Source of the DNA: Actinomycetaceae bacterium | GTDB taxonomy: Bacteria; Actinomycetota; Actinomycetes; Actinomycetales; Actinomycetaceae | DNA length: 64,000 bases | Reading direction: 5' to 3' | Assembly: GCA_028724265.1 (NCBI GenBank) | Contig: JAQYDG010000005.1 | Location: forward strand, 248,001 to 312,000 | Shown here: positions 1 to 64,000 of the stretch, piece by piece | How the letters are laid out: each line of letters opens with the position of its first letter | How positions within the stretch are numbered: position 1 is the stretch's first letter | Position numbers and translations under genes: made by a program | Notes under the pieces: model-generated | Told to the model about the DNA's origin: nothing | The model's input: only the letters and a program-made list of their open reading frames with translations | Database searches by the model: none

Positions 1-2
1 TT

Positions 3-95
3 GCTCTTGCCTCCACTGCAGGGGGGCAGACTTTATTCGAGCTTGTAGGCGCGTGGGCATCCAGTATCGGACATTTCTTTGGTCATTTATTCTGA
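3..95 (+). CDS. C-terminal end of an upstream gene, possibly steA (partial)
   Basis: An open frame runs in from the window edge and stops with TGA at 93-95, 17 bp before steB. The visible 30 residues end in a hydrophobic, aromatic stretch (FELVGAWASSIGHFFGHLF). In Actinomycetota the gene before steB is usually steA, which encodes a partner protein of the cell-division ring, so this is probably its tail. The visible residues alone do not prove that, and the assignment rests on synteny. Confidence 0.4.
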   Translation, partial: ALASTAGGQTLFELVGAWASSIGHFFGHLF

Positions 96-112
96 ATAGG
101 TAGGCATTATCC

Positions 113-1066
113 ATGGTTGATTTCCGCTATCACCTCGTCTCGCTCGTTTCGGTGTTTCTAGCGCTGGCGATTGGCATCGTCTTGGGTGCCGGACCCCTGC
201 AGAATTCCATCGGAAATGCCCTGACGGGTCAAGTGCAGTCCCTGCGCAATTCCCGTGATACGTATCGAGCTGACCTGGACGCAGCAAATGCTGAACTTGA
301 GCATCAGAATGCTGCTCTTGCTGCTGCGGGAAGTCAGTTGCTCAAGGGGACACTTTCCGGCCGCAAGGTTGGCCTCATTGTGTTGAACGATGTGAATGAC
401 GAGGACGTCAGCGCACTGAGCGATCAGCTGACGAAGGCCGGCGCGGGCATCGTCTCTCAGATCCAGGCGACGGATGTGTTGAGTGACGCAAACCAGGCTT
501 CCTACCGTTCTGCGCTCGCAGGATCGCTCGCGGACAACGTTGAAGGTGTGCCCGCTGATGCAAATGCTGACCAAAAAGTCGCGGCCGCACTCTCGACAAT
601 GATGCGCCAAGGTCCAGATTCGCAGACTGCACAGACGATACAAGGCCTGCTGACACCCTCGGATAAGCCTCTTATTAGTGTCACGAAGTTTTCTGGTGCT
701 GCGGAGGCTATCGTGATGATCGGGCCGCGCGATCAGGTTGAGCCGTCCTCTGCAGCATCTGCCTCATCAAAGGAAAGCCCCCGCACAGACTCTGATGGGA
801 TTACCAAGGTTGACGCGGCGTATTTCAATGAGATCGCAAGGCAGGGGGCTGCGGTTGCTGTAGGTGCAGGTACTGACGGCAAGAGTTTTGTGGCAACGGT
901 TCGTTCGTCAAACAGTGGTTCCTCGGTCGATGGCATGGGAAGCGTCCAGTCCTATGTGAACACCGCGATAGCTGTGGCTCACGAGCTGAAGGGGCAGCAC
1001 GTGAGGCTCGGGAACACCTCAGGTGCAGATGCTGCCCTGGGTGCCGTCGTGAGCGCAGCAGCCTGA
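113..1066 (+). CDS. steB: SteB / MctB-family (copper transporter family) envelope protein
   Basis: A 317-aa protein whose N-terminus (MVDFRYHLVSLVSVFLALAIGIVLGAG, in part) is the hallmark of the MctB/DUF3186 family: one membrane anchor at about residues 8-28, then a coiled-coil region at about 40-72 and an extracytoplasmic domain. In mycobacteria MctB was linked to copper homeostasis; in Corynebacterium the orthologue SteB works with SteA in cell separation. The position beside murJ and a possible steA favours the SteB role. An AGGTAGG sequence lies 8 nt before the ATG. The TGA stop overlaps the ATG of the next gene, so the genes are probably co-transcribed and translationally coupled. Confidence 0.85.
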   Translation: MVDFRYHLVSLVSVFLALAIGIVLGAGPLQNSIGNALTGQVQSLRNSRDTYRADLDAANAELEHQNAALAAAGSQLLKGTLSGRKVGLIVLNDVNDEDVSALSDQLTKAGAGIVSQIQATDVLSDANQASYRSALAGSLADNVEGVPADANADQKVAAALSTMMRQGPDSQTAQTIQGLLTPSDKPLISVTKFSGAAEAIVMIGPRDQVEPSSAASASSKESPRTDSDGITKVDAAYFNEIARQGAAVAVGAGTDGKSFVATVRSSNSGSSVDGMGSVQSYVNTAIAVAHELKGQHVRLGNTSGADAALGAVVSAAA

Positions 1067-1938
1067 TGCAACACGTCTTGGCAGGCGCTCTGAGTGGCGC
1101 TGTGGCTGCGATCGTGACGAGGAGCACGGCTCATCTGCGCGCTTTTGATCGGCACCGTGCATTGTGGACGCGCCAATCTTTCCGAGGCACACCGGTTTCG
1201 TTGCAGGAGGGCGTTGGCGTTGCGGCAGGTTTAGGAGCATCTGCACTGACGCTTTCCCAGATGCGGCTGCCCATGCTTGTTGCCGTTGGCTCATCTGCTG
1301 GAGCAGGGTACGTGGATGATCATCTTGAGGAGCGATTTCCAGCGCAGGGGAAAGGCCTTCATGGGCACCTCGGTGCGCTCGCTCATGGCAAACTGACCAG
1401 CGGCGTGATCAAAATTGTTGTGATCGGATTAGGTGCACTTGTTGCTGCGGCTCAGATGGACGACGAGCCTGCGCATGAGTCGCACTCTGCGCACTTTCTC
1501 CGCGTTCTGTGCAGGGCTGGAATTATTGCGGGCAGTGCAAATCTCGTCAACCTCGTTGACCTTCGGCCTGGTCGTGCCCTGAAAGTCAGTGCCGCAATGA
1601 GCAGCATCGGCGCTTTGGTTGATTCTCGCGGTGCGCTACATCACGAGTCTGCCCGCATAGCCTGCGCTCTGGTGGCATCGTGCTTAGCAGTAGCGAGGGA
1701 AGACCTTCAGGGACAGTCAATGCTCGGCGATCTAGGTGCCAATGCCTTAGGAGCCGCCTGGGGCATTCAGTGGGCTGCGAGTCGCTCCCGCCCAGTCAGG
1801 GCTGCAACCTTAGCGGCGATCGGAACGCTGACCCTTGCAAGCGAAAAAATTTCATTTTCACGCGTGATTGACGCCAGCCCTCTGCTATCCCGTATCGATC
1901 GGTGGGGTACTGTCGGCACAGATGGGAAGGCCGAGTGA
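1066..1938 (+). CDS. MraY/WecA-like membrane phosphoglycosyltransferase homologue
   Basis: A 290-aa, very Ala/Leu/Gly-rich membrane protein. Three short motifs match the polyprenyl-phosphate glycosyl-1-phosphate transferase (MraY/WecA) family: GYVDDHLEE with Asp84-Asp85, NLVNLVDLRPGRALK with Asp165, and GDLGANALGA with Asp222. The order and spacing resemble the family's magnesium and nucleotide-binding loops, but the protein is shorter than typical WecA and overall similarity looks weak. It starts with an ATG overlapping the steB stop (TGATG) and its own stop overlaps the murJ GTG start, so it sits in a coupled steB-murJ operon. A role in lipid-linked cell-wall precursor metabolism is an inference; activity is unproven. 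Confidence 0.65.
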   Translation: MQHVLAGALSGAVAAIVTRSTAHLRAFDRHRALWTRQSFRGTPVSLQEGVGVAAGLGASALTLSQMRLPMLVAVGSSAGAGYVDDHLEERFPAQGKGLHGHLGALAHGKLTSGVIKIVVIGLGALVAAAQMDDEPAHESHSAHFLRVLCRAGIIAGSANLVNLVDLRPGRALKVSAAMSSIGALVDSRGALHHESARIACALVASCLAVAREDLQGQSMLGDLGANALGAAWGIQWAASRSRPVRAATLAAIGTLTLASEKISFSRVIDASPLLSRIDRWGTVGTDGKAE

Positions 1939-3563
1939 AGAAGGCTCATCTGGCATCCCTGGCGTCGGCAGTGCTCTCGATTTCGGCGCTGACCCTCGCC
2001 TCCCGCATTGTGGGCTTTGCCAGAGTCTGGGTTCAAAATGGCGCGCTGGGGGATACATTGGCAGGGTCGGCGTACTCGACGTCGAATACCGTGCCCAATG
2101 TGTTGTTCGAGGTTGCGGCGGGAGGAGCGCTCGCAGGAGCCGTCATCCCACTGATCTCCGGTTTTCTTGCCACGAAGATGAAAACTGAGCTCGACCACAC
2201 CGCGTCGGCACTCCTCACATGGGTGACGGCAGTAGGCTGTTGCGTATCGCTGATCGTTGTTGCATACTCTCACCAGCTTGCGCTACTTCTGATTGGGCAT
2301 GGTGCTCCGTCCTCAGAGATTGACCTTGCAGCTAGCCTCGTCTCGATGTTTGCCTTGCAGATTCCGTTGTACGGCAGCTCGGTTGTGTTCACGGGAGTGT
2401 TACAGGCTCACGGGCATTTTATGATGCCTGCGCTCGCCCCGATACTTTCGTCATTCATATCTATTGGCGTGTTTGCAGTGTTTAAGGTGCTCGCACAGGG
2501 TTTCCAGAATGATCCGGCTCAACTGAGCACGACCTCTGTTGCAGTTCTCGGCTGGGGTACCACGATAGGCGTGGCTGTTTTTGCCCTCTCGCAGGCGGTT
2601 CCTGCGTCACACGACGTGAGATTTCGGCTACGCTTTCGTTTCCCTTCCGGTGTTGGACGCCGAGCTGTGAAACTCGTGGGGGCAGGCTTAGGTGGAATCC
2701 TCGCTCAGCAGGTGCAGATTGTGACCATTATGGTGGTCACCAATCGCTATGGCGGCATAGGCACCTATCCGATCTATACCTTCGCTGCAGCTGTATATAT
2801 GGTTCCGTATGCGGTATTAGCGGTGCCCATTTCCACCGCCGTTTTCCCTCGCCTCGCCTCCGCTGTTGCTCTGCGTGAGCATCAGGCGCTTGCAGACCTC
2901 ACCGCACGTTCCACTCGGCTGGTCGCTCATGTCGGTGTGATCGCTGCAGGTGTGCTTGTATCCACTGCGATTCCCGTTGCTGATATTTTCGGCGTTCTCC
3001 GGCCAGTTCCTGGACTTGAACATGCACTGATGACGATGGCTCTCGGCGTGGCTGGATATGGCCTCATTTACCACTGTTCGCGCGTGCTCTATGCCTGGGA
3101 AGCTTCCGGCAGCGTCCTTCTGCTCAACAGTTTTGCGTGGCTCACAGTCTGTGGGGTGCTTATTGCACAGGTCGCGCTGGGAGTGAGTGGGAGGATTGAC
3201 GTCCTTTCCGCTCTCGGCATTGCTACCAGCGTCGGCATGTGCCTGGGCGCGTGGGCTCAAATCGTGGTGATCAGGCATCTGCTCGGCAAGCAGGCGACAC
3301 ACGGAATTCTTCGGTCTCTGTGTGTGATGGCGTGTGGGGTGAGCGTTATCACATTCGGTGCATTTCGGCTTTCACGTGCGCTCAGGGCAATGTGGGGTCA
3401 CGGATTTCTTGCGTCGATCGGAACGGCAGGAGTGAGTGGTCTGCTCGTTGTGGCGTGCGGTTTTGTGCTCATGCGAATTAGTGACCCGCATGCGCTCGCT
3501 CTCATCGTGCCGAGTATGGATCGCTGCGCGCCTCACACAGATCGCGCTGAGAACGCATCGTGA
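1935..3563 (+). CDS. murJ: MurJ/MviN lipid II flippase
   Basis: A polytopic protein of 542 aa in the MVF family (MurJ), which moves lipid II across the membrane for peptidoglycan synthesis. The N-terminus (LTLASRIVGFARVWVQNGALG) and the following NTVPNVLFEVAAGGALAGAVIPL segment are typical MurJ signatures, followed by about a dozen further hydrophobic helices. I prefer the GTG at 1935, which overlaps the previous TGA (GTGA) and follows GGAAGG, over an in-frame ATG at 1902 inside the upstream gene. The cytoplasmic pseudokinase extension of mycobacterial MurJ is absent. Confidence 0.88.
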   Translation: MKKAHLASLASAVLSISALTLASRIVGFARVWVQNGALGDTLAGSAYSTSNTVPNVLFEVAAGGALAGAVIPLISGFLATKMKTELDHTASALLTWVTAVGCCVSLIVVAYSHQLALLLIGHGAPSSEIDLAASLVSMFALQIPLYGSSVVFTGVLQAHGHFMMPALAPILSSFISIGVFAVFKVLAQGFQNDPAQLSTTSVAVLGWGTTIGVAVFALSQAVPASHDVRFRLRFRFPSGVGRRAVKLVGAGLGGILAQQVQIVTIMVVTNRYGGIGTYPIYTFAAAVYMVPYAVLAVPISTAVFPRLASAVALREHQALADLTARSTRLVAHVGVIAAGVLVSTAIPVADIFGVLRPVPGLEHALMTMALGVAGYGLIYHCSRVLYAWEASGSVLLLNSFAWLTVCGVLIAQVALGVSGRIDVLSALGIATSVGMCLGAWAQIVVIRHLLGKQATHGILRSLCVMACGVSVITFGAFRLSRALRAMWGHGFLASIGTAGVSGLLVVACGFVLMRISDPHALALIVPSMDRCAPHTDRAENAS

Positions 3564-3606
3564 AGCTCACAGTGCGTCGCCCGTGAGCGTGATAAACTGA
3601 AAGCCC

Positions 3607-5310
3607 GTGGAAAAGATTTACTCCCGGCTTCCCGGAAATGCGCATACAATAACCCGTCAGATTTTCGTGACTGGCGGTGTGGTGAGTTCCCTTGGTAAGG
3701 GTTTAACAGCTTCGTCCTTAGGGCGGCTGTTGCGTTCGCGTGGACTTAACGTACGCATGCAGAAGCTCGATCCATATGTGAATGTCGATCCTGGTACGAT
3801 GAACCCATTCCAGCATGGCGAAGTCTTCGTCACAGATGACGGGGCGGAAACGGATCTTGATATCGGGCACTATGAACGCTTCCTGGACGTCAATCTTTCC
3901 CAGAAAGCGAATACCACAACCGGCATGGTGTATCAGCATGTGCTCGCTAAGGAGCGTGCAGGGGAGTATCTGGGTGAATGCGTCCAGGTGATCCCACATA
4001 TCACTGACGAAATCATCAATCGGATGCGTGCTCAGGCGCAGCCCGACGAGAACGGCGAGGTTCCCGACGTCATCATTACGGAGATTGGTGGAACCGTCGG
4101 TGATATTGAGTCTCAGCCATTCCTTGAGGCCGCGCGGCAGGTTCGTCATATGCTTGGGCGTGAAAACTGCTTTTTCGTTCATGTGTCGCTTGTCCCCTTC
4201 CTCGCTGCTGCCGGCGAACTTAAGACGAAACCGACCCAGCACTCGGTGGCGACCCTCCGTTCAATCGGTATTCAGCCAGATGCCATCGTCTTGCGCTGCG
4301 AACGAGACCTTCCAGAGTCGATTAAGCGCAAAATATCGTTGATGTGTGACGTGGATCGGGAGGCAGTCGTACAGTGCAAGGATGCGCCATCGATCTATGA
4401 AATCCCGTTGACGTTGTACAACGAGGGCCTTGACTCTTATGTTGTGCGCAGGTTGGGCTTGAGCTTCCACGACGTGAACTGGAGCGAATGGGACTGGCTT
4501 CTTGACCGCGTCCATCATCCGAAAGGCGAAGTGGAAATCGCCTTGGTCGGCAAGTACATCGATTTGCATGATGCCTACCTCTCTGTCGCTGAGGCACTGC
4601 GCGCGGGAGGCTTCGCGCATCATGTGCGCACAACGCTGCGTTGGGTGGCGGCTGATACGTGCGAGACGATGGAAGGTGCTCAGGCTCAGCTCGCAGGTGT
4701 GGATGGCGTGCTGATTCCCGGCGGCTTCGGCGTACGTGGTATCGACGGTAAGGTGGGTGCGCTGCGTTGGGCACGCGAGAACAAAGTACCAACCCTGGGC
4801 GTCTGCCTCGGGCTGCAGTGCATGGTGATCGAGGCTGCACGCGATCTTCTTGGACTCGAGAAGGCGAATTCCACAGAGTTTGACCCGGATACCCCTGATC
4901 CAGTTGTTGCGACAATGGATGAGCAACGCCAGTTTGTTGATGAGGGTGGAGATCTCGGTGGAACAATGCGCCTCGGTGCATATCCTGCTGTGCTTGCTGA
5001 TGGTTCGCTTGCCCAGGAGCTGTATGGCACGAACGAGGTCAGCGAGCGGCATCGTCACCGCTATGAAGTCAACTCGTCCTATCGTGAGCGTTTCGAAGAA
5101 GCTGGTTTACACATTTCTGGTACGAGCCCCGATGGCAGCTTAGTGGAATACGTGGAGCTGGATCGCTCGATTCACCCGTTCTACATTGCGACGCAATCGC
5201 ATCCTGAGTTTAAGAGCCGGCCAACCCATGCAGCACCTTTGTATGCCGGACTCATTTCAGCGGCGATTGACTACCGCAGAGCGAAGGAAGAGCATGGCCT
5301 CGAAAGATAG
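3607..5310 (+). CDS. pyrG: CTP synthase
   Basis: 567 aa, normal for PyrG, which makes CTP from UTP, ATP and glutamine. The synthetase domain starts with [21 protein letters not shown] at about residues 19-39; the class I glutamine amidotransferase domain has the nucleophile Cys400 in GVCLGLQC and the His532/Glu534 pair in SHPEF. The start is GTG with no Shine-Dalgarno sequence; a TAAACT hexamer at 3593-3598 lies 8 nt upstream, which suggests leaderless transcription. The last 17 bp overlap the downstream Nudix gene. Confidence 0.97.
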
Positions 5311-5902
5311 GTTGGAAGATAGCCTGGTGCCGGATCACGCCTCGGTGATCCGGCATACCCGGACTTATTCCTGCCCTATTTTTGACGTCTTTGATGACGA
5401 GATCCGCCTGGAGAATTCAGATCATTCAATCCATCGCATGTATATGGAACATCCGGATGCGGTTGGCATACTGGCTGTTCGAGATTCGCCAGAGGATCCC
5501 GGAAACCACGATGTGCTGATGATTCGCCAATACCGGCATCCGCTGCACACGATGCACTGGGAGTTTCCCGCCGGACTCTGCGATCACGAAGGGGAGTCAG
5601 CGTTGGCCGCAGCGCAGCGGGAGCTGAGTGAAGAGACGGGATATCAGGCTCAGCATATGGAGCCGCTTGTCCGTTATGCGTCAAGTCCCGGATGCTCAAC
5701 GGAAGTCCTGACGGTGTTTCTTGCAACGGAGCTTCACCCAGTGGCGAGCAGCTTTGTCCGTGAAGATGAGGAAGCAGAGATTGAACAGAGATGGATTCCG
5801 CTTGCTCAAGCAAGAAACGCAGTGCTTGCGGGCAAGCTCATTTCGCCATCCGTGTGTGTTGGCTTAATGGCGTTCTGTACAAAAACAGGCATCGTTGAGT
5901 GA
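5294..5902 (+). CDS. Nudix hydrolase, probable ADP-ribose pyrophosphatase
   Basis: 202 aa. A Nudix box is seen as [20 protein letters not shown] followed by SEETGY, with the one-residue longer spacer before the first Glu also known from actinobacterial ADP-ribose pyrophosphatases. Downstream acidic residues ([11 protein letters not shown]) fit the NudF-like subfamily that splits ADP-ribose to AMP and ribose 5-phosphate. The ATG at 5294 overlaps the end of pyrG; the longer reading from 5186 lies wholly in pyrG and is unlikely. The gene position after pyrG is conserved in many Actinomycetota. Substrate is inferred from family and synteny. Confidence 0.85.
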
Positions 5903-5964
5903 GGCATCTGTCTGTATCCAGCGTATATTCAGCATATATGACGAAGGTGAAAGCGAGGTGGAGT

Positions 5965-6258
5965 ATGCGCATGCTCGCGCTTGCACAGGCTCAAAGCACA
6001 GCTCTCGCTTTCGTCCATCACAGGCGCACTGGCCGGCTTGTCTTCTTCACGGCCAAAAAGGATCGGAGTGTTTCGCTTCTCGGGACGCCGCTCACGGTGA
6101 CTGTTGAAGAAACTGGATATTCACACGATGTCCAGCAGTTCTCGTCAGATGATGCAGCAGCAAAAAGGGCGATCAAAGCAGCGTTTAAGCGAGAATTTCC
6201 ACGCAGTCACCGAGTCTACATCTCGTCTACGTCTGAGAAGCCTGGGCAAGAAGGCTGA
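5965..6258 (+). CDS. Small protein of unknown function
   Basis: I do not recognise this protein. From ATG 5965 it is 97 aa, starting MRMLALAQAQ, with a basic C-terminal half (KRAIKAAFKREFPRSHR) and no clear membrane segment. Three other starts are possible: GTG 5899 (overlaps the Nudix TGA as GTGA, 119 aa), ATG 5938, or ATG 5971. An AGGTGGAG sequence at 5956-5963 favours 5965 or 5971. It is the last gene of the pyrG-Nudix group. Codon choice looks like its neighbours, but without a family match it could be spurious. Confidence 0.45.
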   Translation: MRMLALAQAQSTALAFVHHRRTGRLVFFTAKKDRSVSLLGTPLTVTVEETGYSHDVQQFSSDDAAAKRAIKAAFKREFPRSHRVYISSTSEKPGQEG

Positions 6259-6396
6259 ACAAGAGGCCTGAGTCGGGCACAGCTGACATTCGCGAGAAGA
6301 CCTACGGATGAACAGCGATGTTGTGGCGGATTCGCCGGCTCGGAAATCGCTCAGTAAGAGGGAACGGCTGAGTAGTAGGAAAAAAGTCCCACTCAG

Positions 6397-6412
6397 TACT
6401 CAAAGTGGAGTA
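6397..6412. promoter_or_regulatory. Candidate SufR operator upstream of the suf operon
   Basis: TACTC-AAAGTG-GAGTA is a perfect 5-bp inverted repeat with a 6-bp spacer, 75 bp before the sufR start. Another GAGTA half site lies at 6370-6374. A TAAGCT hexamer that could be a -10 element begins at 6411, so a bound dimer would cover the promoter. SufR-type repressors bind short spaced palindromes near their own promoters; the assignment to SufR is inferred from position. Confidence 0.45.
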
Positions 6413-6486
6413 AGCTAACTGATCGAAGGTAGATTTTCGCAACGTGGATGTTGTTTAATAGTCCCTGGGCGGTGAGAGGAGGGTCA

Positions 6487-7254
6487 ATGGCCATTGCACC
6501 CGAAGAGGGAACACAGATGCGTATCTTGCATCTCATTATCGAAAGGGGTCCAATAACAGCCAAAGAACTCGCATGTACCCTCAATTTGACGTCTGCTGCT
6601 GTGCGGCGCCACGTCACGAATCTCGAAGATCAGCATGCGATCGAAGAATATGAAGGTGCGTCGAGCCAGAAATCGACGCGTGGACGCCCCTCTCGGCGTT
6701 TTGTGGCAACGGAGACCGGGCAGGTCGCATTCGGCGACTCCTATGCAGATGTGGCCCATGAGGCGATGACGTTTATCCGCGACTATGGCGGGCAGAAAGC
6801 CATCAACGATTTTGCGCAGGCTCGCGTCGCACGTATCGAGGAGAACTACCGTTCGGATATTCAGGCTGCGGGTAAGTCAGTTGAGGCACGTCTGCGTGTG
6901 TTGGCTCAACGACTCACTGACGATGGTTACGCGGCAACGATTCGTCAAGTACCGCGCACAGTCACCCTGCAGCTGTGCCAAGGGCATTGCCCCATTCAAC
7001 ATATTGCTCAGGACTTTCCCGTTTTATGTGAAGCGGAAACCGAGGCCTTTCATAATCTTTTGGGTGTTCATGTTCAGCGCCTTGCAACCTTGGCTGATGG
7101 CGAACATGTGTGCACCCTGACCATTCCACTCGGCGTACGCACGCATCACGGCCGCATGATGACCGAGCCATGCGGTGCGCAGGAAAATGTGGAAGTACAC
7201 TTCGCGTCGTCGCAGACCGATGACGTTGATGATCCAAAGGAAGGAAATCGATGA
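6487..7254 (+). CDS. sufR: SufR, iron-sulfur cluster-binding repressor of the suf operon
   Basis: 255 aa. An N-terminal winged helix-turn-helix (residues about 10-65, [20 protein letters not shown] then SAAVRRHV) is followed by a C-terminal domain with conserved cysteines: Cys164 and Cys168 in CQGHCPI, Cys181 in FPVLCEAE and Cys209 in HVCTLTI. These are the SufR features that hold an Fe-S cluster and let the protein sense cluster supply. I chose ATG 6487 because GAGAGGAGGG precedes it; the in-frame ATG at 6448 has no such site. The stop overlaps the sufB start (ATGA). It likely represses its own operon through the palindrome upstream. Confidence 0.9.
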
Positions 7255-8702
7255 GTCAGACCCTGCACGAAGCAGCGGTTGCCGAAGCTCTGAACGAGCA
7301 ACAAGAGACGATCGACATTCTGAGCCAAAAGTATGAGTTTGGCTGGCATGACTCCGACACAGCAGGTGAAGCTGCTCAACGGGGTCTGAATGAGGATGTT
7401 GTGCGTCGCATTTCGGCAATGAAAAACGAGCCCGAGTGGATGCTCAAGAAGCGATTGAAGGCTCTGAAAACCTTCGAGAGAAAACCAATCCCCACATGGG
7501 GGCCGGATCTTTCGTCCATCGATTTCGACGAGTACAAGTATTTTGTGCGTTCCACTGATAAGCCCGTGGACTCGTGGGAGGATTTGCCGGAGGATATCAA
7601 GGCGACGTACGACCGTCTCGGCCTGCCTGAGGCTGAAAAGCAGAGGCTTGTTGCAGGTATTGCTGCTCAGTACGAATCGGAAGTGGTCTACGACCAGATT
7701 CGAGAGGATCTGAAAAAGCAAGGTGTCATTTTTACCGATACCGATACGGCGCTGCGTGAGTACCCTGAGCTGTTCAAAGAATACTTCGGAACGGTGATTC
7801 CCGCTGGCGACAATAAGTTCTCCGCGTTGAATACCGCCGTGTGGAGCGGTGGAAGCTTCGTGTACGTGCCCAAGGGTGTTCATGTTGATTTGCCGCTTCA
7901 GGCGTATTTCCGTATCAACACCGAATCAATGGGACAGTTCGAACGGACGCTGATCATCGCTGACGAGGGTTCTGATGTTCACTATCTGGAAGGATGTACG
8001 GCACCGATCTACCAGAAGGACTCCCTCCATGCAGCCGTGGTGGAGATCATCGTCAAAAAGAACGCGCACGTTCGCTATACAACAATCCAGAACTGGAGTA
8101 ATAACGTCCTGAACCTCGTTACCCAGCGCGCTTATGTGGAAGAGGGCGGCCAGATGGAGTGGGTTGACGGCAATATTGGTTCCAGAATCAATATGAAGTA
8201 TCCGAGCTGTTACCTGCTTGGCGAGTATGCGAAAGGCGAGACCCTTTCAGCCTCCTTTGCAGGTCCGGGTCAGCATCAGGATACCGGCGCCAAAATGCTG
8301 CACTATGCACCCCATACCACCTCGTCGATCGTGTCGAAATCTATTTCGCGTTCAGGCGGCCGATCCTCCTACCGTGGACTCGTGGAGATCGATGAGGCTG
8401 CGTACGGCGCGAAGTCGAATGTGGTGTGTGATGCACTGCTGGTTGACGATATCTCGCGCACTGATACCTACCCTTATGTGGACGTGCGGTGTGACGACGT
8501 GGAGATGGGGCACGAAGCAACCGTGTCAAAGGTGAGTGAAGATCAGCTGTTCTACCTCGAGCAGCGTGGTCTATCCGAGAAAGATGCCATGGCGATGATT
8601 GTTCGTGGGTTCGTGGAGCCTATCGCACGCGAGCTTCCCATGGAGTATGCGCTGGAACTCAACCGATTAATTGAGATGCAGATGGAAGGGAGTGTTGGCT
8701 GA
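7251..8702 (+). CDS. sufB: SufB, Fe-S cluster scaffold subunit
   Basis: 483 aa, the usual SufB length. It has the family's N-terminal region ([12 protein letters not shown]) and the long beta-helix core with [20 protein letters not shown] and [16 protein letters not shown]. SufB joins SufC and SufD in the SufBC2D scaffold complex that builds clusters from sulfur delivered by SufS/SufU. Start ATG overlaps the sufR stop; the stop overlaps the sufD ATG, so the three genes are tightly coupled. SufB and SufD share the beta-helix fold, but the N-terminal extension and the higher conservation here mark this one as SufB. Confidence 0.96.
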
Positions 8703-9886
8703 TGGCAGAAGTAACAGTCCCCGAGGGTTCGATGGCAACAGGATCGTCGCGAGCCGATCGTTTGACGTCATTTAGCGCAGCAGATTTTGCGATTCCAAGT
8801 GGCAGCGAAGAGGATTGGCGTTTTACACCGCTGGATCGAATCGCAGATTTTCTTTCAGACGATTTCACGGCACAGTCACTTACCTACGAATCGCGTCCGG
8901 CTATGTTGGAAACCGTTGGCCGTGACGATCCCCGACTCGGTCGGGTTCTCAAACCAGAAGACCGGGCAGGAGCAGTTGCATGGGAGGCTTTTGACAGAGC
9001 TTATGTGCTGACCATCAAAGCGGGCGAACCACAAGATGTATCGGTTGTGGCGCATGTTCCGCATGGGATGCATGCGGCTCATCTCGTGGTCATTGCTGAG
9101 CCTGGCGCACAGGGAACTGTGGTTGTGGAACACACCGGCGACGGGGATTTAACCGAAGGCGTGGAAATAGACGTCCGCGAGGGCGCGAACCTGACGTTTG
9201 TGAGTGTTCAAGAAGGCGGAAGCGATGCTCGCTATGTGTCGTCTCACCGTGTGACGGAAGCGAAAGATGCTGTGTTCCGCCACATTGTTGTGACGCTTTC
9301 GGGCGCGTTTGTTCGTATGACCTCCTCGCTCGCCTTTACCGGCGAACATGCTGATGCGAAGATGTTGGGTGCGTATTTGACTGACAGCGGCCAACATAGT
9401 GAACATCATGTGTTCGTCGATCATGAGGCTCCCGATTGTAAGAGTCGGGTGACGTATAAGGGTGCCGTCCAGGGCGAGAATACGTCCGCAGTGTGGATTG
9501 GTGACGCACTGGTTGGGCCTGAAGCAGATGGCACGGATTCGTATGAGATGAATCGGAATCTCGTTCTGACGCGGGGCGCTGAGGTGAATTCGGTACCAAA
9601 CCTCGAGATCGAGACAGGGAAGATCCTCCAGTGCGGTCATGCCTCAACCTCTGGTCGTTTTGACGAGGAACAGTTGTTCTACCTGCAGGCGCGCGGCATC
9701 CCTGAAGCTCTGGCACGCAGGCTCGTCATTCGCGGATTCTTTGCAGAGCTGATCGATCAGATTGATATTGAAAGCGTGCGCACAAAGCTGCTGGATGCAA
9801 TCGACCACGAACTCGATCTTTCAGCCGCACTCACTGGTGACGAAACAGCGTCGGTACCTTCCGTTGAACATGAGGTGGTGGCATAA
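8702..9886 (+). CDS. sufD: SufD, Fe-S cluster assembly subunit
   Basis: 394 aa. The N-terminus contains the SufD-like sentence SRADRLTSFSAADFAIPSGS followed by EEDWRFTPLDRI; the C-terminus carries the SufB/SufD signature GHASTSGRFDEEQLFYLQARG. It partners SufB and SufC in the scaffold complex. Its ATG overlaps the sufB TGA (TGATG), and the Rieske gene follows after one base, so expression is surely operonic. Nothing unusual is seen in length or composition. Confidence 0.94.
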   Translation: MAEVTVPEGSMATGSSRADRLTSFSAADFAIPSGSEEDWRFTPLDRIADFLSDDFTAQSLTYESRPAMLETVGRDDPRLGRVLKPEDRAGAVAWEAFDRAYVLTIKAGEPQDVSVVAHVPHGMHAAHLVVIAEPGAQGTVVVEHTGDGDLTEGVEIDVREGANLTFVSVQEGGSDARYVSSHRVTEAKDAVFRHIVVTLSGAFVRMTSSLAFTGEHADAKMLGAYLTDSGQHSEHHVFVDHEAPDCKSRVTYKGAVQGENTSAVWIGDALVGPEADGTDSYEMNRNLVLTRGAEVNSVPNLEIETGKILQCGHASTSGRFDEEQLFYLQARGIPEALARRLVIRGFFAELIDQIDIESVRTKLLDAIDHELDLSAALTGDETASVPSVEHEVVA

Positions 9887-9887
9887 C

Positions 9888-10223
9888 ATGGCGATGGTGA
9901 AAGTCGCTTCCACATCGGATGTGGAGCCAGAAGAGGCGATGCGGGTTGTGATGACGACATCGGCTGGTACCCAGGTGCCGGTGGCAGTCGTGAGAGATTC
10001 TGACGGATCGTGGCATGCGATCGGTGATACGTGTTCCCACGGCAATTACTCCCTATCTGAAGGAGAAATTGAGGATGGCACACTGGAGTGTTGGAAGCAC
10101 GGATCTGCGTTCGATATTCGTACGGGAAAGCCGAATGCGTTGCCTGCTGTGAATCCTGTACCCGTATTCGCAATTGACATTGATGGAACAGACGTGTTGG
10201 TAGACGTCGATACAACCCTGTGA
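9888..10223 (+). CDS. Rieske [2Fe-2S] ferredoxin-like protein of the suf operon
   Basis: 111 aa. The Rieske ligands are plain: Cys49-x-His51 in TCSHGNYSL and Cys68-x2-His71 in CWKHGSAF. Single-domain Rieske ferredoxins occur between sufD and sufC in many Actinomycetota and probably supply electrons for cluster assembly or act as an accessory carrier; the exact role is not established. The start is ATG 9888, directly after the sufD stop; the longer frame from 9762 lies in sufD and is rejected. Confidence 0.9.
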   Translation: MAMVKVASTSDVEPEEAMRVVMTTSAGTQVPVAVVRDSDGSWHAIGDTCSHGNYSLSEGEIEDGTLECWKHGSAFDIRTGKPNALPAVNPVPVFAIDIDGTDVLVDVDTTL

Positions 10224-10241
10224 AAGGTATCTGGGATAATT

Positions 10242-10997
10242 ATGGCAACCTTAGACATTCAAAATCTGCATGCGTCTGTTCAGCTGGCTGATGGGTCACT
10301 CAAGCCAATTCTGCACGGCGTAGACCTACACATCGGCGATGGGGAAGTCCACGCGATTATGGGTCCGAACGGTTCAGGTAAATCCACGACAGCCTATACC
10401 GTCGCTGGGCATCCGAAGTATCACGTCACCGAAGGCAAGATTCTGCTCGATGGCCAAGACATTACTGATATGACTCCTGACGAGCGTGCGCGTGCTGGGC
10501 TTTTCCTCGCTATGCAGTATCCAGTGGAAGTTCCTGGAGTTTCGGTGACGAACTTTTTGCGCACCGCAAAGACGGCGGTCGATGGAAAAGCACCGAAGTT
10601 GCGTGAGTGGACAAGCGCTCTCAAACAGGCGAGTGAGGATTTGAAAGTAGATCCTGAATTCGTCAAGCGCGATTTGAACGTCGGCTTTTCCGGCGGCGAG
10701 AAGAAGCGCACGGAAGTGCTGCAGATGGAGTTGCTGAAGCCGAAGATCGCTGTGCTCGACGAGACCGATTCGGGTTTGGACGTTGATGCGCTGCGTGTGG
10801 TGAGTGAAGGCGTTGTACACGTGCATGAACACACTGGAAACTCGATCTTGTTGATCACGCACTACTCCCGAATTCTGCGTTATATTCGGCCAGACTTTGT
10901 CCACGTGTTCGCCGCAGGTCATATTGTGCGGACTGGCGGGCCGGAGCTTGCAGACGAGTTGGAAGAATCCGGTTACGATTCATATCTCGAAAACTGA
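10242..10997 (+). CDS. sufC: SufC, Fe-S assembly ATPase
   Basis: 251-aa ABC-type ATPase of the SufBCD complex. The Walker A loop GPNGSGKS is at residues 42-49, the signature LNVGFSGGEKKR in the middle, and Walker B IAVLDETDSGLDVDAL follows; the last two have the exact SufC-type wording (FSGGEKKRTE and DETDSGLD). SufC drives structural change in SufB-SufD. It starts 18 bp after the Rieske gene and lies 28 bp before sufS. Confidence 0.96.
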   Translation: MATLDIQNLHASVQLADGSLKPILHGVDLHIGDGEVHAIMGPNGSGKSTTAYTVAGHPKYHVTEGKILLDGQDITDMTPDERARAGLFLAMQYPVEVPGVSVTNFLRTAKTAVDGKAPKLREWTSALKQASEDLKVDPEFVKRDLNVGFSGGEKKRTEVLQMELLKPKIAVLDETDSGLDVDALRVVSEGVVHVHEHTGNSILLITHYSRILRYIRPDFVHVFAAGHIVRTGGPELADELEESGYDSYLEN

Positions 10998-11025
10998 GCC
11001 CTTGAAGAGTAGGGGAAGTGCAAGA

Positions 11026-12366
11026 GTGTTGGAAGAACTAAAAGGGGAATCTCGGCCTGGTCTTGGCATCGGGAAAGACGAGTCTGTGGCGGATCATGGG
11101 AGTGACTATTCGGTTGCACCACGTACTGATTTTCCCGTTTTGCTGAGGCCTGGCAGGGGAGGCGCCGCACTCGTCTACCTCGACTCCGCAGCGACGAGCC
11201 AAGATCCGATGCCAGTGATGAGCAAGCTGCTGGATTTCCAGAAATTCCACTACGGTGCCGTCGGCCGTTCGTCCCACCTTTTGGCAGAAGAATCCACGAT
11301 GGCATTTGAGGAGGCTCGCAGCAAGGTAGCGCGTTTCGTGGGTGTTGATACCGATGAAATCGTGTTTACCTCCGGGGCGACGCAGAGTACGAACTTGCTG
11401 GCTTACGCAATAGGCAATGCTTCAGCTGGGCGAGGTGGAGTTCCGGCGCAGCGATTCCGCATTGGACCGGGCGACAATATCGTGATCACGCGGGCGGAAC
11501 ATCACGCGAATCTTATCCCGTGGCAGGAATTGTGTCTGCGTACCGGCGCCGAACTGAGGTGGCTGGATCTTGATGGGGAAGGGCGTATCGATTTGGCCAC
11601 GCTCAACGTCATCAATGAGCACACGAAGCTCGTTGCTTTTACACATGTGTCGAATGTGTCGGGAGCTATTACTCCCGTGGCGCAGATCGTCGAGGCCGCT
11701 CATCGAGTTGGTGCCCTGACGTATCTGGATGCGTGCCAATCCGTTCCGCATCTTGTTGTCAATCTCCATGATCTCGATGTGGATTTTGCTGGATGGAGTG
11801 CGCACAAGATGGAAGGGCCTACTGGCGTGGGCGCCTTGTATGGCCGCAAGGAACTGCTCGATGCCTTGCCCCCTTACCAGTTCGGCGGCGAAATGATTGA
11901 GCTGGTGACGATGGAGAAGACGACGTATGCAGAGCCTCCAGCCCGCTTTGAAGCAGGGACGCAGCCAGTTCTTCAAGCTATCGGCTTTGGCTATGCTGTG
12001 GATTATTTATCAGAGCTGGGTATGAACAAGGTTGAGGCGTGGGAGAAGCATCTCACGACGCGCCTGCTGAAGGGAATGACTGATATTCCTGGGATTCGCG
12101 TGCTCGGTCCGGCACAGAATATTGAGAGAACAGGTGCTGTGGCTTTCGACGTCGCAGGTATTCATCCGCACGATGTGGGTCAGTACCTTGACGCACATGG
12201 GATCGCCATCAGGACAGGACATCACTGTGCACAGCCGATCCACTATCATTTCGGTGTGCACGTCTCGTCACGAGTCTCACTTGCTCCCTATAACACGGAG
12301 AACGATATTGACGCATTCCTGAATGCTCTTTCTGATGTTCGTTCGTATTTCGGCGTGAAAGATTGA
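11026..12366 (+). CDS. sufS: SufS, cysteine desulfurase
   Basis: 446 aa, class V aminotransferase fold. Lys261 in WSAHKMEGPTG should bind pyridoxal phosphate, and Cys401 in RTGHHCAQP is the catalytic cysteine of group II (SufS) desulfurases. The enzyme turns cysteine into alanine and hands the persulfide to SufU, encoded next. The frame is open into sufC, but the GTG at 11026 is preceded by AGGGGAAG at the right distance and follows the sufC stop, so I take it as the start. It has a longer than usual N-terminal leader (about 40 residues before VYLDSAATSQ). Confidence 0.94.
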   Translation: MLEELKGESRPGLGIGKDESVADHGSDYSVAPRTDFPVLLRPGRGGAALVYLDSAATSQDPMPVMSKLLDFQKFHYGAVGRSSHLLAEESTMAFEEARSKVARFVGVDTDEIVFTSGATQSTNLLAYAIGNASAGRGGVPAQRFRIGPGDNIVITRAEHHANLIPWQELCLRTGAELRWLDLDGEGRIDLATLNVINEHTKLVAFTHVSNVSGAITPVAQIVEAAHRVGALTYLDACQSVPHLVVNLHDLDVDFAGWSAHKMEGPTGVGALYGRKELLDALPPYQFGGEMIELVTMEKTTYAEPPARFEAGTQPVLQAIGFGYAVDYLSELGMNKVEAWEKHLTTRLLKGMTDIPGIRVLGPAQNIERTGAVAFDVAGIHPHDVGQYLDAHGIAIRTGHHCAQPIHYHFGVHVSSRVSLAPYNTENDIDAFLNALSDVRSYFGVKD

Positions 12367-12375
12367 GGTGACGTG

Positions 12376-12912
12376 ATGAGCGATCTGGATAATATGTATC
12401 AACAGATCATCTTGGATGGTGCCCGTGAGCGGTATGGCGAAGGCACCTTGGAAGATTATGATGGCGAGTCGTTTCAGGTGAATTCCACATGTGGTGACGA
12501 AATTGATCTGCGTGTGAAGCTTTCTGACGACGGAACGACTCTCAAGGACATCAAATGGCACGGCCAGGGCTGTTCCATTTCACAAGCATCAATTTCCATC
12601 ATGACGCAGATGGTAGAAGGAAAGTCCATCGCCGAAGTGAAAGATCTGTATGAGTCTTTCCGCACGATGATGGATGGCCGCGGGCACGAGGTTGACGAGG
12701 AAACAGAAGAGAAACTGGAAGATGCAGCTGCGTTCGCAGGTGTGTCAAAGTTTCCGATGCGCATCAAATGCGCGTTGCTCGGATGGATGGCGCTGATAGG
12801 AGCGGCAGACTCCGCCGTATCGGGAGCCCCGAGCGATAAGAGTGGATCCGCCGCATTGGCTGATTCAACCAATCTCCTTGTTAATCGGCCCTCACCAGGT
12901 GCAAAGGAGTGA
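12376..12912 (+). CDS. sufU: SufU, zinc-dependent sulfur acceptor
   Basis: 178 aa. SufU-type (IscU-like) fold with ligands Cys39 and Asp41 in STCGDEID, Cys66 in GQGCSISQ, and Cys132 in IKCALLGW. SufU takes sulfur from SufS Cys401 and passes it to the SufBCD scaffold. The last 35 residues (Ser/Ala/Gly/Pro-rich) extend beyond the usual end. GAGG at 12365-12368 fits ATG 12376 better than the GTG at 12373. The sufT ATG follows after one base. Confidence 0.93.
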   Translation: MSDLDNMYQQIILDGARERYGEGTLEDYDGESFQVNSTCGDEIDLRVKLSDDGTTLKDIKWHGQGCSISQASISIMTQMVEGKSIAEVKDLYESFRTMMDGRGHEVDEETEEKLEDAAAFAGVSKFPMRIKCALLGWMALIGAADSAVSGAPSDKSGSAALADSTNLLVNRPSPGAKE

Positions 12913-12913
12913 T

Positions 12914-13510
12914 ATGAGCGAGACGATCACAACTGAGTCACGGACGAAAGAATCTATTCCCGTGTGGGATGCCCGAGCGATGGAAGGGATGAGTACTGTC
13001 CCGGACATTATTGACTCTCGGCTGGAGGAAGAGTCCGCTATCGGGCTCGGCGACGGCAGGTCAGCGAGTGCGACGGGGCAGCCGAGTGCAACGGGTTCTT
13101 CCGATCCTGCTGACGGCAACGCCCCAGTAGCTGAAGACACCCAAGTGCTGCATGGCACGACGCCAGGAGGCAAGCCGTTGCAAGGTTTGCCGACGCCAAC
13201 ACAGGCACCCAGCGAGGATCAGATCCTCGAAGCTATGAAGGATGTTGTCGATCCTGAGCTCGGTATCGACGTGGTCAACTTGGGGTTGGTGTATGCAGTG
13301 CATATCAGCGGCACCAAGGTTGTTCTCGATATGACGCTCACCTCGGCGGCTTGTCCGCTCACCGATGTGATTGAGGAACAGACGATCCTTGCGCTTGAAG
13401 GCTTGGTCACATCGATGCGCATCAATTGGATTTGGCTTCCGCCGTGGGGTCCAGAGCGGATAACGGACGAGGGGCGTGAAATGCTTCAGGCTCTCGGATT
13501 CAACGTGTGA
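12914..13510 (+). CDS. sufT: SufT-like metal-sulfur assembly factor (DUF59/MIP18 family)
   Basis: 198 aa. The C-terminal 100 residues form a DUF59/MIP18 domain (EAMKDVVDPELGIDVVNLGL, then MTLTSAACPLTD), found in Fe-S maturation proteins; the cysteine in SAACPLTD is the conserved one. The N-terminal half (about 95 residues) is a Ser/Gly/Asp/Glu/Pro-rich, probably disordered extension that normal SufT proteins lack. The start ATG 12914 follows AAAGGAGTG, inside the end of sufU. The longer frame from 12842 lies in sufU and is rejected. It closes the suf operon. Confidence 0.88.
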   Translation: MSETITTESRTKESIPVWDARAMEGMSTVPDIIDSRLEEESAIGLGDGRSASATGQPSATGSSDPADGNAPVAEDTQVLHGTTPGGKPLQGLPTPTQAPSEDQILEAMKDVVDPELGIDVVNLGLVYAVHISGTKVVLDMTLTSAACPLTDVIEEQTILALEGLVTSMRINWIWLPPWGPERITDEGREMLQALGFNV

Positions 13511-13641
13511 GTGGATTCCTTTCTCACGCGGTGTGTTCGTCCTGCGGAGGAGCAGTGAGTTTCGACTTACGCCCGTGTGATATGTGGCTGCTGCGCATGT
13601 GGGAAGTGGCACGAAAGCGTCCGGCTCATTAGGGTAGTCAC

Positions 13642-15252
13642 GTGATTAGTGCCCAGAATCTCACGATGCGCATCGGTACGCGAGTGTTGCTCGATCATGC
13701 GTCATTCCATGTGGATAAAGGAATGCGTGTGGGGCTTGTCGGCCGCAATGGGGCGGGCAAGACGACTCTGGCGCGCTTACTTGCCGGTGAATCCTTGCCC
13801 GATGACGCGATGGAATACACGGGAACAATCAGTCGCTCAGGCACTCTCGGCTATCTGCCGCAGGACACGCATACCGGAGATCCGGGCGAATCGGCTCGTG
13901 ACCGTATTTTGTCTGTCCGAGGCATTGAGCGCACGCTTCGACAGATTGAAAAAGCCGAACGAGACATGGGCACTCAAACAGGATCGAAGCAGCAAAAAGC
14001 GATGGAGCGCTTCGTTCGTCTGGACAACGAGTTCACGATGGCCGGTGGGTGGGCTGCAAATTCTGAAGCATCGCAGCTCGCTGCTGCCCTCGGTATCTCA
14101 GATACAACGTTGAAGCAACCAATGGAAACGCTTTCAGGCGGCCAACGCCGCCGGGTGGAGCTTGCGCGCATTCTGTTTTCACATGCCGATACTCTTATTC
14201 TGGACGAGCCGACGAACCACCTAGATCACGATTCCATCGTGTGGCTGCGGGACTATCTGCGCGCATATTCCGGATCGTTCATCGTTATTTCTCACTCGAT
14301 TGACCTGTTGAAAGACACTGTTAACAACGTGTGGCATCTGGATGCGAATCGGGGCGTCATCGATGCTTACCATATGGGATGGCAAGAGTATGTGGGGCAG
14401 AGGGCTGCTGATGAACGGCGCCGAAAACGCGAGAATGCCAACGCCCAGAAGAAGGCGGACGCTCTGCTGGCTCAAGCAGAAAAGATGCGCTACAAGGCAA
14501 CGAAAGCCGTTGCTGCGCAGCAGATGATTAAGCGTGCTCATGAGTTGCTGTCAACAGTGGAGGTCACCGAAGAGGATAAAGTTGCCCACTTGCGTTTTCC
14601 TGCTCCCGCACCGAGTGGGAAAACGCCACTGACGGCGAACGGGCTATCGAAGAGTTTTGGATCACTCGAGGTGTTTACAGATGTATCCTTGGCCATCGAC
14701 CGTGCATCCCGGGTGGTTGTGTTAGGACTCAATGGTGCGGGTAAAACGACGCTGCTGCGTATTTTGGCTGGATTGGAGGAACCGGATACAGGGCAGGTCG
14801 TAGCCGGGCATGGGTTGAAGCTCGGTTATTATGCTCAGGAGCATGAAACGATTGATGGGCATAAGACGGTTCTTCAGAACATGGTTGATGCCGCACCTGA
14901 TTTGGACGACACCGCAGTGCGCAATGTTCTAGGATCCTTCTTGTTTTCTGGTGACGACGATTTCAAACCTGCGTCGGTTCTTTCCGGAGGAGAGAAGACT
15001 CGACTTGCGCTGGCGATGTTGGTGGTGTCGTCAGCTAATGTGCTTCTCCTGGACGAGCCGACGAACAACCTCGATCCGGCGAGCCGCGACGAGATTTTGA
15101 AAGCTCTGAGTTCTTATGAGGGTGCGGTTGTTCTGGTGACTCACGATGCGGGAGCAGTGAAGGCGCTGAATCCGGATCGCGTACTCCTCCTCCCCGACGG
15201 TGACGAGGATTTGTTTAGTGACGATTACCTTGAATTAGTGGAGCTGGCATGA
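13642..15252 (+). CDS. ABC-F family ATP-binding protein
   Basis: 536 aa with two ABC ATPase domains in one chain and no membrane segments: Walker A GRNGAGKTT and GLNGAGKTT, signatures LSGGQRRRVELAR and LSGGEKTRLALA, Walker B with DEPTNHLD and DEPTNNLD. An intervening charged linker (RRKRENANAQKKADALLAQ) matches the ABC-F P-site tRNA interaction motif. ABC-F proteins act on ribosomes, as translation factors or in antibiotic protection; the present subgroup cannot be fixed by eye. GTG start lies 6 nt after TAGGGT (13630-13635) with no Shine-Dalgarno sequence, so it may be leaderless. Confidence 0.9.
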   Translation: MISAQNLTMRIGTRVLLDHASFHVDKGMRVGLVGRNGAGKTTLARLLAGESLPDDAMEYTGTISRSGTLGYLPQDTHTGDPGESARDRILSVRGIERTLRQIEKAERDMGTQTGSKQQKAMERFVRLDNEFTMAGGWAANSEASQLAAALGISDTTLKQPMETLSGGQRRRVELARILFSHADTLILDEPTNHLDHDSIVWLRDYLRAYSGSFIVISHSIDLLKDTVNNVWHLDANRGVIDAYHMGWQEYVGQRAADERRRKRENANAQKKADALLAQAEKMRYKATKAVAAQQMIKRAHELLSTVEVTEEDKVAHLRFPAPAPSGKTPLTANGLSKSFGSLEVFTDVSLAIDRASRVVVLGLNGAGKTTLLRILAGLEEPDTGQVVAGHGLKLGYYAQEHETIDGHKTVLQNMVDAAPDLDDTAVRNVLGSFLFSGDDDFKPASVLSGGEKTRLALAMLVVSSANVLLLDEPTNNLDPASRDEILKALSSYEGAVVLVTHDAGAVKALNPDRVLLLPDGDEDLFSDDYLELVELA

Positions 15253-15776
15253 CGAACTACAGCACGTCGGTTGGAACAGAACACCGCGTGCAACACACGC
15301 TGATCCTGATGCGTCATTCTACTGCGCTCGCCTCAGGCAATGATCTGGCACGGCCACTGAGCGCGGAAGGGCGGCAGAGAGCGGGTTTTCAGGGGTTGCG
15401 CCTGATTGAGGACGTCGGCTCGATTGATCGCGTCCTGGTGTCAGATGCACTGCGTACTCAGCAGACCCTAGAAGCCATGATATCCGTGGGACTTCAGGTG
15501 AAGGACGTCAGTATTGAGCACCTGCTGTACAGTGCATCTGGACCGCGTGTTCTGGACGCGATCACAGAGACGGACGAGTCCGTGAGGACACTTCTGGTGC
15601 TGTTTCACCAACCCTCTGTGTCTACCGCCGCCATCATGCTGACGCCGGAGCAGGATCGTCGCCTCCTCACCGGAGGTTTTCCACCTGCTACCTATGTGGT
15701 CGGTCTGGTGGATGCAGCGTGGGCAGACCTCGAAACGTGGACGCTGCAGTACGCTCGCAGACCTCAAGGTGCATAG
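15249..15776 (+). CDS. SixA-like histidine phosphatase
   Basis: 175 aa. The histidine phosphatase signature is LILMRHSTA with Arg22 and His23 (RHS instead of the common RHG), and LLVLFHQPSVS supplies the second histidine (His120). SDALRTQQT supplies another conserved Arg. Such SixA-type enzymes remove phosphate from phosphohistidine in signalling proteins, but the partner is unknown here. The ATG overlaps the ABC-F stop (ATGA), so the two genes are coupled. The stop codon lies inside the first copy of a 17-bp tandem repeat. Confidence 0.82.
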   Translation: MTNYSTSVGTEHRVQHTLILMRHSTALASGNDLARPLSAEGRQRAGFQGLRLIEDVGSIDRVLVSDALRTQQTLEAMISVGLQVKDVSIEHLLYSASGPRVLDAITETDESVRTLLVLFHQPSVSTAAIMLTPEQDRRLLTGGFPPATYVVGLVDAAWADLETWTLQYARRPQGA

Positions 15777-15804
15777 CGCTTTACGATGCATAGCGCTTTA
15801 CGAT
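15771..15804. repeat. Perfect 17-bp tandem duplication over the sixA stop codon
   Basis: The unit GCATAGCGCTTTACGAT occurs twice without a gap or mismatch. The sixA stop (TAG 15774-15776) is in the first unit. It looks like a recent slippage or duplication event in the convergent sixA-glgC gap. Confidence 0.95.
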
Positions 15805-15845
15805 GATGCGCGATGCGTCTCTGCTCGACCCACCCATGTGAAACC

Positions 15846-17096
15846 CTATGCGGTAATGTGTGTTCCTTTCCGAACAACAACAACTCCACCAGGCGAAACG
15901 AACAAGCCGCGTTCCCGATCTAGATCGTGGTTCACGCCGATCTGCGCGCCCTCATCGACGACGACGTCCTTATCTAAAATCGCACGGAAAATAGTCGCAC
16001 TTCGTCCGATATCCACGTGGTCGAAAATAACGGACTCGCGCACGGATGACCACGAATTGACACGTACCCTCGGCGAGAGAACGGAACCAATCACCTCACC
16101 ACCCGAGATGATCACGCCTGGTGACACGATGGAATCGATCGCATGGCCGAGCCTCTCGTGATGCCCATAGACGAACTTGGCAGGTGGCATATTGGAATAG
16201 TTGGTCAGCAGTGGCCATTTGTCGTTGTACAAATTGAAGACGGGGCTCACCGAAATCAAGTCCATGTTGGCATCATAAAAGGCGTCGATCGTGCCCACGT
16301 CCCGCCAGTAGGTGCGATCTCGGTCGGTCGCGCCAGGAACCTCGTTGTCGTTGAAATCGTAGACGCCAGCCGTCCCGCGCTCCACAAACATAGGGACGAT
16401 ATCGCCGCCCATATCGTGGCTCGATTCTGGATTGTCCGCATCAGTAGCAAGAGCACGTTCAAGGGCATCAGTATTGAAAACGTAATTGCCCATGGAAGCG
16501 AGAAACACAGTCGGATCGTCAGCTAAACCTAGTCCTTCGGTTTCGTGTGGTTTCTCCAGAAACTCAGCGATTTTGTGTGTATCGTGAGGATCTGTGCGGA
16601 TGACGCCGAAGCTGGGGGCGAGTGTTAGGGGCTGCCGTATACCCGCTACTGTCATTTCCGCACCAGACTGAATATGCTGATCGATCATCTGGGAAAAATC
16701 CATGCGGTAGATATTGTCGGCTCCGGTGACGAGAACAAGATCCGGCTTATCGTCATGAATAATATTCGACGATTGAAAGATAGCATCCGCACTGCCAAGG
16801 AACCACCGCTTACCTTTGCGCTGTTGGGCAGGAACAGGAGCAACATAGTTGTTGAAAAGGTTCGAAAGTTTCCAGGTTTGGGCAATGTGCCGATCTAGCG
16901 AGTGCGACTTGTACTGAGTGAGGACGACCATGCGCATATAGCCGGAGTTTGCAATGTTGCTTAACGCAAAGTCGATCAAGCGGTAGATACCGCCGAAGGG
17001 AACTGCAGGCTTAGCGCGAACCTGGGTGAGTGGCATGAGCCGTTTCCCTTCACCGCCAGCCAAAACCATAGCGAGAACTCGAGGATGTGTGTTCAT
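15846..17096 (-). CDS. glgC: Glucose-1-phosphate adenylyltransferase
   Basis: 416 aa on the minus strand. The N-terminus carries the nucleotidyltransferase signature [20 protein letters not shown], and the fold continues to a left-handed beta-helix ([20 protein letters not shown]). GlgC makes ADP-glucose for glycogen. The ATG lies 6 nt after TAGAAT (minus strand, 17103-17108), which fits the leaderless pattern although AGAGG also sits in that gap. It is divergent from glgA, as in many Actinomycetota. Confidence 0.95.
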
Positions 17097-17314
17097 GCCT
17101 CTATTCTATGCTCTACACCACACTCTCTGTGATAGGACTGAGAGCGTTCGATCGTGATGCTGAGAATTCCGCCGAATCCAGCATGAATCGTGAACATCGT
17201 GTGATTTATCTTGTGTGGGGGCCTCTCGCCTCCCTCCGATGGATGACGAAGGTACTCGATCGCGCGGGCAGATACATGCCTCGGTAGACTGAAGGCACGA
17301 CGAAAGGACTTGCT

Positions 17315-18550
17315 ATGCGTGTGGATCTACTAACCAGAGAATTTCCTCCGTTTACCTATGGTGGTGCGGGTGTGCATGTGACGGAGCTATCGCGAGTGTT
17401 GTCTGACCATGCAGAGGTTCACGTGCGTGCTTTTGATCGAGCGAAAGCTGCAGGCGCCAGTGCAGCTGCTCCCGCTGCTCTATCGCTAGACCGCTATGAT
17501 CCATCTCCTGAATTGGCGCAGGCGAATCCAGCACTGCAGACGTTATCGGCTAATCTGCCGATGGCGTCAGATGTTCGTGGCGCCGATATTGTTCATTCTC
17601 ATACGTGGTACACGAATCTCGCAGGCCGTCTCGCATCAATGATGTATGATATCCCGCTCGTTGTGACCGCTCATTCGCTGGAGCCTCTGCGTCCATGGAA
17701 GCGTGAGCAGCTTGGTGGCGGCTACGAGTTATCTTCGTGGGCGGAAAAATCTGCGTACGAAGCAGCCCACGGCGTCATTGCTGTCTCGTATGCCGAGCGC
17801 GACGATATTTTGAGGGTTTATCCGTTTATTGATCCGGACGCAGTGGAGGTTATCCACAACGGAATTGACCTTGACCAGTGGGCTTTGCCGTCTACTGATC
17901 AAGAATGGGCAGATGCTCGCTCCACATTTGCTAGGTATGGCCTTGACCCAGAGAGACCCACGATTATTTTTGTGGGGAGGATTACGCGCCAGAAAGGCGT
18001 GCCGTATTTACTGCGGGCCCTGACGCATGTACCTTCTGATATTCAGGTGATACTGTGTGCGGGTGCGCCGGACACGCCGGATATTGCAGCAGAAACACGT
18101 GCTCTGGTTGAGCACCTGCGCGCTGAACGTGACGGCGTCGTGTGGATTGAGCAAGTTCTCGACCATCAGACCCTGATGCAGTTGGAAGCATGCTCGACGA
18201 CGTTCGTCACTCCATCGATTTACGAGCCTCAAGGGATTGTGAATCTTGAAGCGATGGCAATGGGTCTGCCTGTTGTTGGCACGAATACAGGTGGGATTCC
18301 AGACTGCGTTGATGACGGTGTGACGGGCATGCTTGTACCCATCGAGCAAATGAACGACGGAACAGGCACTCCGTTGAAACCTGAACAGTTTGAAGCCGAT
18401 ATGGCTGCTGCGCTAACGGCCATGGTGTCGGATCCAGATAGAGCACATCAGATGGGCATGGCTGGGCTCGAGAAGGTTCGCCGCGAGTTTACGTGGACGG
18501 CAATCGGCGATCAGACGATGTCGTTCTATCGCAAAGTGCTCGCAAGATAG
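17315..18550 (+). CDS. glgA: Glycogen synthase / GlgM-type GT4 glycosyltransferase
   Basis: 411-aa GT4 enzyme. The N-terminus (LLTREFPPFTYGGAGVHVTEL) and the acceptor/donor motif YEPQGIVNLEAMAMG with the Glu-x7-Glu pair are typical of actinobacterial glycogen synthases. Those called GlgM use ADP-glucose and glucose 1-phosphate to make maltose 1-phosphate; distinction from GlgA is not possible by eye. AAAGGA (17303-17308) precedes ATG 17315, and TAGACT at 17285-17290 could be a -10. It is divergent from glgC. Confidence 0.9.
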   Translation: MRVDLLTREFPPFTYGGAGVHVTELSRVLSDHAEVHVRAFDRAKAAGASAAAPAALSLDRYDPSPELAQANPALQTLSANLPMASDVRGADIVHSHTWYTNLAGRLASMMYDIPLVVTAHSLEPLRPWKREQLGGGYELSSWAEKSAYEAAHGVIAVSYAERDDILRVYPFIDPDAVEVIHNGIDLDQWALPSTDQEWADARSTFARYGLDPERPTIIFVGRITRQKGVPYLLRALTHVPSDIQVILCAGAPDTPDIAAETRALVEHLRAERDGVVWIEQVLDHQTLMQLEACSTTFVTPSIYEPQGIVNLEAMAMGLPVVGTNTGGIPDCVDDGVTGMLVPIEQMNDGTGTPLKPEQFEADMAAALTAMVSDPDRAHQMGMAGLEKVRREFTWTAIGDQTMSFYRKVLAR

Positions 18551-18598
18551 GGTCATGATGCCTTGGGCGTGTGAGCACGAGGCGACTGGAGGAGTCGT

Positions 18599-18637
18599 GC
18601 GGGGTTAACCCAGTCGTCAGTGTGGGGTAAACCCCGC
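18599..18637. promoter_or_regulatory. Two nested palindromes upstream of the XRE regulator
   Basis: GGGTTAACCC (18602-18611) is a perfect palindrome, and GGGGT-AA-ACCCC (18624-18635) is a second one. GCGGGGTT at 18599-18606 also pairs perfectly with AACCCCGC at 18630-18637. They lie just before the XRE start codon. They may be the regulator's operators, or the long-range pairing may end glgA transcription, though no T-run follows. Confidence 0.55.
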
Positions 18638-18648
18638 ATCCTCGAAAT

Positions 18649-18972
18649 ATGGACTATGTTTCACCATTCGAGCGTCAGCTTGGAGTACTTTTTGGCCGTA
18701 CTGTGCGTAAACGGCGCTTGCAACTGCATTTGACGCAGCAGGATGTTGCTTTAGCTGCGCGAATGGATAGAAGTCATTACCAAGCGATGGAAGCAGGGCG
18801 TTCGGATAGAAAAACTAACCGTCCAGCAAACCCCACACTGAATACTCTGGTGAGGCTTGCTATCGTTTTCCAATGCACAATCGATGATCTTCTGGCGCCC
18901 ATTGTGCGGCTGATGAACGACTATCCTGAAGAAGTTCACGAGTGGTTTGATTCGCTCGAATTCAAAAGTTGA
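18649..18972 (+). CDS. XRE-family helix-turn-helix regulator
   Basis: 107 aa, with a Cro/C1-type helix-turn-helix at about residues 14-85 (FGRTVRKRRLQLHLTQQDVA, then MDRSHYQAMEAGRSD). There is no sensor domain; the C-terminal 25 residues are acidic. No partner toxin or phage gene is adjacent. The ATG comes 11 bp after a GGGGTAAACCCC palindrome, so autoregulation is plausible. The target genes are unknown; glgA just upstream and trmL downstream (opposite strand) are the only close ones. Confidence 0.78.
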   Translation: MDYVSPFERQLGVLFGRTVRKRRLQLHLTQQDVALAARMDRSHYQAMEAGRSDRKTNRPANPTLNTLVRLAIVFQCTIDDLLAPIVRLMNDYPEEVHEWFDSLEFKS

Positions 18973-19021
18973 TACGTTGCAGGCGTTGAGCTCCTCATGT
19001 GAAGACCTCATAGATCGAATC

Positions 19022-19522
19022 TTAATAGATGGAATCTGGCTGCATGGATGACCCTTCATATCCCACTTGTCTCCATGCTTCATACAGGGCAATACTTGCT
19101 GAGTTTGTGAGATTGAGCGAGCGCAGATGTTCTCGCATGGGGATACGTACGGGCAAGGTCACGCGGTCATGATGGATGATGGAAACCGGGAGTCCTTCCT
19201 GTTCGGGTCCAAAGAGGAGGACGTCTGAATCTCGATAATGAACGTCGGCGAAATTGTGTGTGGTGTGCCCTGTAAAAGCGAAAATGCGCTGTTCTGCGGT
19301 GAGGGTGGCAAGGAAATCGTCAAACGTGTGATGAATCTGTACGTCGGCGAGATCGTGATAGTCTAAGCCGGCACGTTTCAGGTGCGTATCGGAAAAGTCG
19401 AATCCAAGTGGTTCGATCAGATGGAGTATCGCTCCGGTGCAGGCACACAGCCTGATAGCGGCTCCGGTGTTGCCTGGGATTTCTGGTGTGTAATAGACCA
19501 AATGAAACACGCCATTTACCAT
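19022..19522 (-). CDS. trmL: tRNA (cytidine/uridine-34-2'-O)-methyltransferase TrmL
   Basis: 166-aa SPOUT methyltransferase. The motifs VYYTPEIPGNTGAAIRLCAC, LFGPEQEGLP and IPMREHLRSLNLTNSASIAL are those of TrmL, which methylates the wobble ribose of certain leucine tRNAs. ATG start has no Shine-Dalgarno sequence; TATACA (minus strand, 19531-19536) lies 8 nt upstream. A perfect 7-bp inverted repeat covers this stretch. Confidence 0.93.
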   Translation of the reverse strand: MVNGVFHLVYYTPEIPGNTGAAIRLCACTGAILHLIEPLGFDFSDTHLKRAGLDYHDLADVQIHHTFDDFLATLTAEQRIFAFTGHTTHNFADVHYRDSDVLLFGPEQEGLPVSIIHHDRVTLPVRIPMREHLRSLNLTNSASIALYEAWRQVGYEGSSMQPDSIY

Positions 19523-19535
19523 ACAGATTCTGTAT
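19521..19535. promoter_or_regulatory. Palindrome over the trmL start and -10 region
   Basis: ATACAGA-T-TCTGTAT is a perfect 7-bp inverted repeat with a single central base. It spans from the candidate -10 (TATACA) to the first two bases of the trmL start codon, so it could be an operator or a hairpin at the very 5' end of a leaderless message. Confidence 0.5.
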
Positions 19536-19675
19536 AAAAGGTCAATTCCTGTGTCTTGGCCCCGTCATGTGTATCATGCTCACTTGCTATTGTGGTGATA
19601 ACTCTCGTGATATGAACACCTCAAACATGTGGTAAAAACGCTCTATTTTTTGTTCCGTCTCTCCTGTACACTGGT

Positions 19676-19695
19676 TATCGAACAAATGTTCGATA
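19676..19695. promoter_or_regulatory. LexA (SOS) box upstream of imuA'-imuB-dnaE2
   Basis: TATCGAACAAATGTTCGATA is a perfect inverted repeat with a central AA. Its core CGAAC-AAAT-GTTCG at 19679-19692 matches the actinobacterial LexA box. It lies 84 bp before the imuA' start, so LexA should repress the mutasome genes until DNA damage occurs. Confidence 0.93.
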
Positions 19696-19779
19696 AAACG
19701 GGTAGCTGTTGTGTTGTCCTCGATCGCACAATGGCTGACACCGTGGGCAGTTGCATGGAACGAGAGGAAAGGAGTAGCA

Positions 19780-20589
19780 ATGCTCGGTACAACACGGCTT
19801 GCTCATGCACGTCATATATTGGCAGCTGGCGAGGCGCAGCTCGGGATCGACCCTGTGACTCAGCAAAGGGCGTGGCCGGATTCTTCTCGTTCGGCTACTG
19901 CGAGCGGCGCGAGGGCGGGGACGACGTCTGCGTGGCAGGTTCCTGAAGGCTTTTCTTCTCTTTTTCCGTCAGGAATCCCGCGCGGCTCCGTCATACCAGT
20001 GCGCGGTGCACGCGTGATGCTCTTTTTTGTCCTTGGTCTGCTCAGCCAGCAAGGCGCGTGGATTGTTGCGCTGGGGTTTCATGATGCGAGATGGGTCGCT
20101 GCTCGTCATTTTGGTGTTGACGAGGATCGAACAGTATGGATTCCCACTGTTGATCCTCGTCGCTGCCGCAATGTGCTCTCTGTTGCGATGAATGCCGATG
20201 TTGTTGCCCTGGGATCGGATCTTGATGTTTCAGCTGATTTTCTCAGGAATCTGCAGACGTATGCGCGGGGAAAGAAAGTTGTTCTGGTGCTTGAACAGGA
20301 TCAATCGAGGACTATCGCCACATACTCAGCCCACTCTGCGACGGTTGTTGCCGGTGGGCACGGTGAGGTACCGGCTTCCTCGTTTCTCTCGAAGTTCAGA
20401 ATCGATGTGTCAGTGTATGCCCTGCACCAGCTCAGCCATGGTCGTGGATATCTGCGTGCGATATCCGTATTGGTGAGCAAAGGATATCAGCGCATACGGG
20501 TTCGAATATCGGGGAGCCGGGTGGAGCCTCTTCGAACTCCGCTTTTGGAGCTTGTCCCATCGCCGTATGAGGATCGTAAGGGGAAATAA
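19780..20589 (+). CDS. imuA': ImuA', RecA-like partner of the ImuB/DnaE2 mutasome
   Basis: 269 aa. A divergent RecA-fold protein without a clear Walker A; identification rests on the position just before imuB and dnaE2 and on the segment FSSLFPSGIPRGSVIPVRG, typical of actinobacterial ImuA'. In mycobacteria ImuA' and ImuB recruit DnaE2 for mutagenic repair after damage. ATG 19780 follows GAAAGGAG (19766-19773); the longer frame from 19711 has no such site. A perfect LexA box lies upstream and imuB follows after 2 bp. Confidence 0.82.
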   Translation: MLGTTRLAHARHILAAGEAQLGIDPVTQQRAWPDSSRSATASGARAGTTSAWQVPEGFSSLFPSGIPRGSVIPVRGARVMLFFVLGLLSQQGAWIVALGFHDARWVAARHFGVDEDRTVWIPTVDPRRCRNVLSVAMNADVVALGSDLDVSADFLRNLQTYARGKKVVLVLEQDQSRTIATYSAHSATVVAGGHGEVPASSFLSKFRIDVSVYALHQLSHGRGYLRAISVLVSKGYQRIRVRISGSRVEPLRTPLLELVPSPYEDRKGK

Positions 20590-20591
20590 TC

Positions 20592-22208
20592 ATGATGTTT
20601 GTCTGCTATCACGTACCGGAGTGGCCGCTGCGTGCTGCAGAGATATCGGGGGTTGTGCCTCCGGATCAACCTGCCGCGCTTGTGGAAGGTACAGATGTCA
20701 GTATGCCGAATAGTGCTGCGAGGAGCCGCGGAGTTCTTGCAGGGATGAGTGTGGCAGCGGCACAGACTCTTGCGAACAATCTTCGCATCGTCACACGCCA
20801 TCGCGATCAGGAGCAGCGTGTGTTTTCTCAGTTTTACCCCCTCTTTTTGAGTCTGGCTCCCTGGGCGGCAGTACCAGAACCAGGTGTAGTGTATTTCCCT
20901 CTGGATGCCGGTCAGCCTCATGAGCTGTCAGAGCCTCGAACAGGGGCAGGAAGAGCCAGCGATGAGGACAGTGCTTTGGACTTCGTGCATCGAACGTCAG
21001 TCGTTTTACATGACGCGTTCGGTTTTGACCTGTTGGTTGGCTGGGGCGAAGGAACCTTTCAACCGTGGGCAGGGGCTGCGTCAGGGCAAGGATCTATTCC
21101 TCTTGAAATATGTCCGCTGAGTTTTTTGAATAATCCGTGCGTATCGCCCTCTGTTCGTCCAGCTGTTGCTGAAGCTCTTTCAATCCTCGAAAAACTCGGG
21201 ATGACGACGTGTGCAGATCTCCTTCATCTGGGTCACGCAGCGCTGATAGATCGCTTTGGGGAAAGCGGCCAAGTGTTATGGGAGCAAGTGACAGGGCGCG
21301 ATCTTCCTTTGCCTCTGATCAATGCGGGGGAGAATAGCGATATCAGCATTCTCCACGAATACGACCCTCCTCTCAACAACGCCCAAGCGGCAGCATTCGC
21401 TTTGCGTCCGCTTGTGGATCAGCTATGGAAGAGAACAGAAACACTTCATGTGATCCCCGAAAAACTACGCGCTGATATCACCGTGCGTAGCCATGGACGC
21501 ATGCACTCCTTGAGCCGCACATGGCAGGTTGCAGCAAGTACGCGTCAAAGCCTTGTGGATCGGCTACGGTGGCAGATCGAATCGTGGGAAAGAACCTATG
21601 CCGAGCCGTCTCGTGACGCAGAAGATGGTGAGCTGGATGGAGCCGCGGCAGACGAAGGGATTGCTGCGATCCATATCGCTTTTCTCGATTTAGTACCAGA
21701 AGGAACCTACCCGCGGGCTCTGTTCGGTGCTGGCAGTCCTCAGGGAAAACACGCATTATTGCGCGAGCATTTAGCTTCTGTTGTTGGTCACGCTGGTATT
21801 CGAGCGTTGGATGACGCCAATGATCACAAGAATGATCCAGATTTAGACTGCGATGATTCTGATTTTCCACTTGTGACGGTGTATTCCCCTCCTCGACGGT
21901 GTGCGCTCACATTAGATTGTGGACACGACGCGTATGTGTCAGATTATGGAACATTGGTGTGCCGAGCTGGCGACACGCCTGTTTCTCCAGTCCAATTACG
22001 CGATGGGGAAGGAAATTTTTCTATTTCCGATTATGCCGGCCCGTGGATAGAGCATCAGCACTGGTGGGATCAGGATAAGCAAAGTCCGGTATTCCACAGT
22101 TCGGCGTCCCGTGGATATCTGCAAGTCTTTTGTGTTTCCCCGCAGTTATTGCTTTTGATTCTTCTGACGGATGGAGGTTGTTATGAGGTTGGAAGCTACC
22201 TCCGCTAA
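20592..22208 (+). CDS. imuB: ImuB, catalytically inactive Y-family polymerase-like protein
   Basis: 538 aa. The Y-family fold is suggested by sequence order (helix-hairpin-helix LEKLGMTTCADLLHLGHAALIDRFG, then a little-finger-like region), but the catalytic acids are missing: the DxDxFFA start of active polymerases is here VCYHVPEWPLRAA, and the SIDEA motif is FPLDAGQPH. That is the ImuB pattern: a structural adaptor between DnaE2, ImuA' and the beta clamp. Start ATG 20592 (or 20595) follows AAGGGG. The end overlaps the dnaE2 start by 26 bp. Confidence 0.9.
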   Translation: MMFVCYHVPEWPLRAAEISGVVPPDQPAALVEGTDVSMPNSAARSRGVLAGMSVAAAQTLANNLRIVTRHRDQEQRVFSQFYPLFLSLAPWAAVPEPGVVYFPLDAGQPHELSEPRTGAGRASDEDSALDFVHRTSVVLHDAFGFDLLVGWGEGTFQPWAGAASGQGSIPLEICPLSFLNNPCVSPSVRPAVAEALSILEKLGMTTCADLLHLGHAALIDRFGESGQVLWEQVTGRDLPLPLINAGENSDISILHEYDPPLNNAQAAAFALRPLVDQLWKRTETLHVIPEKLRADITVRSHGRMHSLSRTWQVAASTRQSLVDRLRWQIESWERTYAEPSRDAEDGELDGAAADEGIAAIHIAFLDLVPEGTYPRALFGAGSPQGKHALLREHLASVVGHAGIRALDDANDHKNDPDLDCDDSDFPLVTVYSPPRRCALTLDCGHDAYVSDYGTLVCRAGDTPVSPVQLRDGEGNFSISDYAGPWIEHQHWWDQDKQSPVFHSSASRGYLQVFCVSPQLLLLILLTDGGCYEVGSYLR

Positions 22209-25200
22209 CAGCAGTACTCATCGCGCCGGATCAGATGCATGTGCCGATCGTGCTTCTTTTACTCGCGATATGCCCGAACGCAGTTCGCTCGCGCACGAGG
22301 GATCTCGCAAGACCTCGCACATGGGATCACAAGAACGTCTGCCTATTCCATATGCGGCACTACATGTGCATTCTGCTTTTAGTTTTCTCGAAGGGGCGAG
22401 CCAACCAGAAGATCTTGTTCTTCAAGCTCAGGAGCTTGGATTATCGTCTCTGGCATTAACGGATCGCAACGGCTTTCCTGGCGTGGTGCCTTTTGCTCAA
22501 GCCGGCAGGGAAGCGAATCTCCCTGTTCTGATTGGTACGGAACTCAAGGTCAGTGACGAGGATCATCCGCAGGGGAGGGATCTCGTCGTCCTCACTCGGT
22601 CAAAGATGGCATACCAGAATCTTTCGCATACCTTGGGCAAGAGGATATTGGCTCATCCTGGAGGTGACGACCTTATCGTTCCAAGTGATGAAATCGAAGG
22701 TCAGGCGGCCTCAGGGGAGTTAATGGTGCTTGCAGCCGGGAGTCATGCGACCTTGGCGGGCGAGGAGGGGATCGACACCACGTCAGGGGTGTGGGCTGAA
22801 GACAATGTGCGCCGTTCGATGGCAACCTTGCGGGACCGCTACGGTAGCAACAACGTTGCGATCGAGCTCCAGTTTTCGGCTCGTCCGCACGATCGGCGGC
22901 GTATTGATTTTCTTTCCAGTTGTGCACATCAGGAGGGCATCCCTTCTGTAGCATCTCGGGCATGTGCCGCTGCGTCTACGCAGGATCAACGGCTCGCGGA
23001 CGTTTTTGCTGCCGTGAAAAATGGGGCGAAGCTTGGCCAGCGAGGTTCGCATCGTCCTGCCGCATCGCACTATTTGCTCTCCGGGGCACAGATGGCGGAT
23101 ATTTTCGCTGACTACCCAGAGTCGCTGGAGGCGAGCGTTGAGATTGCGGAGGAATGCTACTGGGATTTCTTTTCACTCCGCCCGCGCTTGCCACAGATTG
23201 ATGTGCCAGAGGGAATGGATGATGCCCAATGGCTTGCGCATCTCGTGGAGGAAGGCGGCGTGAGGGCATATGGCACGCGGGAAAAGAACCCTCATGCGTG
23301 GGAACAGATCGATCATGAGATGTCGATTATCAACGCCCTGCATTTCGCTGGATACTTTCTGATTGTCTACGATATTGTTCGCTTCTGTGCCGACCACGGT
23401 ATCTGGTGCCAGGGACGAGGCTCTGCCGCGAACTCTGCTGTGTGCTATGCCTTAGGTATTACGGCAGTCGATGCGGTGCGTCACCACATGCTTTTTGAAC
23501 GGTTTCTCTCCCCGGAAAGGAGTGAGCCACCCGATATTGACATAGATATTGAAGCGGATTCGCGGGAAGATGTGATCCAATATATTTATCAGAAATATGG
23601 GCGCGAGAATGCTGCGCAGGTAGCCAACGTCATCTCGTACAAGAGCAGATCTGCTCGGCGGGATGTGCGCCGAGCATTCGGATATCGGGATGACGATCAC
23701 GTGAGCGAGAACCATCGCCAGCTCATCGATAGCCTCGTCACACAGATGCGTTCCCTCCCCAGGCATTTAGGTATTCATTCTGGTGGGATGGTGGTGTGCG
23801 AACGCCCTGTGATTGATTATTGTCCAGTGCGTTGGGCCAGAATACCAGGACGCACCGTTTTGCAGTGGGATAAAGATTCGTGCGCCCGCATGGGGCTCGT
23901 TAAGTTTGATCTCTTGAGCCTGCGCGCGCTCACAGCTATGCGCAAAGCAATGACGTGGGTCAACCAACAACGTGTAGCAGACCAACGTATGGCGGATCGG
24001 CTCAGCACCCTTGAGAGCTCAACCCCGCTCGATTTGCACAATGTCCCTGAGGACGACCCGCGGGTGTACGACCTCCTGTGTGCTGCAGACACTATCGGAG
24101 TGTTCCAAGTGGAATCGCGCGCGCAGATGGCCACGTTGCCGCGGCTGAAACCGCGTACTTTTTACGATCTTGTGATCGAAGTAGCGCTTATTCGTCCAGG
24201 TCCGATACAAGGGGATTCTGTGAACCCCTATATTAAGCGGCGTTGCGGGCAAGAAGAAGTAACCTATCTGCATCCATTGCTCAAACCCGCTTTGGAGAAA
24301 ACTCTTGGTGTTCCTCTCTTCCAAGAGCAGTTAATGCGTATCGCTATGGATGCTGCAGGGCTCAGCGCCGCCGAAGCTGATTCGCTCCGTCAAGCAATGG
24401 GATCGAAAAGATCCCGCGAAAAAATGCTCAAGCTTCGTCAAAGGTTGATTGACGGAATGGCAAGCAAGGGGATAGATGAGCCAACGGCGCAGGAGATCTA
24501 CACTAAACTAGAGGCTTTTGCTTCATTCGGTTTTCCTGAATCCCATGCGTTTTCTTTTGCCTATCTTGTGTATACCTCTGGCTGGCTCAAGGTGCATGCG
24601 CCTGAAGCCTTTTATGCGGGAATTCTTGCAAGCCAGCCGATGGGGTTCTATTCGCCCAACACTGTTATCGCGGATGCGCGCCGGCACGGTGTAAAAGTCT
24701 TGAGGGCTGACGTTAATTTTTCTGACGTTCATTCCACCGTTGTATCAGTTGCAGGATCTGTGTCCGGCTCGGGGCGTGCGCACGGTGATTTCACTCTGGC
24801 AAGCCCTGGTATGGGTTATGCCCCAGGTGCTGATAAGGGTGATAGCAGGCTGAATAGTGCGACTATGACGTCGCAGCCGCAGCCGCAGCCGCAGCCGCAT
24901 CGGCAGCCCTTGGATGTTAACCCCGACCTTGCTGTGCGACTCGGTTTAGCCTCGATCAGCGGTATGACTGACGTAGCCCAGCGCATCGTCGATGCACGCC
25001 AGTCTGGCCCGTTTACAAGTACGGCAGACCTTGCACGTCGAGCACATATCAGCCAAAAGAATCTCGAACGGCTGTCCGAGGCTGGAGCACTTAATAGTTT
25101 GGGTATTACTCGGCGTGAGGGGCTATGGCAGGCGCACGCTGCGCATCTGAGTGATGAAACGCAAGTTTCTGGATCCTCTGGTTCGCCTTATACCGTCCAA

Positions 25201-25665
25201 AGTGTGCTGGCAGGTTTTGATATGAGGCCGCATGCCGTTCACTTCAAGCCATTGAGCCCGGAAGAAGTCACGATAGCTGACTTTTCTCGTCTCGGGTACT
25301 CTCCGGAGTATCATCCGGTAGCATTTGTGCGCCGCCAACTTTCTGACCGCGGGGTGGTGCCGATTGGGAGCCTGGATCGCGTCGCAGCGGGGCATCGCGT
25401 GTGGATTGGCGGAATAGTGACGCATCGTCAGCAACCGCCAACTGCTCACGGCTTCGTCTTTCTGTCGCTCGAAGATGAGACTGGCATGGCGAATATCACG
25501 TGTTCACCAGGGATGTGGACACGCTTTTCCGCTGTTGGTGTGCAACATTCAGGTCTGCTCGTTCGAGGCATGCTCTGTGAAGGGGATGAATCGCAGACTT
25601 TCACGGCCGATAGAATCGAGCCTCTTGCCCTTATTGCAGCTCCACGTGCGCGAAATTTTCGCTGA
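22183..25665 (+). CDS. dnaE2: DnaE2, error-prone DNA polymerase III alpha subunit
   Basis: 1160 aa. N-terminal PHP domain (ALHVHSAFSFLEGASQPEDL), the C-family palm with PPDIDIDIE (catalytic Asp residues), FPESHAFSFAYLVYTSGWLK, a helix-hairpin-helix region and a C-terminal OB fold (VRGMLCEGDE). Together with ImuA' and ImuB this marks the mutagenic DnaE2 paralogue rather than the replicative DnaE1. A GGAGG at 22173-22177 fits ATG 22183 better than ATG 22171. It begins inside the end of imuB. A QPQPQPQP tract encoded by four CAGCCG repeats lies in a probable linker. No terminator T-run follows; a 13-bp palindrome covers the codons before the stop. Confidence 0.94.
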   Translation: MRLEATSANSSTHRAGSDACADRASFTRDMPERSSLAHEGSRKTSHMGSQERLPIPYAALHVHSAFSFLEGASQPEDLVLQAQELGLSSLALTDRNGFPGVVPFAQAGREANLPVLIGTELKVSDEDHPQGRDLVVLTRSKMAYQNLSHTLGKRILAHPGGDDLIVPSDEIEGQAASGELMVLAAGSHATLAGEEGIDTTSGVWAEDNVRRSMATLRDRYGSNNVAIELQFSARPHDRRRIDFLSSCAHQEGIPSVASRACAAASTQDQRLADVFAAVKNGAKLGQRGSHRPAASHYLLSGAQMADIFADYPESLEASVEIAEECYWDFFSLRPRLPQIDVPEGMDDAQWLAHLVEEGGVRAYGTREKNPHAWEQIDHEMSIINALHFAGYFLIVYDIVRFCADHGIWCQGRGSAANSAVCYALGITAVDAVRHHMLFERFLSPERSEPPDIDIDIEADSREDVIQYIYQKYGRENAAQVANVISYKSRSARRDVRRAFGYRDDDHVSENHRQLIDSLVTQMRSLPRHLGIHSGGMVVCERPVIDYCPVRWARIPGRTVLQWDKDSCARMGLVKFDLLSLRALTAMRKAMTWVNQQRVADQRMADRLSTLESSTPLDLHNVPEDDPRVYDLLCAADTIGVFQVESRAQMATLPRLKPRTFYDLVIEVALIRPGPIQGDSVNPYIKRRCGQEEVTYLHPLLKPALEKTLGVPLFQEQLMRIAMDAAGLSAAEADSLRQAMGSKRSREKMLKLRQRLIDGMASKGIDEPTAQEIYTKLEAFASFGFPESHAFSFAYLVYTSGWLKVHAPEAFYAGILASQPMGFYSPNTVIADARRHGVKVLRADVNFSDVHSTVVSVAGSVSGSGRAHGDFTLASPGMGYAPGADKGDSRLNSATMTSQPQPQPQPHRQPLDVNPDLAVRLGLASISGMTDVAQRIVDARQSGPFTSTADLARRAHISQKNLERLSEAGALNSLGITRREGLWQAHAAHLSDETQVSGSSGSPYTVQSVLAGFDMRPHAVHFKPLSPEEVTIADFSRLGYSPEYHPVAFVRRQLSDRGVVPIGSLDRVAAGHRVWIGGIVTHRQQPPTAHGFVFLSLEDETGMANITCSPGMWTRFSAVGVQHSGLLVRGMLCEGDESQTFTADRIEPLALIAAPRARNFR
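24874..24897. repeat. CAGCCG hexanucleotide repeat, 4 units, inside dnaE2
   Basis: Four exact CAGCCG units encode Gln-Pro four times in a low-complexity linker before the helix-hairpin-helix region of DnaE2. In-frame unit changes would not shift the frame. Confidence 0.95.
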
Positions 25666-25753
25666 TACTACGCCATTGCTGCTTCCGAAAGACTCAAAAC
25701 ATAGAATATGCTGGATAGACGAGCGTGTGACGTCTATCCACAAAAGGAGAATC

Positions 25754-26245
25754 GTGCTTCCAGCAAAGTTCCTCAAACTCGCCATCAGACTCGGGCCAGC
25801 CTTCTTCGCCGTCGCATCGAAGTATGGGCCTCAGCTGATTGAACTGATGCGTACCAACCCTGATTCGTTTTCCACCCTGACACAAAAGATCAAGAGGATC
25901 ACTTTCCCCGGCACGCGCAGCAATCAGAAATTAGAGGCGCGTGTGCAGATTCTTCATGAGCAGGTTGTTTACTTGTATGCCTCTGCTAATACGGCCGCTC
26001 GCGCACACCAGGCACAAGTGTGGCGGCAACAACTCGAAAACATCGAGCGTTCCCTTCCCGTCCTGGGTGCTCTCTCGACTCAGAAGAAAATCGCAACACG
26101 CAGAAAAATTCAAAAGAAACTGGATTCGCTGGCTACTGACATTGCCGCAATGACGCTCATGGATCATGTAGAAGATGCCGAGATCGTGACAGATGAGAAA
26201 CCCAACGGCTCCACCAATGGTTCCACTACTGCGCACGACGAATAA
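25754..26245 (+). CDS. Actinobacterial protein of unknown function
   Basis: 163 aa from GTG 25754, which follows AAAGGAGA (25743-25750). I do not recognise it. The N-terminal part has a short hydrophobic patch (FLKLAIRLGPAFFAVASKYGP) followed by basic, Gln/Arg/Lys-rich helices (about 60-135) that could form a coiled coil, and an acidic, Asn/Ser/Thr-rich tail. It looks like a cytoplasmic or membrane-associated helical protein. A TAGAAT sequence at 25702-25707 could be its -10, so it is probably transcribed on its own after dnaE2. The longer frame from 25475 lies in dnaE2 and is rejected. Confidence 0.7.
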   Translation: MLPAKFLKLAIRLGPAFFAVASKYGPQLIELMRTNPDSFSTLTQKIKRITFPGTRSNQKLEARVQILHEQVVYLYASANTAARAHQAQVWRQQLENIERSLPVLGALSTQKKIATRRKIQKKLDSLATDIAAMTLMDHVEDAEIVTDEKPNGSTNGSTTAHDE

Positions 26246-26325
26246 CGAGCTCACAATGTCGTTATCAACAAAACCTCGTCACCTATAAAACCTTCGTAAG
26301 AAATCCTTCGTCACCACTGACGACG

Positions 26326-26413
26326 TGCGCGGGAGGGGACTTGAACCCCCACCTCCGTTTTGTTAGAGACTAGCACCTCAAGCTAGCGCGTCTACCTATT
26401 CCGCCACCCGCGC
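26326..26413 (-). tRNA. tRNA-Leu (anticodon GAG)
   Basis: Minus-strand class II tRNA of about 88 nt with a long variable arm. The acceptor stem pairs GCGCGGG with CCCGCGC, the T-loop reads GGTTCAAGTCC, and the anticodon stem CTAGC-TTGAGGT-GCTAG shows the GAG anticodon (reads CUC/CUU). No CCA is encoded after discriminator A. Confidence 0.95.
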
Positions 26414-26725
26414 AATAATCTGCAGATTGACTCGTGCAAACAACAGATATCAATGTAACACCGTTGAACATCGAGACGCAAACTCGGAGCCGCAAACTCG
26501 CCCCAGTGCTTCTTCGCAGTCGTCTCGCACACAGATACAACACACAGATACAGATCGCAACTGTTATCGCGCCTCACTGCTGAACCACACGTCGTTGCCT
26601 TCGTGTGCAGTGACATAGATCGAGGCTCTTCAACAAACGTCAGCACCCTATTAGCATATGAATTTGTTGTATTGGCACCTGTGGCATGAGTGCTGCAGAG
26701 CAGAAGTAAGAGTCTGGAGTTCGAC
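26414..26725. other. 312-bp intergenic stretch between tRNA-Leu and the flavin oxidoreductase gene
   Basis: I see no coding sequence. Two short direct repeats stand out: CGCAAACTCG at 26477-26486 and 26491-26500 (14-bp period), and ACACAGATACA at 26529-26539 and 26542-26552 (13-bp period). The promoters for the tRNA (minus) and the oxidoreductase (plus, GGAG at 26715-26718 before ATG 26726) must lie here; I could not fix their hexamers. Confidence 0.6.
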
Positions 26726-27922
26726 ATGCAGTTTGGCGTTTTTTCGATCGGTGATATGACGCAAAACCCGCTCACTGGGCACACCCCCGATGAAAATGAG
26801 AAGATCAAAAACACCGTCGCAATTGCGAAGCATGCGGAGGAAGTCGGCTTCGACGTTTTTGCGGAGGGGGAACACCACAATCGGCCTTTTGCCGCACCAG
26901 CCAACCCAGCAATCCTCTTGGCGTATATTGCTGCAGAGACTAAAACCATTCAGGTGTCTACCTCAACGCTTCAGATCACCACCAACGACCCCGTCCGCAT
27001 CGCGGAAGACTATGCATACCTACAGCATCTGACGGACGGACGCATGGACGTCGTCCTTGGGCGAGGAAACACGGGGCCTGTCTATCCGTGGTTTGGGCGG
27101 GATATTCGCAAGGGCATTCCCTTGATGATCGAGAATTACGATCTGCTTTATCGACTCTGGCACGAAGACACTGTGAATTGGGAAGGCCAATTCCGCACGC
27201 CTCTGCAGAGGTTTACGGCGATGCCGCGTCCGCTGGACGGCGTGGCGCCATTCGTCTGGCATGCTTCTATCCGTAGCCCTGAAACAGCAGAACAGGCCGC
27301 GTACTACGGTGATGGCTTTATGCATAACAACATTTTTTGGACGAAAGAACATGTGGCGCAGATGGTTCGTCTTTACCGAGCACGCTACGAATATTATGGG
27401 CACGGTAAAGCTTCCCAAGCGTGGGTGAGCCTTGGCGGACAAGCGTTTATGGCAAAGAACTCGCAGGACGCAGTCACTCAGTTCCGACCATTCTTCGACA
27501 ACGCGCCAGTGTATGGGCACGGCCCGTCACTCGAAGATTTCAGCGAGCTGACACCGCTGACAGTCGGGTCTCCGCAGCAAGTGATTGATCGTACGTTGAG
27601 TTTCCGTGAGGTAGTTGGCGATTATCAGCGCCAGATGTTCCTCATTGATCACGCTGGTTTGGATCTCAAGACGATCCTGGAACAGTTGGATTTCTTCGGC
27701 AACGACGTCCTCCCGGTGCTCAGGAAAGAATTCGAAGACATGCGGCCAGCCGACGTTCCGGCTAATCCGCCGACGCACGCTGATCTCGTTGCGCGTCATC
27801 AGGCGGGGAAAGATCCGATTGTTGGCGGTGAGCCAGGCTCGCAAGCTGTGAAAGATCGGGAGGCGCGGGCAGCAGCCCAACGCGACAATGTATCGGATTC
27901 AGACGCGGTGTGGGACGAGTAA
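26726..27922 (+). CDS. LLM-class flavin-dependent oxidoreductase (CE1758 family)
   Basis: 398-aa luciferase-like monooxygenase. Features: N-terminal MQFGVFSIGDM, the FAEGEHHNRPFAAPANPAILL segment, and YLQHLTDGRMDVVLGRGNTG. Together with the FMN reductase gene that follows at 28082, it fits the CE1758/CE1759 flavin pair described by family models from Corynebacterium efficiens; the natural substrate is not known. ATG 26726 follows GGAG by 7 nt. The C-terminal 40 residues are charged and probably disordered. Confidence 0.88.
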   Translation: MQFGVFSIGDMTQNPLTGHTPDENEKIKNTVAIAKHAEEVGFDVFAEGEHHNRPFAAPANPAILLAYIAAETKTIQVSTSTLQITTNDPVRIAEDYAYLQHLTDGRMDVVLGRGNTGPVYPWFGRDIRKGIPLMIENYDLLYRLWHEDTVNWEGQFRTPLQRFTAMPRPLDGVAPFVWHASIRSPETAEQAAYYGDGFMHNNIFWTKEHVAQMVRLYRARYEYYGHGKASQAWVSLGGQAFMAKNSQDAVTQFRPFFDNAPVYGHGPSLEDFSELTPLTVGSPQQVIDRTLSFREVVGDYQRQMFLIDHAGLDLKTILEQLDFFGNDVLPVLRKEFEDMRPADVPANPPTHADLVARHQAGKDPIVGGEPGSQAVKDREARAAAQRDNVSDSDAVWDE

Positions 27923-28081
27923 CCAGTCGGGGCTCGAAGCGTTGCTTCGCGGGGTCTCTCGCTTCTCGCCTTTTGGCACCCCAGAACGATGAGTATCGGT
28001 TCTGGAAAGACGCCTATCGGGTGCGACGATGTGATCAGCACCCAGCAATAGATGTGCACGTGACGAATACAAAGGACAGTA

Positions 28082-28855
28082 ATGGAAAACGTTGATAATC
28101 CACTATCTCCAACGAATGGCTCTGTACCAGAACAGGACGATACACGTTCTGAGCCTGCATCCTCGAAACCTGCAGGTGTAGTAGGGGATCTGGCTGAAAC
28201 TGATCCGTTTACGCCTGTGATGCGCCATATCACACTGATCAGCGCAGGCATGAGCGAATCCTCGCAATCCACGGCTCTGGGCAGCGACCTCTTGAACGCG
28301 TCAGAGTCGGCTCTTGCGGAATACGGCGTTGTGCCCGAGCACCATATTTTTTATCTCAGGGATCTCGCCAACGATATTCTCAATGCCACTGTTGCCGACC
28401 ATAAGACGCCTGCATTAGAGGAGGCCATCAATCAGGTGATTGCGGCGGATGCAGTTATCACTGTCACTCCTACATATAAAGGGAGCTATTCTGGGCTCTT
28501 TAAGATGTTTTGGGACTTAATCGAAGATGGCAGCGTCACCAATATTCCTGTTCTTCTGGGTGCTACGGGAGGGACGCCACGTCACTCTTTGATGATTGAT
28601 TATGTGATGCGTCCTCTTTTCTCGTATCTACGGATGGACGTGTTGCCACATGCCGTGTTCGCTGCAACGGACGATTGGGGCGAGGTTCCCGAAGCGACTG
28701 CGTCGAGCCGAGATACACCGATCGCAGAGCGTGTTGCGCGTGCGGGGAGTGAGTTAGCAACCGTTTTGATGCGGCGTACGGCACGCGATCGGGATGCTGC
28801 ACTTCACGAAGATATGAAGATCATCCCGTTTGAAGAATTGCTGCACACCATCTGA
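28082..28855 (+). CDS. NAD(P)H-dependent FMN reductase (CE1759 family)
   Basis: 257 aa. After a 45-residue acidic, Pro/Ser-rich leader, a flavodoxin-like domain begins at HITLISAGMSESSQSTALG and carries TPTYKGSYSGLFKMFWDL and GATGGTPRHSLMIDY, flavin-binding features of the SsuE/MsuE type. It should supply reduced FMN to the oxidoreductase encoded upstream. The genes are 159 bp apart, with a CGAAGC-GTT-GCTTCG hairpin at 27935-27949, so they may or may not share one message. Confidence 0.86.
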   Translation: MENVDNPLSPTNGSVPEQDDTRSEPASSKPAGVVGDLAETDPFTPVMRHITLISAGMSESSQSTALGSDLLNASESALAEYGVVPEHHIFYLRDLANDILNATVADHKTPALEEAINQVIAADAVITVTPTYKGSYSGLFKMFWDLIEDGSVTNIPVLLGATGGTPRHSLMIDYVMRPLFSYLRMDVLPHAVFAATDDWGEVPEATASSRDTPIAERVARAGSELATVLMRRTARDRDAALHEDMKIIPFEELLHTI

Positions 28856-29050
28856 GAGGCGGACGAGCCGGTCAGAGCCAGTGAGCCTCGTGCATGCAGA
28901 CAGTCGAACCAGGCGTATTTTCGACGGCGCAGCGTGTTCGTCGCGTATGCGCATTGGTTGCTGTGGTGGTTGGGTGTGGCGAAGGTGCGTCCTTGACGCA
29001 GGAGTTTCCACGTTCGTGAAGTGGAGGTTCGTTTCAGTAGAGTGAGGGGC

Positions 29051-30112
29051 ATGGTGAATTTTCAACAGCTGCGTACCGAAGATCTCCGGCTCGTCAAACC
29101 CAGCCTCGCTGACGTTGCTTCGCTGACGGCAATGGAACAAGACAGTGCTATTCAGGAATGGACCACTGCACCCTCGCCGTACACGGAAGATGATGCGCGT
29201 ACATTCATCGAAGATGTTGCCCTTGCCGGATGGCGCGACGGCACAGAACTGGTGTGGTTTCTCAAGCTTGCCAAGGTGCCTGAACCAAGTGCTGTGCTCG
29301 GCACGATCTCGCTGACTGTGACCGGTACGAGTGCGCGGCTCGGATTTGCACTTGCGGCGCCGGCTCGCGGGCGCGGGCTGATGGTTCAGGCAGTGCGCGC
29401 TGTGTTGGTCTATGCCTTTGATGTGTTGAAGCTGCGCACTGTCCTCTGGTCTGCCGAGATCCACGACGGTCAGCCAAATTGGGCGTCAGCACGCGTTGCA
29501 TGGCGTACAGGATTTACCTACGCAGGTATTATTCGTGGCGCATTGACGAATAAGGGCATATCGTACGATGCGATGGTCGCCACTATCGCGTCGGGTGAAC
29601 CAATGGAGCCTCAACATGCCTTTTACGGATTGGATCCATCCCACCCTGCATTCGCCGATCCCCACGATCCTGAAGCTCTTGTCCGTCAGTTCCATCACGT
29701 GTATGGCATGCCGATCAGTTCTGGGAAACCTGATGCGCACAATGAACGGATCATTATGCGTTTGAGGCTGATAGCGGAGGAGTTTTCCGAGTTGATCGGC
29801 GCAAGTCTCGGCTCGCACGCACGCAAGGAAATCGAGGAGGCATTTCTGCGCGCCGTTGACCTTGACGATAATACGCGCGACGTCGTAGAAATCGCTGATG
29901 CACTGGGCGATATCGTCTATGTGGTTTATGGAATGGCGCTTGAGCTCGGTATTCCGATGCCGGATGTGCTGGCTGAGATTCAAGCGTCGAATCTTTCTAA
30001 GCTCGGTGCCGATGGTCTTCCGATCTACCGTGACGATGGGAAAGTCCTCAAGGGGCCTCATTATTTCCGTCCCGATTTGCGGCGTGTTCTCGGTTTAGGG
30101 GATCCGCAATAG
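29051..30112 (+). CDS. Fusion of a GNAT acetyltransferase with a MazG-like NTP pyrophosphohydrolase
   Basis: 353 aa. Residues about 1-185 resemble a RimJ/RimL-type GNAT acetyltransferase: RLVKPSLADVASLTAMEQD at the start and the acetyl-CoA loop ARGRGLMVQAVRAVLVYAFD at 105-124. Residues about 205-345 match all-alpha NTP pyrophosphatases: the Glu244-x2-Glu247 and Glu280-x2-Asp283 motifs, then NLSKLGADGLPIYRDDGKVL and KGPHYFRPDL, which are typical of single-domain MazG-like proteins. The ATG at 29051 lies 7 nt after TAGAGT and also has GAGGGG next to it. The substrates are unknown. The frame is continuous across both domains, with no stop between them. Confidence 0.8.
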   Translation: MVNFQQLRTEDLRLVKPSLADVASLTAMEQDSAIQEWTTAPSPYTEDDARTFIEDVALAGWRDGTELVWFLKLAKVPEPSAVLGTISLTVTGTSARLGFALAAPARGRGLMVQAVRAVLVYAFDVLKLRTVLWSAEIHDGQPNWASARVAWRTGFTYAGIIRGALTNKGISYDAMVATIASGEPMEPQHAFYGLDPSHPAFADPHDPEALVRQFHHVYGMPISSGKPDAHNERIIMRLRLIAEEFSELIGASLGSHARKEIEEAFLRAVDLDDNTRDVVEIADALGDIVYVVYGMALELGIPMPDVLAEIQASNLSKLGADGLPIYRDDGKVLKGPHYFRPDLRRVLGLGDPQ

Positions 30113-30188
30113 AAGAAGGAGAAGGAGTAGCACGGCCGCCGGAGCTGCTTTCTCGGCGATAAGCGCAACAACAGATCCTCAGAGTCTT

Positions 30189-30219
30189 CCGGATACGGAA
30201 CAGCTCCCGGATACTGAAC
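30189..30219. repeat. Imperfect tandem repeat, 13 bp at an 18-bp period
   Basis: CCGGATACGGAAC at 30189-30201 and CCGGATACTGAAC at 30207-30219 differ at one base. They lie in the 150-bp gap between the GNAT-MazG gene and the next small gene. Confidence 0.85.
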
Positions 30220-30262
30220 GGTTGTCGTGACGTGGGTGAGTCGTCATAGTAAACTGTGTGGC

Positions 30263-30568
30263 ATGGCTACAGATCCGCGTACAGCATTTGAGCAACTGCA
30301 GGCAGCGCTTGAGAGGTTCAACGAGATTGCGCTTTCCGGCGGTGATCCTGAGTCTCCGCAATTGCTGCGTGCCACGGAGGAGCTTGAAAATGCGTATGTG
30401 ATCTATGATGACGTGCTGTTCCGGAATTTCGGTGTCGAGCTTCCCTTCGATGTCTATGACACCGAGGACGACGTGGACACTGATGACGATGATGTGGACG
30501 ATTTTGACGAGGATCTCGGTGCCGACGATGACCTGGAGGACGGAACAACGTTCTTCTTCGATGAATAG
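30263..30568 (+). CDS. Small acidic protein of unknown function
   Basis: 101 aa. The N-terminal half is helical (TAFEQLQAALERFNEIALSG, then ELENAYVIYDDVLF); the C-terminal 45 residues are strongly acidic (runs of Asp and Glu ending in TTFFFDE). Short actinobacterial proteins of this layout are often annotated as primosomal, but I cannot support that. The ATG at 30263 follows TAAACT by 7 nt and may be leaderless. Confidence 0.65.
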   Translation: MATDPRTAFEQLQAALERFNEIALSGGDPESPQLLRATEELENAYVIYDDVLFRNFGVELPFDVYDTEDDVDTDDDDVDDFDEDLGADDDLEDGTTFFFDE

Positions 30569-30686
30569 ATCGAGCGGAAACGGTAGCCACACACATGGCG
30601 CACAAGGCAACGACACAGACGAATAACAACCTCCTGTGAGCGGAGACTCACATTCGCATGGAATCGCATCCGATTCGTCATGCGCC

Positions 30687-31685
30687 TTAGGATGCGAACA
30701 TCGAGAAAAGACGGGCAGGTGGGGTGTGATCGGTTGCTCTACGCTCAATGCTGACGTCGTCGAGTGCCTCCTGCACAATCGTGGGTAGCTGGTCGATGCG
30801 GTGAAGGCTTGTCGCCAGCTGCGCTGCTGTGCGCGGGCCGATCAGAGCCGAAGAGATGGCAGGATCTGCAAGCGCCCAGCCAAGGGCAATATCCGTGAGC
30901 GGCACATCCAGGCCATCCGCTGCCTGTACTAACGCTTGAACGATATGGGACGATTCATCGTCTAAATACGGTTCAACAAACTCTGCAAGCCGCGCTGATG
31001 CCGCACGAGACGTTGGCGGAATGGTGCCAATATACTGACCGCTGAGCACTCCGCGCCCCAGCGCAGACGTTGCAAATACGCCGAGGCCGCGCATGTGCGC
31101 CATGGGGAGGATATCCTTTTCGATGCTGCGCGAAAGCAATGAGTACTCGGATTCAACGGCGGTGAGTGCTGGCAGTCGTCTTTCCTGTAAGAGCTGATCG
31201 ATGGCGGATATACGCCAGGCAGGAAAGTCGGCAAGACCGATGTAACGTACCAGCCCGCGCGTGACGAGGCTTGCGAGCGCCTCCGCGGTTTCCTCGTCGG
31301 GGGCAGGGAGATCGTCTCCTTCAACACACAGCACATCGATGTAGCTCGTATTCAGGCGTGCCAGCGATCCCGCAACCGAGTCGTACAGAGCACCTCGTCC
31401 AGATGTGCGTGTTGCGATATGCCCGTCACGGAAATGGAAAGAAGCACGAGTACAGATGACGAAATCGGATCGGTTGAATGCGGAGGTGAAGAGCGAACCG
31501 ATTTGATGTTCCGCTGCTCCGGAGCCGAATGCAGGCGACGTGTCGATCAGAGTGCCACCTTCGTCAGCGAAAATGGTGAGAAGAGCCTGTGACTCATCTG
31601 AATCAGTATCTTTTCCCCATGTGAGTGTCCCTAATCCAATATCAGAGACGACTAGCCCTGAATCGCCGACAGTTCTCAACCTCAT
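30687..31685 (-). CDS. Aldo/keto reductase
   Basis: 332 aa. An AKR-family protein: [20 protein letters not shown] at the start, [19 protein letters not shown] (with the catalytic-region Asp), and [16 protein letters not shown] near the end, the NADPH-binding signature. The conserved Tyr position after DTS is not Tyr here ([12 protein letters not shown] where AKRs usually have a DTA-x-x-Y sequence), so activity may be altered. The ATG lies 6 nt after TATGCT on the minus strand (31692-31697). It is divergent from uppP. Confidence 0.85.
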
Positions 31686-31756
31686 GTGTGAAGCATATCG
31701 CCAAAAAAACACAGCTGAACACTCCGCGATGCCTGATGCGCGAGTATGCTGGCGCC

Positions 31757-32587
31757 GTGAGTTTATTTGAAGCACTTATCCTTGGCCTCGTGCAGGGGTT
31801 GACTGAGTTCTTGCCGATCTCTTCGTCGGCTCATATTCGTATTGTGGGTGACGTTTTCGGCTGGGGTGATCCCGGCGCAGCATTTACCGCCGTCATACAG
31901 ATTGGTACGGAGCTCGCGGTCACACTCTTTTTCATTCGTGATATTGCGCGCATTATTTCGCACTGGTTTCGTTCTTTGCCTGGTGTTACCTCTCACCGCC
32001 TCACGATGGAGGATCCGGACGTCAGAATGGGCTGGATCGTTATCGTCGGTACTGTGCCGATTGTGGTGCTTGGTCTGCTTTTCCAGGATGCCATCGAGAC
32101 GAATCTCCGCAGCTTGTATGTTGTCGCTTCAGTACTCATTATCTTCGGGCTCTTCTTGGGCTGGGCGGATCGACATGCGACACAAACGCGTACTTTGTCC
32201 ACGATGGGAGTGCGTGACGGCGTTATTTTGGGTTTCGCGCAGTCTCTGGCTCTGATTCCTGGAGTATCGCGTTCAGGTGGGACGATTACATTTGGGCTGC
32301 TCCTCGGATATACCAGGGAGGCCAGCGCGCGCATCTCGTTCTTGCTCGCGATTCCAGCAGTATGGGGTGCGGGGCTGTTTCAGCTGTTCAAAGCCAGCGG
32401 GCTGGGTGCCTTACCGGTTGTACCAACAATTCTGGCAACCGTGATATCGTTTGCTGTTGGTTATGCCGTGATCGTCTGGTTCCTGAAACTGATCTCCACA
32501 CATTCCTATCGAGGATTTGTGATTTATCGCGTTATTCTTGGCGTGCTCGTGTTCGCAGGCCTCGCATCACATGTGCTGAGTGCGTGA
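31757..32587 (+). CDS. uppP: Undecaprenyl-diphosphatase (UppP/BacA)
   Basis: 276 aa, polytopic. The active-site motifs LPISSSAH and [14 protein letters not shown] match UppP, which recycles undecaprenyl diphosphate for cell-wall synthesis. The GTG at 31757, 6 nt after TATGCT (31745-31750), gives the normal N-terminus ([20 protein letters not shown]); the ATG at 31625 is within the divergent aldo/keto reductase gene and is rejected. It is probably leaderless. Confidence 0.94.
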
Positions 32588-32766
32588 CGGTTCCGGTTGA
32601 GTGCGTCATAGCGTCATGATGCCGGATCGCTGAGGAATAAATCACGTCGTCACGACGATATACGCAGAAGTGGAAAATGTCTGTACATGACCGTACGTCT
32701 ACGCGAATAATCGCAATGACGAGAAATGCTCATCGACGTACGCGAGACGAATAAGGATGGTGAACG

Positions 32767-33456
32767 GTGTCTGCCCATATAAGTGCTGCGAGTGGACTTC
32801 CCGATGCGTTGCTCATGGATATGGACGGAACACTGATTCGTTCCGGGCAGTATTGGAAACAGGCGGAAACTGCGATATTTGCGCGCTATGGAGTAGCGTT
32901 TTCCCGCAAGCTCGCATTGCGCATGGTTGGAAAGTCGATCGGCGACGGTATTGCGGAGCTTATTGAGCACAGCGGGATTGACGCCAGTCCACGCGTCCTG
33001 GCGCAGGAAATCATCGAGGCTGTGATTGAGGTAGAACGGAACAATCCCGTGCTTTTCCAGCCCGGAGCACGCGAACTGCTGGAACGCGCTAGGCAGCTAG
33101 GGATACGCCTCGCGCTGGTGACGGGTTCTGTGCACGATATGGCGCAGGTCATGATCGACCAGCTTCCTGAAGGAACCTTTTCTGTTGTGATTACAGGAGA
33201 TATGGTCGAGCATGGAAAACCCAACCCCCAGCCGTTCCTCACAGCAGCACGAGCCCTGGGTGTGGATCCTTCGCGCAGCATCGTGTTTGAGGATTCGCCT
33301 GCTGGAGTAGAGGCTGGGGTAGCGGCAGGGGCACATACAGTCGTCGTTCCTTACGAAGTGCACGTCGATCCACCCGATGGGGTCTTCATGTTGCAGAGTC
33401 TCACACAGGCTGACGAGGCTCTGTTGCGGAGGGTGATGGCATCCTCACTGGAATAG
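32767..33456 (+). CDS. HAD-superfamily phosphatase (beta-phosphoglucomutase-like)
   Basis: 229 aa. HAD motifs are visible: Asp18 and Asp20 in LLMDMDGTLI, TGS in LVTGSVHD, Lys in EHGKPNPQPF, and FEDSPAGVEAG. These are HAD subfamily IA features, as in phosphoglycolate phosphatases and beta-phosphoglucomutases; the substrate is unknown. The start is GTG 32767 with AAGGA upstream. Confidence 0.85.
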   Translation: MSAHISAASGLPDALLMDMDGTLIRSGQYWKQAETAIFARYGVAFSRKLALRMVGKSIGDGIAELIEHSGIDASPRVLAQEIIEAVIEVERNNPVLFQPGARELLERARQLGIRLALVTGSVHDMAQVMIDQLPEGTFSVVITGDMVEHGKPNPQPFLTAARALGVDPSRSIVFEDSPAGVEAGVAAGAHTVVVPYEVHVDPPDGVFMLQSLTQADEALLRRVMASSLE

Positions 33457-33511
33457 GCTCAGGTTTCAGGCCTCACGCGTGTGTGACCGTGACGAGATAG
33501 TGGCGTCACGG

Positions 33512-34342
33512 TCAGTTCAGCTGCGACTTTACTGTGCGCAGCTGATCAACGCCCTGCTGATTAATTTGCGGGGGCGTCCCGTCCCAGACGGGACAATAGT
33601 GATGGAATGGGCACCAGCCGCAGAGTTTTGACTGTTTGGGTTCCCACACGCCTGAGTCGAGCCTCTTTTCCATGTCCTGCCATACCTGATCGATTTCTGT
33701 GACCGTCTGTGGAACCACATCCATCGTTGGATCAATCGTCAGCGAGCGCGTGTTGCCAAGAAAAAGCAGCTGGAGGCGTTTCGGTAAGATACCTGTGGCG
33801 ATGTAGATCGCCGTGGCATAAAAGCGCAGCTGAAAAATTTTATCTGCAGCGTACTCGATTCGTCCGGATTTTCCTGTTTTGTAGTCGATGACGCGCAGCG
33901 CACCGTCTGCAGAACGATCTACCCGATCGATTTTCCCGGTGATGTGAATGCCGTTGGGCAGTTGGACACTTACGGATTTTTCGCGTGCAGCAGGTTCAAG
34001 CCGTTGTGGGTTCTCGAGCGAGAAATAGGCTGTGACGAGGGGTGGCAGTCCTTCAAGCCATTCGTCCAGAGGCAGATCATCGGAAAACAGTGACATCACT
34101 TCGGGATGAGCCTTCTGGTAGTTCTCCCATTGCTGGTTGAGCAATGTAAGTGCCGCAGCCTCGGTGCGTTCAGCTGGTTTAAGCAAAAAAAGATTTTCGA
34201 GGACAGCGTGAACCAGCGTGCCGCGCACAGCTTCAAGTGAGGGTGGCTGTGGCAGCTTGTCGATTTTGAGGAATCGAAACTTGAGAGGACACTGACGGAA
34301 GTCGTTAATGCGCGATGGTGAAAGTGCGGCGTGATACGTCAT
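33512..34342 (-). CDS. RecB-family PD-(D/E)XK exonuclease with Fe-S cysteines
   Basis: 276 aa. Nuclease motifs: His45 in GTLVHAVLENLF, Asp139 in GKIDRVDR, Asp153 and Lys155 in VIDYKTGK, followed by QLRFYA. Cys18 (FRQCPLKF) and Cys241, Cys244, Cys250 (CGWCPFHHYC) fit a Cas4/AddB-like 4Fe-4S cluster that closes the fold. Such single-domain RecB-like proteins lie divergent from trmI in many Actinomycetota, as here. No Cas genes are near, so a CRISPR role is unlikely. The ATG follows AAGGAGAA on the minus strand. Confidence 0.9.
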   Translation of the reverse strand: MTYHAALSPSRINDFRQCPLKFRFLKIDKLPQPPSLEAVRGTLVHAVLENLFLLKPAERTEAAALTLLNQQWENYQKAHPEVMSLFSDDLPLDEWLEGLPPLVTAYFSLENPQRLEPAAREKSVSVQLPNGIHITGKIDRVDRSADGALRVIDYKTGKSGRIEYAADKIFQLRFYATAIYIATGILPKRLQLLFLGNTRSLTIDPTMDVVPQTVTEIDQVWQDMEKRLDSGVWEPKQSKLCGWCPFHHYCPVWDGTPPQINQQGVDQLRTVKSQLN

Positions 34343-34488
34343 GTGTTCTCCTTGTCAGCATGCGGTAGCATCGTGTCCACATTGTAATCCTCGTCATCCT
34401 GACGTGTTCTGGTCAGTCTCGGCTGCTGTCCACTGCTTTCACAGAGGCTGCATCCGATCGTCACGCGTGTTTTCGGTAGACTACCACC

Positions 34489-35652
34489 GTGCAAAGTGCG
34501 GAGAGACGACGCGGAGTATTTCGTCCTGGAGACAGGGTGCAGCTGACCGACCCGAAGGGACGTCACTATACGATTTCTTTGACGAGCGACGGATATTTTC
34601 ACTCCACACGAGGATCCTTTGCTCACTCTGAGCTGATAGGGAAGCCGGAAGGCAGCGTCATCGATACGAAAGAGGGGAAGCATTTTCTCGCTTTGCGCCC
34701 CCTGCAATCTGACTATGTTCTCTCGATGCCTCGTGGTGCAACGGTGATCTACCCGAAAGATGCTGCGCAAATAGTGCATCAGGCAGATATTTTTCCCGGC
34801 GCTCGTGTGTTTGAAGCTGGACTCGGCTCGGGCGCGCTAAGTCTTGCTCTGCTTGCTGCTGTCGGTGAGCACGGTTCGTTGACGAGTGTGGAGCGCCGTC
34901 CGGAGTTCGCGCAGATTGGCGTTGCAAATGTTGTGTCATGGTATGGCGCATTTCCATCGTGGTGGGATGTGCAGTCTGGCGAGGCAGAGGAGATCTTGCA
35001 TGGCTTACGCGATCTCGACGTCGTTGTTCTGGATATGCTCGCCCCGTGGGAACTCGTCGCTCCTGCGGCTGACGCTCTGCGGGCGGGTGGCGTGATCATT
35101 GCATATATCACGACGACGACCCAGCTTTCCCGTTTCGTTGAGCAGCTGCGCACGAGTCACGCCTTCACAGAACCGGAGGCAAACGAAACACTTCAACGTT
35201 CATGGCATGTTCAAGGGCTCTCTGTGCGTCCCAATCATCAGATGGTCGGGCATACCGGATTCCTGGCTATGAGCCGGCGCCTGGCTGTGACTGGTTGCGA
35301 GCTCACGCCTACACGGCGACCAGCACCTGCTGCGCAGTCCGAAGGATGGACGTGGGACGGTATCGATTTTTCCGATCTTGAAGACCGCGCGCCGACTCCA
35401 AAGAAACTTCGGAGGATACGGCGCGATATTGCTCATCGTGCCGACGTTGAGGAGGGCGGAACGACGAAGCCCGGTGCACACTTCGCAGCAATGGCGGCGC
35501 AGCTGGACGAAGAAATACGGGCATCGCACAACACGCAATCGCATCGTCATACGGAGTCTTCTGCCTCTGCGCCAGCTGCTGCAGCGGATAGTGGAGCCCT
35601 CACAAAAAATGAGGAAACTCACACAGAGATAAGCGAAAAGTTGGGGAAGTAA
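34489..35652 (+). CDS. trmI: tRNA (adenine-58-N1)-methyltransferase TrmI
   Basis: 387 aa. An N-terminal beta-barrel region, MPRGATVIYPKDAAQIVHQA, and the SAM loop VFEAGLGSGALSLAL identify TrmI. GTG 34489 follows TAGACT (34477-34482) by exactly 6 nt with no Shine-Dalgarno sequence, so it is probably leaderless. The C-terminal 90 residues (His/Ser/Ala-rich) are a tail beyond the usual enzyme. In many Actinomycetota the Mpa/ARC-Dop-Pup proteasome genes follow trmI; here lgt follows instead. Confidence 0.93.
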   Translation: MQSAERRRGVFRPGDRVQLTDPKGRHYTISLTSDGYFHSTRGSFAHSELIGKPEGSVIDTKEGKHFLALRPLQSDYVLSMPRGATVIYPKDAAQIVHQADIFPGARVFEAGLGSGALSLALLAAVGEHGSLTSVERRPEFAQIGVANVVSWYGAFPSWWDVQSGEAEEILHGLRDLDVVVLDMLAPWELVAPAADALRAGGVIIAYITTTTQLSRFVEQLRTSHAFTEPEANETLQRSWHVQGLSVRPNHQMVGHTGFLAMSRRLAVTGCELTPTRRPAPAAQSEGWTWDGIDFSDLEDRAPTPKKLRRIRRDIAHRADVEEGGTTKPGAHFAAMAAQLDEEIRASHNTQSHRHTESSASAPAAAADSGALTKNEETHTEISEKLGK

Positions 35653-35669
35653 GGGAAAAGGAAGAGACA

Positions 35670-36593
35670 ATGATCAGCAGCGTTGCACACGTGACCCTCA
35701 TGCTTCCAGCAGACATACTTGCCCAGTCCATTCCCTCGCCGGGGCGTGGCGTGTGGCACATCGGTCCGATTCCCATTCGCGCATATGCGCTCCTGATTAT
35801 TTGCGGCATTGTTCTGGCGACATGGCTGACCTATCGGCGCTATGAGCGGCGCGGTGGTCCGGTGGAACATCTGGATACAGTGGTGTGCGTTGCCGTGATC
35901 GCAGGGATTTTGGGCGGGCGTCTGTACCATGTGATCACCGATTATCAGCTGTATTTTGGCGAAGGGAAAAACCCCGTCAAGGCTCTCTACATCTGGGAGG
36001 GTGGCCTCGGCATCTGGGGAGCAGTCGCCTTGGGAGCTCTCGGGGCGTGGCTCGCCCTCAAGCACCAGGGTCTCAGACTCGCGCCGTTTGCTGACGCCCT
36101 TGCGCCTGGACTGATCTTTGCGCAGGCAATCGGCAGATGGGGTAATTACTTTAATCAGGAGCTTTATGGCCGTCCCACAACACTGCCGTGGGGTTTGCGT
36201 ATCGACGATGCACATCTGGTTGGTGACTTTGCCTCAGGTACGCTTTTTCACCCAACGTTCCTGTATGAATCACTCTGGTGTGTTCTGGGCGGATTCCTGT
36301 TGTTGTGGCTGGATCACCGCTACGACGTCCGCGGGGGCAGGCTTTTTGCGATCTACGCGATGATCTATACAGCAGGGAGAGTATGGATCGAAAACTTGCG
36401 TATCGACGCCGCCCATCACGTCCTTGGGCTGCGGCTGAATGTATGGACTGCTCTCGTGGTGTTCCTTGGCGCGTGGCTGCTTTACACATACCTGACTCGT
36501 CGTGCACACAATGACCCGCATGCGAGCGATATCTATCTTCCTGGACACGGTTCTGTGGCCAACGATGCAAGCTCGAAGAGTGTTCAGGCGTAG
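35670..36593 (+). CDS. lgt: Phosphatidylglycerol-prolipoprotein diacylglyceryl transferase
   Basis: 307-aa membrane enzyme that attaches diacylglycerol to lipoprotein precursors. Seen are IPIRAYALLIICGIVLATWL, GGRLYHVITDY, the IWEGGLGIWG loop and the signature GRWGNYFNQELYG, followed by further helices with ENLRID. GGAAGAG precedes ATG 35670, 18 bp after the trmI stop. The C-terminal 40 residues are polar. Confidence 0.93.
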   Translation: MISSVAHVTLMLPADILAQSIPSPGRGVWHIGPIPIRAYALLIICGIVLATWLTYRRYERRGGPVEHLDTVVCVAVIAGILGGRLYHVITDYQLYFGEGKNPVKALYIWEGGLGIWGAVALGALGAWLALKHQGLRLAPFADALAPGLIFAQAIGRWGNYFNQELYGRPTTLPWGLRIDDAHLVGDFASGTLFHPTFLYESLWCVLGGFLLLWLDHRYDVRGGRLFAIYAMIYTAGRVWIENLRIDAAHHVLGLRLNVWTALVVFLGAWLLYTYLTRRAHNDPHASDIYLPGHGSVANDASSKSVQA

Positions 36594-36602
36594 AGTGATT
36601 CC

Positions 36603-38027
36603 ATGCGACGAGCAAAAATTGTATGTACTTTAGGGCCGGCAACAGATTCCAAAGAGACGATTTTGAACCTCGTTCAGTCTGGTATGGATGTTGCCAGGAT
36701 CAACGCGTCCCATGGATCACAGGAAGAACATGCTGCTGAAGTGGCAGCAGTGCGCAGGGCGGCAGAACTCACCGGTAAGCCAGTCGCTGTGCTCGTTGAT
36801 TTACAAGGTCCTAAGATTCGGCTGGGCGTCTTCCCATCCGGGCCGGTTGTGCTGAAGGAAGGTGCACCCTTCACCATCACGATTCGAGATGTCCAAGGCA
36901 GCGAAACGATTGCCTCAACAACGTATGAGGGGCTGCCCGGGGACTGCGAAGCAGGGGATATTCTGCTGATCGACGACGGGCGTATTACGCTGCGCGTCGT
37001 CGAGACGACGGATACTGACGTCATCACAACCGTTGTTGTGGGTGGCACGGTTTCCGATCACAAGGGAATCAATTTACCGGGTGTTGCAGTGTCAGCTCCT
37101 GCGCTGACGGACAAAGATGCTCAGGATCTTGAGTGGGCGCTCAAGGCTGGCGCGGATTACATCGCTCTTTCTTTTGTGCGTTCTGAACGTGACGTGGATC
37201 CTGTTCACGAAGTGATGGATCGTGTAGGCGTGCATATCCCTGTGATTGCAAAAATTGAAAAACCGCAGGCCGTCCAGATGCTGGAGTCAGTGATCGATGC
37301 ATTTGACGGTGTGATGGTTGCACGCGGCGATCTGGGCGTAGAAATGCCGCTGGAACAGGTTCCTCTTGTACAGAAGCGAGCCATTACACTGTGCCGCAAC
37401 AAGGCAAAACCAGTGATTGTTGCCACTCAAGTGCTCGATTCGATGATTACTAATCCGCGGCCCACACGCGCGGAAGCATCGGACTGTGCAAACGCTATTT
37501 TGGATGGCGCTGACGCTGTGATGCTCTCTGCAGAGACGTCCGTTGGCATGTATCCCGTTGAGACGGTCGAAACGATGGCCTCCATCATCGAGTACACCGA
37601 AGATCATGCATTAGACCACATTCCGTCGTTGACGAACCCACGCCAGGATCGGACCGAGATCATCACTCATGCGGCTATGGATATTGCGGAGGATCTCACT
37701 GCAAAATACGTTGCTGTGTTCTCCGCGTCAGGCCTCACGGCACGCTATATGGCGCGCTTACGGGCGCCGATCCCCATGCTCGTGTTGACGATGAATCCGC
37801 AGACGCGCAATCAACTCGCGCTCCTGTGGGGTGCAAGAACCTACGTTGTCCCTGAGGTGAACGACACCGACCATCTGATTTATTCAGTAGATCACCTCCT
37901 GCGCGAACGTATGATCGCCTCGGATGGGGACTATATCGTCATTGTTGCCGGTATGCCGGTCAAAGCTACTGGCTCGACAAACACGATCAGAACTCATAAG
38001 ATGGGCGATGCAATCAACAAGTACTGA
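36603..38027 (+). CDS. pyk: Pyruvate kinase
   Basis: 474 aa, normal for bacterial pyruvate kinase without an extra C-terminal domain. The start MRRAKIVCTLGPATDSKETI, the catalytic IPVIAKIEKPQAVQ and MVARGDLGVEMPLE, and the substrate-site region LDSMITNPRPTRAEASD are visible. ATG 36603 lies 6 nt after TAGAGT (36591-36596), whose first three bases are the lgt stop codon, so it is probably leaderless. Confidence 0.97.
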   Translation: MRRAKIVCTLGPATDSKETILNLVQSGMDVARINASHGSQEEHAAEVAAVRRAAELTGKPVAVLVDLQGPKIRLGVFPSGPVVLKEGAPFTITIRDVQGSETIASTTYEGLPGDCEAGDILLIDDGRITLRVVETTDTDVITTVVVGGTVSDHKGINLPGVAVSAPALTDKDAQDLEWALKAGADYIALSFVRSERDVDPVHEVMDRVGVHIPVIAKIEKPQAVQMLESVIDAFDGVMVARGDLGVEMPLEQVPLVQKRAITLCRNKAKPVIVATQVLDSMITNPRPTRAEASDCANAILDGADAVMLSAETSVGMYPVETVETMASIIEYTEDHALDHIPSLTNPRQDRTEIITHAAMDIAEDLTAKYVAVFSASGLTARYMARLRAPIPMLVLTMNPQTRNQLALLWGARTYVVPEVNDTDHLIYSVDHLLRERMIASDGDYIVIVAGMPVKATGSTNTIRTHKMGDAINKY

Positions 38028-38042
38028 AGTACCGGTTGTGTT

Positions 38043-38123
38043 GCTTCGGTGGTGAAATGGTAGACACGCTGCACTCAAAATGCAGTACCGAAAGGTGTGT
38101 GGGTTCGAGTCCCACCCGAAGCA
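38043..38123 (+). tRNA. tRNA-Leu (anticodon CAA)
   Basis: Class II tRNA of 81 nt. The acceptor pairs GCTTCGG with CCGAAGC, the T-arm reads GTGGGTTCGAGTCCCAC, and the anticodon stem CTGCA-CTCAAAA-TGCAG shows the CAA anticodon (reads UUG). No CCA is encoded. It lies 15 bp after pyk. Confidence 0.96.
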
Positions 38124-38134
38124 CGGACACGTCA

Positions 38135-38161
38135 GCGGTCACAGTGCTGTGGCCGCCTTTT
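38135..38161 (+). terminator. Intrinsic terminator after tRNA-Leu(CAA)
   Basis: GCGGTCACAG pairs with CTGTGGCCGC (one G-U pair), closely followed by CTTTT. It should end the tRNA transcript before pdtaR. Confidence 0.75.
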
Positions 38162-38194
38162 CATTGACAATGAGTGTGAGAGAAAGGATCTGCG

Positions 38195-38818
38195 ATGGCA
38201 GTGGAAGAGAGCCAAGCAGCTGGATCGACAGGTGTTGATGGCGAAGATGTCAAGATTCGCGCGCTTGTTGTCGAAGATGATCCAATTATTCGGCTCGATC
38301 TTGTTGAAACACTCGAAGATGCTGGCTACGAAGTCGTGGGGCAGGCTGAGAACGGCGAGGTAGGGCTTCGTCTGGCAGATGAGTATTCCCCCGATCTCAT
38401 CATCATGGATATTAAGATGCCCACGATGGATGGTTTGACCGCTGCCCGAGCAATTTTGGAGAATCAACGAGTTGCCATCGTGATGCTCACCGCGTTCTCT
38501 GATTCGGACTTTGTGGCTCAGGCGCGCGATGCTGGGGTGATGGGATACGTCGTCAAGCCGTTTACTCCTGCGACGCTTCTCCCAAGCGTGGAGATTGCGA
38601 TTTCTCGATTTGAAGAGATGACGTCGCTCGAAGATGAGGTATCGAACCTGCAGCAGCGCTTTGAAACACGCAAGCTTGTGGATCGGGCAAAAGGTCTTCT
38701 CGAATCAGAGATGGGTTTGACAGAGCCCGAGGCATTTCGGTGGATTCAAAAGACGAGTATGAACCGTCGGCTGACGATGCGCGAGGTTGCCGAGGCTGTG
38801 ATCGATCAGATTCAGTAA
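38195..38818 (+). CDS. pdtaR: ANTAR-domain response regulator, PdtaR type
   Basis: 207 aa. The receiver domain has the acidic pocket VVEDDP (Glu27, Asp28, Asp29), the phosphorylation site Asp72 in IIMDIKMPTMDG and Lys121 in VVKPFTP. A linker coiled coil leads to an ANTAR RNA-binding domain at about 146-205 (RAKGLLESEMGLTEPEAFRW). In mycobacteria PdtaR acts by binding RNA hairpins to control transcription termination after activation by PdtaS. AAAGGA precedes ATG 38195. Confidence 0.92.
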   Translation: MAVEESQAAGSTGVDGEDVKIRALVVEDDPIIRLDLVETLEDAGYEVVGQAENGEVGLRLADEYSPDLIIMDIKMPTMDGLTAARAILENQRVAIVMLTAFSDSDFVAQARDAGVMGYVVKPFTPATLLPSVEIAISRFEEMTSLEDEVSNLQQRFETRKLVDRAKGLLESEMGLTEPEAFRWIQKTSMNRRLTMREVAEAVIDQIQ

Positions 38819-39015
38819 CGGCTGATCACATTCTGTTACGGCCGAGAATTTCGCGAGAATTTCGGCACTAAGCCCTGCAACCTGCCCTGCAGTCCGGAGC
38901 GGAGTGCTTCACGGTGAATGAATCGTGATCCTGTTGCATCGCTCTAGTCTGTTGCCTCGGTGTGGGTGCGTCATCGGCAACGGCCACACGAGAATGCACC
39001 GGTTACACTGGAATT

Positions 39016-41769
39016 ATGAGAGACACGATGCTTGTGGTGGACGGTCATTCGATGGCCTTCCGCGCCTACTACGCCCTCAATGTGGAGAGTTTTCGTAACG
39101 ATGATGGGGTATACACGAATGCGGTGTTCGGATTTGCCCGTATGATCGACAAACTCATTCAGGATTATCGGCCAACCCATATTGCGGTTGCGTTCGATTT
39201 ACCGGGCGGGACGTTCCGTACTCGTCAGTATCCTGACTACAAGGGTGGACGCGCCGCCACACCTGAGCCGTTCAAAGGGCAGATTGAACTCATCCAGCAA
39301 ATGCTTGACCTTCTCGGTATTACCTGGCTGACGATGGAGGACTTCGAAGCTGACGATATCGTGACGACGCTTGCGACGAAAGCCGTCAATCAAGGTCTGT
39401 TCTGCTACGTTGTTTCCGGCGATAAGGATTCTTTTCAACTGGTGAACGAGCACTGCTATGTGTTGTATCCGCAGGCGCATGCCGATCTTCAAGTTCTCGA
39501 TTCTGCAGGCATCGAAGCAAAAACGGGTGTGAAGCCTGGTCTGTACCCGGATATGGCTGCGCTTGTCGGTGAGAAAGCGGACAATCTACCTGGTGTTCCC
39601 GGAGTCGGTCCTAAAACAGCCGCAAAATGGTTGAATACCTATGGAAGCCTTGACGCGCTGATCGAGCACCGTGCACAGATTAAGGGCAAAGTTGGGGAGT
39701 CGTTGCGTGCCCACATCGACGATGTTCGCCGAAATAAGCAGCTCAACGTGTTTCGGACCGATCTTCCGTTCGGCGATCATATTGACGATTATCGTCCGAC
39801 GGGTCTGGATCAGGCAGGCTGGAAGGAGTTTTCGCGCGCATTGGGTTTTCGTGCCCTCGCAAGCCAGATACTCAGCCATATGCCGATACGCCCTGGCACG
39901 CATATTGCCGATAGTGACGTGGCCACATCAGATGCCGACCCCATGCACACGGTGCAGACGCAAGCTCGTGACCGCATTGCCAATCTCGACGTGTCAACCC
40001 TTTCGTTTCGGCAGTGGCGTGACGAGATTGAACACGAGCAGCCGGAGCATGACTACAGCGTGCTGATCGATGAGCCCTCACAAACTATTGCATGTGCCGC
40101 ACAGACTGGTTCGGTATTTGCGGCAGACATGTCGAGTCTTGATGCAGCTAACACAGAGGCCATCGCACAGTGGGTCGGAGATCCGACGCACCATATTGTG
40201 ACGAGCGATGCGAAGGCCTTGCTCCACTCATTGAAACGAACCTTTGGCGTTAGCTCCATCCAGATCGGATCTGACACACTCCTGCAGGGGTACTTGCTGC
40301 ATCCAGAATGGCCGTCATACGAGGTGGCCGAACTTGCAGAGCATTATCTGGGCATCGAAATCGAACCGTCCACCGATGGCCAGCAGGAACTCGCGTTGGC
40401 GATAGGCGAGGACGCTGACGCTGACCAGCAGCCAGCACTACGAGCACTTGCCGTGCAGGCTGCAATTTTGCCAATGCTCACTCGCCTGCTGAGCGAGGAA
40501 TTGAGCCACCATGGCGAGGACGGAACGCTGCAGAATTTGGAGTATGCCATTGCGCAGGTGCTTTTCTCCATGGAAGACGCTGGTATTGCGATCGACGAGC
40601 AGCGCTTGGATTCCCTGCTGCACACCTATGATGCCAGGGTTAGTGAGTACCAGGCTGCGGCGTTTGCAGCAATCGGCCATGAGGTCAACCTGTCGAGTCC
40701 GAAGCAACTACAGACCGTCCTCTTCGACGAACTTGGCTTGCCACATACGCGGAAAACGAAATCCGGATATACCACCAACGCCACTGCCCTCGAGGAACTC
40801 GCAACGACGCTTCAGTATCGGGATGACGAACGTTCGCGCGCAGGCCAGGCATTCTTATCTGGTCTTCTGGGATTTCGTGATGCGATTAAACTGCGGCAGT
40901 TTGTGGAGGGTTTGCAAAAGAGCACCGTTGACGGGCGTATTCACACGACATTCCAGCAGGCTGTGACTGCGACTGGCCGGCTTTCCTCAGCCGATCCAAA
41001 TCTTCAAAACATTCCTGCACGCACGCAGGAGGGTATTGAGATACGTTCGAGCTTCGTGGCAACACCAGGGTGGGATGGTTTGCTCACCGCAGACTATTCG
41101 CAAATCGAGATGCGCATTATGGCTCATCTTTCTGGTGACGAGGAGCTAATCGCTGCATTCCAGGCAGGAGCAGACCTGCATACGTATGTAGCCTCGCGTG
41201 TGTTCGGTATTCCGGAAGCAGATGTGTCCCACGAACAGCGCAGCCGAATCAAGGCGGTGAGTTATGGGCTTGCCTATGGTCTGAGCGCGTATGGACTTGC
41301 GACGCGCCTGCATATCGCCGTACCGGATGCTCAAGCGCTGATGGACGACTATTTCAGCCGTTTTGGGCGCGTCCACGACTACTTAGAATCGTTGGTTCGT
41401 CAGGCCAAAAAGAACGGGTTTACACAGACGATCCTCGGCAGGCGTCGGTACCTCCCAGACCTGAACTCCTCACAGCGCCAGCTGCGCTCAGCAGCTGAAC
41501 GCATGGCGTTAAATGCTCCTATCCAGGGTTCTGCTGCTGATGTGATCAAGGTTGCGATGGTGAAGGTCGCCCAAGCGATGAAAGAACAAGGCGTGCATTC
41601 CAAGCTCGTCTTACAGGTTCACGATGAACTCGTCCTCGATGTTGCGCCAGGGGAGAGAAGCGTGATGGAACAGATCGTGCGGGAAAATATGGAGTCTGCC
41701 ATGCCCTTGTCGGTTCCGTTGACGGTATCGATGGGTTTCGGCGCGAGTTGGAAGGACGCAGCGCATTAA
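39016..41769 (+). CDS. polA: DNA polymerase I
   Basis: 917 aa. The N-terminal 5'-nuclease domain is present (LLVDGHSMAFRAYYAL-like start, VVSGDKDSFQLV). The 3'-5' exonuclease-like domain lacks the Asp-x-Glu motif (SVLIDEPSQTIACAA at the expected place), so proofreading is probably absent, as in other actinobacterial Pol I. The polymerase domain has DYSQIEMRIMAHLSGDEEL with Asp693 and VHDELVLD with Asp870. ATG 39016 follows TACACT (39004-39009) by 6 nt and is probably leaderless; the upstream ATG at 38962 is rejected. Confidence 0.96.
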   Translation: MRDTMLVVDGHSMAFRAYYALNVESFRNDDGVYTNAVFGFARMIDKLIQDYRPTHIAVAFDLPGGTFRTRQYPDYKGGRAATPEPFKGQIELIQQMLDLLGITWLTMEDFEADDIVTTLATKAVNQGLFCYVVSGDKDSFQLVNEHCYVLYPQAHADLQVLDSAGIEAKTGVKPGLYPDMAALVGEKADNLPGVPGVGPKTAAKWLNTYGSLDALIEHRAQIKGKVGESLRAHIDDVRRNKQLNVFRTDLPFGDHIDDYRPTGLDQAGWKEFSRALGFRALASQILSHMPIRPGTHIADSDVATSDADPMHTVQTQARDRIANLDVSTLSFRQWRDEIEHEQPEHDYSVLIDEPSQTIACAAQTGSVFAADMSSLDAANTEAIAQWVGDPTHHIVTSDAKALLHSLKRTFGVSSIQIGSDTLLQGYLLHPEWPSYEVAELAEHYLGIEIEPSTDGQQELALAIGEDADADQQPALRALAVQAAILPMLTRLLSEELSHHGEDGTLQNLEYAIAQVLFSMEDAGIAIDEQRLDSLLHTYDARVSEYQAAAFAAIGHEVNLSSPKQLQTVLFDELGLPHTRKTKSGYTTNATALEELATTLQYRDDERSRAGQAFLSGLLGFRDAIKLRQFVEGLQKSTVDGRIHTTFQQAVTATGRLSSADPNLQNIPARTQEGIEIRSSFVATPGWDGLLTADYSQIEMRIMAHLSGDEELIAAFQAGADLHTYVASRVFGIPEADVSHEQRSRIKAVSYGLAYGLSAYGLATRLHIAVPDAQALMDDYFSRFGRVHDYLESLVRQAKKNGFTQTILGRRRYLPDLNSSQRQLRSAAERMALNAPIQGSAADVIKVAMVKVAQAMKEQGVHSKLVLQVHDELVLDVAPGERSVMEQIVRENMESAMPLSVPLTVSMGFGASWKDAAH

Positions 41770-41832
41770 CATTGGCGGCGCCTGCCACGGTGCACTCCTA
41801 CGGTATGCCGCACACACATCAGAAGGAGGGGT

Positions 41833-41861
41833 TTGCTCAAAGGCAATGCGGCCTCTACACT
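41833..41861 (+). promoter_or_regulatory. Promoter of rpsA
   Basis: TTGCTC (41833-41838) and TACACT (41856-41861) are separated by exactly 17 bp, a good sigma-70/SigA arrangement. The message would have a 5' leader of about 115 nt before rpsA, with no ORF that I can support. Confidence 0.7.
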
Positions 41862-41982
41862 AGAAGACTGGTACTAAAGGTGTCCGCGCCTGCACTGTGT
41901 TTTCTGCGTCGAGCAGGAGGCCACAATGTCTGTACCGTTCATATCTATTCATCCAACTATGTAAATCGGAGTTCAAAACTTC

Positions 41983-43461
41983 ATGTCAGCTACAACGCCC
42001 GAGGAAACAACGATTCCCCAGATCGGCATTAACGATATCGGTTCTGAAGAAGATATCATTGCCGCAATTGATAAGACCATTAAGTACTTCAATGACGGGG
42101 ATATCGTCGAAGGTACGGTCGTGAAGGTCGATCATGACGAGGTTCTCGTTGATATTGGCTATAAGACCGAGGGCGTCATTCCCTCTAAAGAACTTTCTAT
42201 CAAGCACGATGTTGATCCTGACGAAGTTGTTCAGGTCGGGGATCCCATCGAAGCGCTTGTGCTGCAGAAGGAAGACAAAGAAGGTCGCCTACTGCTGAGC
42301 AAGAAGCGCGCACAGTACGAGCGCGCATGGGCCAATATTGAATCGATCAAGGAAGCCGATGGAGTGGTCACCGGCAGCGTCATCGAAGTGGTGAAGGGTG
42401 GCTTGATCCTCGACATCGGTTTGCGCGGCTTCCTGCCGGCATCCTTGGTCGAAATGCGCCGCGTCCGTGACCTTCAGCCATATATTGGCCGTGAGCTCGA
42501 AGCGAAGATTATCGAGCTGGATAAGAACCGCAATAACGTGGTGTTGAGCCGCCGTGCATATCTGGAAGCAACACAGTCGCAGGCTCGGGGAGAGTTCCTC
42601 AACAACCTGAAGAAGGGTCAGATCCGCGAGGGCATTGTGTCTTCTATCGTCAACTTTGGCGCTTTCGTGGATCTGGGTGGCGTAGATGGTCTGGTTCACG
42701 TCTCCGAGCTCTCGTGGAAGCATATCGACCATCCGTCAGAGGTCGTCGAGGTTGGCCAGAAGGTCAAGGTTGAAGTTCTCGACGTGGATTTGGATCGCGA
42801 GCGCGTGTCCCTCTCCTTGAAGGCGACGCAAGAGGATCCGTGGCAGGTGTTTGCCCGTACGCATCAGATTGGCGAAATCGTTCCGGGTAAGGTCACAAAG
42901 ATCGTTCCATTCGGTGCCTTTATCCGTGTTGAGGACGGCATCGAGGGTCTTGTGCATATTTCTGAGCTTGCTCAGCACCACGTCGATACACCTGATCAGA
43001 TCGTGAAGGTGGGCGAGGAGATCTTCGTCAAGGTCATTGATATCGACCTGAGCCGTCGCCGTATTTCGCTGTCGCTCAAACAGGCCAACGAGGGTGTCGA
43101 TCCCACGACGGATGATTTCGATCCATCGCTCTATGGTATGCCTGCCGAATATGACGAAGCCGGCAACTATAAGTACCCTGAAGGTTTCGATCCTGAAACG
43201 AACGAATGGATGGAAGGCTTCGAGGAACAGCAGGCTCAGTGGGAAGCTGATTATGCCGCCGCGAAGGAACGTTTCGAGGGTCATAAGCAGCAGGTCATCA
43301 AGCTGCAAGAGCTCGAAGCCTCTTTGCATGGAACGACACCAGAACCAACTGGCGACGATGTGCCAACGTCGTATTCGTCCGAAGCGAATGCCCAGAGCTC
43401 TCTGGCTTCAGATGAAGCCTTGGAGGCCTTGCGTGAGAAGCTGACGCAGAATAACGCCTAG
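41983..43461 (+). CDS. rpsA: 30S ribosomal protein S1
   Basis: 492 aa with four S1 RNA-binding domains, seen as repeats of the type DGDIVEGTVVKVDHDEVLVD, then GVVTGSVIEVVKGGLILD, REGIVSSIVNFGAFVDLGG and PGKVTKIVPFGAFIRVEDG. The acidic C-terminal tail lacks the fifth and sixth domains, the usual actinobacterial form. A GGAG lies 14 nt before ATG 41983. A 17-bp-spaced promoter lies upstream and a strong terminator follows. Confidence 0.96.
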   Translation: MSATTPEETTIPQIGINDIGSEEDIIAAIDKTIKYFNDGDIVEGTVVKVDHDEVLVDIGYKTEGVIPSKELSIKHDVDPDEVVQVGDPIEALVLQKEDKEGRLLLSKKRAQYERAWANIESIKEADGVVTGSVIEVVKGGLILDIGLRGFLPASLVEMRRVRDLQPYIGRELEAKIIELDKNRNNVVLSRRAYLEATQSQARGEFLNNLKKGQIREGIVSSIVNFGAFVDLGGVDGLVHVSELSWKHIDHPSEVVEVGQKVKVEVLDVDLDRERVSLSLKATQEDPWQVFARTHQIGEIVPGKVTKIVPFGAFIRVEDGIEGLVHISELAQHHVDTPDQIVKVGEEIFVKVIDIDLSRRRISLSLKQANEGVDPTTDDFDPSLYGMPAEYDEAGNYKYPEGFDPETNEWMEGFEEQQAQWEADYAAAKERFEGHKQQVIKLQELEASLHGTTPEPTGDDVPTSYSSEANAQSSLASDEALEALREKLTQNNA

Positions 43462-43489
43462 GCTATAGCAGGATTTATTGCTGAAGACT

Positions 43490-43532
43490 GAGGGGCGCGG
43501 TGAAGATATGATTCACCCCGCCCCTCGTTTTT
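43490..43532. terminator. Intrinsic terminator after rpsA
   Basis: GAGGGGCGCGGTGAA pairs with TTCACCCCGCCCCTC (14 of 15) around a 7-nt loop, followed by GTTTTT. It lies between rpsA and the convergent hydrolase gene and could serve both. Confidence 0.93.
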
Positions 43533-43614
43533 ATGCGCCGTTCGGCTTTTGTACTTTATTCGAGGCGTGATTTGACCCTGAAGTCGTTATTCGATGCGTT
43601 GAATCTGTTGTCCC

Positions 43615-44520
43615 TCAGTGTTCAGCAATCCACGTCAGCGTTTGTGCCCACACGTCGTTCCTGTCCGTCTCGAACAACACTTCGTGGCGGTCATCATCGA
43701 ATATCAGAGTTGCCACACTTGTGACGTCCGCATCACGATAGCGTTGTGCAACTGCGGGAACCGTGTGCGCACCACCGACGGGATCTTTTTCGCCGGAAAT
43801 AAACAGCAGCGGGAGCTCGGATGGAATGTGGAACGCGATATCACTGTTTGCCATTTTGATACCCGTCAGAACCTGAAGGAAAAAGGCGTTTGACGGGGTT
43901 TGGCCACACAACGGATCCGCAACATAGGCATCGACGTTCTCGTGATTCCTTGACAACCAATCGAATTGAGTTCGATGTTCAAAGCCTCTGTTGTAGCCGG
44001 CGAACCCGAGCGCGTTGAGCAGCGTCCCAGTATCCCGCGCATGTGTGCGCGAAAGAGCTGTGGCCAGATGCAGTGCAATATCGCCGGTCACACCCGGCCA
44101 CGCCCCGGTTCCGGAGAATACTGCTGCGTCTACGGACTGACCGTAGAGGGGAAGATATGTTCTGAGTAAAAACGAACCCATCGAATGCCCGAGCATCACG
44201 TGCGGGAGATCCGGATAATCCTTCCTCAACGCACGGCGGACGCTTTCGATATCATCCACCAGGTCGCGCCATCGGACTCCGTCACCAAAGTAGCCAAGCG
44301 GTGCGTCATCGTTCACCGATAACCCATGCCCGCGCTGGTCGATGCCAGCGACGACATAACCATGATCGTTCAAAAATCGAGCAAAAGCACCATATCGCCC
44401 CAGATGCTCGTTCATCCCATGGATGAGTTGAATAATGCCCCGTGGATGCGGCACGTCTGGCTCCCACCGATACAGCTCAACGTCTGTGGGAGCATGCCCG
44501 CCAATGTGTAGTGTTTCCAT
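43615..44520 (-). CDS. Alpha/beta hydrolase, monoacylglycerol lipase-like
   Basis: 301 aa. Lipase-type features: HGMNEHLGRY (oxyanion region), GIDQRGHGLS and the nucleophile elbow GHSMGS with Ser113; FISGEKDPVGG supplies the acid and DDRHEVLFE the histidine. This is the serine aminopeptidase S33/monoglyceride lipase group, acting on glycerides or lysophospholipids; the substrate is not known. AGGA on the minus strand fits ATG 44520 better than the GTG at 44526. Confidence 0.86.
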   Translation of the reverse strand: METLHIGGHAPTDVELYRWEPDVPHPRGIIQLIHGMNEHLGRYGAFARFLNDHGYVVAGIDQRGHGLSVNDDAPLGYFGDGVRWRDLVDDIESVRRALRKDYPDLPHVMLGHSMGSFLLRTYLPLYGQSVDAAVFSGTGAWPGVTGDIALHLATALSRTHARDTGTLLNALGFAGYNRGFEHRTQFDWLSRNHENVDAYVADPLCGQTPSNAFFLQVLTGIKMANSDIAFHIPSELPLLFISGEKDPVGGAHTVPAVAQRYRDADVTSVATLIFDDDRHEVLFETDRNDVWAQTLTWIAEH

Positions 44521-44604
44521 AGTCACATCCTAAGCGCTTTCCCGCCGCCTGACGTGCGATTGTTACGATTCAGATTGACCACGGCCGCTTGCGCGATCTG
44601 GCGA

Positions 44605-45231
44605 TTACCGAAAGTCTTCCGGGACCGGTTCTACGCGAGTGTGATCCCATGGCTGTTGCGCATGCAGCGTGTCCAGGAGGGTATCGATGAGTTGGGCAGT
44701 CATGCCCCAGACGGTGACGTTGTCTACGAAAAACATCGGTCCACGGTGCGCTCCGCGCTGGAAGGTTGCTCGGTTTGCAGGGTTAGCAAAATCGGAGAGC
44801 GGGATCGAATGCACAGAAGCGACTTCTGTGCGCTGTGGTGTGACCTGTGTGAGCTCACCATCCCAAAAAGCGAGGATCGACATGACCGAATAGATACCTC
44901 GGCGTGTCGGTTCTTTCGTGATCGAGCCGATCAGAGACGAATCGGGTATTACCAACCCGACTTCCTCACGCGTTTCTCGTTGTGCTGTCTCAATCGGGCT
45001 TTCATCGGCTTCCCGCGAACCCCCTGGAAAGGACATTTGTGAGCTGAAGCCAATATTGGATGTGCGGCGCGTCAACAGTAGACGCGGATCGTCCTCAGCT
45101 GTGACGAGGATAGCAACTGCCGCTTGGCGCGCCCCTGACGTAGAGCGCTGGATCGGAAACACGATGGGCGGCGTATCTGTGCGAAAACGACGCTGAAGTG
45201 ACAACAACGTGTGCAAGACTTCGGAGACCAT
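44605..45231 (-). CDS. Nudix hydrolase, CoA pyrophosphatase-like
   Basis: 208 aa. SSQMSFPGGSREADESPIET followed by AQRETREEVGL is a Nudix box preceded by a sequence like the UPF0035 signature, found in CoA pyrophosphatases (NudL/NUDT7). It would cleave CoA or its derivatives, which fits the neighbouring coaE. CATAAT lies 7 nt before the ATG on the minus strand, so it may be leaderless. It is divergent from coaE. Confidence 0.85.
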   Translation of the reverse strand: MVSEVLHTLLSLQRRFRTDTPPIVFPIQRSTSGARQAAVAILVTAEDDPRLLLTRRTSNIGFSSQMSFPGGSREADESPIETAQRETREEVGLVIPDSSLIGSITKEPTRRGIYSVMSILAFWDGELTQVTPQRTEVASVHSIPLSDFANPANRATFQRGAHRGPMFFVDNVTVWGMTAQLIDTLLDTLHAQQPWDHTRVEPVPEDFR

Positions 45232-45402
45232 GGAGCGTATTATGCCGCGAGGCAGGCAAAATATCTAGGTTCACGTCGCGCTGCTCGTCAGGGAACAGGA
45301 AAATGCTCTGCGGCGTTATGGCGCTTTGGGTGGAAGGCACCCGTCAGAAATAGTATGGAGCATAGCGGTGCAGTCCGATATCGCTCAACGAAAGGAGAGA
45401 CG

Positions 45403-46242
45403 ATGTTTTCCATCGGTGTTTTTGGTCCAATTGGTTCTGGTAAATCCCGTGTTGCCCACATATTGGAGGAAAAAGGAGCTCACCGTATTGACCTTGACAA
45501 GATAGGTGCGCAGGTTCTTGCTCCGTCCACAGAACCTGTTGCGGAAGTTGAGGCTCTGTGGCCACAGGTGGTGCATGAAGGTCGGGTTGACACAGCCGCA
45601 CTCGCACGGATTGTGTTTGCCGACGGCGATGCTCGGCACGCACTCGAGCGCATTGTGCATCCGCGCGTGTGGAAAAAAGCTGACGAGTGGCTCGGCACGA
45701 TGGGAGCGAAGGATCCTTCCGGTGTTGCCGTCATCGAGAGTGCACTGCTCCCTGGATCCACACATGAGTGGGCGTACCATATGAACCTCTTCGTGAACGC
45801 AGATGAACAGACGCGTTTGGATCGACTCACTCGGTTGCGCAATATGTCTGCTGACGATGCTCGTGCCAGGATGAACGCTCAGGTACCGGAAAGTGTGGCT
45901 CGTCAGATTGCAGATGTTGAAATTGATAACACAGGTGACGCGGAGATTTTGGCCAGTGAAGTTGATTACCTCTGGTCAGTGAGGCTGGAACCATTTGCTC
46001 GAAACCTCTCAGCGATGAACCGATCGTTGGGTCCAGATTTTCCTCCGGATCCTGAGAATGTGATTCGTGCAATGAAGCGTCTGACGGCTTATGGACTGGA
46101 CGTGAAATCGTCAGCAAGCGGCCTCATTGTTGAAGGAAAGGGCAGCGCAGCCCAATTCTACGGAGCTGGTTTCGTTCCGTATCAGGATGGGTATGTGAGT
46201 GCAGATCCAACCTATGCCCTTCGCGTGACTCTTGAGCAATAA
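45403..46242 (+). CDS. coaE: Dephospho-CoA kinase with a C-terminal extension
   Basis: 279 aa. FSIGVFGPIGSGKSRVAHIL holds the Walker A and DLDKIGAQVL the next conserved loop; the enzyme does the last step of CoA synthesis. After the kinase core (about 195 residues) comes an 85-residue tail (LEPFARNLSAMNRSLGPDF at its start, ending with YALRVTLEQ) that does not look like the GrpB domain fused to CoaE in other Actinomycetota. AAAGGAGA precedes ATG 45403; earlier in-frame codons from 45211 are rejected. Confidence 0.93.
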   Translation: MFSIGVFGPIGSGKSRVAHILEEKGAHRIDLDKIGAQVLAPSTEPVAEVEALWPQVVHEGRVDTAALARIVFADGDARHALERIVHPRVWKKADEWLGTMGAKDPSGVAVIESALLPGSTHEWAYHMNLFVNADEQTRLDRLTRLRNMSADDARARMNAQVPESVARQIADVEIDNTGDAEILASEVDYLWSVRLEPFARNLSAMNRSLGPDFPPDPENVIRAMKRLTAYGLDVKSSASGLIVEGKGSAAQFYGAGFVPYQDGYVSADPTYALRVTLEQ

Positions 46243-46269
46243 GCCAACGTTTGCAATAAGCCAACATTC
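46236..46269. repeat. 17-bp tandem duplication over the coaE stop codon
   Basis: GCAATAAGCCAACGTTT and GCAATAAGCCAACATTC are adjacent and match at 15 of 17 positions. The coaE stop (TAA 46240-46242) lies in the first unit. Confidence 0.93.
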
Positions 46270-46311
46270 AGGATTTCTTGGCAGAATAGAACCCTGAAGC
46301 GAAAGGAAACT

Positions 46312-48318
46312 ATGGAGACTGCTGACCGCAAGGGGAACTCGAAGCCGGTACGCGATCCGGTAACCAAGGAGAATGCTCATCCGTGGCGTACTGAGGGACT
46401 GCCTGAAATCCCGGATCCGCGGAATAAATCGCGGCAGCCGAAACAGAGGCCGGCGTGGTGGAAAATTGCCATCGTCGTCATCCTCGGTTGGGTTATTCTC
46501 TATTTTGCTTTTACGCAGGTGATGAATCAGATTCACCCAGTGGTCGATCTTCCCTATAACAAGTTCTATCAGCAGCTAGAGAACAATAACGTTCAGGTCA
46601 TCAAGCCGAGAGGCGACACAATCGAGGGTCAGCTGAAAAAGGAGCAGACCTATAAGGATGTGACGTTTAAGGATTTCACCACGGAACGTCCAAGTTGGGC
46701 TGTAGATGCGATGCCGCGTCTGCTGCAAGACGACGATGTGGAGATTTCGGCGGAGAGCCCTATATCGCGGACCAATCCGATTATTTCGATGCTGTTGTCC
46801 GTGATTCCTATCGCATTGATTCTTCTGGCGTGGTGGTGGATCGTTCGCAGCCAAATGAGTGGCTCAGCCGGTGGGCTTTTTGGCTTCAAGGAACATAAGC
46901 CCGTGAGTCCAGAAAAGAATCGCGTCACCTTCGACGATGTGGCGGGTATTGACGAAGTGAAAGATCAACTTCACGAAGTGGTTGATATGCTTCGTGATCC
47001 TGATAAGTACACGCGTCTTGGGGCAAAAATTCCGCGAGGTATCTTATTGGAAGGTGCTCCTGGCACTGGTAAAACGCTCCTGGCTCGTGCTACAGCAGGA
47101 GAGGCCGACGTGCCGTTCTTCTCCGTGTCTGCGTCTGAAATCGGAGGCATCCTTGCCGGTAAAGGCGCATCCGATGTGCGTGGCCTCTTTGACGCCGCCC
47201 GCAAGGTTGCGCCGGCAATCGTCTTTATCGACGAAATCGATGCGATCGGGCGCTCTCGCTCCTCCCAGATCTCGCTCACAACCGATACGGATCGTGAGCA
47301 GACTCTGAACCAGATTCTGACCGAAATGGACGGATTTACGTCATCCGATAATATTATTGTGATCGCGGCCACTAACTTAGCGGAAGTGCTTGACTCCGCT
47401 TTAACACGCGCTGGCCGCTTTGACAGGACGATCACCGTATCCGCGCCTGATCAGGTCGGGCGCGAGGCGATCCTGAAAGTACATACACGTGAACATCCTC
47501 TGGGTCCTGATGTGTCCCTGCAGGCCGTTGCGCAGTCCACGCCTGGACTGACGGGTGCTGACCTCGCAAATCTCGTCAACGAGGCATCGCTGCTGGCTGC
47601 CAGGAACCACGAGGAGTCAATTTCGATGGCAGATTTCACGAATGCCCTCGAAACAATCCAGCTGGGCGTCAAGCGTGCGGTTGTGATGGATGAGGAAGAA
47701 CGGACAAGGACAGCATGGCACGAAGCCGGGCACGCAATCCTCGGAATGATTCAGCCGGGTGCGGATCCCGTGCGCAAGATTTCGATTATCCCCAGGGGGC
47801 GTGCGCTGGGCGTGACGCTCTCGACTCCTGATTCTGATAAATACGGATACGATAAGGCGTATTTGCGGGGGAGAATCATCGGGGCTCTCGGCGGTATGGC
47901 TGCCGAGCAGGAGATCTTTGGAGTCGTCACAACGGGCGCCGAATCCGATCTTCAGAACGCGACGGGTATTGCACGCCAGATGTTCGGCCGTTGGGGCATG
48001 AGTGAGAAGATCGGTCCAGTACAAGTGTATCCAAATGAAGGTGATCCCCGCTCATCGGGGGCGTCGGAATCTCTGTTGGCTGCTGTGGATGACGAGGTTC
48101 GTACTCTGATGACGGAGTGCTACGCGGAGGCGCGTCGTCTGCTCAACGTCCATCACGAGCAGCATAAGGCGTTGGCGATGGCACTGTTGGATCGTGAAAC
48201 GCTCGGGGAAGACGAGGCGTATCAGATCGCGGGTATTCAGCGGAAGAAGAATGACGAGCATCTGGTCGGTGCGCATCACGAAGGCGCCGACAACCGTCCG
48301 GTGGTGCTGGAGTCCTGA
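46312..48318 (+). CDS. ftsH: FtsH-type AAA+ zinc metalloprotease with a divergent pore loop
   Basis: 668 aa. Two membrane helices (about 51-68 and 155-178), AAA domain with Walker A GAPGTGKT (248-255), Walker B IVFIDEIDAIG, SRH with AGRFDR, and a protease domain with HEAGH (His470, Glu471, His474) and Asp546 in the GAESD motif. The pore loop, FVEMFVGVGAS in ordinary FtsH, is IGGILAGKGAS here (277-287), so the conserved aromatic residue is Leu281 and the FVG is LAG. The protease and ATPase motifs are intact, so it is probably active but differs in substrate handling. A second, standard FtsH may exist elsewhere; I cannot see it. Confidence 0.93.
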   Translation: METADRKGNSKPVRDPVTKENAHPWRTEGLPEIPDPRNKSRQPKQRPAWWKIAIVVILGWVILYFAFTQVMNQIHPVVDLPYNKFYQQLENNNVQVIKPRGDTIEGQLKKEQTYKDVTFKDFTTERPSWAVDAMPRLLQDDDVEISAESPISRTNPIISMLLSVIPIALILLAWWWIVRSQMSGSAGGLFGFKEHKPVSPEKNRVTFDDVAGIDEVKDQLHEVVDMLRDPDKYTRLGAKIPRGILLEGAPGTGKTLLARATAGEADVPFFSVSASEIGGILAGKGASDVRGLFDAARKVAPAIVFIDEIDAIGRSRSSQISLTTDTDREQTLNQILTEMDGFTSSDNIIVIAATNLAEVLDSALTRAGRFDRTITVSAPDQVGREAILKVHTREHPLGPDVSLQAVAQSTPGLTGADLANLVNEASLLAARNHEESISMADFTNALETIQLGVKRAVVMDEEERTRTAWHEAGHAILGMIQPGADPVRKISIIPRGRALGVTLSTPDSDKYGYDKAYLRGRIIGALGGMAAEQEIFGVVTTGAESDLQNATGIARQMFGRWGMSEKIGPVQVYPNEGDPRSSGASESLLAAVDDEVRTLMTECYAEARRLLNVHHEQHKALAMALLDRETLGEDEAYQIAGIQRKKNDEHLVGAHHEGADNRPVVLES

Positions 48319-48333
48319 CTACGCCTGAGGTTT

Positions 48334-48442
48334 CGTGTCCCTGAACGCGTGATTTTCATGCCAGGAGCACGTGTTCCAAGTGCCCGTGCTCCACAGTGCA
48401 CGGGCACGCGCGCATCGTGAGGGACACGTGCTCCACGGTGCA
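48334..48442. repeat. Compound inverted and direct repeats between ftsH and uvrB
   Basis: CGTGTCCCT (48334-48342) pairs with AGGGACACG (48420-48428). Inside, GTGCCCGTGC (48380-48389) pairs with GCACGGGCAC (48398-48407), a perfect 10-bp hairpin with an 8-nt loop. CGTGCTCCACAGTGCA at 48385-48400 recurs with one change at 48427-48442. The whole gap holds no gene. It could fold as one large structure and end ftsH transcription. Confidence 0.8.
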
Positions 48443-48490
48443 GGGGGCAGCTTGGTGTCGAAGTGCGCCGTGTAGCGTAGCCTAGATGCC

Positions 48491-50578
48491 GTGATCGAAC
48501 GAGTTGATTCTCCATTCCGCGTCATTTCTCCGTATACGCCCTCAGGTGACCAGCCAGCCGCGATCGAGCAGCTTGCCGAGCGAATTAACGCAGGCGAAAA
48601 AGACATCGTGCTGATGGGTGCGACGGGTACCGGCAAATCAGCCACAGCTGCATGGCTTATTGAAAAGATCCAGCGTCCGACCCTTATTCTTGAACCGAAT
48701 AAGACGCTCGCCGCGCAGATGGCGGCCGAATTCCGGCAGCTGATGCCCGAGAACGCGGTGGAGTATTTTGTGTCCTACTACGACTACTATCAGCCGGAAG
48801 CGTACGTCCCACAGACGGATACGTATATCGAAAAGGATTCTGCGATCAATTCTGAGGTGGAGCGTCTACGTCACTCAGCCACAAATTCTTTGCTGACCCG
48901 GCGCGATACCGTGGTCATTTCGTCTGTGTCGTGTATTTACGGGCTGGGTACGCCTGAGGAATATGTCGGCAAAATGGTACAGCTTCACGTGGGCGACCAC
49001 ATTGAACGCGATCAACTGCTCCGCCAGTTCGTCAGCATGCAGTATTCCCGCAATGACATCGCGTTTACGCGCGGCACATTTCGTGTTCGCGGCGATACAG
49101 TCGATATCATCCCCATGTACGAAGAATTGGCAATCCGCATCGAATTTTTCGGTGACGAGGTGGATTCGCTTTCTTTGCTGCATCCTCTGACGGGCGATGT
49201 TCTCACTCAGGTGACGCAGGCTCATATTTTTCCTGCCTCGCACTTCGTGGCGAGCAAAGAGAGGATGGATAAGGCGGTTCAGGCGATTCGTGTCGAGCTG
49301 ACTCATCAGCTCGACACTCTGAGGAAACAGAATAAACTGCTGGAAGCTCAGCGACTGGAAATGCGTACCACGTACGATCTGGAAATGATCGAGAACACCG
49401 GGTACTGCTCCGGAATCGAAAACTATTCACGGCATATTGATGGGCGTGCAGCAGGTACACCGCCGCATACTCTGTTGGATTACTTTCCCGATGATTTTCT
49501 TCTGATCATCGATGAATCTCATGTGACGGTTCCGCAAGTAGGTGGAATGGCAGAGGGCGATCTTGCCCGTAAGAGGACGCTTGTGGAATATGGTTTTCGC
49601 CTTCCGTCCGCCCTGGATAACCGTCCCCTCACATTCAGCGAGTTTGAGGATCACATCGGCCAAACGGTGTATCTTTCCGCCACGCCCGGGCCGTATGAGT
49701 TGGAACGAGTCGATTCCGTGGTTGAACAGATTATTCGTCCGACGGGGCTGGTGGATCCCAAGATCGTCGTCAAGCCAACACAAGGGCAAATCGACGACCT
49801 CATGGAAGAGGTTCGAGTGCGCACCGAACGCGATGAACGCGTGCTCGTGACAACCTTGACGAAGAAAATGGCGGAGGAGCTGACTGACTACCTCTCGCAG
49901 CGTGGTGTCCGTGTGGAGTATCTGCATTCTGATGTGGACACGATTCGGCGCGTCGAGTTGTTGCGGGAGCTGCGGTTAGGAAAATTCGATGTGCTCGTCG
50001 GTATTAACCTGCTTCGTGAAGGTCTCGACCTCCCCGAGGTGTCGCTTGTTGCCATTTTGGACGCCGATAAGCAAGGATTCCTGCGTTCTACCACGGCTCT
50101 GATTCAGACGATTGGGCGTGCAGCCCGCAACGTCAGCGGAGAGGTGCATATGTACGCTGATACCATTACGCCCAATATGCAAGCCGCGATCGACGAGACG
50201 AATCGACGCCGCGAAATTCAGATTGCGTATAACACCGAGCACGGAATTAATCCTCAGCCTCTGCGTAAGAAGATCGCCGATGTCACCGATATGCTAGCGA
50301 GGGAAGATGCTGACACAGATACACTGGCGGGTCTGCACAAGTATGGAGCCGATGGCATGATTCGCGGCAAGCAGAAGCGAGGCGTATCGACGCGTAAGAA
50401 CGGCGGCGTGACGAATGCCCCTGTGACGGTGAATGAGTTGGCCGATCAGATCGATCAACTGACGCAGGCGATGCACGCGGCAGCTCATCAGCTTCAGTTT
50501 GAGCTTGCAGCTCGTTATCGAGATGAGGTTGCAGATTTGAAGTCTGAGCTGCGCAGCGCTCAGAAGGCGCTGGCTTAA
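48491..50578 (+). CDS. uvrB: UvrB, excinuclease ABC subunit B
   Basis: 695 aa. Walker [10 protein letters not shown] (42-50), the hairpin region [20 protein letters not shown], helicase motifs and a C-terminal UVR domain ([22 protein letters not shown]). UvrB loads onto damaged DNA with UvrA and then recruits UvrC. GTG start with no Shine-Dalgarno sequence; TAGCCT at 48478-48483 lies 7 nt upstream, so it may be leaderless. No LexA box of the imuA' or uvrA quality is seen before it. Confidence 0.97.
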
Positions 50579-50685
50579 AGCAGGCGTGGCGGCGCGTCGT
50601 GTCGTATTGTGCACGGTGAACTTGTGTAGCTATGAGCTTGTGCACGTTGACCAAGCCAGGAGGGCTCATCGGCTGCTGTTACCGA

Positions 50686-50691
50686 TAAACT
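50686..50691 (+). promoter_or_regulatory. -10 element for the terC riboswitch transcript
   Basis: TAAACT lies 6 nt before the first base of the predicted riboswitch P1 helix (50697), so transcription would start right at P1. I cannot fix the -35. Confidence 0.55.
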
Positions 50692-50696
50692 GTGTG

Positions 50697-50785
50697 TAGT
50701 TCAGGGGGAGTACTCCAAGAATTCTGGCTCGTCATCACGGCTTATGCCCGGACCGGAACCCATGCGGTGGAGGAGACTTTGGCTA
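50697..50785 (+). ncRNA. yybP-ykoY (manganese) riboswitch upstream of terC
   Basis: The leader has GGGGGAGTA at 50704-50712, CTGGCTCGTCA in the middle and GGAGGAGACTTTGGC at the 3' end; these match the conserved bulge and loop sequences of the yybP-ykoY class. TAGTTCA (50697-50703) and TTGGCTA (50779-50785) form P1 with G-U pairs and one mismatch. CCGGAA (50753-50758) can pair with TTCCGG (50790-50795) next to the GGAGG of terC, a plausible switch in ribosome-site access. The class binds Mn2+ and often controls TerC-family and other Mn exporters. Confidence 0.85.
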
Positions 50786-50802
50786 ATGATTCCGGAGGTT
50801 TT

Positions 50803-51846
50803 ATGTTTTCTTGTATGAGTACGCCGTTCCTGCCGCTGGCTGCTAGTTCGCAAGCTCAAGCCATGGCTGTGCACCCGATGGAGTGGGTTGCGCTCGCAAT
50901 TCTCGTCGTCGGCTTGGTGATGATGGATCTGTTCGGTCATGCCCGCAAACCCCATGAGCCCACGATGAAGGAATCCATTATATGGCTCGTGTTTTATGTG
51001 GCTCTCGCCGTTGCTTTCGGTGTTTACGTGATCTTCAAGCACTCAAGTGAGTTTTCCGTGGAGTTTTTCTCTGCGTATTTCACGGAGTATTCGCTCTCCA
51101 TCGATAACATCTTTATCTTCATTATCATCATTGCCTCGTTTATGGTGCCTCGTGCTTTTCAACAGAAAGTGCTGCTCTATGGCATCGTGATTGCCCTCGT
51201 CCTGCGTTTGATTTTCATCTTGCTGGGAACCACTCTGCTTGAACACTTCAGTTGGGTTTTCTTTATTTTTGGGGCTTTTCTGCTGTGGACAGCGGTCAGC
51301 CAGATCCGTTCTGGGATGCATCAGGATGACGCTGAAGACCACGAGGAATACAAGCCAAATGCTCTGGTGCGCCTCTCGAAGCGACTGTTCAACGTCACCG
51401 AAGGCTTTGTGGGCGACAAACTCGTGGTGCGCCGCAAGAGCACAACATATATCACACCGATGCTGTTGTGCATCATTTCAATTGGCTCAGCTGACCTGAT
51501 GTTCGCGTTGGATTCTATTCCGGCATCGTTCGGTTTGACGACGCAGCCACTCATCATTTTTGCTGCTAACGCTTTCGCCCTCCTGGGATTGCGTCAGCTG
51601 TTCTTTCTCGTTGACGGGTTGCTTGAAAAGCTGGTGTTCCTCAACTTCGGGCTAGGCATTATTCTTGGGTTTATTGGATTGAAGCTGCTTGTAGAAGCTT
51701 CACACGGCCAAGGGTGGCTTCTTGGTCTGCCTGAGGTACCTCCTCTGGCATCGTTGGGCATTATTTTGGCTGTTCTCGTTATCACCTTCGTGAGCTCCAT
51801 GTGGTATGCGAAAAAGCATCCCACCTCGGCTGCCCACGATGAGTAA
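50803..51846 (+). CDS. TerC-family membrane protein, probable manganese exporter
   Basis: 347 aa with about 8-9 membrane helices. The family signature SLSIDNIFIFIIIIASF and the second half IGSADLMFALDSIPASFG with two acidic metal-site motifs are typical of TerC/Alx. Members are implicated in Mn2+ efflux, which agrees with the Mn riboswitch upstream. GGAGG lies just before ATG 50803; the longer frame from 50692 runs through the riboswitch and is rejected. An ATG at 50815 is a possible second choice. Confidence 0.92.
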   Translation: MFSCMSTPFLPLAASSQAQAMAVHPMEWVALAILVVGLVMMDLFGHARKPHEPTMKESIIWLVFYVALAVAFGVYVIFKHSSEFSVEFFSAYFTEYSLSIDNIFIFIIIIASFMVPRAFQQKVLLYGIVIALVLRLIFILLGTTLLEHFSWVFFIFGAFLLWTAVSQIRSGMHQDDAEDHEEYKPNALVRLSKRLFNVTEGFVGDKLVVRRKSTTYITPMLLCIISIGSADLMFALDSIPASFGLTTQPLIIFAANAFALLGLRQLFFLVDGLLEKLVFLNFGLGIILGFIGLKLLVEASHGQGWLLGLPEVPPLASLGIILAVLVITFVSSMWYAKKHPTSAAHDE

Positions 51847-52098
51847 CGCTGCGCCGCGTAACCCTGACCACCTTTGACGTGGGCGCACGACGAACTGTCT
51901 GTGCCGATACCGAGGCAGTCCGCATTCGGCTTATGGGGTACACATCTATTTGGTGGCGGCGGGTACACGGCGTACATGTTGGGTACACCGTGTACATGGT
52001 GTGCGCGCGGGGGGGGGTTCACAAAGCCCGATCAGCACCGCGGAATAGTGTGATATTTCTTCCTCTGAACAGGTGTTCGAATTCGATACAATGCTTGG
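51847..52098. other. 252-bp terC-uvrA gap with GGGTACAC repeats and a G9 tract
   Basis: Three GGGTACAC copies occur between 51930 and 51990; two of them form a 20-bp imperfect direct repeat (51961-51980 and 51981-52000), and GTACAC-C-GTGTAC at 51983-51995 is a perfect palindrome. A run of nine G follows at 52009-52017. The uvrA SOS box and promoter occupy the last 35 bp. I see no gene here. Confidence 0.75.
52066..52080. promoter_or_regulatory. LexA (SOS) box of uvrA
   Basis: TGAAC-AGGT-GTTCG matches the actinobacterial LexA box (CGAAC-N4-GTTCG) with one outer change. It lies just upstream of TACAAT (52087-52092), the candidate -10 of uvrA, so LexA would block this promoter. Confidence 0.82.
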
Positions 52099-54990
52099 GT
52101 GAGTAACTCCATTCATGTGCATGGCGCGCGTCAGCATAATTTGAAGAATGTCACGCTCGATATTCCACGTGACGAACTCGTTGTGTTTACTGGTCTTTCA
52201 GGCTCAGGCAAATCGTCCCTCGCATTCGACACGATTTTCGCAGAAGGCCAGCGCAGATATGTGGAATCGCTGAGTTCCTACGCACGCCAATTCCTTGGCC
52301 AAATGGATAAGCCTGATGTGGACTTTATCGAAGGCCTTTCGCCTGCTGTTGCGATCGACCAGAAATCGACCAATCGAAATCCCCGCTCCACGGTAGGGAC
52401 TGTGACGGAGATTTACGACTATCTGCGGCTCCTTTTTGCGCGTGCAGGTGTGCAGTACTGCCCAGTATGTGGGGAACGGATCCAATCCCAAACAGCCGAT
52501 CAGATTGTGGACGCGATCTTGGCGATGCCTGAAGGAACCCGTTTCCAGATTCTCTCACCTGTGCTGCGCGATCGGAAGGGCGAATATCAGGATCTTTTCG
52601 AGCAATTGAGAGGTGAAGGATTCACCCGTGCGCGAGTTGACGGGGAAACCGTCCGACTTCAAGAGGCTCCACGGCTGGAAAAACAGCTGCGTCACACCAT
52701 CGACGTTGTGGTTGATCGACTCGTCATTCGTGAGGGAATTCGTGCACGCCTGACGGATTCCGTTGAGACGGCCTTGAGGCTTTCCAAAGGTCTTGCGATC
52801 GTGGAGAAGGTGGACGCAGATGCCCACGACGAGGCGCGTGAGCGCCGATTTTCGGAGACACGTGCCTGCCCAAATGGGCATCCGCTCGCGCTGGAAGAAA
52901 TTGAGCCACGCACATTTTCTTTCAATGCGCCCTACGGCGCCTGCCCTGAATGCGATGGGTTGGGCTCCTATCTTCAGGTGGATGAGGATCTTATCGTTCC
53001 GGACCCGCAGCTGACGCTCGCCGAAGGTGCGATTGCGCCATGGCGTGGTAACCACAAGTATTACGACAGGGCTCTCAAGGCACTAGGTAAAGAGCTCGGC
53101 TTTGACGTAAATACGCCGTTTAAGGATCTTCCTGCCGACGCCCAGGACGCAATCCTCCATGGGCACGACTATTCGATTACCATGCAGTTCCGCAACCGGT
53201 GGGGACGGCAGACAACGTATTCAACTGGTTTTGAAGGCGTCGTCACGTATATCAACCGGAAACACGAGGAAACTGAATCAGACTATTCAAAGTCTCGCTA
53301 TGAATCCTATATGCGGGAGGTTCCGTGTCCGGTCTGCCATGGCGCTCGTCTGAAACCGGAGGTGTTGGCGGTACGGATAGACGGACTAAATATTAACGAG
53401 GTGTGCCAGCTCTCCATCGATAAGGCGCGGGATTTTTTGCGTGATGCAAACCTAGATACGCGTCAGATTGCCATAGCCCGTCAGGTGCTCAAAGAGATCT
53501 TGGTGCGGCTCGACTTTTTGATTGACGTGGGGCTTTCCTATCTCAACCTCGCCCGTGGAGCGTCCTCGCTTTCAGGTGGGGAAGCTCAGCGTATACGGCT
53601 AGCCACACAAATCGGTTCCGGCCTTCAGGGCGTGCTCTACGTTTTGGACGAGCCGTCAATTGGGCTGCATCAACGGGATAACGCCCGACTCCTGGATACC
53701 CTGATCACGCTGCGGGATCTCGGCAACACTCTGCTCGTTGTTGAACATGATGAAGAAGCGATCCGCACTGCGGATTGGGTGGTGGACGTCGGCCCTGGCG
53801 CGGGCGAGCACGGTGGGGAAATTGTCTATTCAGGTCCATCCGCAGGCCTCGCGAGCTCTCCTCGATCGATTACGGGGCAATATCTTTCCGGGAAGCGGTT
53901 TATTCCCATACCGCCAAGAAGGAGGAAACGTGATGCACAACGGCAGATCGTCGTCAGAGGAGCACGGGAACACAATCTGAAGAACATCACAGCTAAGTTT
54001 CCTCTTGGGCTGTTCATCGCTGTGACGGGTGTGTCTGGATCTGGGAAGTCCACCCTCGTCAACCAGATCCTCTATCAGGGGCTTGCCAATGCCTTGAATG
54101 GAGCGAGGGGAGTGCCTGGGAAGCATACCTCTATCACCGGCCTGGATGGACTCGATAAAGTTGTCCATGTTGACCAAAGCCCTATAGGACGCACACCGCG
54201 ATCCAACCCTGCGACGTATACGGGCGTGTGGGACAAGATTCGTGCGCTGATGGCGCAAACTCCCGAGGCAAAAGTGCGCGGTTATGGACCGGGTCGGTTC
54301 AGCTTCAACGTCAAAGGCGGCCGCTGCGAGAATTGCCATGGCGACGGCGTGATCAAAATTGAAATGAACTTCCTGCCCGACGTCTACGTGGTCTGTGACG
54401 TCTGTGGGGGCAAACGCTACAATCGTGAAACCCTTGAGGTTCATTACAACGGGAAGAACATCTCCGACATCCTAGATATGACGGTGACGGAGGCGCGCGA
54501 ATTCTTTGGTGCACAGTCGGCAATTACTCGTTATTTGCGCACCCTTGAGCAGGTGGGGCTGGGCTACATCCGCCTCGGCCAACCTGCAACCACGCTCTCA
54601 GGCGGTGAGGCGCAGCGGGTCAAGCTTGCCAGCGAGCTGCACCGTCGATCGAGCGGACGAACCGTCTATATTCTGGACGAACCCACAACGGGACTGCATT
54701 TTGAGGATATTCGTCATCTCCTTCAGGTGCTGCATTCACTTGTTGAGAAGGGCAACACAGTGATCGTGATTGAACACAATCTGGACGTGATCAAAACGGC
54801 TGACTGGATCGTTGACCTCGGGCCAGATGGTGGGGACGCTGGTGGTCAGATCGTTGCCCAAGGGACTCCGGAGCACGTGGCCAAGGTATCTGAGTCATTT
54901 ACCGGCCAGTATTTGGCCCCCATTCTTGCTAAGGGGAATCCAGCCGAAGCAACGGAGGATCAAACGCTGCTCACAATCGAGGATCTATGA
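52099..54990 (+). CDS. uvrA: UvrA, excinuclease ABC subunit A
   Basis: 963 aa. Two ABC ATPase modules ([14 protein letters not shown] and [12 protein letters not shown]), signatures [12 protein letters not shown] and [12 protein letters not shown], and zinc-binding cysteines ([22 protein letters not shown] with CDVCGG). UvrA finds damage and loads UvrB. GTG start 6 nt after TACAAT with no Shine-Dalgarno sequence, so it is probably leaderless; an SOS box overlaps this promoter. The stop overlaps the uvrC ATG (ATGA), so uvrA-uvrC are coupled. Confidence 0.97.
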
Positions 54991-57092
54991 CGAATCCAGC
55001 TGATTACAGGCCAGAAAAGGGAGCACTTCCGACGGATCCTGGAGTTTATCGTTTCCTCGATTCCGAAGGGAAAGTGCTCTACGTCGGCAAGGCCAAAAAC
55101 CTGCGTAACCGGGTATCGCACTACTTTCGGGACGAAACGAAGATCATTCGGCGAATTCGCCAAATGCTGCATATGGCGTCAAAAGTGGAGTGGGTTGTTG
55201 TCGGTTCGGAGATTGAGGCCCTGACGCTTGAATTCGCGTGGATCAACGAGTTCGAGCCTCCTTTCAACGTCGTGTTTCGTGACGATAAGAGCTATCCCTA
55301 CCTGGCTGTCTCAGTGGGGGAGGATGTTCCCCGTGTGTGGATCACGCGAGGAAAGCACCGTAAAGGAGTTCGCTATTTCGGACCGTATACCAAAGTATGG
55401 GCGATTAAGGAAACCCTGGAGCAATTGCGCACTGCGTTCCCCGTCCGTACCTGTACTGCCGGCGTCTATGCGGATGCGCAGAGGTCCCAGCGTCCTTGCC
55501 TGCTTGGCTATATAGGCAAGTGCTCAGCACCGTGCGTCGGCCGTATTACTCACGAGGAGCATCGGGCGATGATCGATTCTCTCCTCGAGTTTATGGATGG
55601 CGATGCGTCACGCATTATTGCGAAAAAAAAGAAGGAGATGCTCGCCGCGTCTCAGGAAGAACGGTACGAAGATGCAGCAAAGCTGCGCGATGAGATTTCT
55701 GCACTCACCACGATTAATGAACGCAACGTCGTGGCCTTCGAATCGGATGTGAATGCCGACATTTTCGGTCTCGAAGCCGACGAAATCGAGGCGTCTGTCC
55801 AAGTGTTTTATGTGCGTGGAGGCAGAATCCGCGGCCAGCGCGGATGGATTAGTGAGGAAGTCGCAGGAATGAACAGCGCGCAGATCCTCACTCAGCTGCT
55901 GATGCAGGTGTACGGCGACTCATCCTACGACGATGCGCGCGAGCTGCTTGGGCACCGGGAGGAATCCACCTCCATTGACGATAGACGGCATGTACCGGTG
56001 ACTGCGATTCCTTCTGAAATTTGGCTCCCCACACTCCCGGAAAATGTTGACGAGATTGAACAGTGGATTTCCCAACGCCGAGGCGGCGCCGTCCACATCA
56101 AATCCCCCGAACGCGGAGCGAAGGCACAACTGACGGATACGGTTCACAAAAATGCTGTGCAGGCGCTTGAGCGCCACAAACTCGCGCGGGTCAACGACCT
56201 CACGGTTCGATCGCAGGCTTTGGAAGAGCTGCAGGAACAACTTGAGCTTCCTCGCGCACCGCTGCGTATCGAGTGCTACGACATCTCCCATATGCAGGGC
56301 AAACAGCAGGTTGCGTCCATGGTGGTCTTTGAAGATGGCGCGCCAAAGAAATCCGATTACCGTCATTTCATTATTCGCGGTCCGAACGGCGAAGGCGGAA
56401 TAGATGATACTGCGGCAATGGACGAAGTGTTGCATCGCAGGCTCTCACGTTTGACGCAGGGGGCACATGCGTCGGATGCCGGAGCGGAAGAGGACGATGC
56501 TTATCGTGGCCTCGTGGAGCGTTCGACATCGGCTGATCGGCTAGCTGAAGAATACGATGCGCCGGATCCCGTGACGGATGAGGGAAACCATGTGGTTGAC
56601 TCGCAGGCGCGTCGCTTCGCGTATAAGCCCGATCTTCTTGTGGTGGACGGTGGCTTGCCCCAGGTCAATGCTGCACAGCGTGTAGTCGACGAGTTGCATG
56701 CGGATGTTCGCATTGTCGGCCTTGCCAAGCGTTTGGAGGAAGTGTGGATACCCGGCGAGGAGTTTCCCGTCATTTTTCCCAGGAACTCAGCCGCATTGCG
56801 GCTGTTGCAGTATGTGAGGGATGAGTCTCACCGTTTTGCGATTACCTTCCATCGCAAGCGCAGATCGCAGGCGATGACGCGTTCAGCTTTGGATAACGTT
56901 CCTGGGCTAGGGCCCGCCAAACAAAAGGCGCTGCTGAAATCCTTTGGATCACTGGCAAAAATCCGGGAGGCTTCGCCACGTGAGTTGCAAACAGTTCCCG
57001 GTATTGGCCCTGCGCTTGCAGCCGTGATTGACAAAACGCTTCATCACCGGGATGATGCAGATGCTCAGGAGGCGCCGAACTCGCTCACATAG
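54987..57092 (+). CDS. uvrC: UvrC, excinuclease ABC subunit C
   Basis: 701 aa. GIY-YIG nuclease domain at the start ([20 protein letters not shown]), UVR motif region, the RNase H-like endonuclease domain ([20 protein letters not shown] and [12 protein letters not shown]) and C-terminal helix-hairpin-helix motifs ([20 protein letters not shown]). UvrC makes both incisions. Its ATG overlaps the uvrA stop. A 49-residue acidic insert ([15 protein letters not shown] at its start) splits the endonuclease domain, a variation seen in actinobacterial UvrC. Confidence 0.96.
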
Positions 57093-57212
57093 GGGAGTCG
57101 AGCGCTCACACAGCTGTTTCGTCATGTGTTTCGTCAATCGCAAGAGAAGGCTTGATGCTCATGACGCAACAGCGGCTGTGTGCCCAGCTCCCAGCCGTGG
57201 CACAATAGCCAT

Positions 57213-58145
57213 ATGGACATCAACGATACCGGGCTGATTCCTCTGGGGATCGCTGCAGCTGACGAAGAAGCCTCCCTTCCTGAAAACCACGCTCCGGAAG
57301 TCCTTGTGATTACAGGCATGAGCGGCGCTGGGCGTACGCGCGCAGGTATTACCTTGGAGGATCTCGGTTGGTACGTCGTTGATAATATTCCTCCGCGCCT
57401 GCTGCGCTCTTTGACCGGTTTAATGACCTCCGGGAGTAGCGTAACGAGGCTCGCTGTGATCGTCGATGTGCGTGGCAGGAGTTATTTCTCCGAGCTGATC
57501 TCGTCTCTGAGTGAGCTAACCCAGACGGGTGTTGCGTATCGCATTATGTTTCTCGACTGTAGCGACGACGAACTTGTGCGTCGATATGAGAACGTCCGCC
57601 GCCCGCATCCTTTGCAAGGTGACGGGCCGCTGCTCGTCGGTATTCAACGAGAGAGAGAATTGCTCTCCGTCCTCAAAGAACGCGCCGATATCGTCATTGA
57701 TACAACCACGTATTCCGTTCACGATCTGTCGCGCAAGGTTCGTGCCTATTTGGGAAATGCCACAGAAGGCGATCCGCAGTTGACGGTGATGAGCTTTGGT
57801 TTTAAATATGGAATACCGATTGACGCGGACAATGTGGCAGATGTGAGGTTCTTGCCCAATCCCTATTGGATTAGTGAACTTCGGCACCTGACGGGGCACG
57901 ACAAAGCTGTTGCGGACTTTGTGTTGAGCCAGAAAGGGGCGCGGGAATTTGTGGATCGCTATGCGCAGATGATGGCGGACGTGATGGCGGGTTTCGCCCA
58001 TGAACTCAAGCCGAGCGTCACGATTGCGATCGGATGCACGGGAGGTAAACACCGGTCCGTGGCAATCGCGGAGGCGCTGAGCGAAAGACTGCGTGAGCTC
58101 GGGCATCCAGCTCGGACTGTGCATCGTGATTTAGGCCGCGAATAG
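57213..58145 (+). CDS. rapZ: RapZ-family nucleotide-binding protein
   Basis: 310 aa. P-loop VITGMSGAGRTRAG (Arg41 at the usual Lys/Arg position), VVDNIPPRLL, and the C-terminal signature TIAIGCTGGKHRSVAIAE. RapZ of E. coli controls GlmS via small RNA; the actinobacterial role is less clear, perhaps in c-di-nucleotide or amino-sugar control. ATG 57213 lies 6 nt after CACAAT (57201-57206); the frame from 57180 is longer but less likely. whiA follows after 52 bp, with yvcK missing between. Confidence 0.92.
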   Translation: MDINDTGLIPLGIAAADEEASLPENHAPEVLVITGMSGAGRTRAGITLEDLGWYVVDNIPPRLLRSLTGLMTSGSSVTRLAVIVDVRGRSYFSELISSLSELTQTGVAYRIMFLDCSDDELVRRYENVRRPHPLQGDGPLLVGIQRERELLSVLKERADIVIDTTTYSVHDLSRKVRAYLGNATEGDPQLTVMSFGFKYGIPIDADNVADVRFLPNPYWISELRHLTGHDKAVADFVLSQKGAREFVDRYAQMMADVMAGFAHELKPSVTIAIGCTGGKHRSVAIAEALSERLRELGHPARTVHRDLGRE

Positions 58146-58197
58146 CGCTTTCGTATGTTGTTCCTCAGCGATCTGGCAGTGAATAAAAGAGGTACAA

Positions 58198-59196
58198 ATG
58201 GCAGCACTCACCAGTCAGGTGAAAGATGAACTCGCGATGATTGAGCCGCGCATGACGTCATCGCTGATCGCAGAAGTGTCCACAATGTTTCGTTTTGCAG
58301 GCGGCCTAGAAATTCAGGGTGGGAGGATCAATCTTCAAGCTGAGTTAGCGCATGCTGGAAGTGCTCGGCACTTATTCGACATGGTCACGCGGCTGTTTCA
58401 TCGGGAACCTGAACTGCTCACCGTATCGTCTGTGCTGACGAAGGGCGCGAATCACTATGTGGTCAGAATTGTTCATGACGGCGAACATGCGGCTCGGCGG
58501 ATTTTCCTTCTCGATGCCCATCATCGCCCCATACGTGGACTCGCGCCGGCCATTGTCGGCGGATCGAAAGCCGATGCGGCTGCAGCATGGCGTGGAGCAT
58601 TTTTAGCGCGGGGCTCGCTGATGGAACCGGGGAGGAATTCCGGACTCGACGTACGTGCCCCGTCGATGGAGGCCGCATACGCCCTCGGAGGTATGGCTCG
58701 TCGAATGAACATTGCCTATCGAACTCGCCAGGTGAAGGGATCTTACAGGATAGATATTCGCGAATCCGACGCAGTGACGGATCTTTTGGCACGCATGGGT
58801 GCACACAAGTCGTTGTTGGCATTCGAGCAGTTGCGTGTTGTGCGTGACGTGAATAGCTCGGTCAACCGACTGGCGAATTTCGACGATGCAAATTTGCGCA
58901 GATCAGCCAATGCAGCTGTTGTCGCTGTGATGCGGGCACAGCGCGCCTTCGATATTCTCGGTGAGGACGTACCCGATCATTTACGCGAAGCCGGTGAAGC
59001 ACGTATCGCGCATCCAGAGGATACACTCGGTGTTCTCGGTCAGAGGCTTCATCCTCCGATTTCTAAAGACGCTGTTGCCGGAAGGCTGCGTCGCCTCTAC
59101 TCCCTGGCTGATAAGCGTGCAGCTGAACGCGGGATTCCACCGACGTCTGACGTCCCAGATGGTGGTGCTCCTGGCCATGCGTCGGCTCACGCATAG
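58198..59196 (+). CDS. whiA: WhiA, sporulation/division regulator homologue
   Basis: 332 aa. Two LAGLIDADG-like halves at the N-terminus (including WRGAFLARGSLMEPGRN) and a C-terminal helix-turn-helix (LGVLGQRLHPPISKDAVAGRLRRL). In streptomycetes WhiA controls sporulation septation; in other Gram-positives it affects cell division. GAGGTACAA precedes ATG 58198. The stop codon lies between two CGGCTCAC copies. Confidence 0.94.
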   Translation: MAALTSQVKDELAMIEPRMTSSLIAEVSTMFRFAGGLEIQGGRINLQAELAHAGSARHLFDMVTRLFHREPELLTVSSVLTKGANHYVVRIVHDGEHAARRIFLLDAHHRPIRGLAPAIVGGSKADAAAAWRGAFLARGSLMEPGRNSGLDVRAPSMEAAYALGGMARRMNIAYRTRQVKGSYRIDIRESDAVTDLLARMGAHKSLLAFEQLRVVRDVNSSVNRLANFDDANLRRSANAAVVAVMRAQRAFDILGEDVPDHLREAGEARIAHPEDTLGVLGQRLHPPISKDAVAGRLRRLYSLADKRAAERGIPPTSDVPDGGAPGHASAHA

Positions 59197-59328
59197 CGGC
59201 TCACTCTCAGCAATGGCGGGGTGGACGTCAATTGTACCGCAGCGCCATCTCAGGCCTCTTTGCGTGGCAAAGCTTCGGGCAGAAACGTAGAATTAAGGCG
59301 GGTAAACACCAAGAGAAAGGACGTCCGA

Positions 59329-60525
59329 ATGCGGACAATAGAAGATCTCGGAAACCTTGAAGGCAAGACGGTTCTGGTACGTTCTGACTTCAACGTACCC
59401 CTTGATGATCAGCGGGTGATTACTGATGATGGGCGTATTCGTGCGGCTCTGCCCACGCTGAATAAACTCATCAACGCGAATGCAAAAGTTGTGGTGATGG
59501 CTCATCTAGGGCGTCCGAAAGGCCAAGTGAAGCCCGAATTTTCGCTCGCGCCCGTTGCAGATCGGCTCTCTGAGTTGCTCAATCGTCCAGTGCGGCTCGC
59601 CTCGGATACCATCGGTGAGGATGCTCATCGTGCAATTGCGGCAATGTCCAACGGCGACGTCGTTCTGCTCGAAAATGTGCGTTTCGATAAGCGAGAAGAT
59701 TCGAAAGATGACGCACAGCGTGCAGAGCTTGCTGCAGAATACGCCAAACTCGCTGATGCGTTTGTTTCCGACGGTTTTGGTGTGGTACACCGCAAGCAGG
59801 CATCCGTGTACGATGTCGCTCAGCTTCTTCCGTCGGCAGCGGGCGACCTTGTTTTCAAAGAAATCGATTCGCTTTCCAAGGCAACGAAGAATCCAGCACG
59901 GCCATATACCGTGGTTTTGGGTGGATCCAAGGTCTCGGACAAGCTTGGCGTCATCGATAACCTGCTTGGTAAAGCCGATCGCCTTTTGATTGGCGGTGGA
60001 ATGGGCTATACCTTCTTGAAGGCACAAGGATACGAAGTTGGCCATTCTTTGCTTGAAGAAGATCAAATCGATGCCGTAAAGAACTACATGAAGCGCGCAC
60101 AGGAGACCGGCGTTGAGCTGCTGCTCCCTGTTGACGTGGTGATTGCGGATAAGTTTGCACCAGATGCTCAGCGCAAAGTGGTAAGTGCTACAGAAATTCC
60201 TGCGGATTGGGAAGCTCTGGATATTGGTCCGAAGACGGCTGAGCTTTATGCCCAGAAGATTGCGGACTCTGAGACCGTAGCATGGAACGGCCCAATGGGC
60301 GTATTCGAATTCGAGGCATTTGCCGAAGGGACGAAGGCGATTGCACAGGCGATGCAGGATGCCCATGGGTTCACCATTGTCGGCGGTGGCGATTCTGCTT
60401 CTGCTGTTCGTAATCTTGGTTTTGACGAATCCAAGTTTGGTCATATCTCCACTGGTGGTGGTGCATCGCTGGAGTTCCTGGAAGGGAAGACTCTCCCCGG
60501 AATTGCAGTATTGGGGGATGAATAG
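59329..60525 (+). CDS. pgk: Phosphoglycerate kinase
   Basis: 398 aa. [38 protein letters not shown] and [12 protein letters not shown] are the substrate and nucleotide signatures. ATG 59329 follows AAGAGAAAGG; upstream codons from 59221 are rejected. TAGAAT at 59288-59293 could be a -10. tpiA follows after one base. The gapA gene often found before pgk is not here. Confidence 0.96.
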
Positions 60526-60526
60526 T

Positions 60527-61303
60527 ATGGCACGAACACCGCTCATGGCCGGCAATTGGAAGATGAACTTGGATCATCTGGAAGCAAATCAATTGATCCA
60601 GAAGCTCAGCTTCACTCTTGCCGATGCCGGTTATGACCCGAGTCAGTCGGAGGCCGTTGTCATTCCGCCATTCACTGACATTCGCACAGTGCAAACCGCG
60701 ATTGATGCCGATAGTGTTCCGCTCAAATACGGAGCTCAGAACGTTTCGACGCACGACAATGGCGCCTTTACGGGGGATATTTCCACGGCGATGCTCGTGA
60801 AGCTGGGTTGTTCCTATGTGGTCGTCGGCCATTCGGAGCGACGCGAATATCATGGTGAGACCAACGAAATCGTTGGCGAGAAGGCCAAGAAGGTTCTCGA
60901 TGCAGGCATGGTTCCTATTATGTGCTGCGGAGAGGCTCTGGATATCCGCAAAGAAGGAACGCACGTCGATTTTGTTCTTGGGCAGATCAGCCAGATGCTG
61001 GCGCCTCTAAGCGCGCAACAGGTAGCTCAATCTGTGATCGCGTACGAGCCTATCTGGGCTATTGGTACTGGCGAGGTTGCAACACCCGCCGATGCTCAGG
61101 AAGTGTGCGGTGCAATCAGGCGTCATGTGGCGGAGCTTTTCGATCAGACGACAGCCGATGCCGTGCGTATCCAGTACGGAGGGTCGGTGAAAGCGTCGAA
61201 TGTCCGCGATATCATGGCGCAGCCTGATGTTGACGGCGCTCTTGTTGGCGGTGCAAGTCTCAAGCCCGAGGAATTTGCAAAGATCATCATGTTCTATGCA
61301 TAA
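60527..61303 (+). CDS. tpiA: Triosephosphate isomerase
   Basis: 258 aa. [19 protein letters not shown] (catalytic His), [13 protein letters not shown] (catalytic Glu) and [14 protein letters not shown] are all present. ATG 60527 is one base after the pgk stop; an alternative ATG at 60518 adds three residues. A strong intrinsic terminator follows the gene. Confidence 0.96.
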
Positions 61304-61397
61304 ACCGCCGAGAGCTAGGCACTGTGTGCGCTGGTAAAGGCATGTTGAGTACTGGAGTGTATATCTGAGATATATCACAACCCGAATGCTCCAGCGG

Positions 61398-61439
61398 TTG
61401 GGGACAGAAGCAATATGTTCTTTCTGTCCCCAATTTTTT
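61398..61439 (+). terminator. Intrinsic terminator after tpiA
   Basis: TTGGGGACAGAA pairs perfectly with TTCTGTCCCCAA (12 bp), followed by TTTTTT. It should end the pgk-tpiA message 95 bp after tpiA. Confidence 0.95.
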
Positions 61440-61586
61440 GTATCATACACATGCATTTCGCTGCGCATGATAGCGTGACATAGTACGTAGGTGCGAACAG
61501 ACGTCGGCATGACCAAGTGGAGGAGACGTCAGACTTTTTCCGCTAGCATTGAGTAGCTATGAGAGTTGTCGATCGGAGAGATCAAC

Positions 61587-61829
61587 GTGGGTGTTTTACA
61601 AGTTGTATGTGAAGTGATTCTCGTTCTGACGAGTATATTGTTGGTTGCCTCTATCTTGCTGCACAAAGGAAAGGGTGGGGGAATTTCCGACATGTTTGGC
61701 GGCGGAATCTCAACGTCGATGCGCTCCAGCGGTGTTGCAGAACGGAACCTCAATATCATTACGGTCGTCGTGGCATTGATCTGGCTGGCTGCAGTGGTTG
61801 TGCTTGGTCTGCTCGTGAAGTTCGCCTAG
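61587..61829 (+). CDS. secG: SecG, preprotein translocase subunit
   Basis: 80 aa with two membrane helices: LQVVCEVILVLTSILLVASI and a second near LNIITVVVALIWLAAVVVLG, with the SecG loop HKGKGGGISDMFGGG between. SecG helps SecYE move proteins. The start is probably GTG 61587, preceded by GGAGAG; a TTG at 61566 adds 7 residues but has no Shine-Dalgarno sequence. The stop lies in a 19/18-bp tandem repeat. Confidence 0.93.
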   Translation: MGVLQVVCEVILVLTSILLVASILLHKGKGGGISDMFGGGISTSMRSSGVAERNLNIITVVVALIWLAAVVVLGLLVKFA

Positions 61830-61862
61830 TAACCCATTTATTTGCTAGTAACCCATTATTTG
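61826..61862. repeat. Tandem duplication over the secG stop codon
   Basis: CTAGTAACCCATTTATTTG (61826-61844) is followed directly by CTAGTAACCCATTATTTG (61845-61862), identical but for one missing T. The first unit contains the secG stop (TAG 61827-61829). Confidence 0.95.
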
Positions 61863-61877
61863 AGGGAAGGAAAAACA

Positions 61878-62945
61878 ATGGCTGACGATAATCCTCAAGT
61901 GTTTCCTCCTAGCGTGCCAGAGCCACCTCATATGCCAGGAGGTATGCAAAATACCGGCGCCGCTAGCGAGAATCAGAATTCAGCGCCGCAGCATCAGTCC
62001 ACGCCAGCCCAACCCGAGGGTGCCGCTGTGCCTCCGCAAATGCCGGGTGGTTCACACACTGAACAACCACAGTGGCCGAACAGCGGCTATGCGCAGCAGC
62101 CAGCAGCTCAATATACGGGTGCACAGTATCAGCAATACGCGGCTCAGACTGGGCCAATCCCACAGGCTGGATCGATCCCACAAACATACGGATCTGGGTA
62201 TCCCGCTCAGCCAGCACAACCTTCGCCGTTTGTTCTTCATCTCAAGAATATGTGGGGAGTTGTTTCTGATACGTGGCACAATCGAGTGACCACGGCAATC
62301 GGGCGTGCTCAACGGATCCCCTGGTACATGACGTTGATCCCCATTTTCCTGGTGTCTCTGTTCGAGATGCTCTGCAGCGGGAGATTTATTGCAGAAAACA
62401 TCAAGGTGGTGGTCAATGCAGTCGTCGACGTCATCCCATTTGCCGGAACTATGCTGAGGCATCAAGCGTTTGCTGCTCCGTATTTTGCTTTCAGTGCTAG
62501 CGAATTTTTCCTGGGTGTGCTGCTTGTTTTTATCTTCAACACTGGGTTGTTCTTTCTGTGGTCGGCATTCGTTCAAGCCACGTTCAGAACACGCAAGGTT
62601 CCCGTCTCGTTCACGCAGGCAGCGTCGATCTCCGGGTTTGAGTGGGTATATGGTTCTCTGATTACTGCTGCTGCATTCGTGCTGATGCTCATTCCAGGTG
62701 GGGCATTGATGACGATTGTGATCTTTGTTGCCGCAAGTATTGGGATGGGCGTGACGATTCTGTCGTATTTCATGACGTACTTCTCGATCACGAAAGCAGC
62801 CCCTTCCTCTTCCTCGTATGCCCGCCCATATATTCTCTTCGTGATCCTGCGCCAGTTGATTGCATTATTTGTCGTTGCACTCTACTTCTACATTCGTTTT
62901 CAGGGCATGATTGACTCGGTGACGAACGTGACGTCGCTGATGTAG
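61878..62945 (+). CDS. Membrane protein with a Pro/Gln-rich cytoplasmic head
   Basis: 355 aa. About 115 N-terminal residues are rich in Pro, Gln, Ser and Ala (repeats such as PHMPGG and PPQMPGG), probably disordered. The rest has about 5-6 membrane helices, starting near IPWYMTLIPIFLVSLFEML, with polar loops. It resembles the many actinobacterial Yip1/zinc-ribbon-like membrane proteins near cell-envelope genes, but I recognise no family. ATG 61878 follows GGAAGGAAA. The stop lies in an 8-bp tandem repeat. Confidence 0.7.
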   Translation: MADDNPQVFPPSVPEPPHMPGGMQNTGAASENQNSAPQHQSTPAQPEGAAVPPQMPGGSHTEQPQWPNSGYAQQPAAQYTGAQYQQYAAQTGPIPQAGSIPQTYGSGYPAQPAQPSPFVLHLKNMWGVVSDTWHNRVTTAIGRAQRIPWYMTLIPIFLVSLFEMLCSGRFIAENIKVVVNAVVDVIPFAGTMLRHQAFAAPYFAFSASEFFLGVLLVFIFNTGLFFLWSAFVQATFRTRKVPVSFTQAASISGFEWVYGSLITAAAFVLMLIPGGALMTIVIFVAASIGMGVTILSYFMTYFSITKAAPSSSSYARPYILFVILRQLIALFVVALYFYIRFQGMIDSVTNVTSLM

Positions 62946-62954
62946 TGATGTAGC
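62939..62954. repeat. 8-bp tandem duplication over a stop codon
   Basis: TGATGTAG occurs twice in a row; the stop (TAG 62943-62945) of the membrane-protein gene is the last part of the first unit plus its boundary. Confidence 0.9.
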
Positions 62955-63090
62955 GAAGAAGGGACGCAGCTGAGTGAACGTCGTTCTGTCGTCACCCGTC
63001 TGATATACCGAAGCAATTGAGGTAATAGACGTACACGTGTGACGGATGTGCACAGGCAAGGCACATAAACTCATAAACTCCCATTGCGCA

Positions 63091-63132
63091 GTGTGGGTGT
63101 GGACATCGTTGTGATCGTGTCCACACCCACAC
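63091..63132. terminator. Large hairpin between convergent genes
   Basis: GTGTGGGTGTGGACA pairs perfectly with TGTCCACACCCACAC (15 bp) around a 12-nt loop. It lies between the membrane-protein gene and transaldolase, which face each other. There is no T-run on either side, so it may be a bidirectional factor-aided terminator. Confidence 0.7.
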
Positions 63133-63192
63133 TCGTTAAACGCATTCGTCAACGGCATATGCCGAGAATACGAGCTCGCAGTATACAACCCG

Positions 63193-64000
63193 TCACTTCA
63201 TCCGGGATTCCACAGACGTCAGTAGTTCAGCCCATGCGGAGTCAAATTTCTCCACGCCCTCGCGTTCCAGCTGATCCATCACGTCTTCCCAGTCAATGCC
63301 AGCAGCCTTCAGGTCGGTGAGCGTTTCCTGCGCCTGGGCGATTGCATCAGTGATCGTATCACCGTGCAGGTTGGCGTGATCACGCACAGCAAGCAGTGTT
63401 GCCTCTGGCATCGTATTGACCACAGAGGCAGCGACGAGCTGATCGACATACTGTGTATCTGGATAAGCAGTGTTTTTCACGCCTGTTGACGCCCACAGAG
63501 GTTTTTGAACGTGGGCACCTGCATCGCCAAGCGTCTGGGCAAAGCGTGAGGAGGATCCAAACATCTCGAGAAAAGCACCATAGACGCGACGCGCATTTGC
63601 TATGCCCGCGTGTCCCTTCAGATCTTCTCGGCCAAGGTCAGCCAACCGGCGGTCTACTTCTGTATCCACACGGGAGACGAATACTGAGGCCACCGAAGCT
63701 ATTGAGGAGATATCCAGACCGGCCTTTTGTGCTTGCTCAAGTCCATCGATATATGCTTGGGCAGCGTCACGGTAGCGGTCGAGACTGAAAATCAACGTCG
63801 CATTAACGTTGATTCCTACTGCAACAGCGGCGGTGATTGCTGGAATTCCTTCGCGCGTGGCCGGGATTTTAATCATCACATTGGGCTTATTCAGCGTTTT
63901 AAAGAGCAGCTTCGCCTGCTCGATCGTCGCCTCAGTATCATGAGCAAGACGGGGATCAACTTCAATGGACACAAATCCATCAGTGCGATCCGATCGTTCC
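63193..64000 (-). CDS. tal: Transaldolase (partial, N-terminus outside window)
   Basis: About 269 residues are visible on the minus strand, entering the window with RTDGFVSIEVDPRLAHDTEA and continuing with MIKIPATREGIP (the Schiff-base Lys) and the C-terminal KPLWASTGVKNTAYPDTQYV. This is the TalB-like pentose phosphate transaldolase used in Actinomycetota, about 360 aa when whole. The GTG at 63972 is inside the gene; the true start lies beyond 64000. In many relatives tkt lies just upstream. Confidence 0.95.
   Translation of the reverse strand, partial: ERSDRTDGFVSIEVDPRLAHDTEATIEQAKLLFKTLNKPNVMIKIPATREGIPAITAAVAVGINVNATLIFSLDRYRDAAQAYIDGLEQAQKAGLDISSIASVASVFVSRVDTEVDRRLADLGREDLKGHAGIANARRVYGAFLEMFGSSSRFAQTLGDAGAHVQKPLWASTGVKNTAYPDTQYVDQLVAASVVNTMPEATLLAVRDHANLHGDTITDAIAQAQETLTDLKAAGIDWEDVMDQLEREGVEKFDSAWAELLTSVESRMK

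Follow-up and report, generated by a model that had tools for sequence, protein, structure and literature searches.

A probable manganese riboswitch of the yybP-ykoY family directly before terC in an Actinomycetaceae genome

Is terC of this Actinomycetaceae genome governed by a metal-sensing RNA leader? A preliminary description of the locus had read a yybP-ykoY, or Mn2+, riboswitch into the gap directly before the gene. We analysed the whole surrounding stretch of 64,000 nucleotides (the window) and found that homology, covariation and gene context all support this placement well. We assign a probability of roughly 0.87 to the reading that terC is controlled by a yybP-ykoY-type Mn2+ riboswitch, which most likely works as a translational ON switch. 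The genes and RNA parts on which the argument draws are listed below in window coordinates.

48491-50578, plus strand: uvrB, named from a reading of its protein
224-nt gap between uvrB and terC: holds all motifs named in the preliminary description
50686-50691, plus strand: TAAACT, a -10-like hexamer of the form TAnnnT, located 21 nt upstream of GGAGUA in L1
50697-50800, plus strand: predicted riboswitch overall, directly before terC
50697-50706, plus strand: P1 5' strand (UAGU, a bulged U, CAGGG) in the register of the covariance model
50707-50712, plus strand: L1 5' side, GGAGUA, invariant in 29 leaders
50713-50717, plus strand: P2 5' strand, CUCCA, pairing with UGGAG at 50768-50772
50722-50727, plus strand: P3.1 5' strand, UUCUGG, pairing with CCGGAA at 50753-50758
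50729-50739, plus strand: L3 5' side, UCGUCAUCACG; 29 leaders all share the C, G, C and A of CGUCA
50740-50747, plus strand: P3.2 hairpin, GCUUAUGC, with covariation in 2/2 modelled pairs
50748-50758, plus strand: L3 3' side CCGG (50748-50751) and P3.1 3' strand CCGGAA (50753-50758)
50758-50768, plus strand: P4 hairpin, ACC-CAUGC-GGU, the weakest helix (84.7% of cells paired in relatives)
50768-50776, plus strand: P2 3' strand UGGAG and L1 3' side GAGA, with AGA at 50774-50776
50777-50782, plus strand: putative switch strand CUUUGG, the P1 3' strand or, alternatively, the anti-SD strand
50792-50798, plus strand: CCGGAGG, whose CCGGAG can pair with the switch strand; ribosome site GGAGG at 50794-50798
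50803-51846, plus strand: terC, 347 aa, ATG start at 50803, stop at 51846
52099-54990, plus strand: uvrA, named from a reading of its protein
54987-57092, plus strand: uvrC, named from a reading of its protein

With this arrangement the riboswitch-terC unit, presumptively Mn-responsive, is embedded in a UvrABC repair cluster (48491-57092), between uvrB and uvrA-uvrC, and an apparent uvrB end also lies directly upstream in several relatives (for example at loci L005, L006, L010, L016 and L018). The longest in-frame terC reading frame begins at a GTG at 50692, inside the riboswitch (50692-50802). The closest TerC orthologues align from about residue 1-20 onward, and the GTG frame is a mechanical extension of terC into its leader, which could lead automatic gene callers to mark the aptamer as coding.

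The signature motifs of the yybP-ykoY family (GGGGGAGTA, GGCTCGTCA and GGAGGAGACTTTGGC) are all where the preliminary description had put them. The covariance search that it had proposed as a check returned nothing: RF00080 ('Manganese', Rfam 15; 177 positions, gathering score 45 bits) had no match at the gathering score in the 64-kb window, none at E up to 10 on positions 50560-50900 and none across the genome. The same model found loci in 2 of 99 related genomes and in 7 of 198 genomes of the class, in neither set over the cut-off (0/99 and 0/198), and it found no match in the control genome of Corynebacterium glutamicum, the terC leader of which received an RF00080 call of 49.1 bits under an earlier Rfam release (PMC3890552). 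Because the model misses the leaders of nearly all relatives too, its failure here was not counted against the riboswitch; RF00080 of Rfam 15 is a poor instrument for this group, and the lack of a match to it says little in this class. Below threshold, Rfam gave a single match, to Streptomyces-metK at 16.9 bits (E 0.45; gathering score 44.2), which draws on the -10 region and was set aside as chance.

We gathered terC leaders from Actinomycetaceae and neighbours, aligned 24 of them, excluding the window, annotated the P1-P4 helices manually and built from this alignment a calibrated covariance model, R1. R1 matched the window at 50693-50786 on the plus strand with 59.6 bits and E 6.6e-15, as the sole match in 64 kb; against the whole 1.76-Mb assembly the same single match was returned (E 1.8e-13), with no second. 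This match refutes the idea that the motifs came together by chance in an ordinary intergenic leader, to which we leave a negligible probability: the silence of Rfam and a fold no better than shuffled would agree with chance, but a model built without the window placed its sole match in 1.76 Mb exactly before terC. The single-sequence thermodynamic fold (z = +0.99; 173 of 200 shuffles fold at least equally well) is uninformative; the evidence for the element is comparative.

The reach of R1 extended to 80 of the 99 related genomes and 117 of the 198 genomes of the class. Seven of the loci that RF00080 detects in relatives were recovered by R1 too, each in the same place, with E-values from 2e-10 to 7e-4 (L096, 2e-10; L095, 2e-9; L002, 2e-9; L099, 5e-9; L097, 2e-7; L094, 3e-5; L001, 7e-4), so the two models describe one family. 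Since the terC-leader model finds 117 of 198 genomes where RF00080 finds 7, manganese regulation is under-annotated in the class; evidence of the current RF00080 model overlooking most members there is a useful by-product of the analysis.

Across 42 matches, the covariation score was 0.481, against 0.186 in shuffled and <0.09 in slid controls, 90.6% of cells held standard pairs and 16 of 22 pairs showed changes on both sides; the alignment was fitted to the structure and leans toward it, but the slid controls, together with the width of the gap between the scores, make the helices secure nonetheless. Both-sided changes were seen across relatives in 4 of the 5 pairs of P2, and covariation in 5/5 modelled pairs of P3.1. 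In the window, an extended P1 is formed by UAGU-bulge-CAGGG paired with CUUUG-GCUA.

The conserved loops L1 (GGAGUA / AGA) and L3 (CGUCA ... CCGG) are both present, with core positions invariant in 29 leaders. In the Lactococcus lactis riboswitch the Mn site comprises U39, C40, A41, U44 and C45, and selectivity for Mn comes from N7 of A41 (PMC9190785). With residue roles taken from that work, A50734 corresponds to the Mn2+-sensing A41, and the window counterparts of the site residues are U 50732, C 50733, A 50734 and C 50738; the position of U44, a phosphate contact, is occupied by an A at 50737.

The window scores low for the family, at 59.6 bits in a range reaching 102.6, and departs from it in several G-U pairs and a bulge in P1, in a C-A mismatch closing P3.1 beside L3 and in AGACU where AGACC is nearly universal. 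The low score, the weak P1, the C-A pair and the AGACU form could mark a decayed relic that has drifted too far for Mn2+ binding and left terC with a constitutive leader. We consider this very improbable, as every core position of L1 and L3 found invariant in 29 leaders is kept in the window, and both alternative pairings survive in its changed P1 strands. Judged by these comparisons of sequence, the element truly belongs to the Mn2+ riboswitch family, if in a somewhat diverged form, and stands before the most usual actinobacterial target of that family.

As the preliminary description had noticed, P1 begins shortly after a -10-like TAAACT, its first base (50697) lying about 5 nt past the hexamer. 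Of 36 leaders, 31 carry a TAnnnT hexamer beginning 17-32 nt ahead of GGAGUA; in control windows of equal width taken upstream, the hexamer occurs in 5.9%. We saw no good -35 at the usual spacing from TAAACT, and a generic promoter scan did not find this promoter, which is without a -35; because that scan misses TAAACT, the promoter claim rests on conservation of position. Since the position of TAnnnT is conserved, transcription probably starts at about 50697, the first base of P1.

A search for terminator-like sites from 50400 to the terC start found none, the only one returned by the scan being inside terC (51459-51474). Translational ON control of terC is most likely, because there is no terminator-like site in the leader. 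In L. lactis the family member switches transcription (PMC11087558), and by analogy the aptamer here might act on transcription, through termination or Rho access, and not on ribosome binding; given the position of the only terminator-like site, we hold this to be improbable, though sequence does not decide on Rho dependence.

The conserved switch, as far as the leaders can be read, is the pairing of the P1 3' strand with the ribosome site. The strand that closes P1 on its 3' side (typically CCUCCGGU) is able to pair with the ribosome site (ACCGGAGG) over 5-10 bp in 31 of 35 relatives, a set from which locus L004 is left out; of 36 leaders tested, 27 have an anti-SD helix that is significant against shuffled downstream sequence (p < 0.05). 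In the window the corresponding helix, between CUUUGG (50777-50782) and CCGGAG (50792-50797), comprises 6 bp with a loop of 9 and is on its own borderline by the same comparison (p 0.056). At the fifth position of the switch, the bases in the window are C (P1 5' strand), G (P1 3' strand) and C (SD side), against G, C and G in most relatives; such a change is expected if a single strand must serve both helices, and it carries modest weight since the register of the alignment may be off by one base. The aptamer has a predicted energy of -25.0 kcal/mol and its core combined with the anti-SD helix one of -24.8 kcal/mol, nearly equal values to which any contribution of Mn2+ would still be added.

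The preliminary description had proposed a different platform, a pairing of CCGGAA (50753-50758) with TTCCGG (50790-50795) covering part of the terC ribosome site. In the corresponding switch, the Mn-free RNA would form this helix at the expense of P3.1, with which it is mutually exclusive, and partly mask the SD, while Mn2+ would keep P3.1 closed. The pairing itself is possible and occurs in the unconstrained minimum-energy fold (-31.8 against -25.0 kcal/mol for the aptamer), but these energies omit Mn2+ and tertiary docking. The partial cover also holds, but extends to just two bases of the five-base SD core GGAGG (50794-50798). As a conserved platform the helix fails: CCGGAA is the 3' strand of P3.1, which usually differs in relatives (CCGAGG and the like), whereas the helix between the P1 3' strand and the SD is kept in 31 of 35. 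We therefore judge it unlikely to be the main switch, although in this species it may contribute to the Mn-free state.

In the mechanism favoured here, built on P1 3' strand exchange, the direction of the response, its translational level, the ligand and the function of TerC in this organism are what we infer. With enough Mn2+, the aptamer (P1, L1/P2, P3.1/L3/P3.2 and P4) would dock L1 on L3 around Mn2+ at A50734, and docking would lock the P1 3' strand CUUUGG (50777-50782) into P1 and leave the terC ribosome site free. TerC would then be made and Mn2+ exported or handed to exported enzymes. When Mn2+ is absent, P1 would open and CUUUGG would pair with CCGGAG (50792-50797), masking the ribosome site.

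The genes that follow the element in relatives bear on its ligand. In the 99 related genomes, a TerC gene lies directly downstream and on the same strand in 89 of 93 R1 matches, at a median distance of 33 nt; the other four precede a GDT1/UPF0016 gene (GDT1/MneA-type, PF01169; locus L002), a P-type cation ATPase gene (L090) and the genes at L089 and L091 described below. In a class-wide sample of 20 R1 matches, TerC stands behind 17 and GDT1 behind one, and the RF00080-type locus L001 precedes a CDF transporter. The main known families of Mn efflux proteins are CDF, MntP, UPF0016 and P-type ATPases (PMC13274385), and the element is thus found in the 5' leaders of genes for Mn efflux or handling. 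That the genes behind the switch belong to these types is the strongest argument in the analysis for Mn2+, which is accordingly the presumed ligand of the window RNA. GGGGAGTAGC-type members at two loci, L094 and L095, both on the minus strand downstream of about 1483, stand before membrane proteins that by eye resemble cation exchangers.

The protein encoded by terC belongs to the TerC family (Pfam PF03741, E 6.1e-47, 160.1 bits against a gathering score of 27.8); a search by sequence for a relative of solved structure found none. The genome encodes one TerC, one CDF protein and one DtxR/MntR-type regulator; MntP and GDT1 were sought and neither was found, and a genome-wide search for a second switch or another riboswitch-controlled Mn gene was likewise negative. 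The TerC proteins of Bacillus subtilis have a minor Mn efflux activity and mainly serve the metalation of exported enzymes (PMC10550928). Judged from relatives, TerC is plausibly a Mn exporter here, or it may, as in those relatives, act in the metalation of exported enzymes. Either way, terC of this genome gains a firm, testable assignment to manganese homeostasis.

Mn-responsive terC leaders are already known, and the window adds a further, essentially ordinary member. Like other RF00080 riboswitches, such as that of L. lactis yoaB, it combines a GGAGUA L1 and a CGUCA L3 bearing the Mn-sensing adenosine in a P1-P4 layout, with P1 as the probable switch helix and a manganese-handling target gene. 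It differs in its first P2 pairs (GGGGAGUACUCC, against GGGGAGUAGC in the printed RF00080 consensus), in probably acting by SD masking where yoaB uses a terminator, and in escaping the Rfam 15 model. The terC (cg2157) leader of C. glutamicum is likewise an actinobacterial terC leader with a transcript that starts from the 5' end of the aptamer, the RNA-seq 5' end mapping 6 nt inside the predicted start (PMC3890552, Table 2); that organism belongs to another family of the same class, and its leader was found with the older Rfam model (49.1 bits; PMC3890552). In B. subtilis, the ykoY/meeY leader is a Mn-responsive riboswitch upstream of a TerC-family gene, but the metalation of exported enzymes by MeeY and MeeF, along with minor Mn efflux, has been shown there (PMC10550928), whereas for TerC here either role is a prediction. 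In Vibrio parahaemolyticus, yybP-ykoY elements precede both mneA and terC, and both genes are induced by Mn (PMC13274385). Their target types, UPF0016/GDT1 and TerC, recur in the class studied here, although the Vibrio system is proteobacterial and its mechanism was left open between termination and translation (PMC13274385).

A broader reading would make the actinobacterial terC leaders a distinct, widespread translational Mn2+ subclass, with one strand serving P1 and anti-SD pairing, largely missed by the present Rfam model; the rare targets of this subclass other than transporters (one of the PGPGW family, one lacking any Pfam domain) would then count as new Mn-responsive genes. We offer this tentatively and regard it as doubtful in its entirety. 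The PGPGW-family member is a membrane protein encoded behind a weaker match at L091 (100-700; 25 bits, E 0.002). The gene behind a 46.5-bit riboswitch of this type at L089 (100-330) encodes an alanine/glycine-rich protein of 283 aa with no Pfam match and is a candidate addition to the Mn-responsive genes. In the relatives G009, G037 and G041, terC occurs in tandem copies with a riboswitch at the first copy only, which suggests joint control of the copies by one riboswitch.
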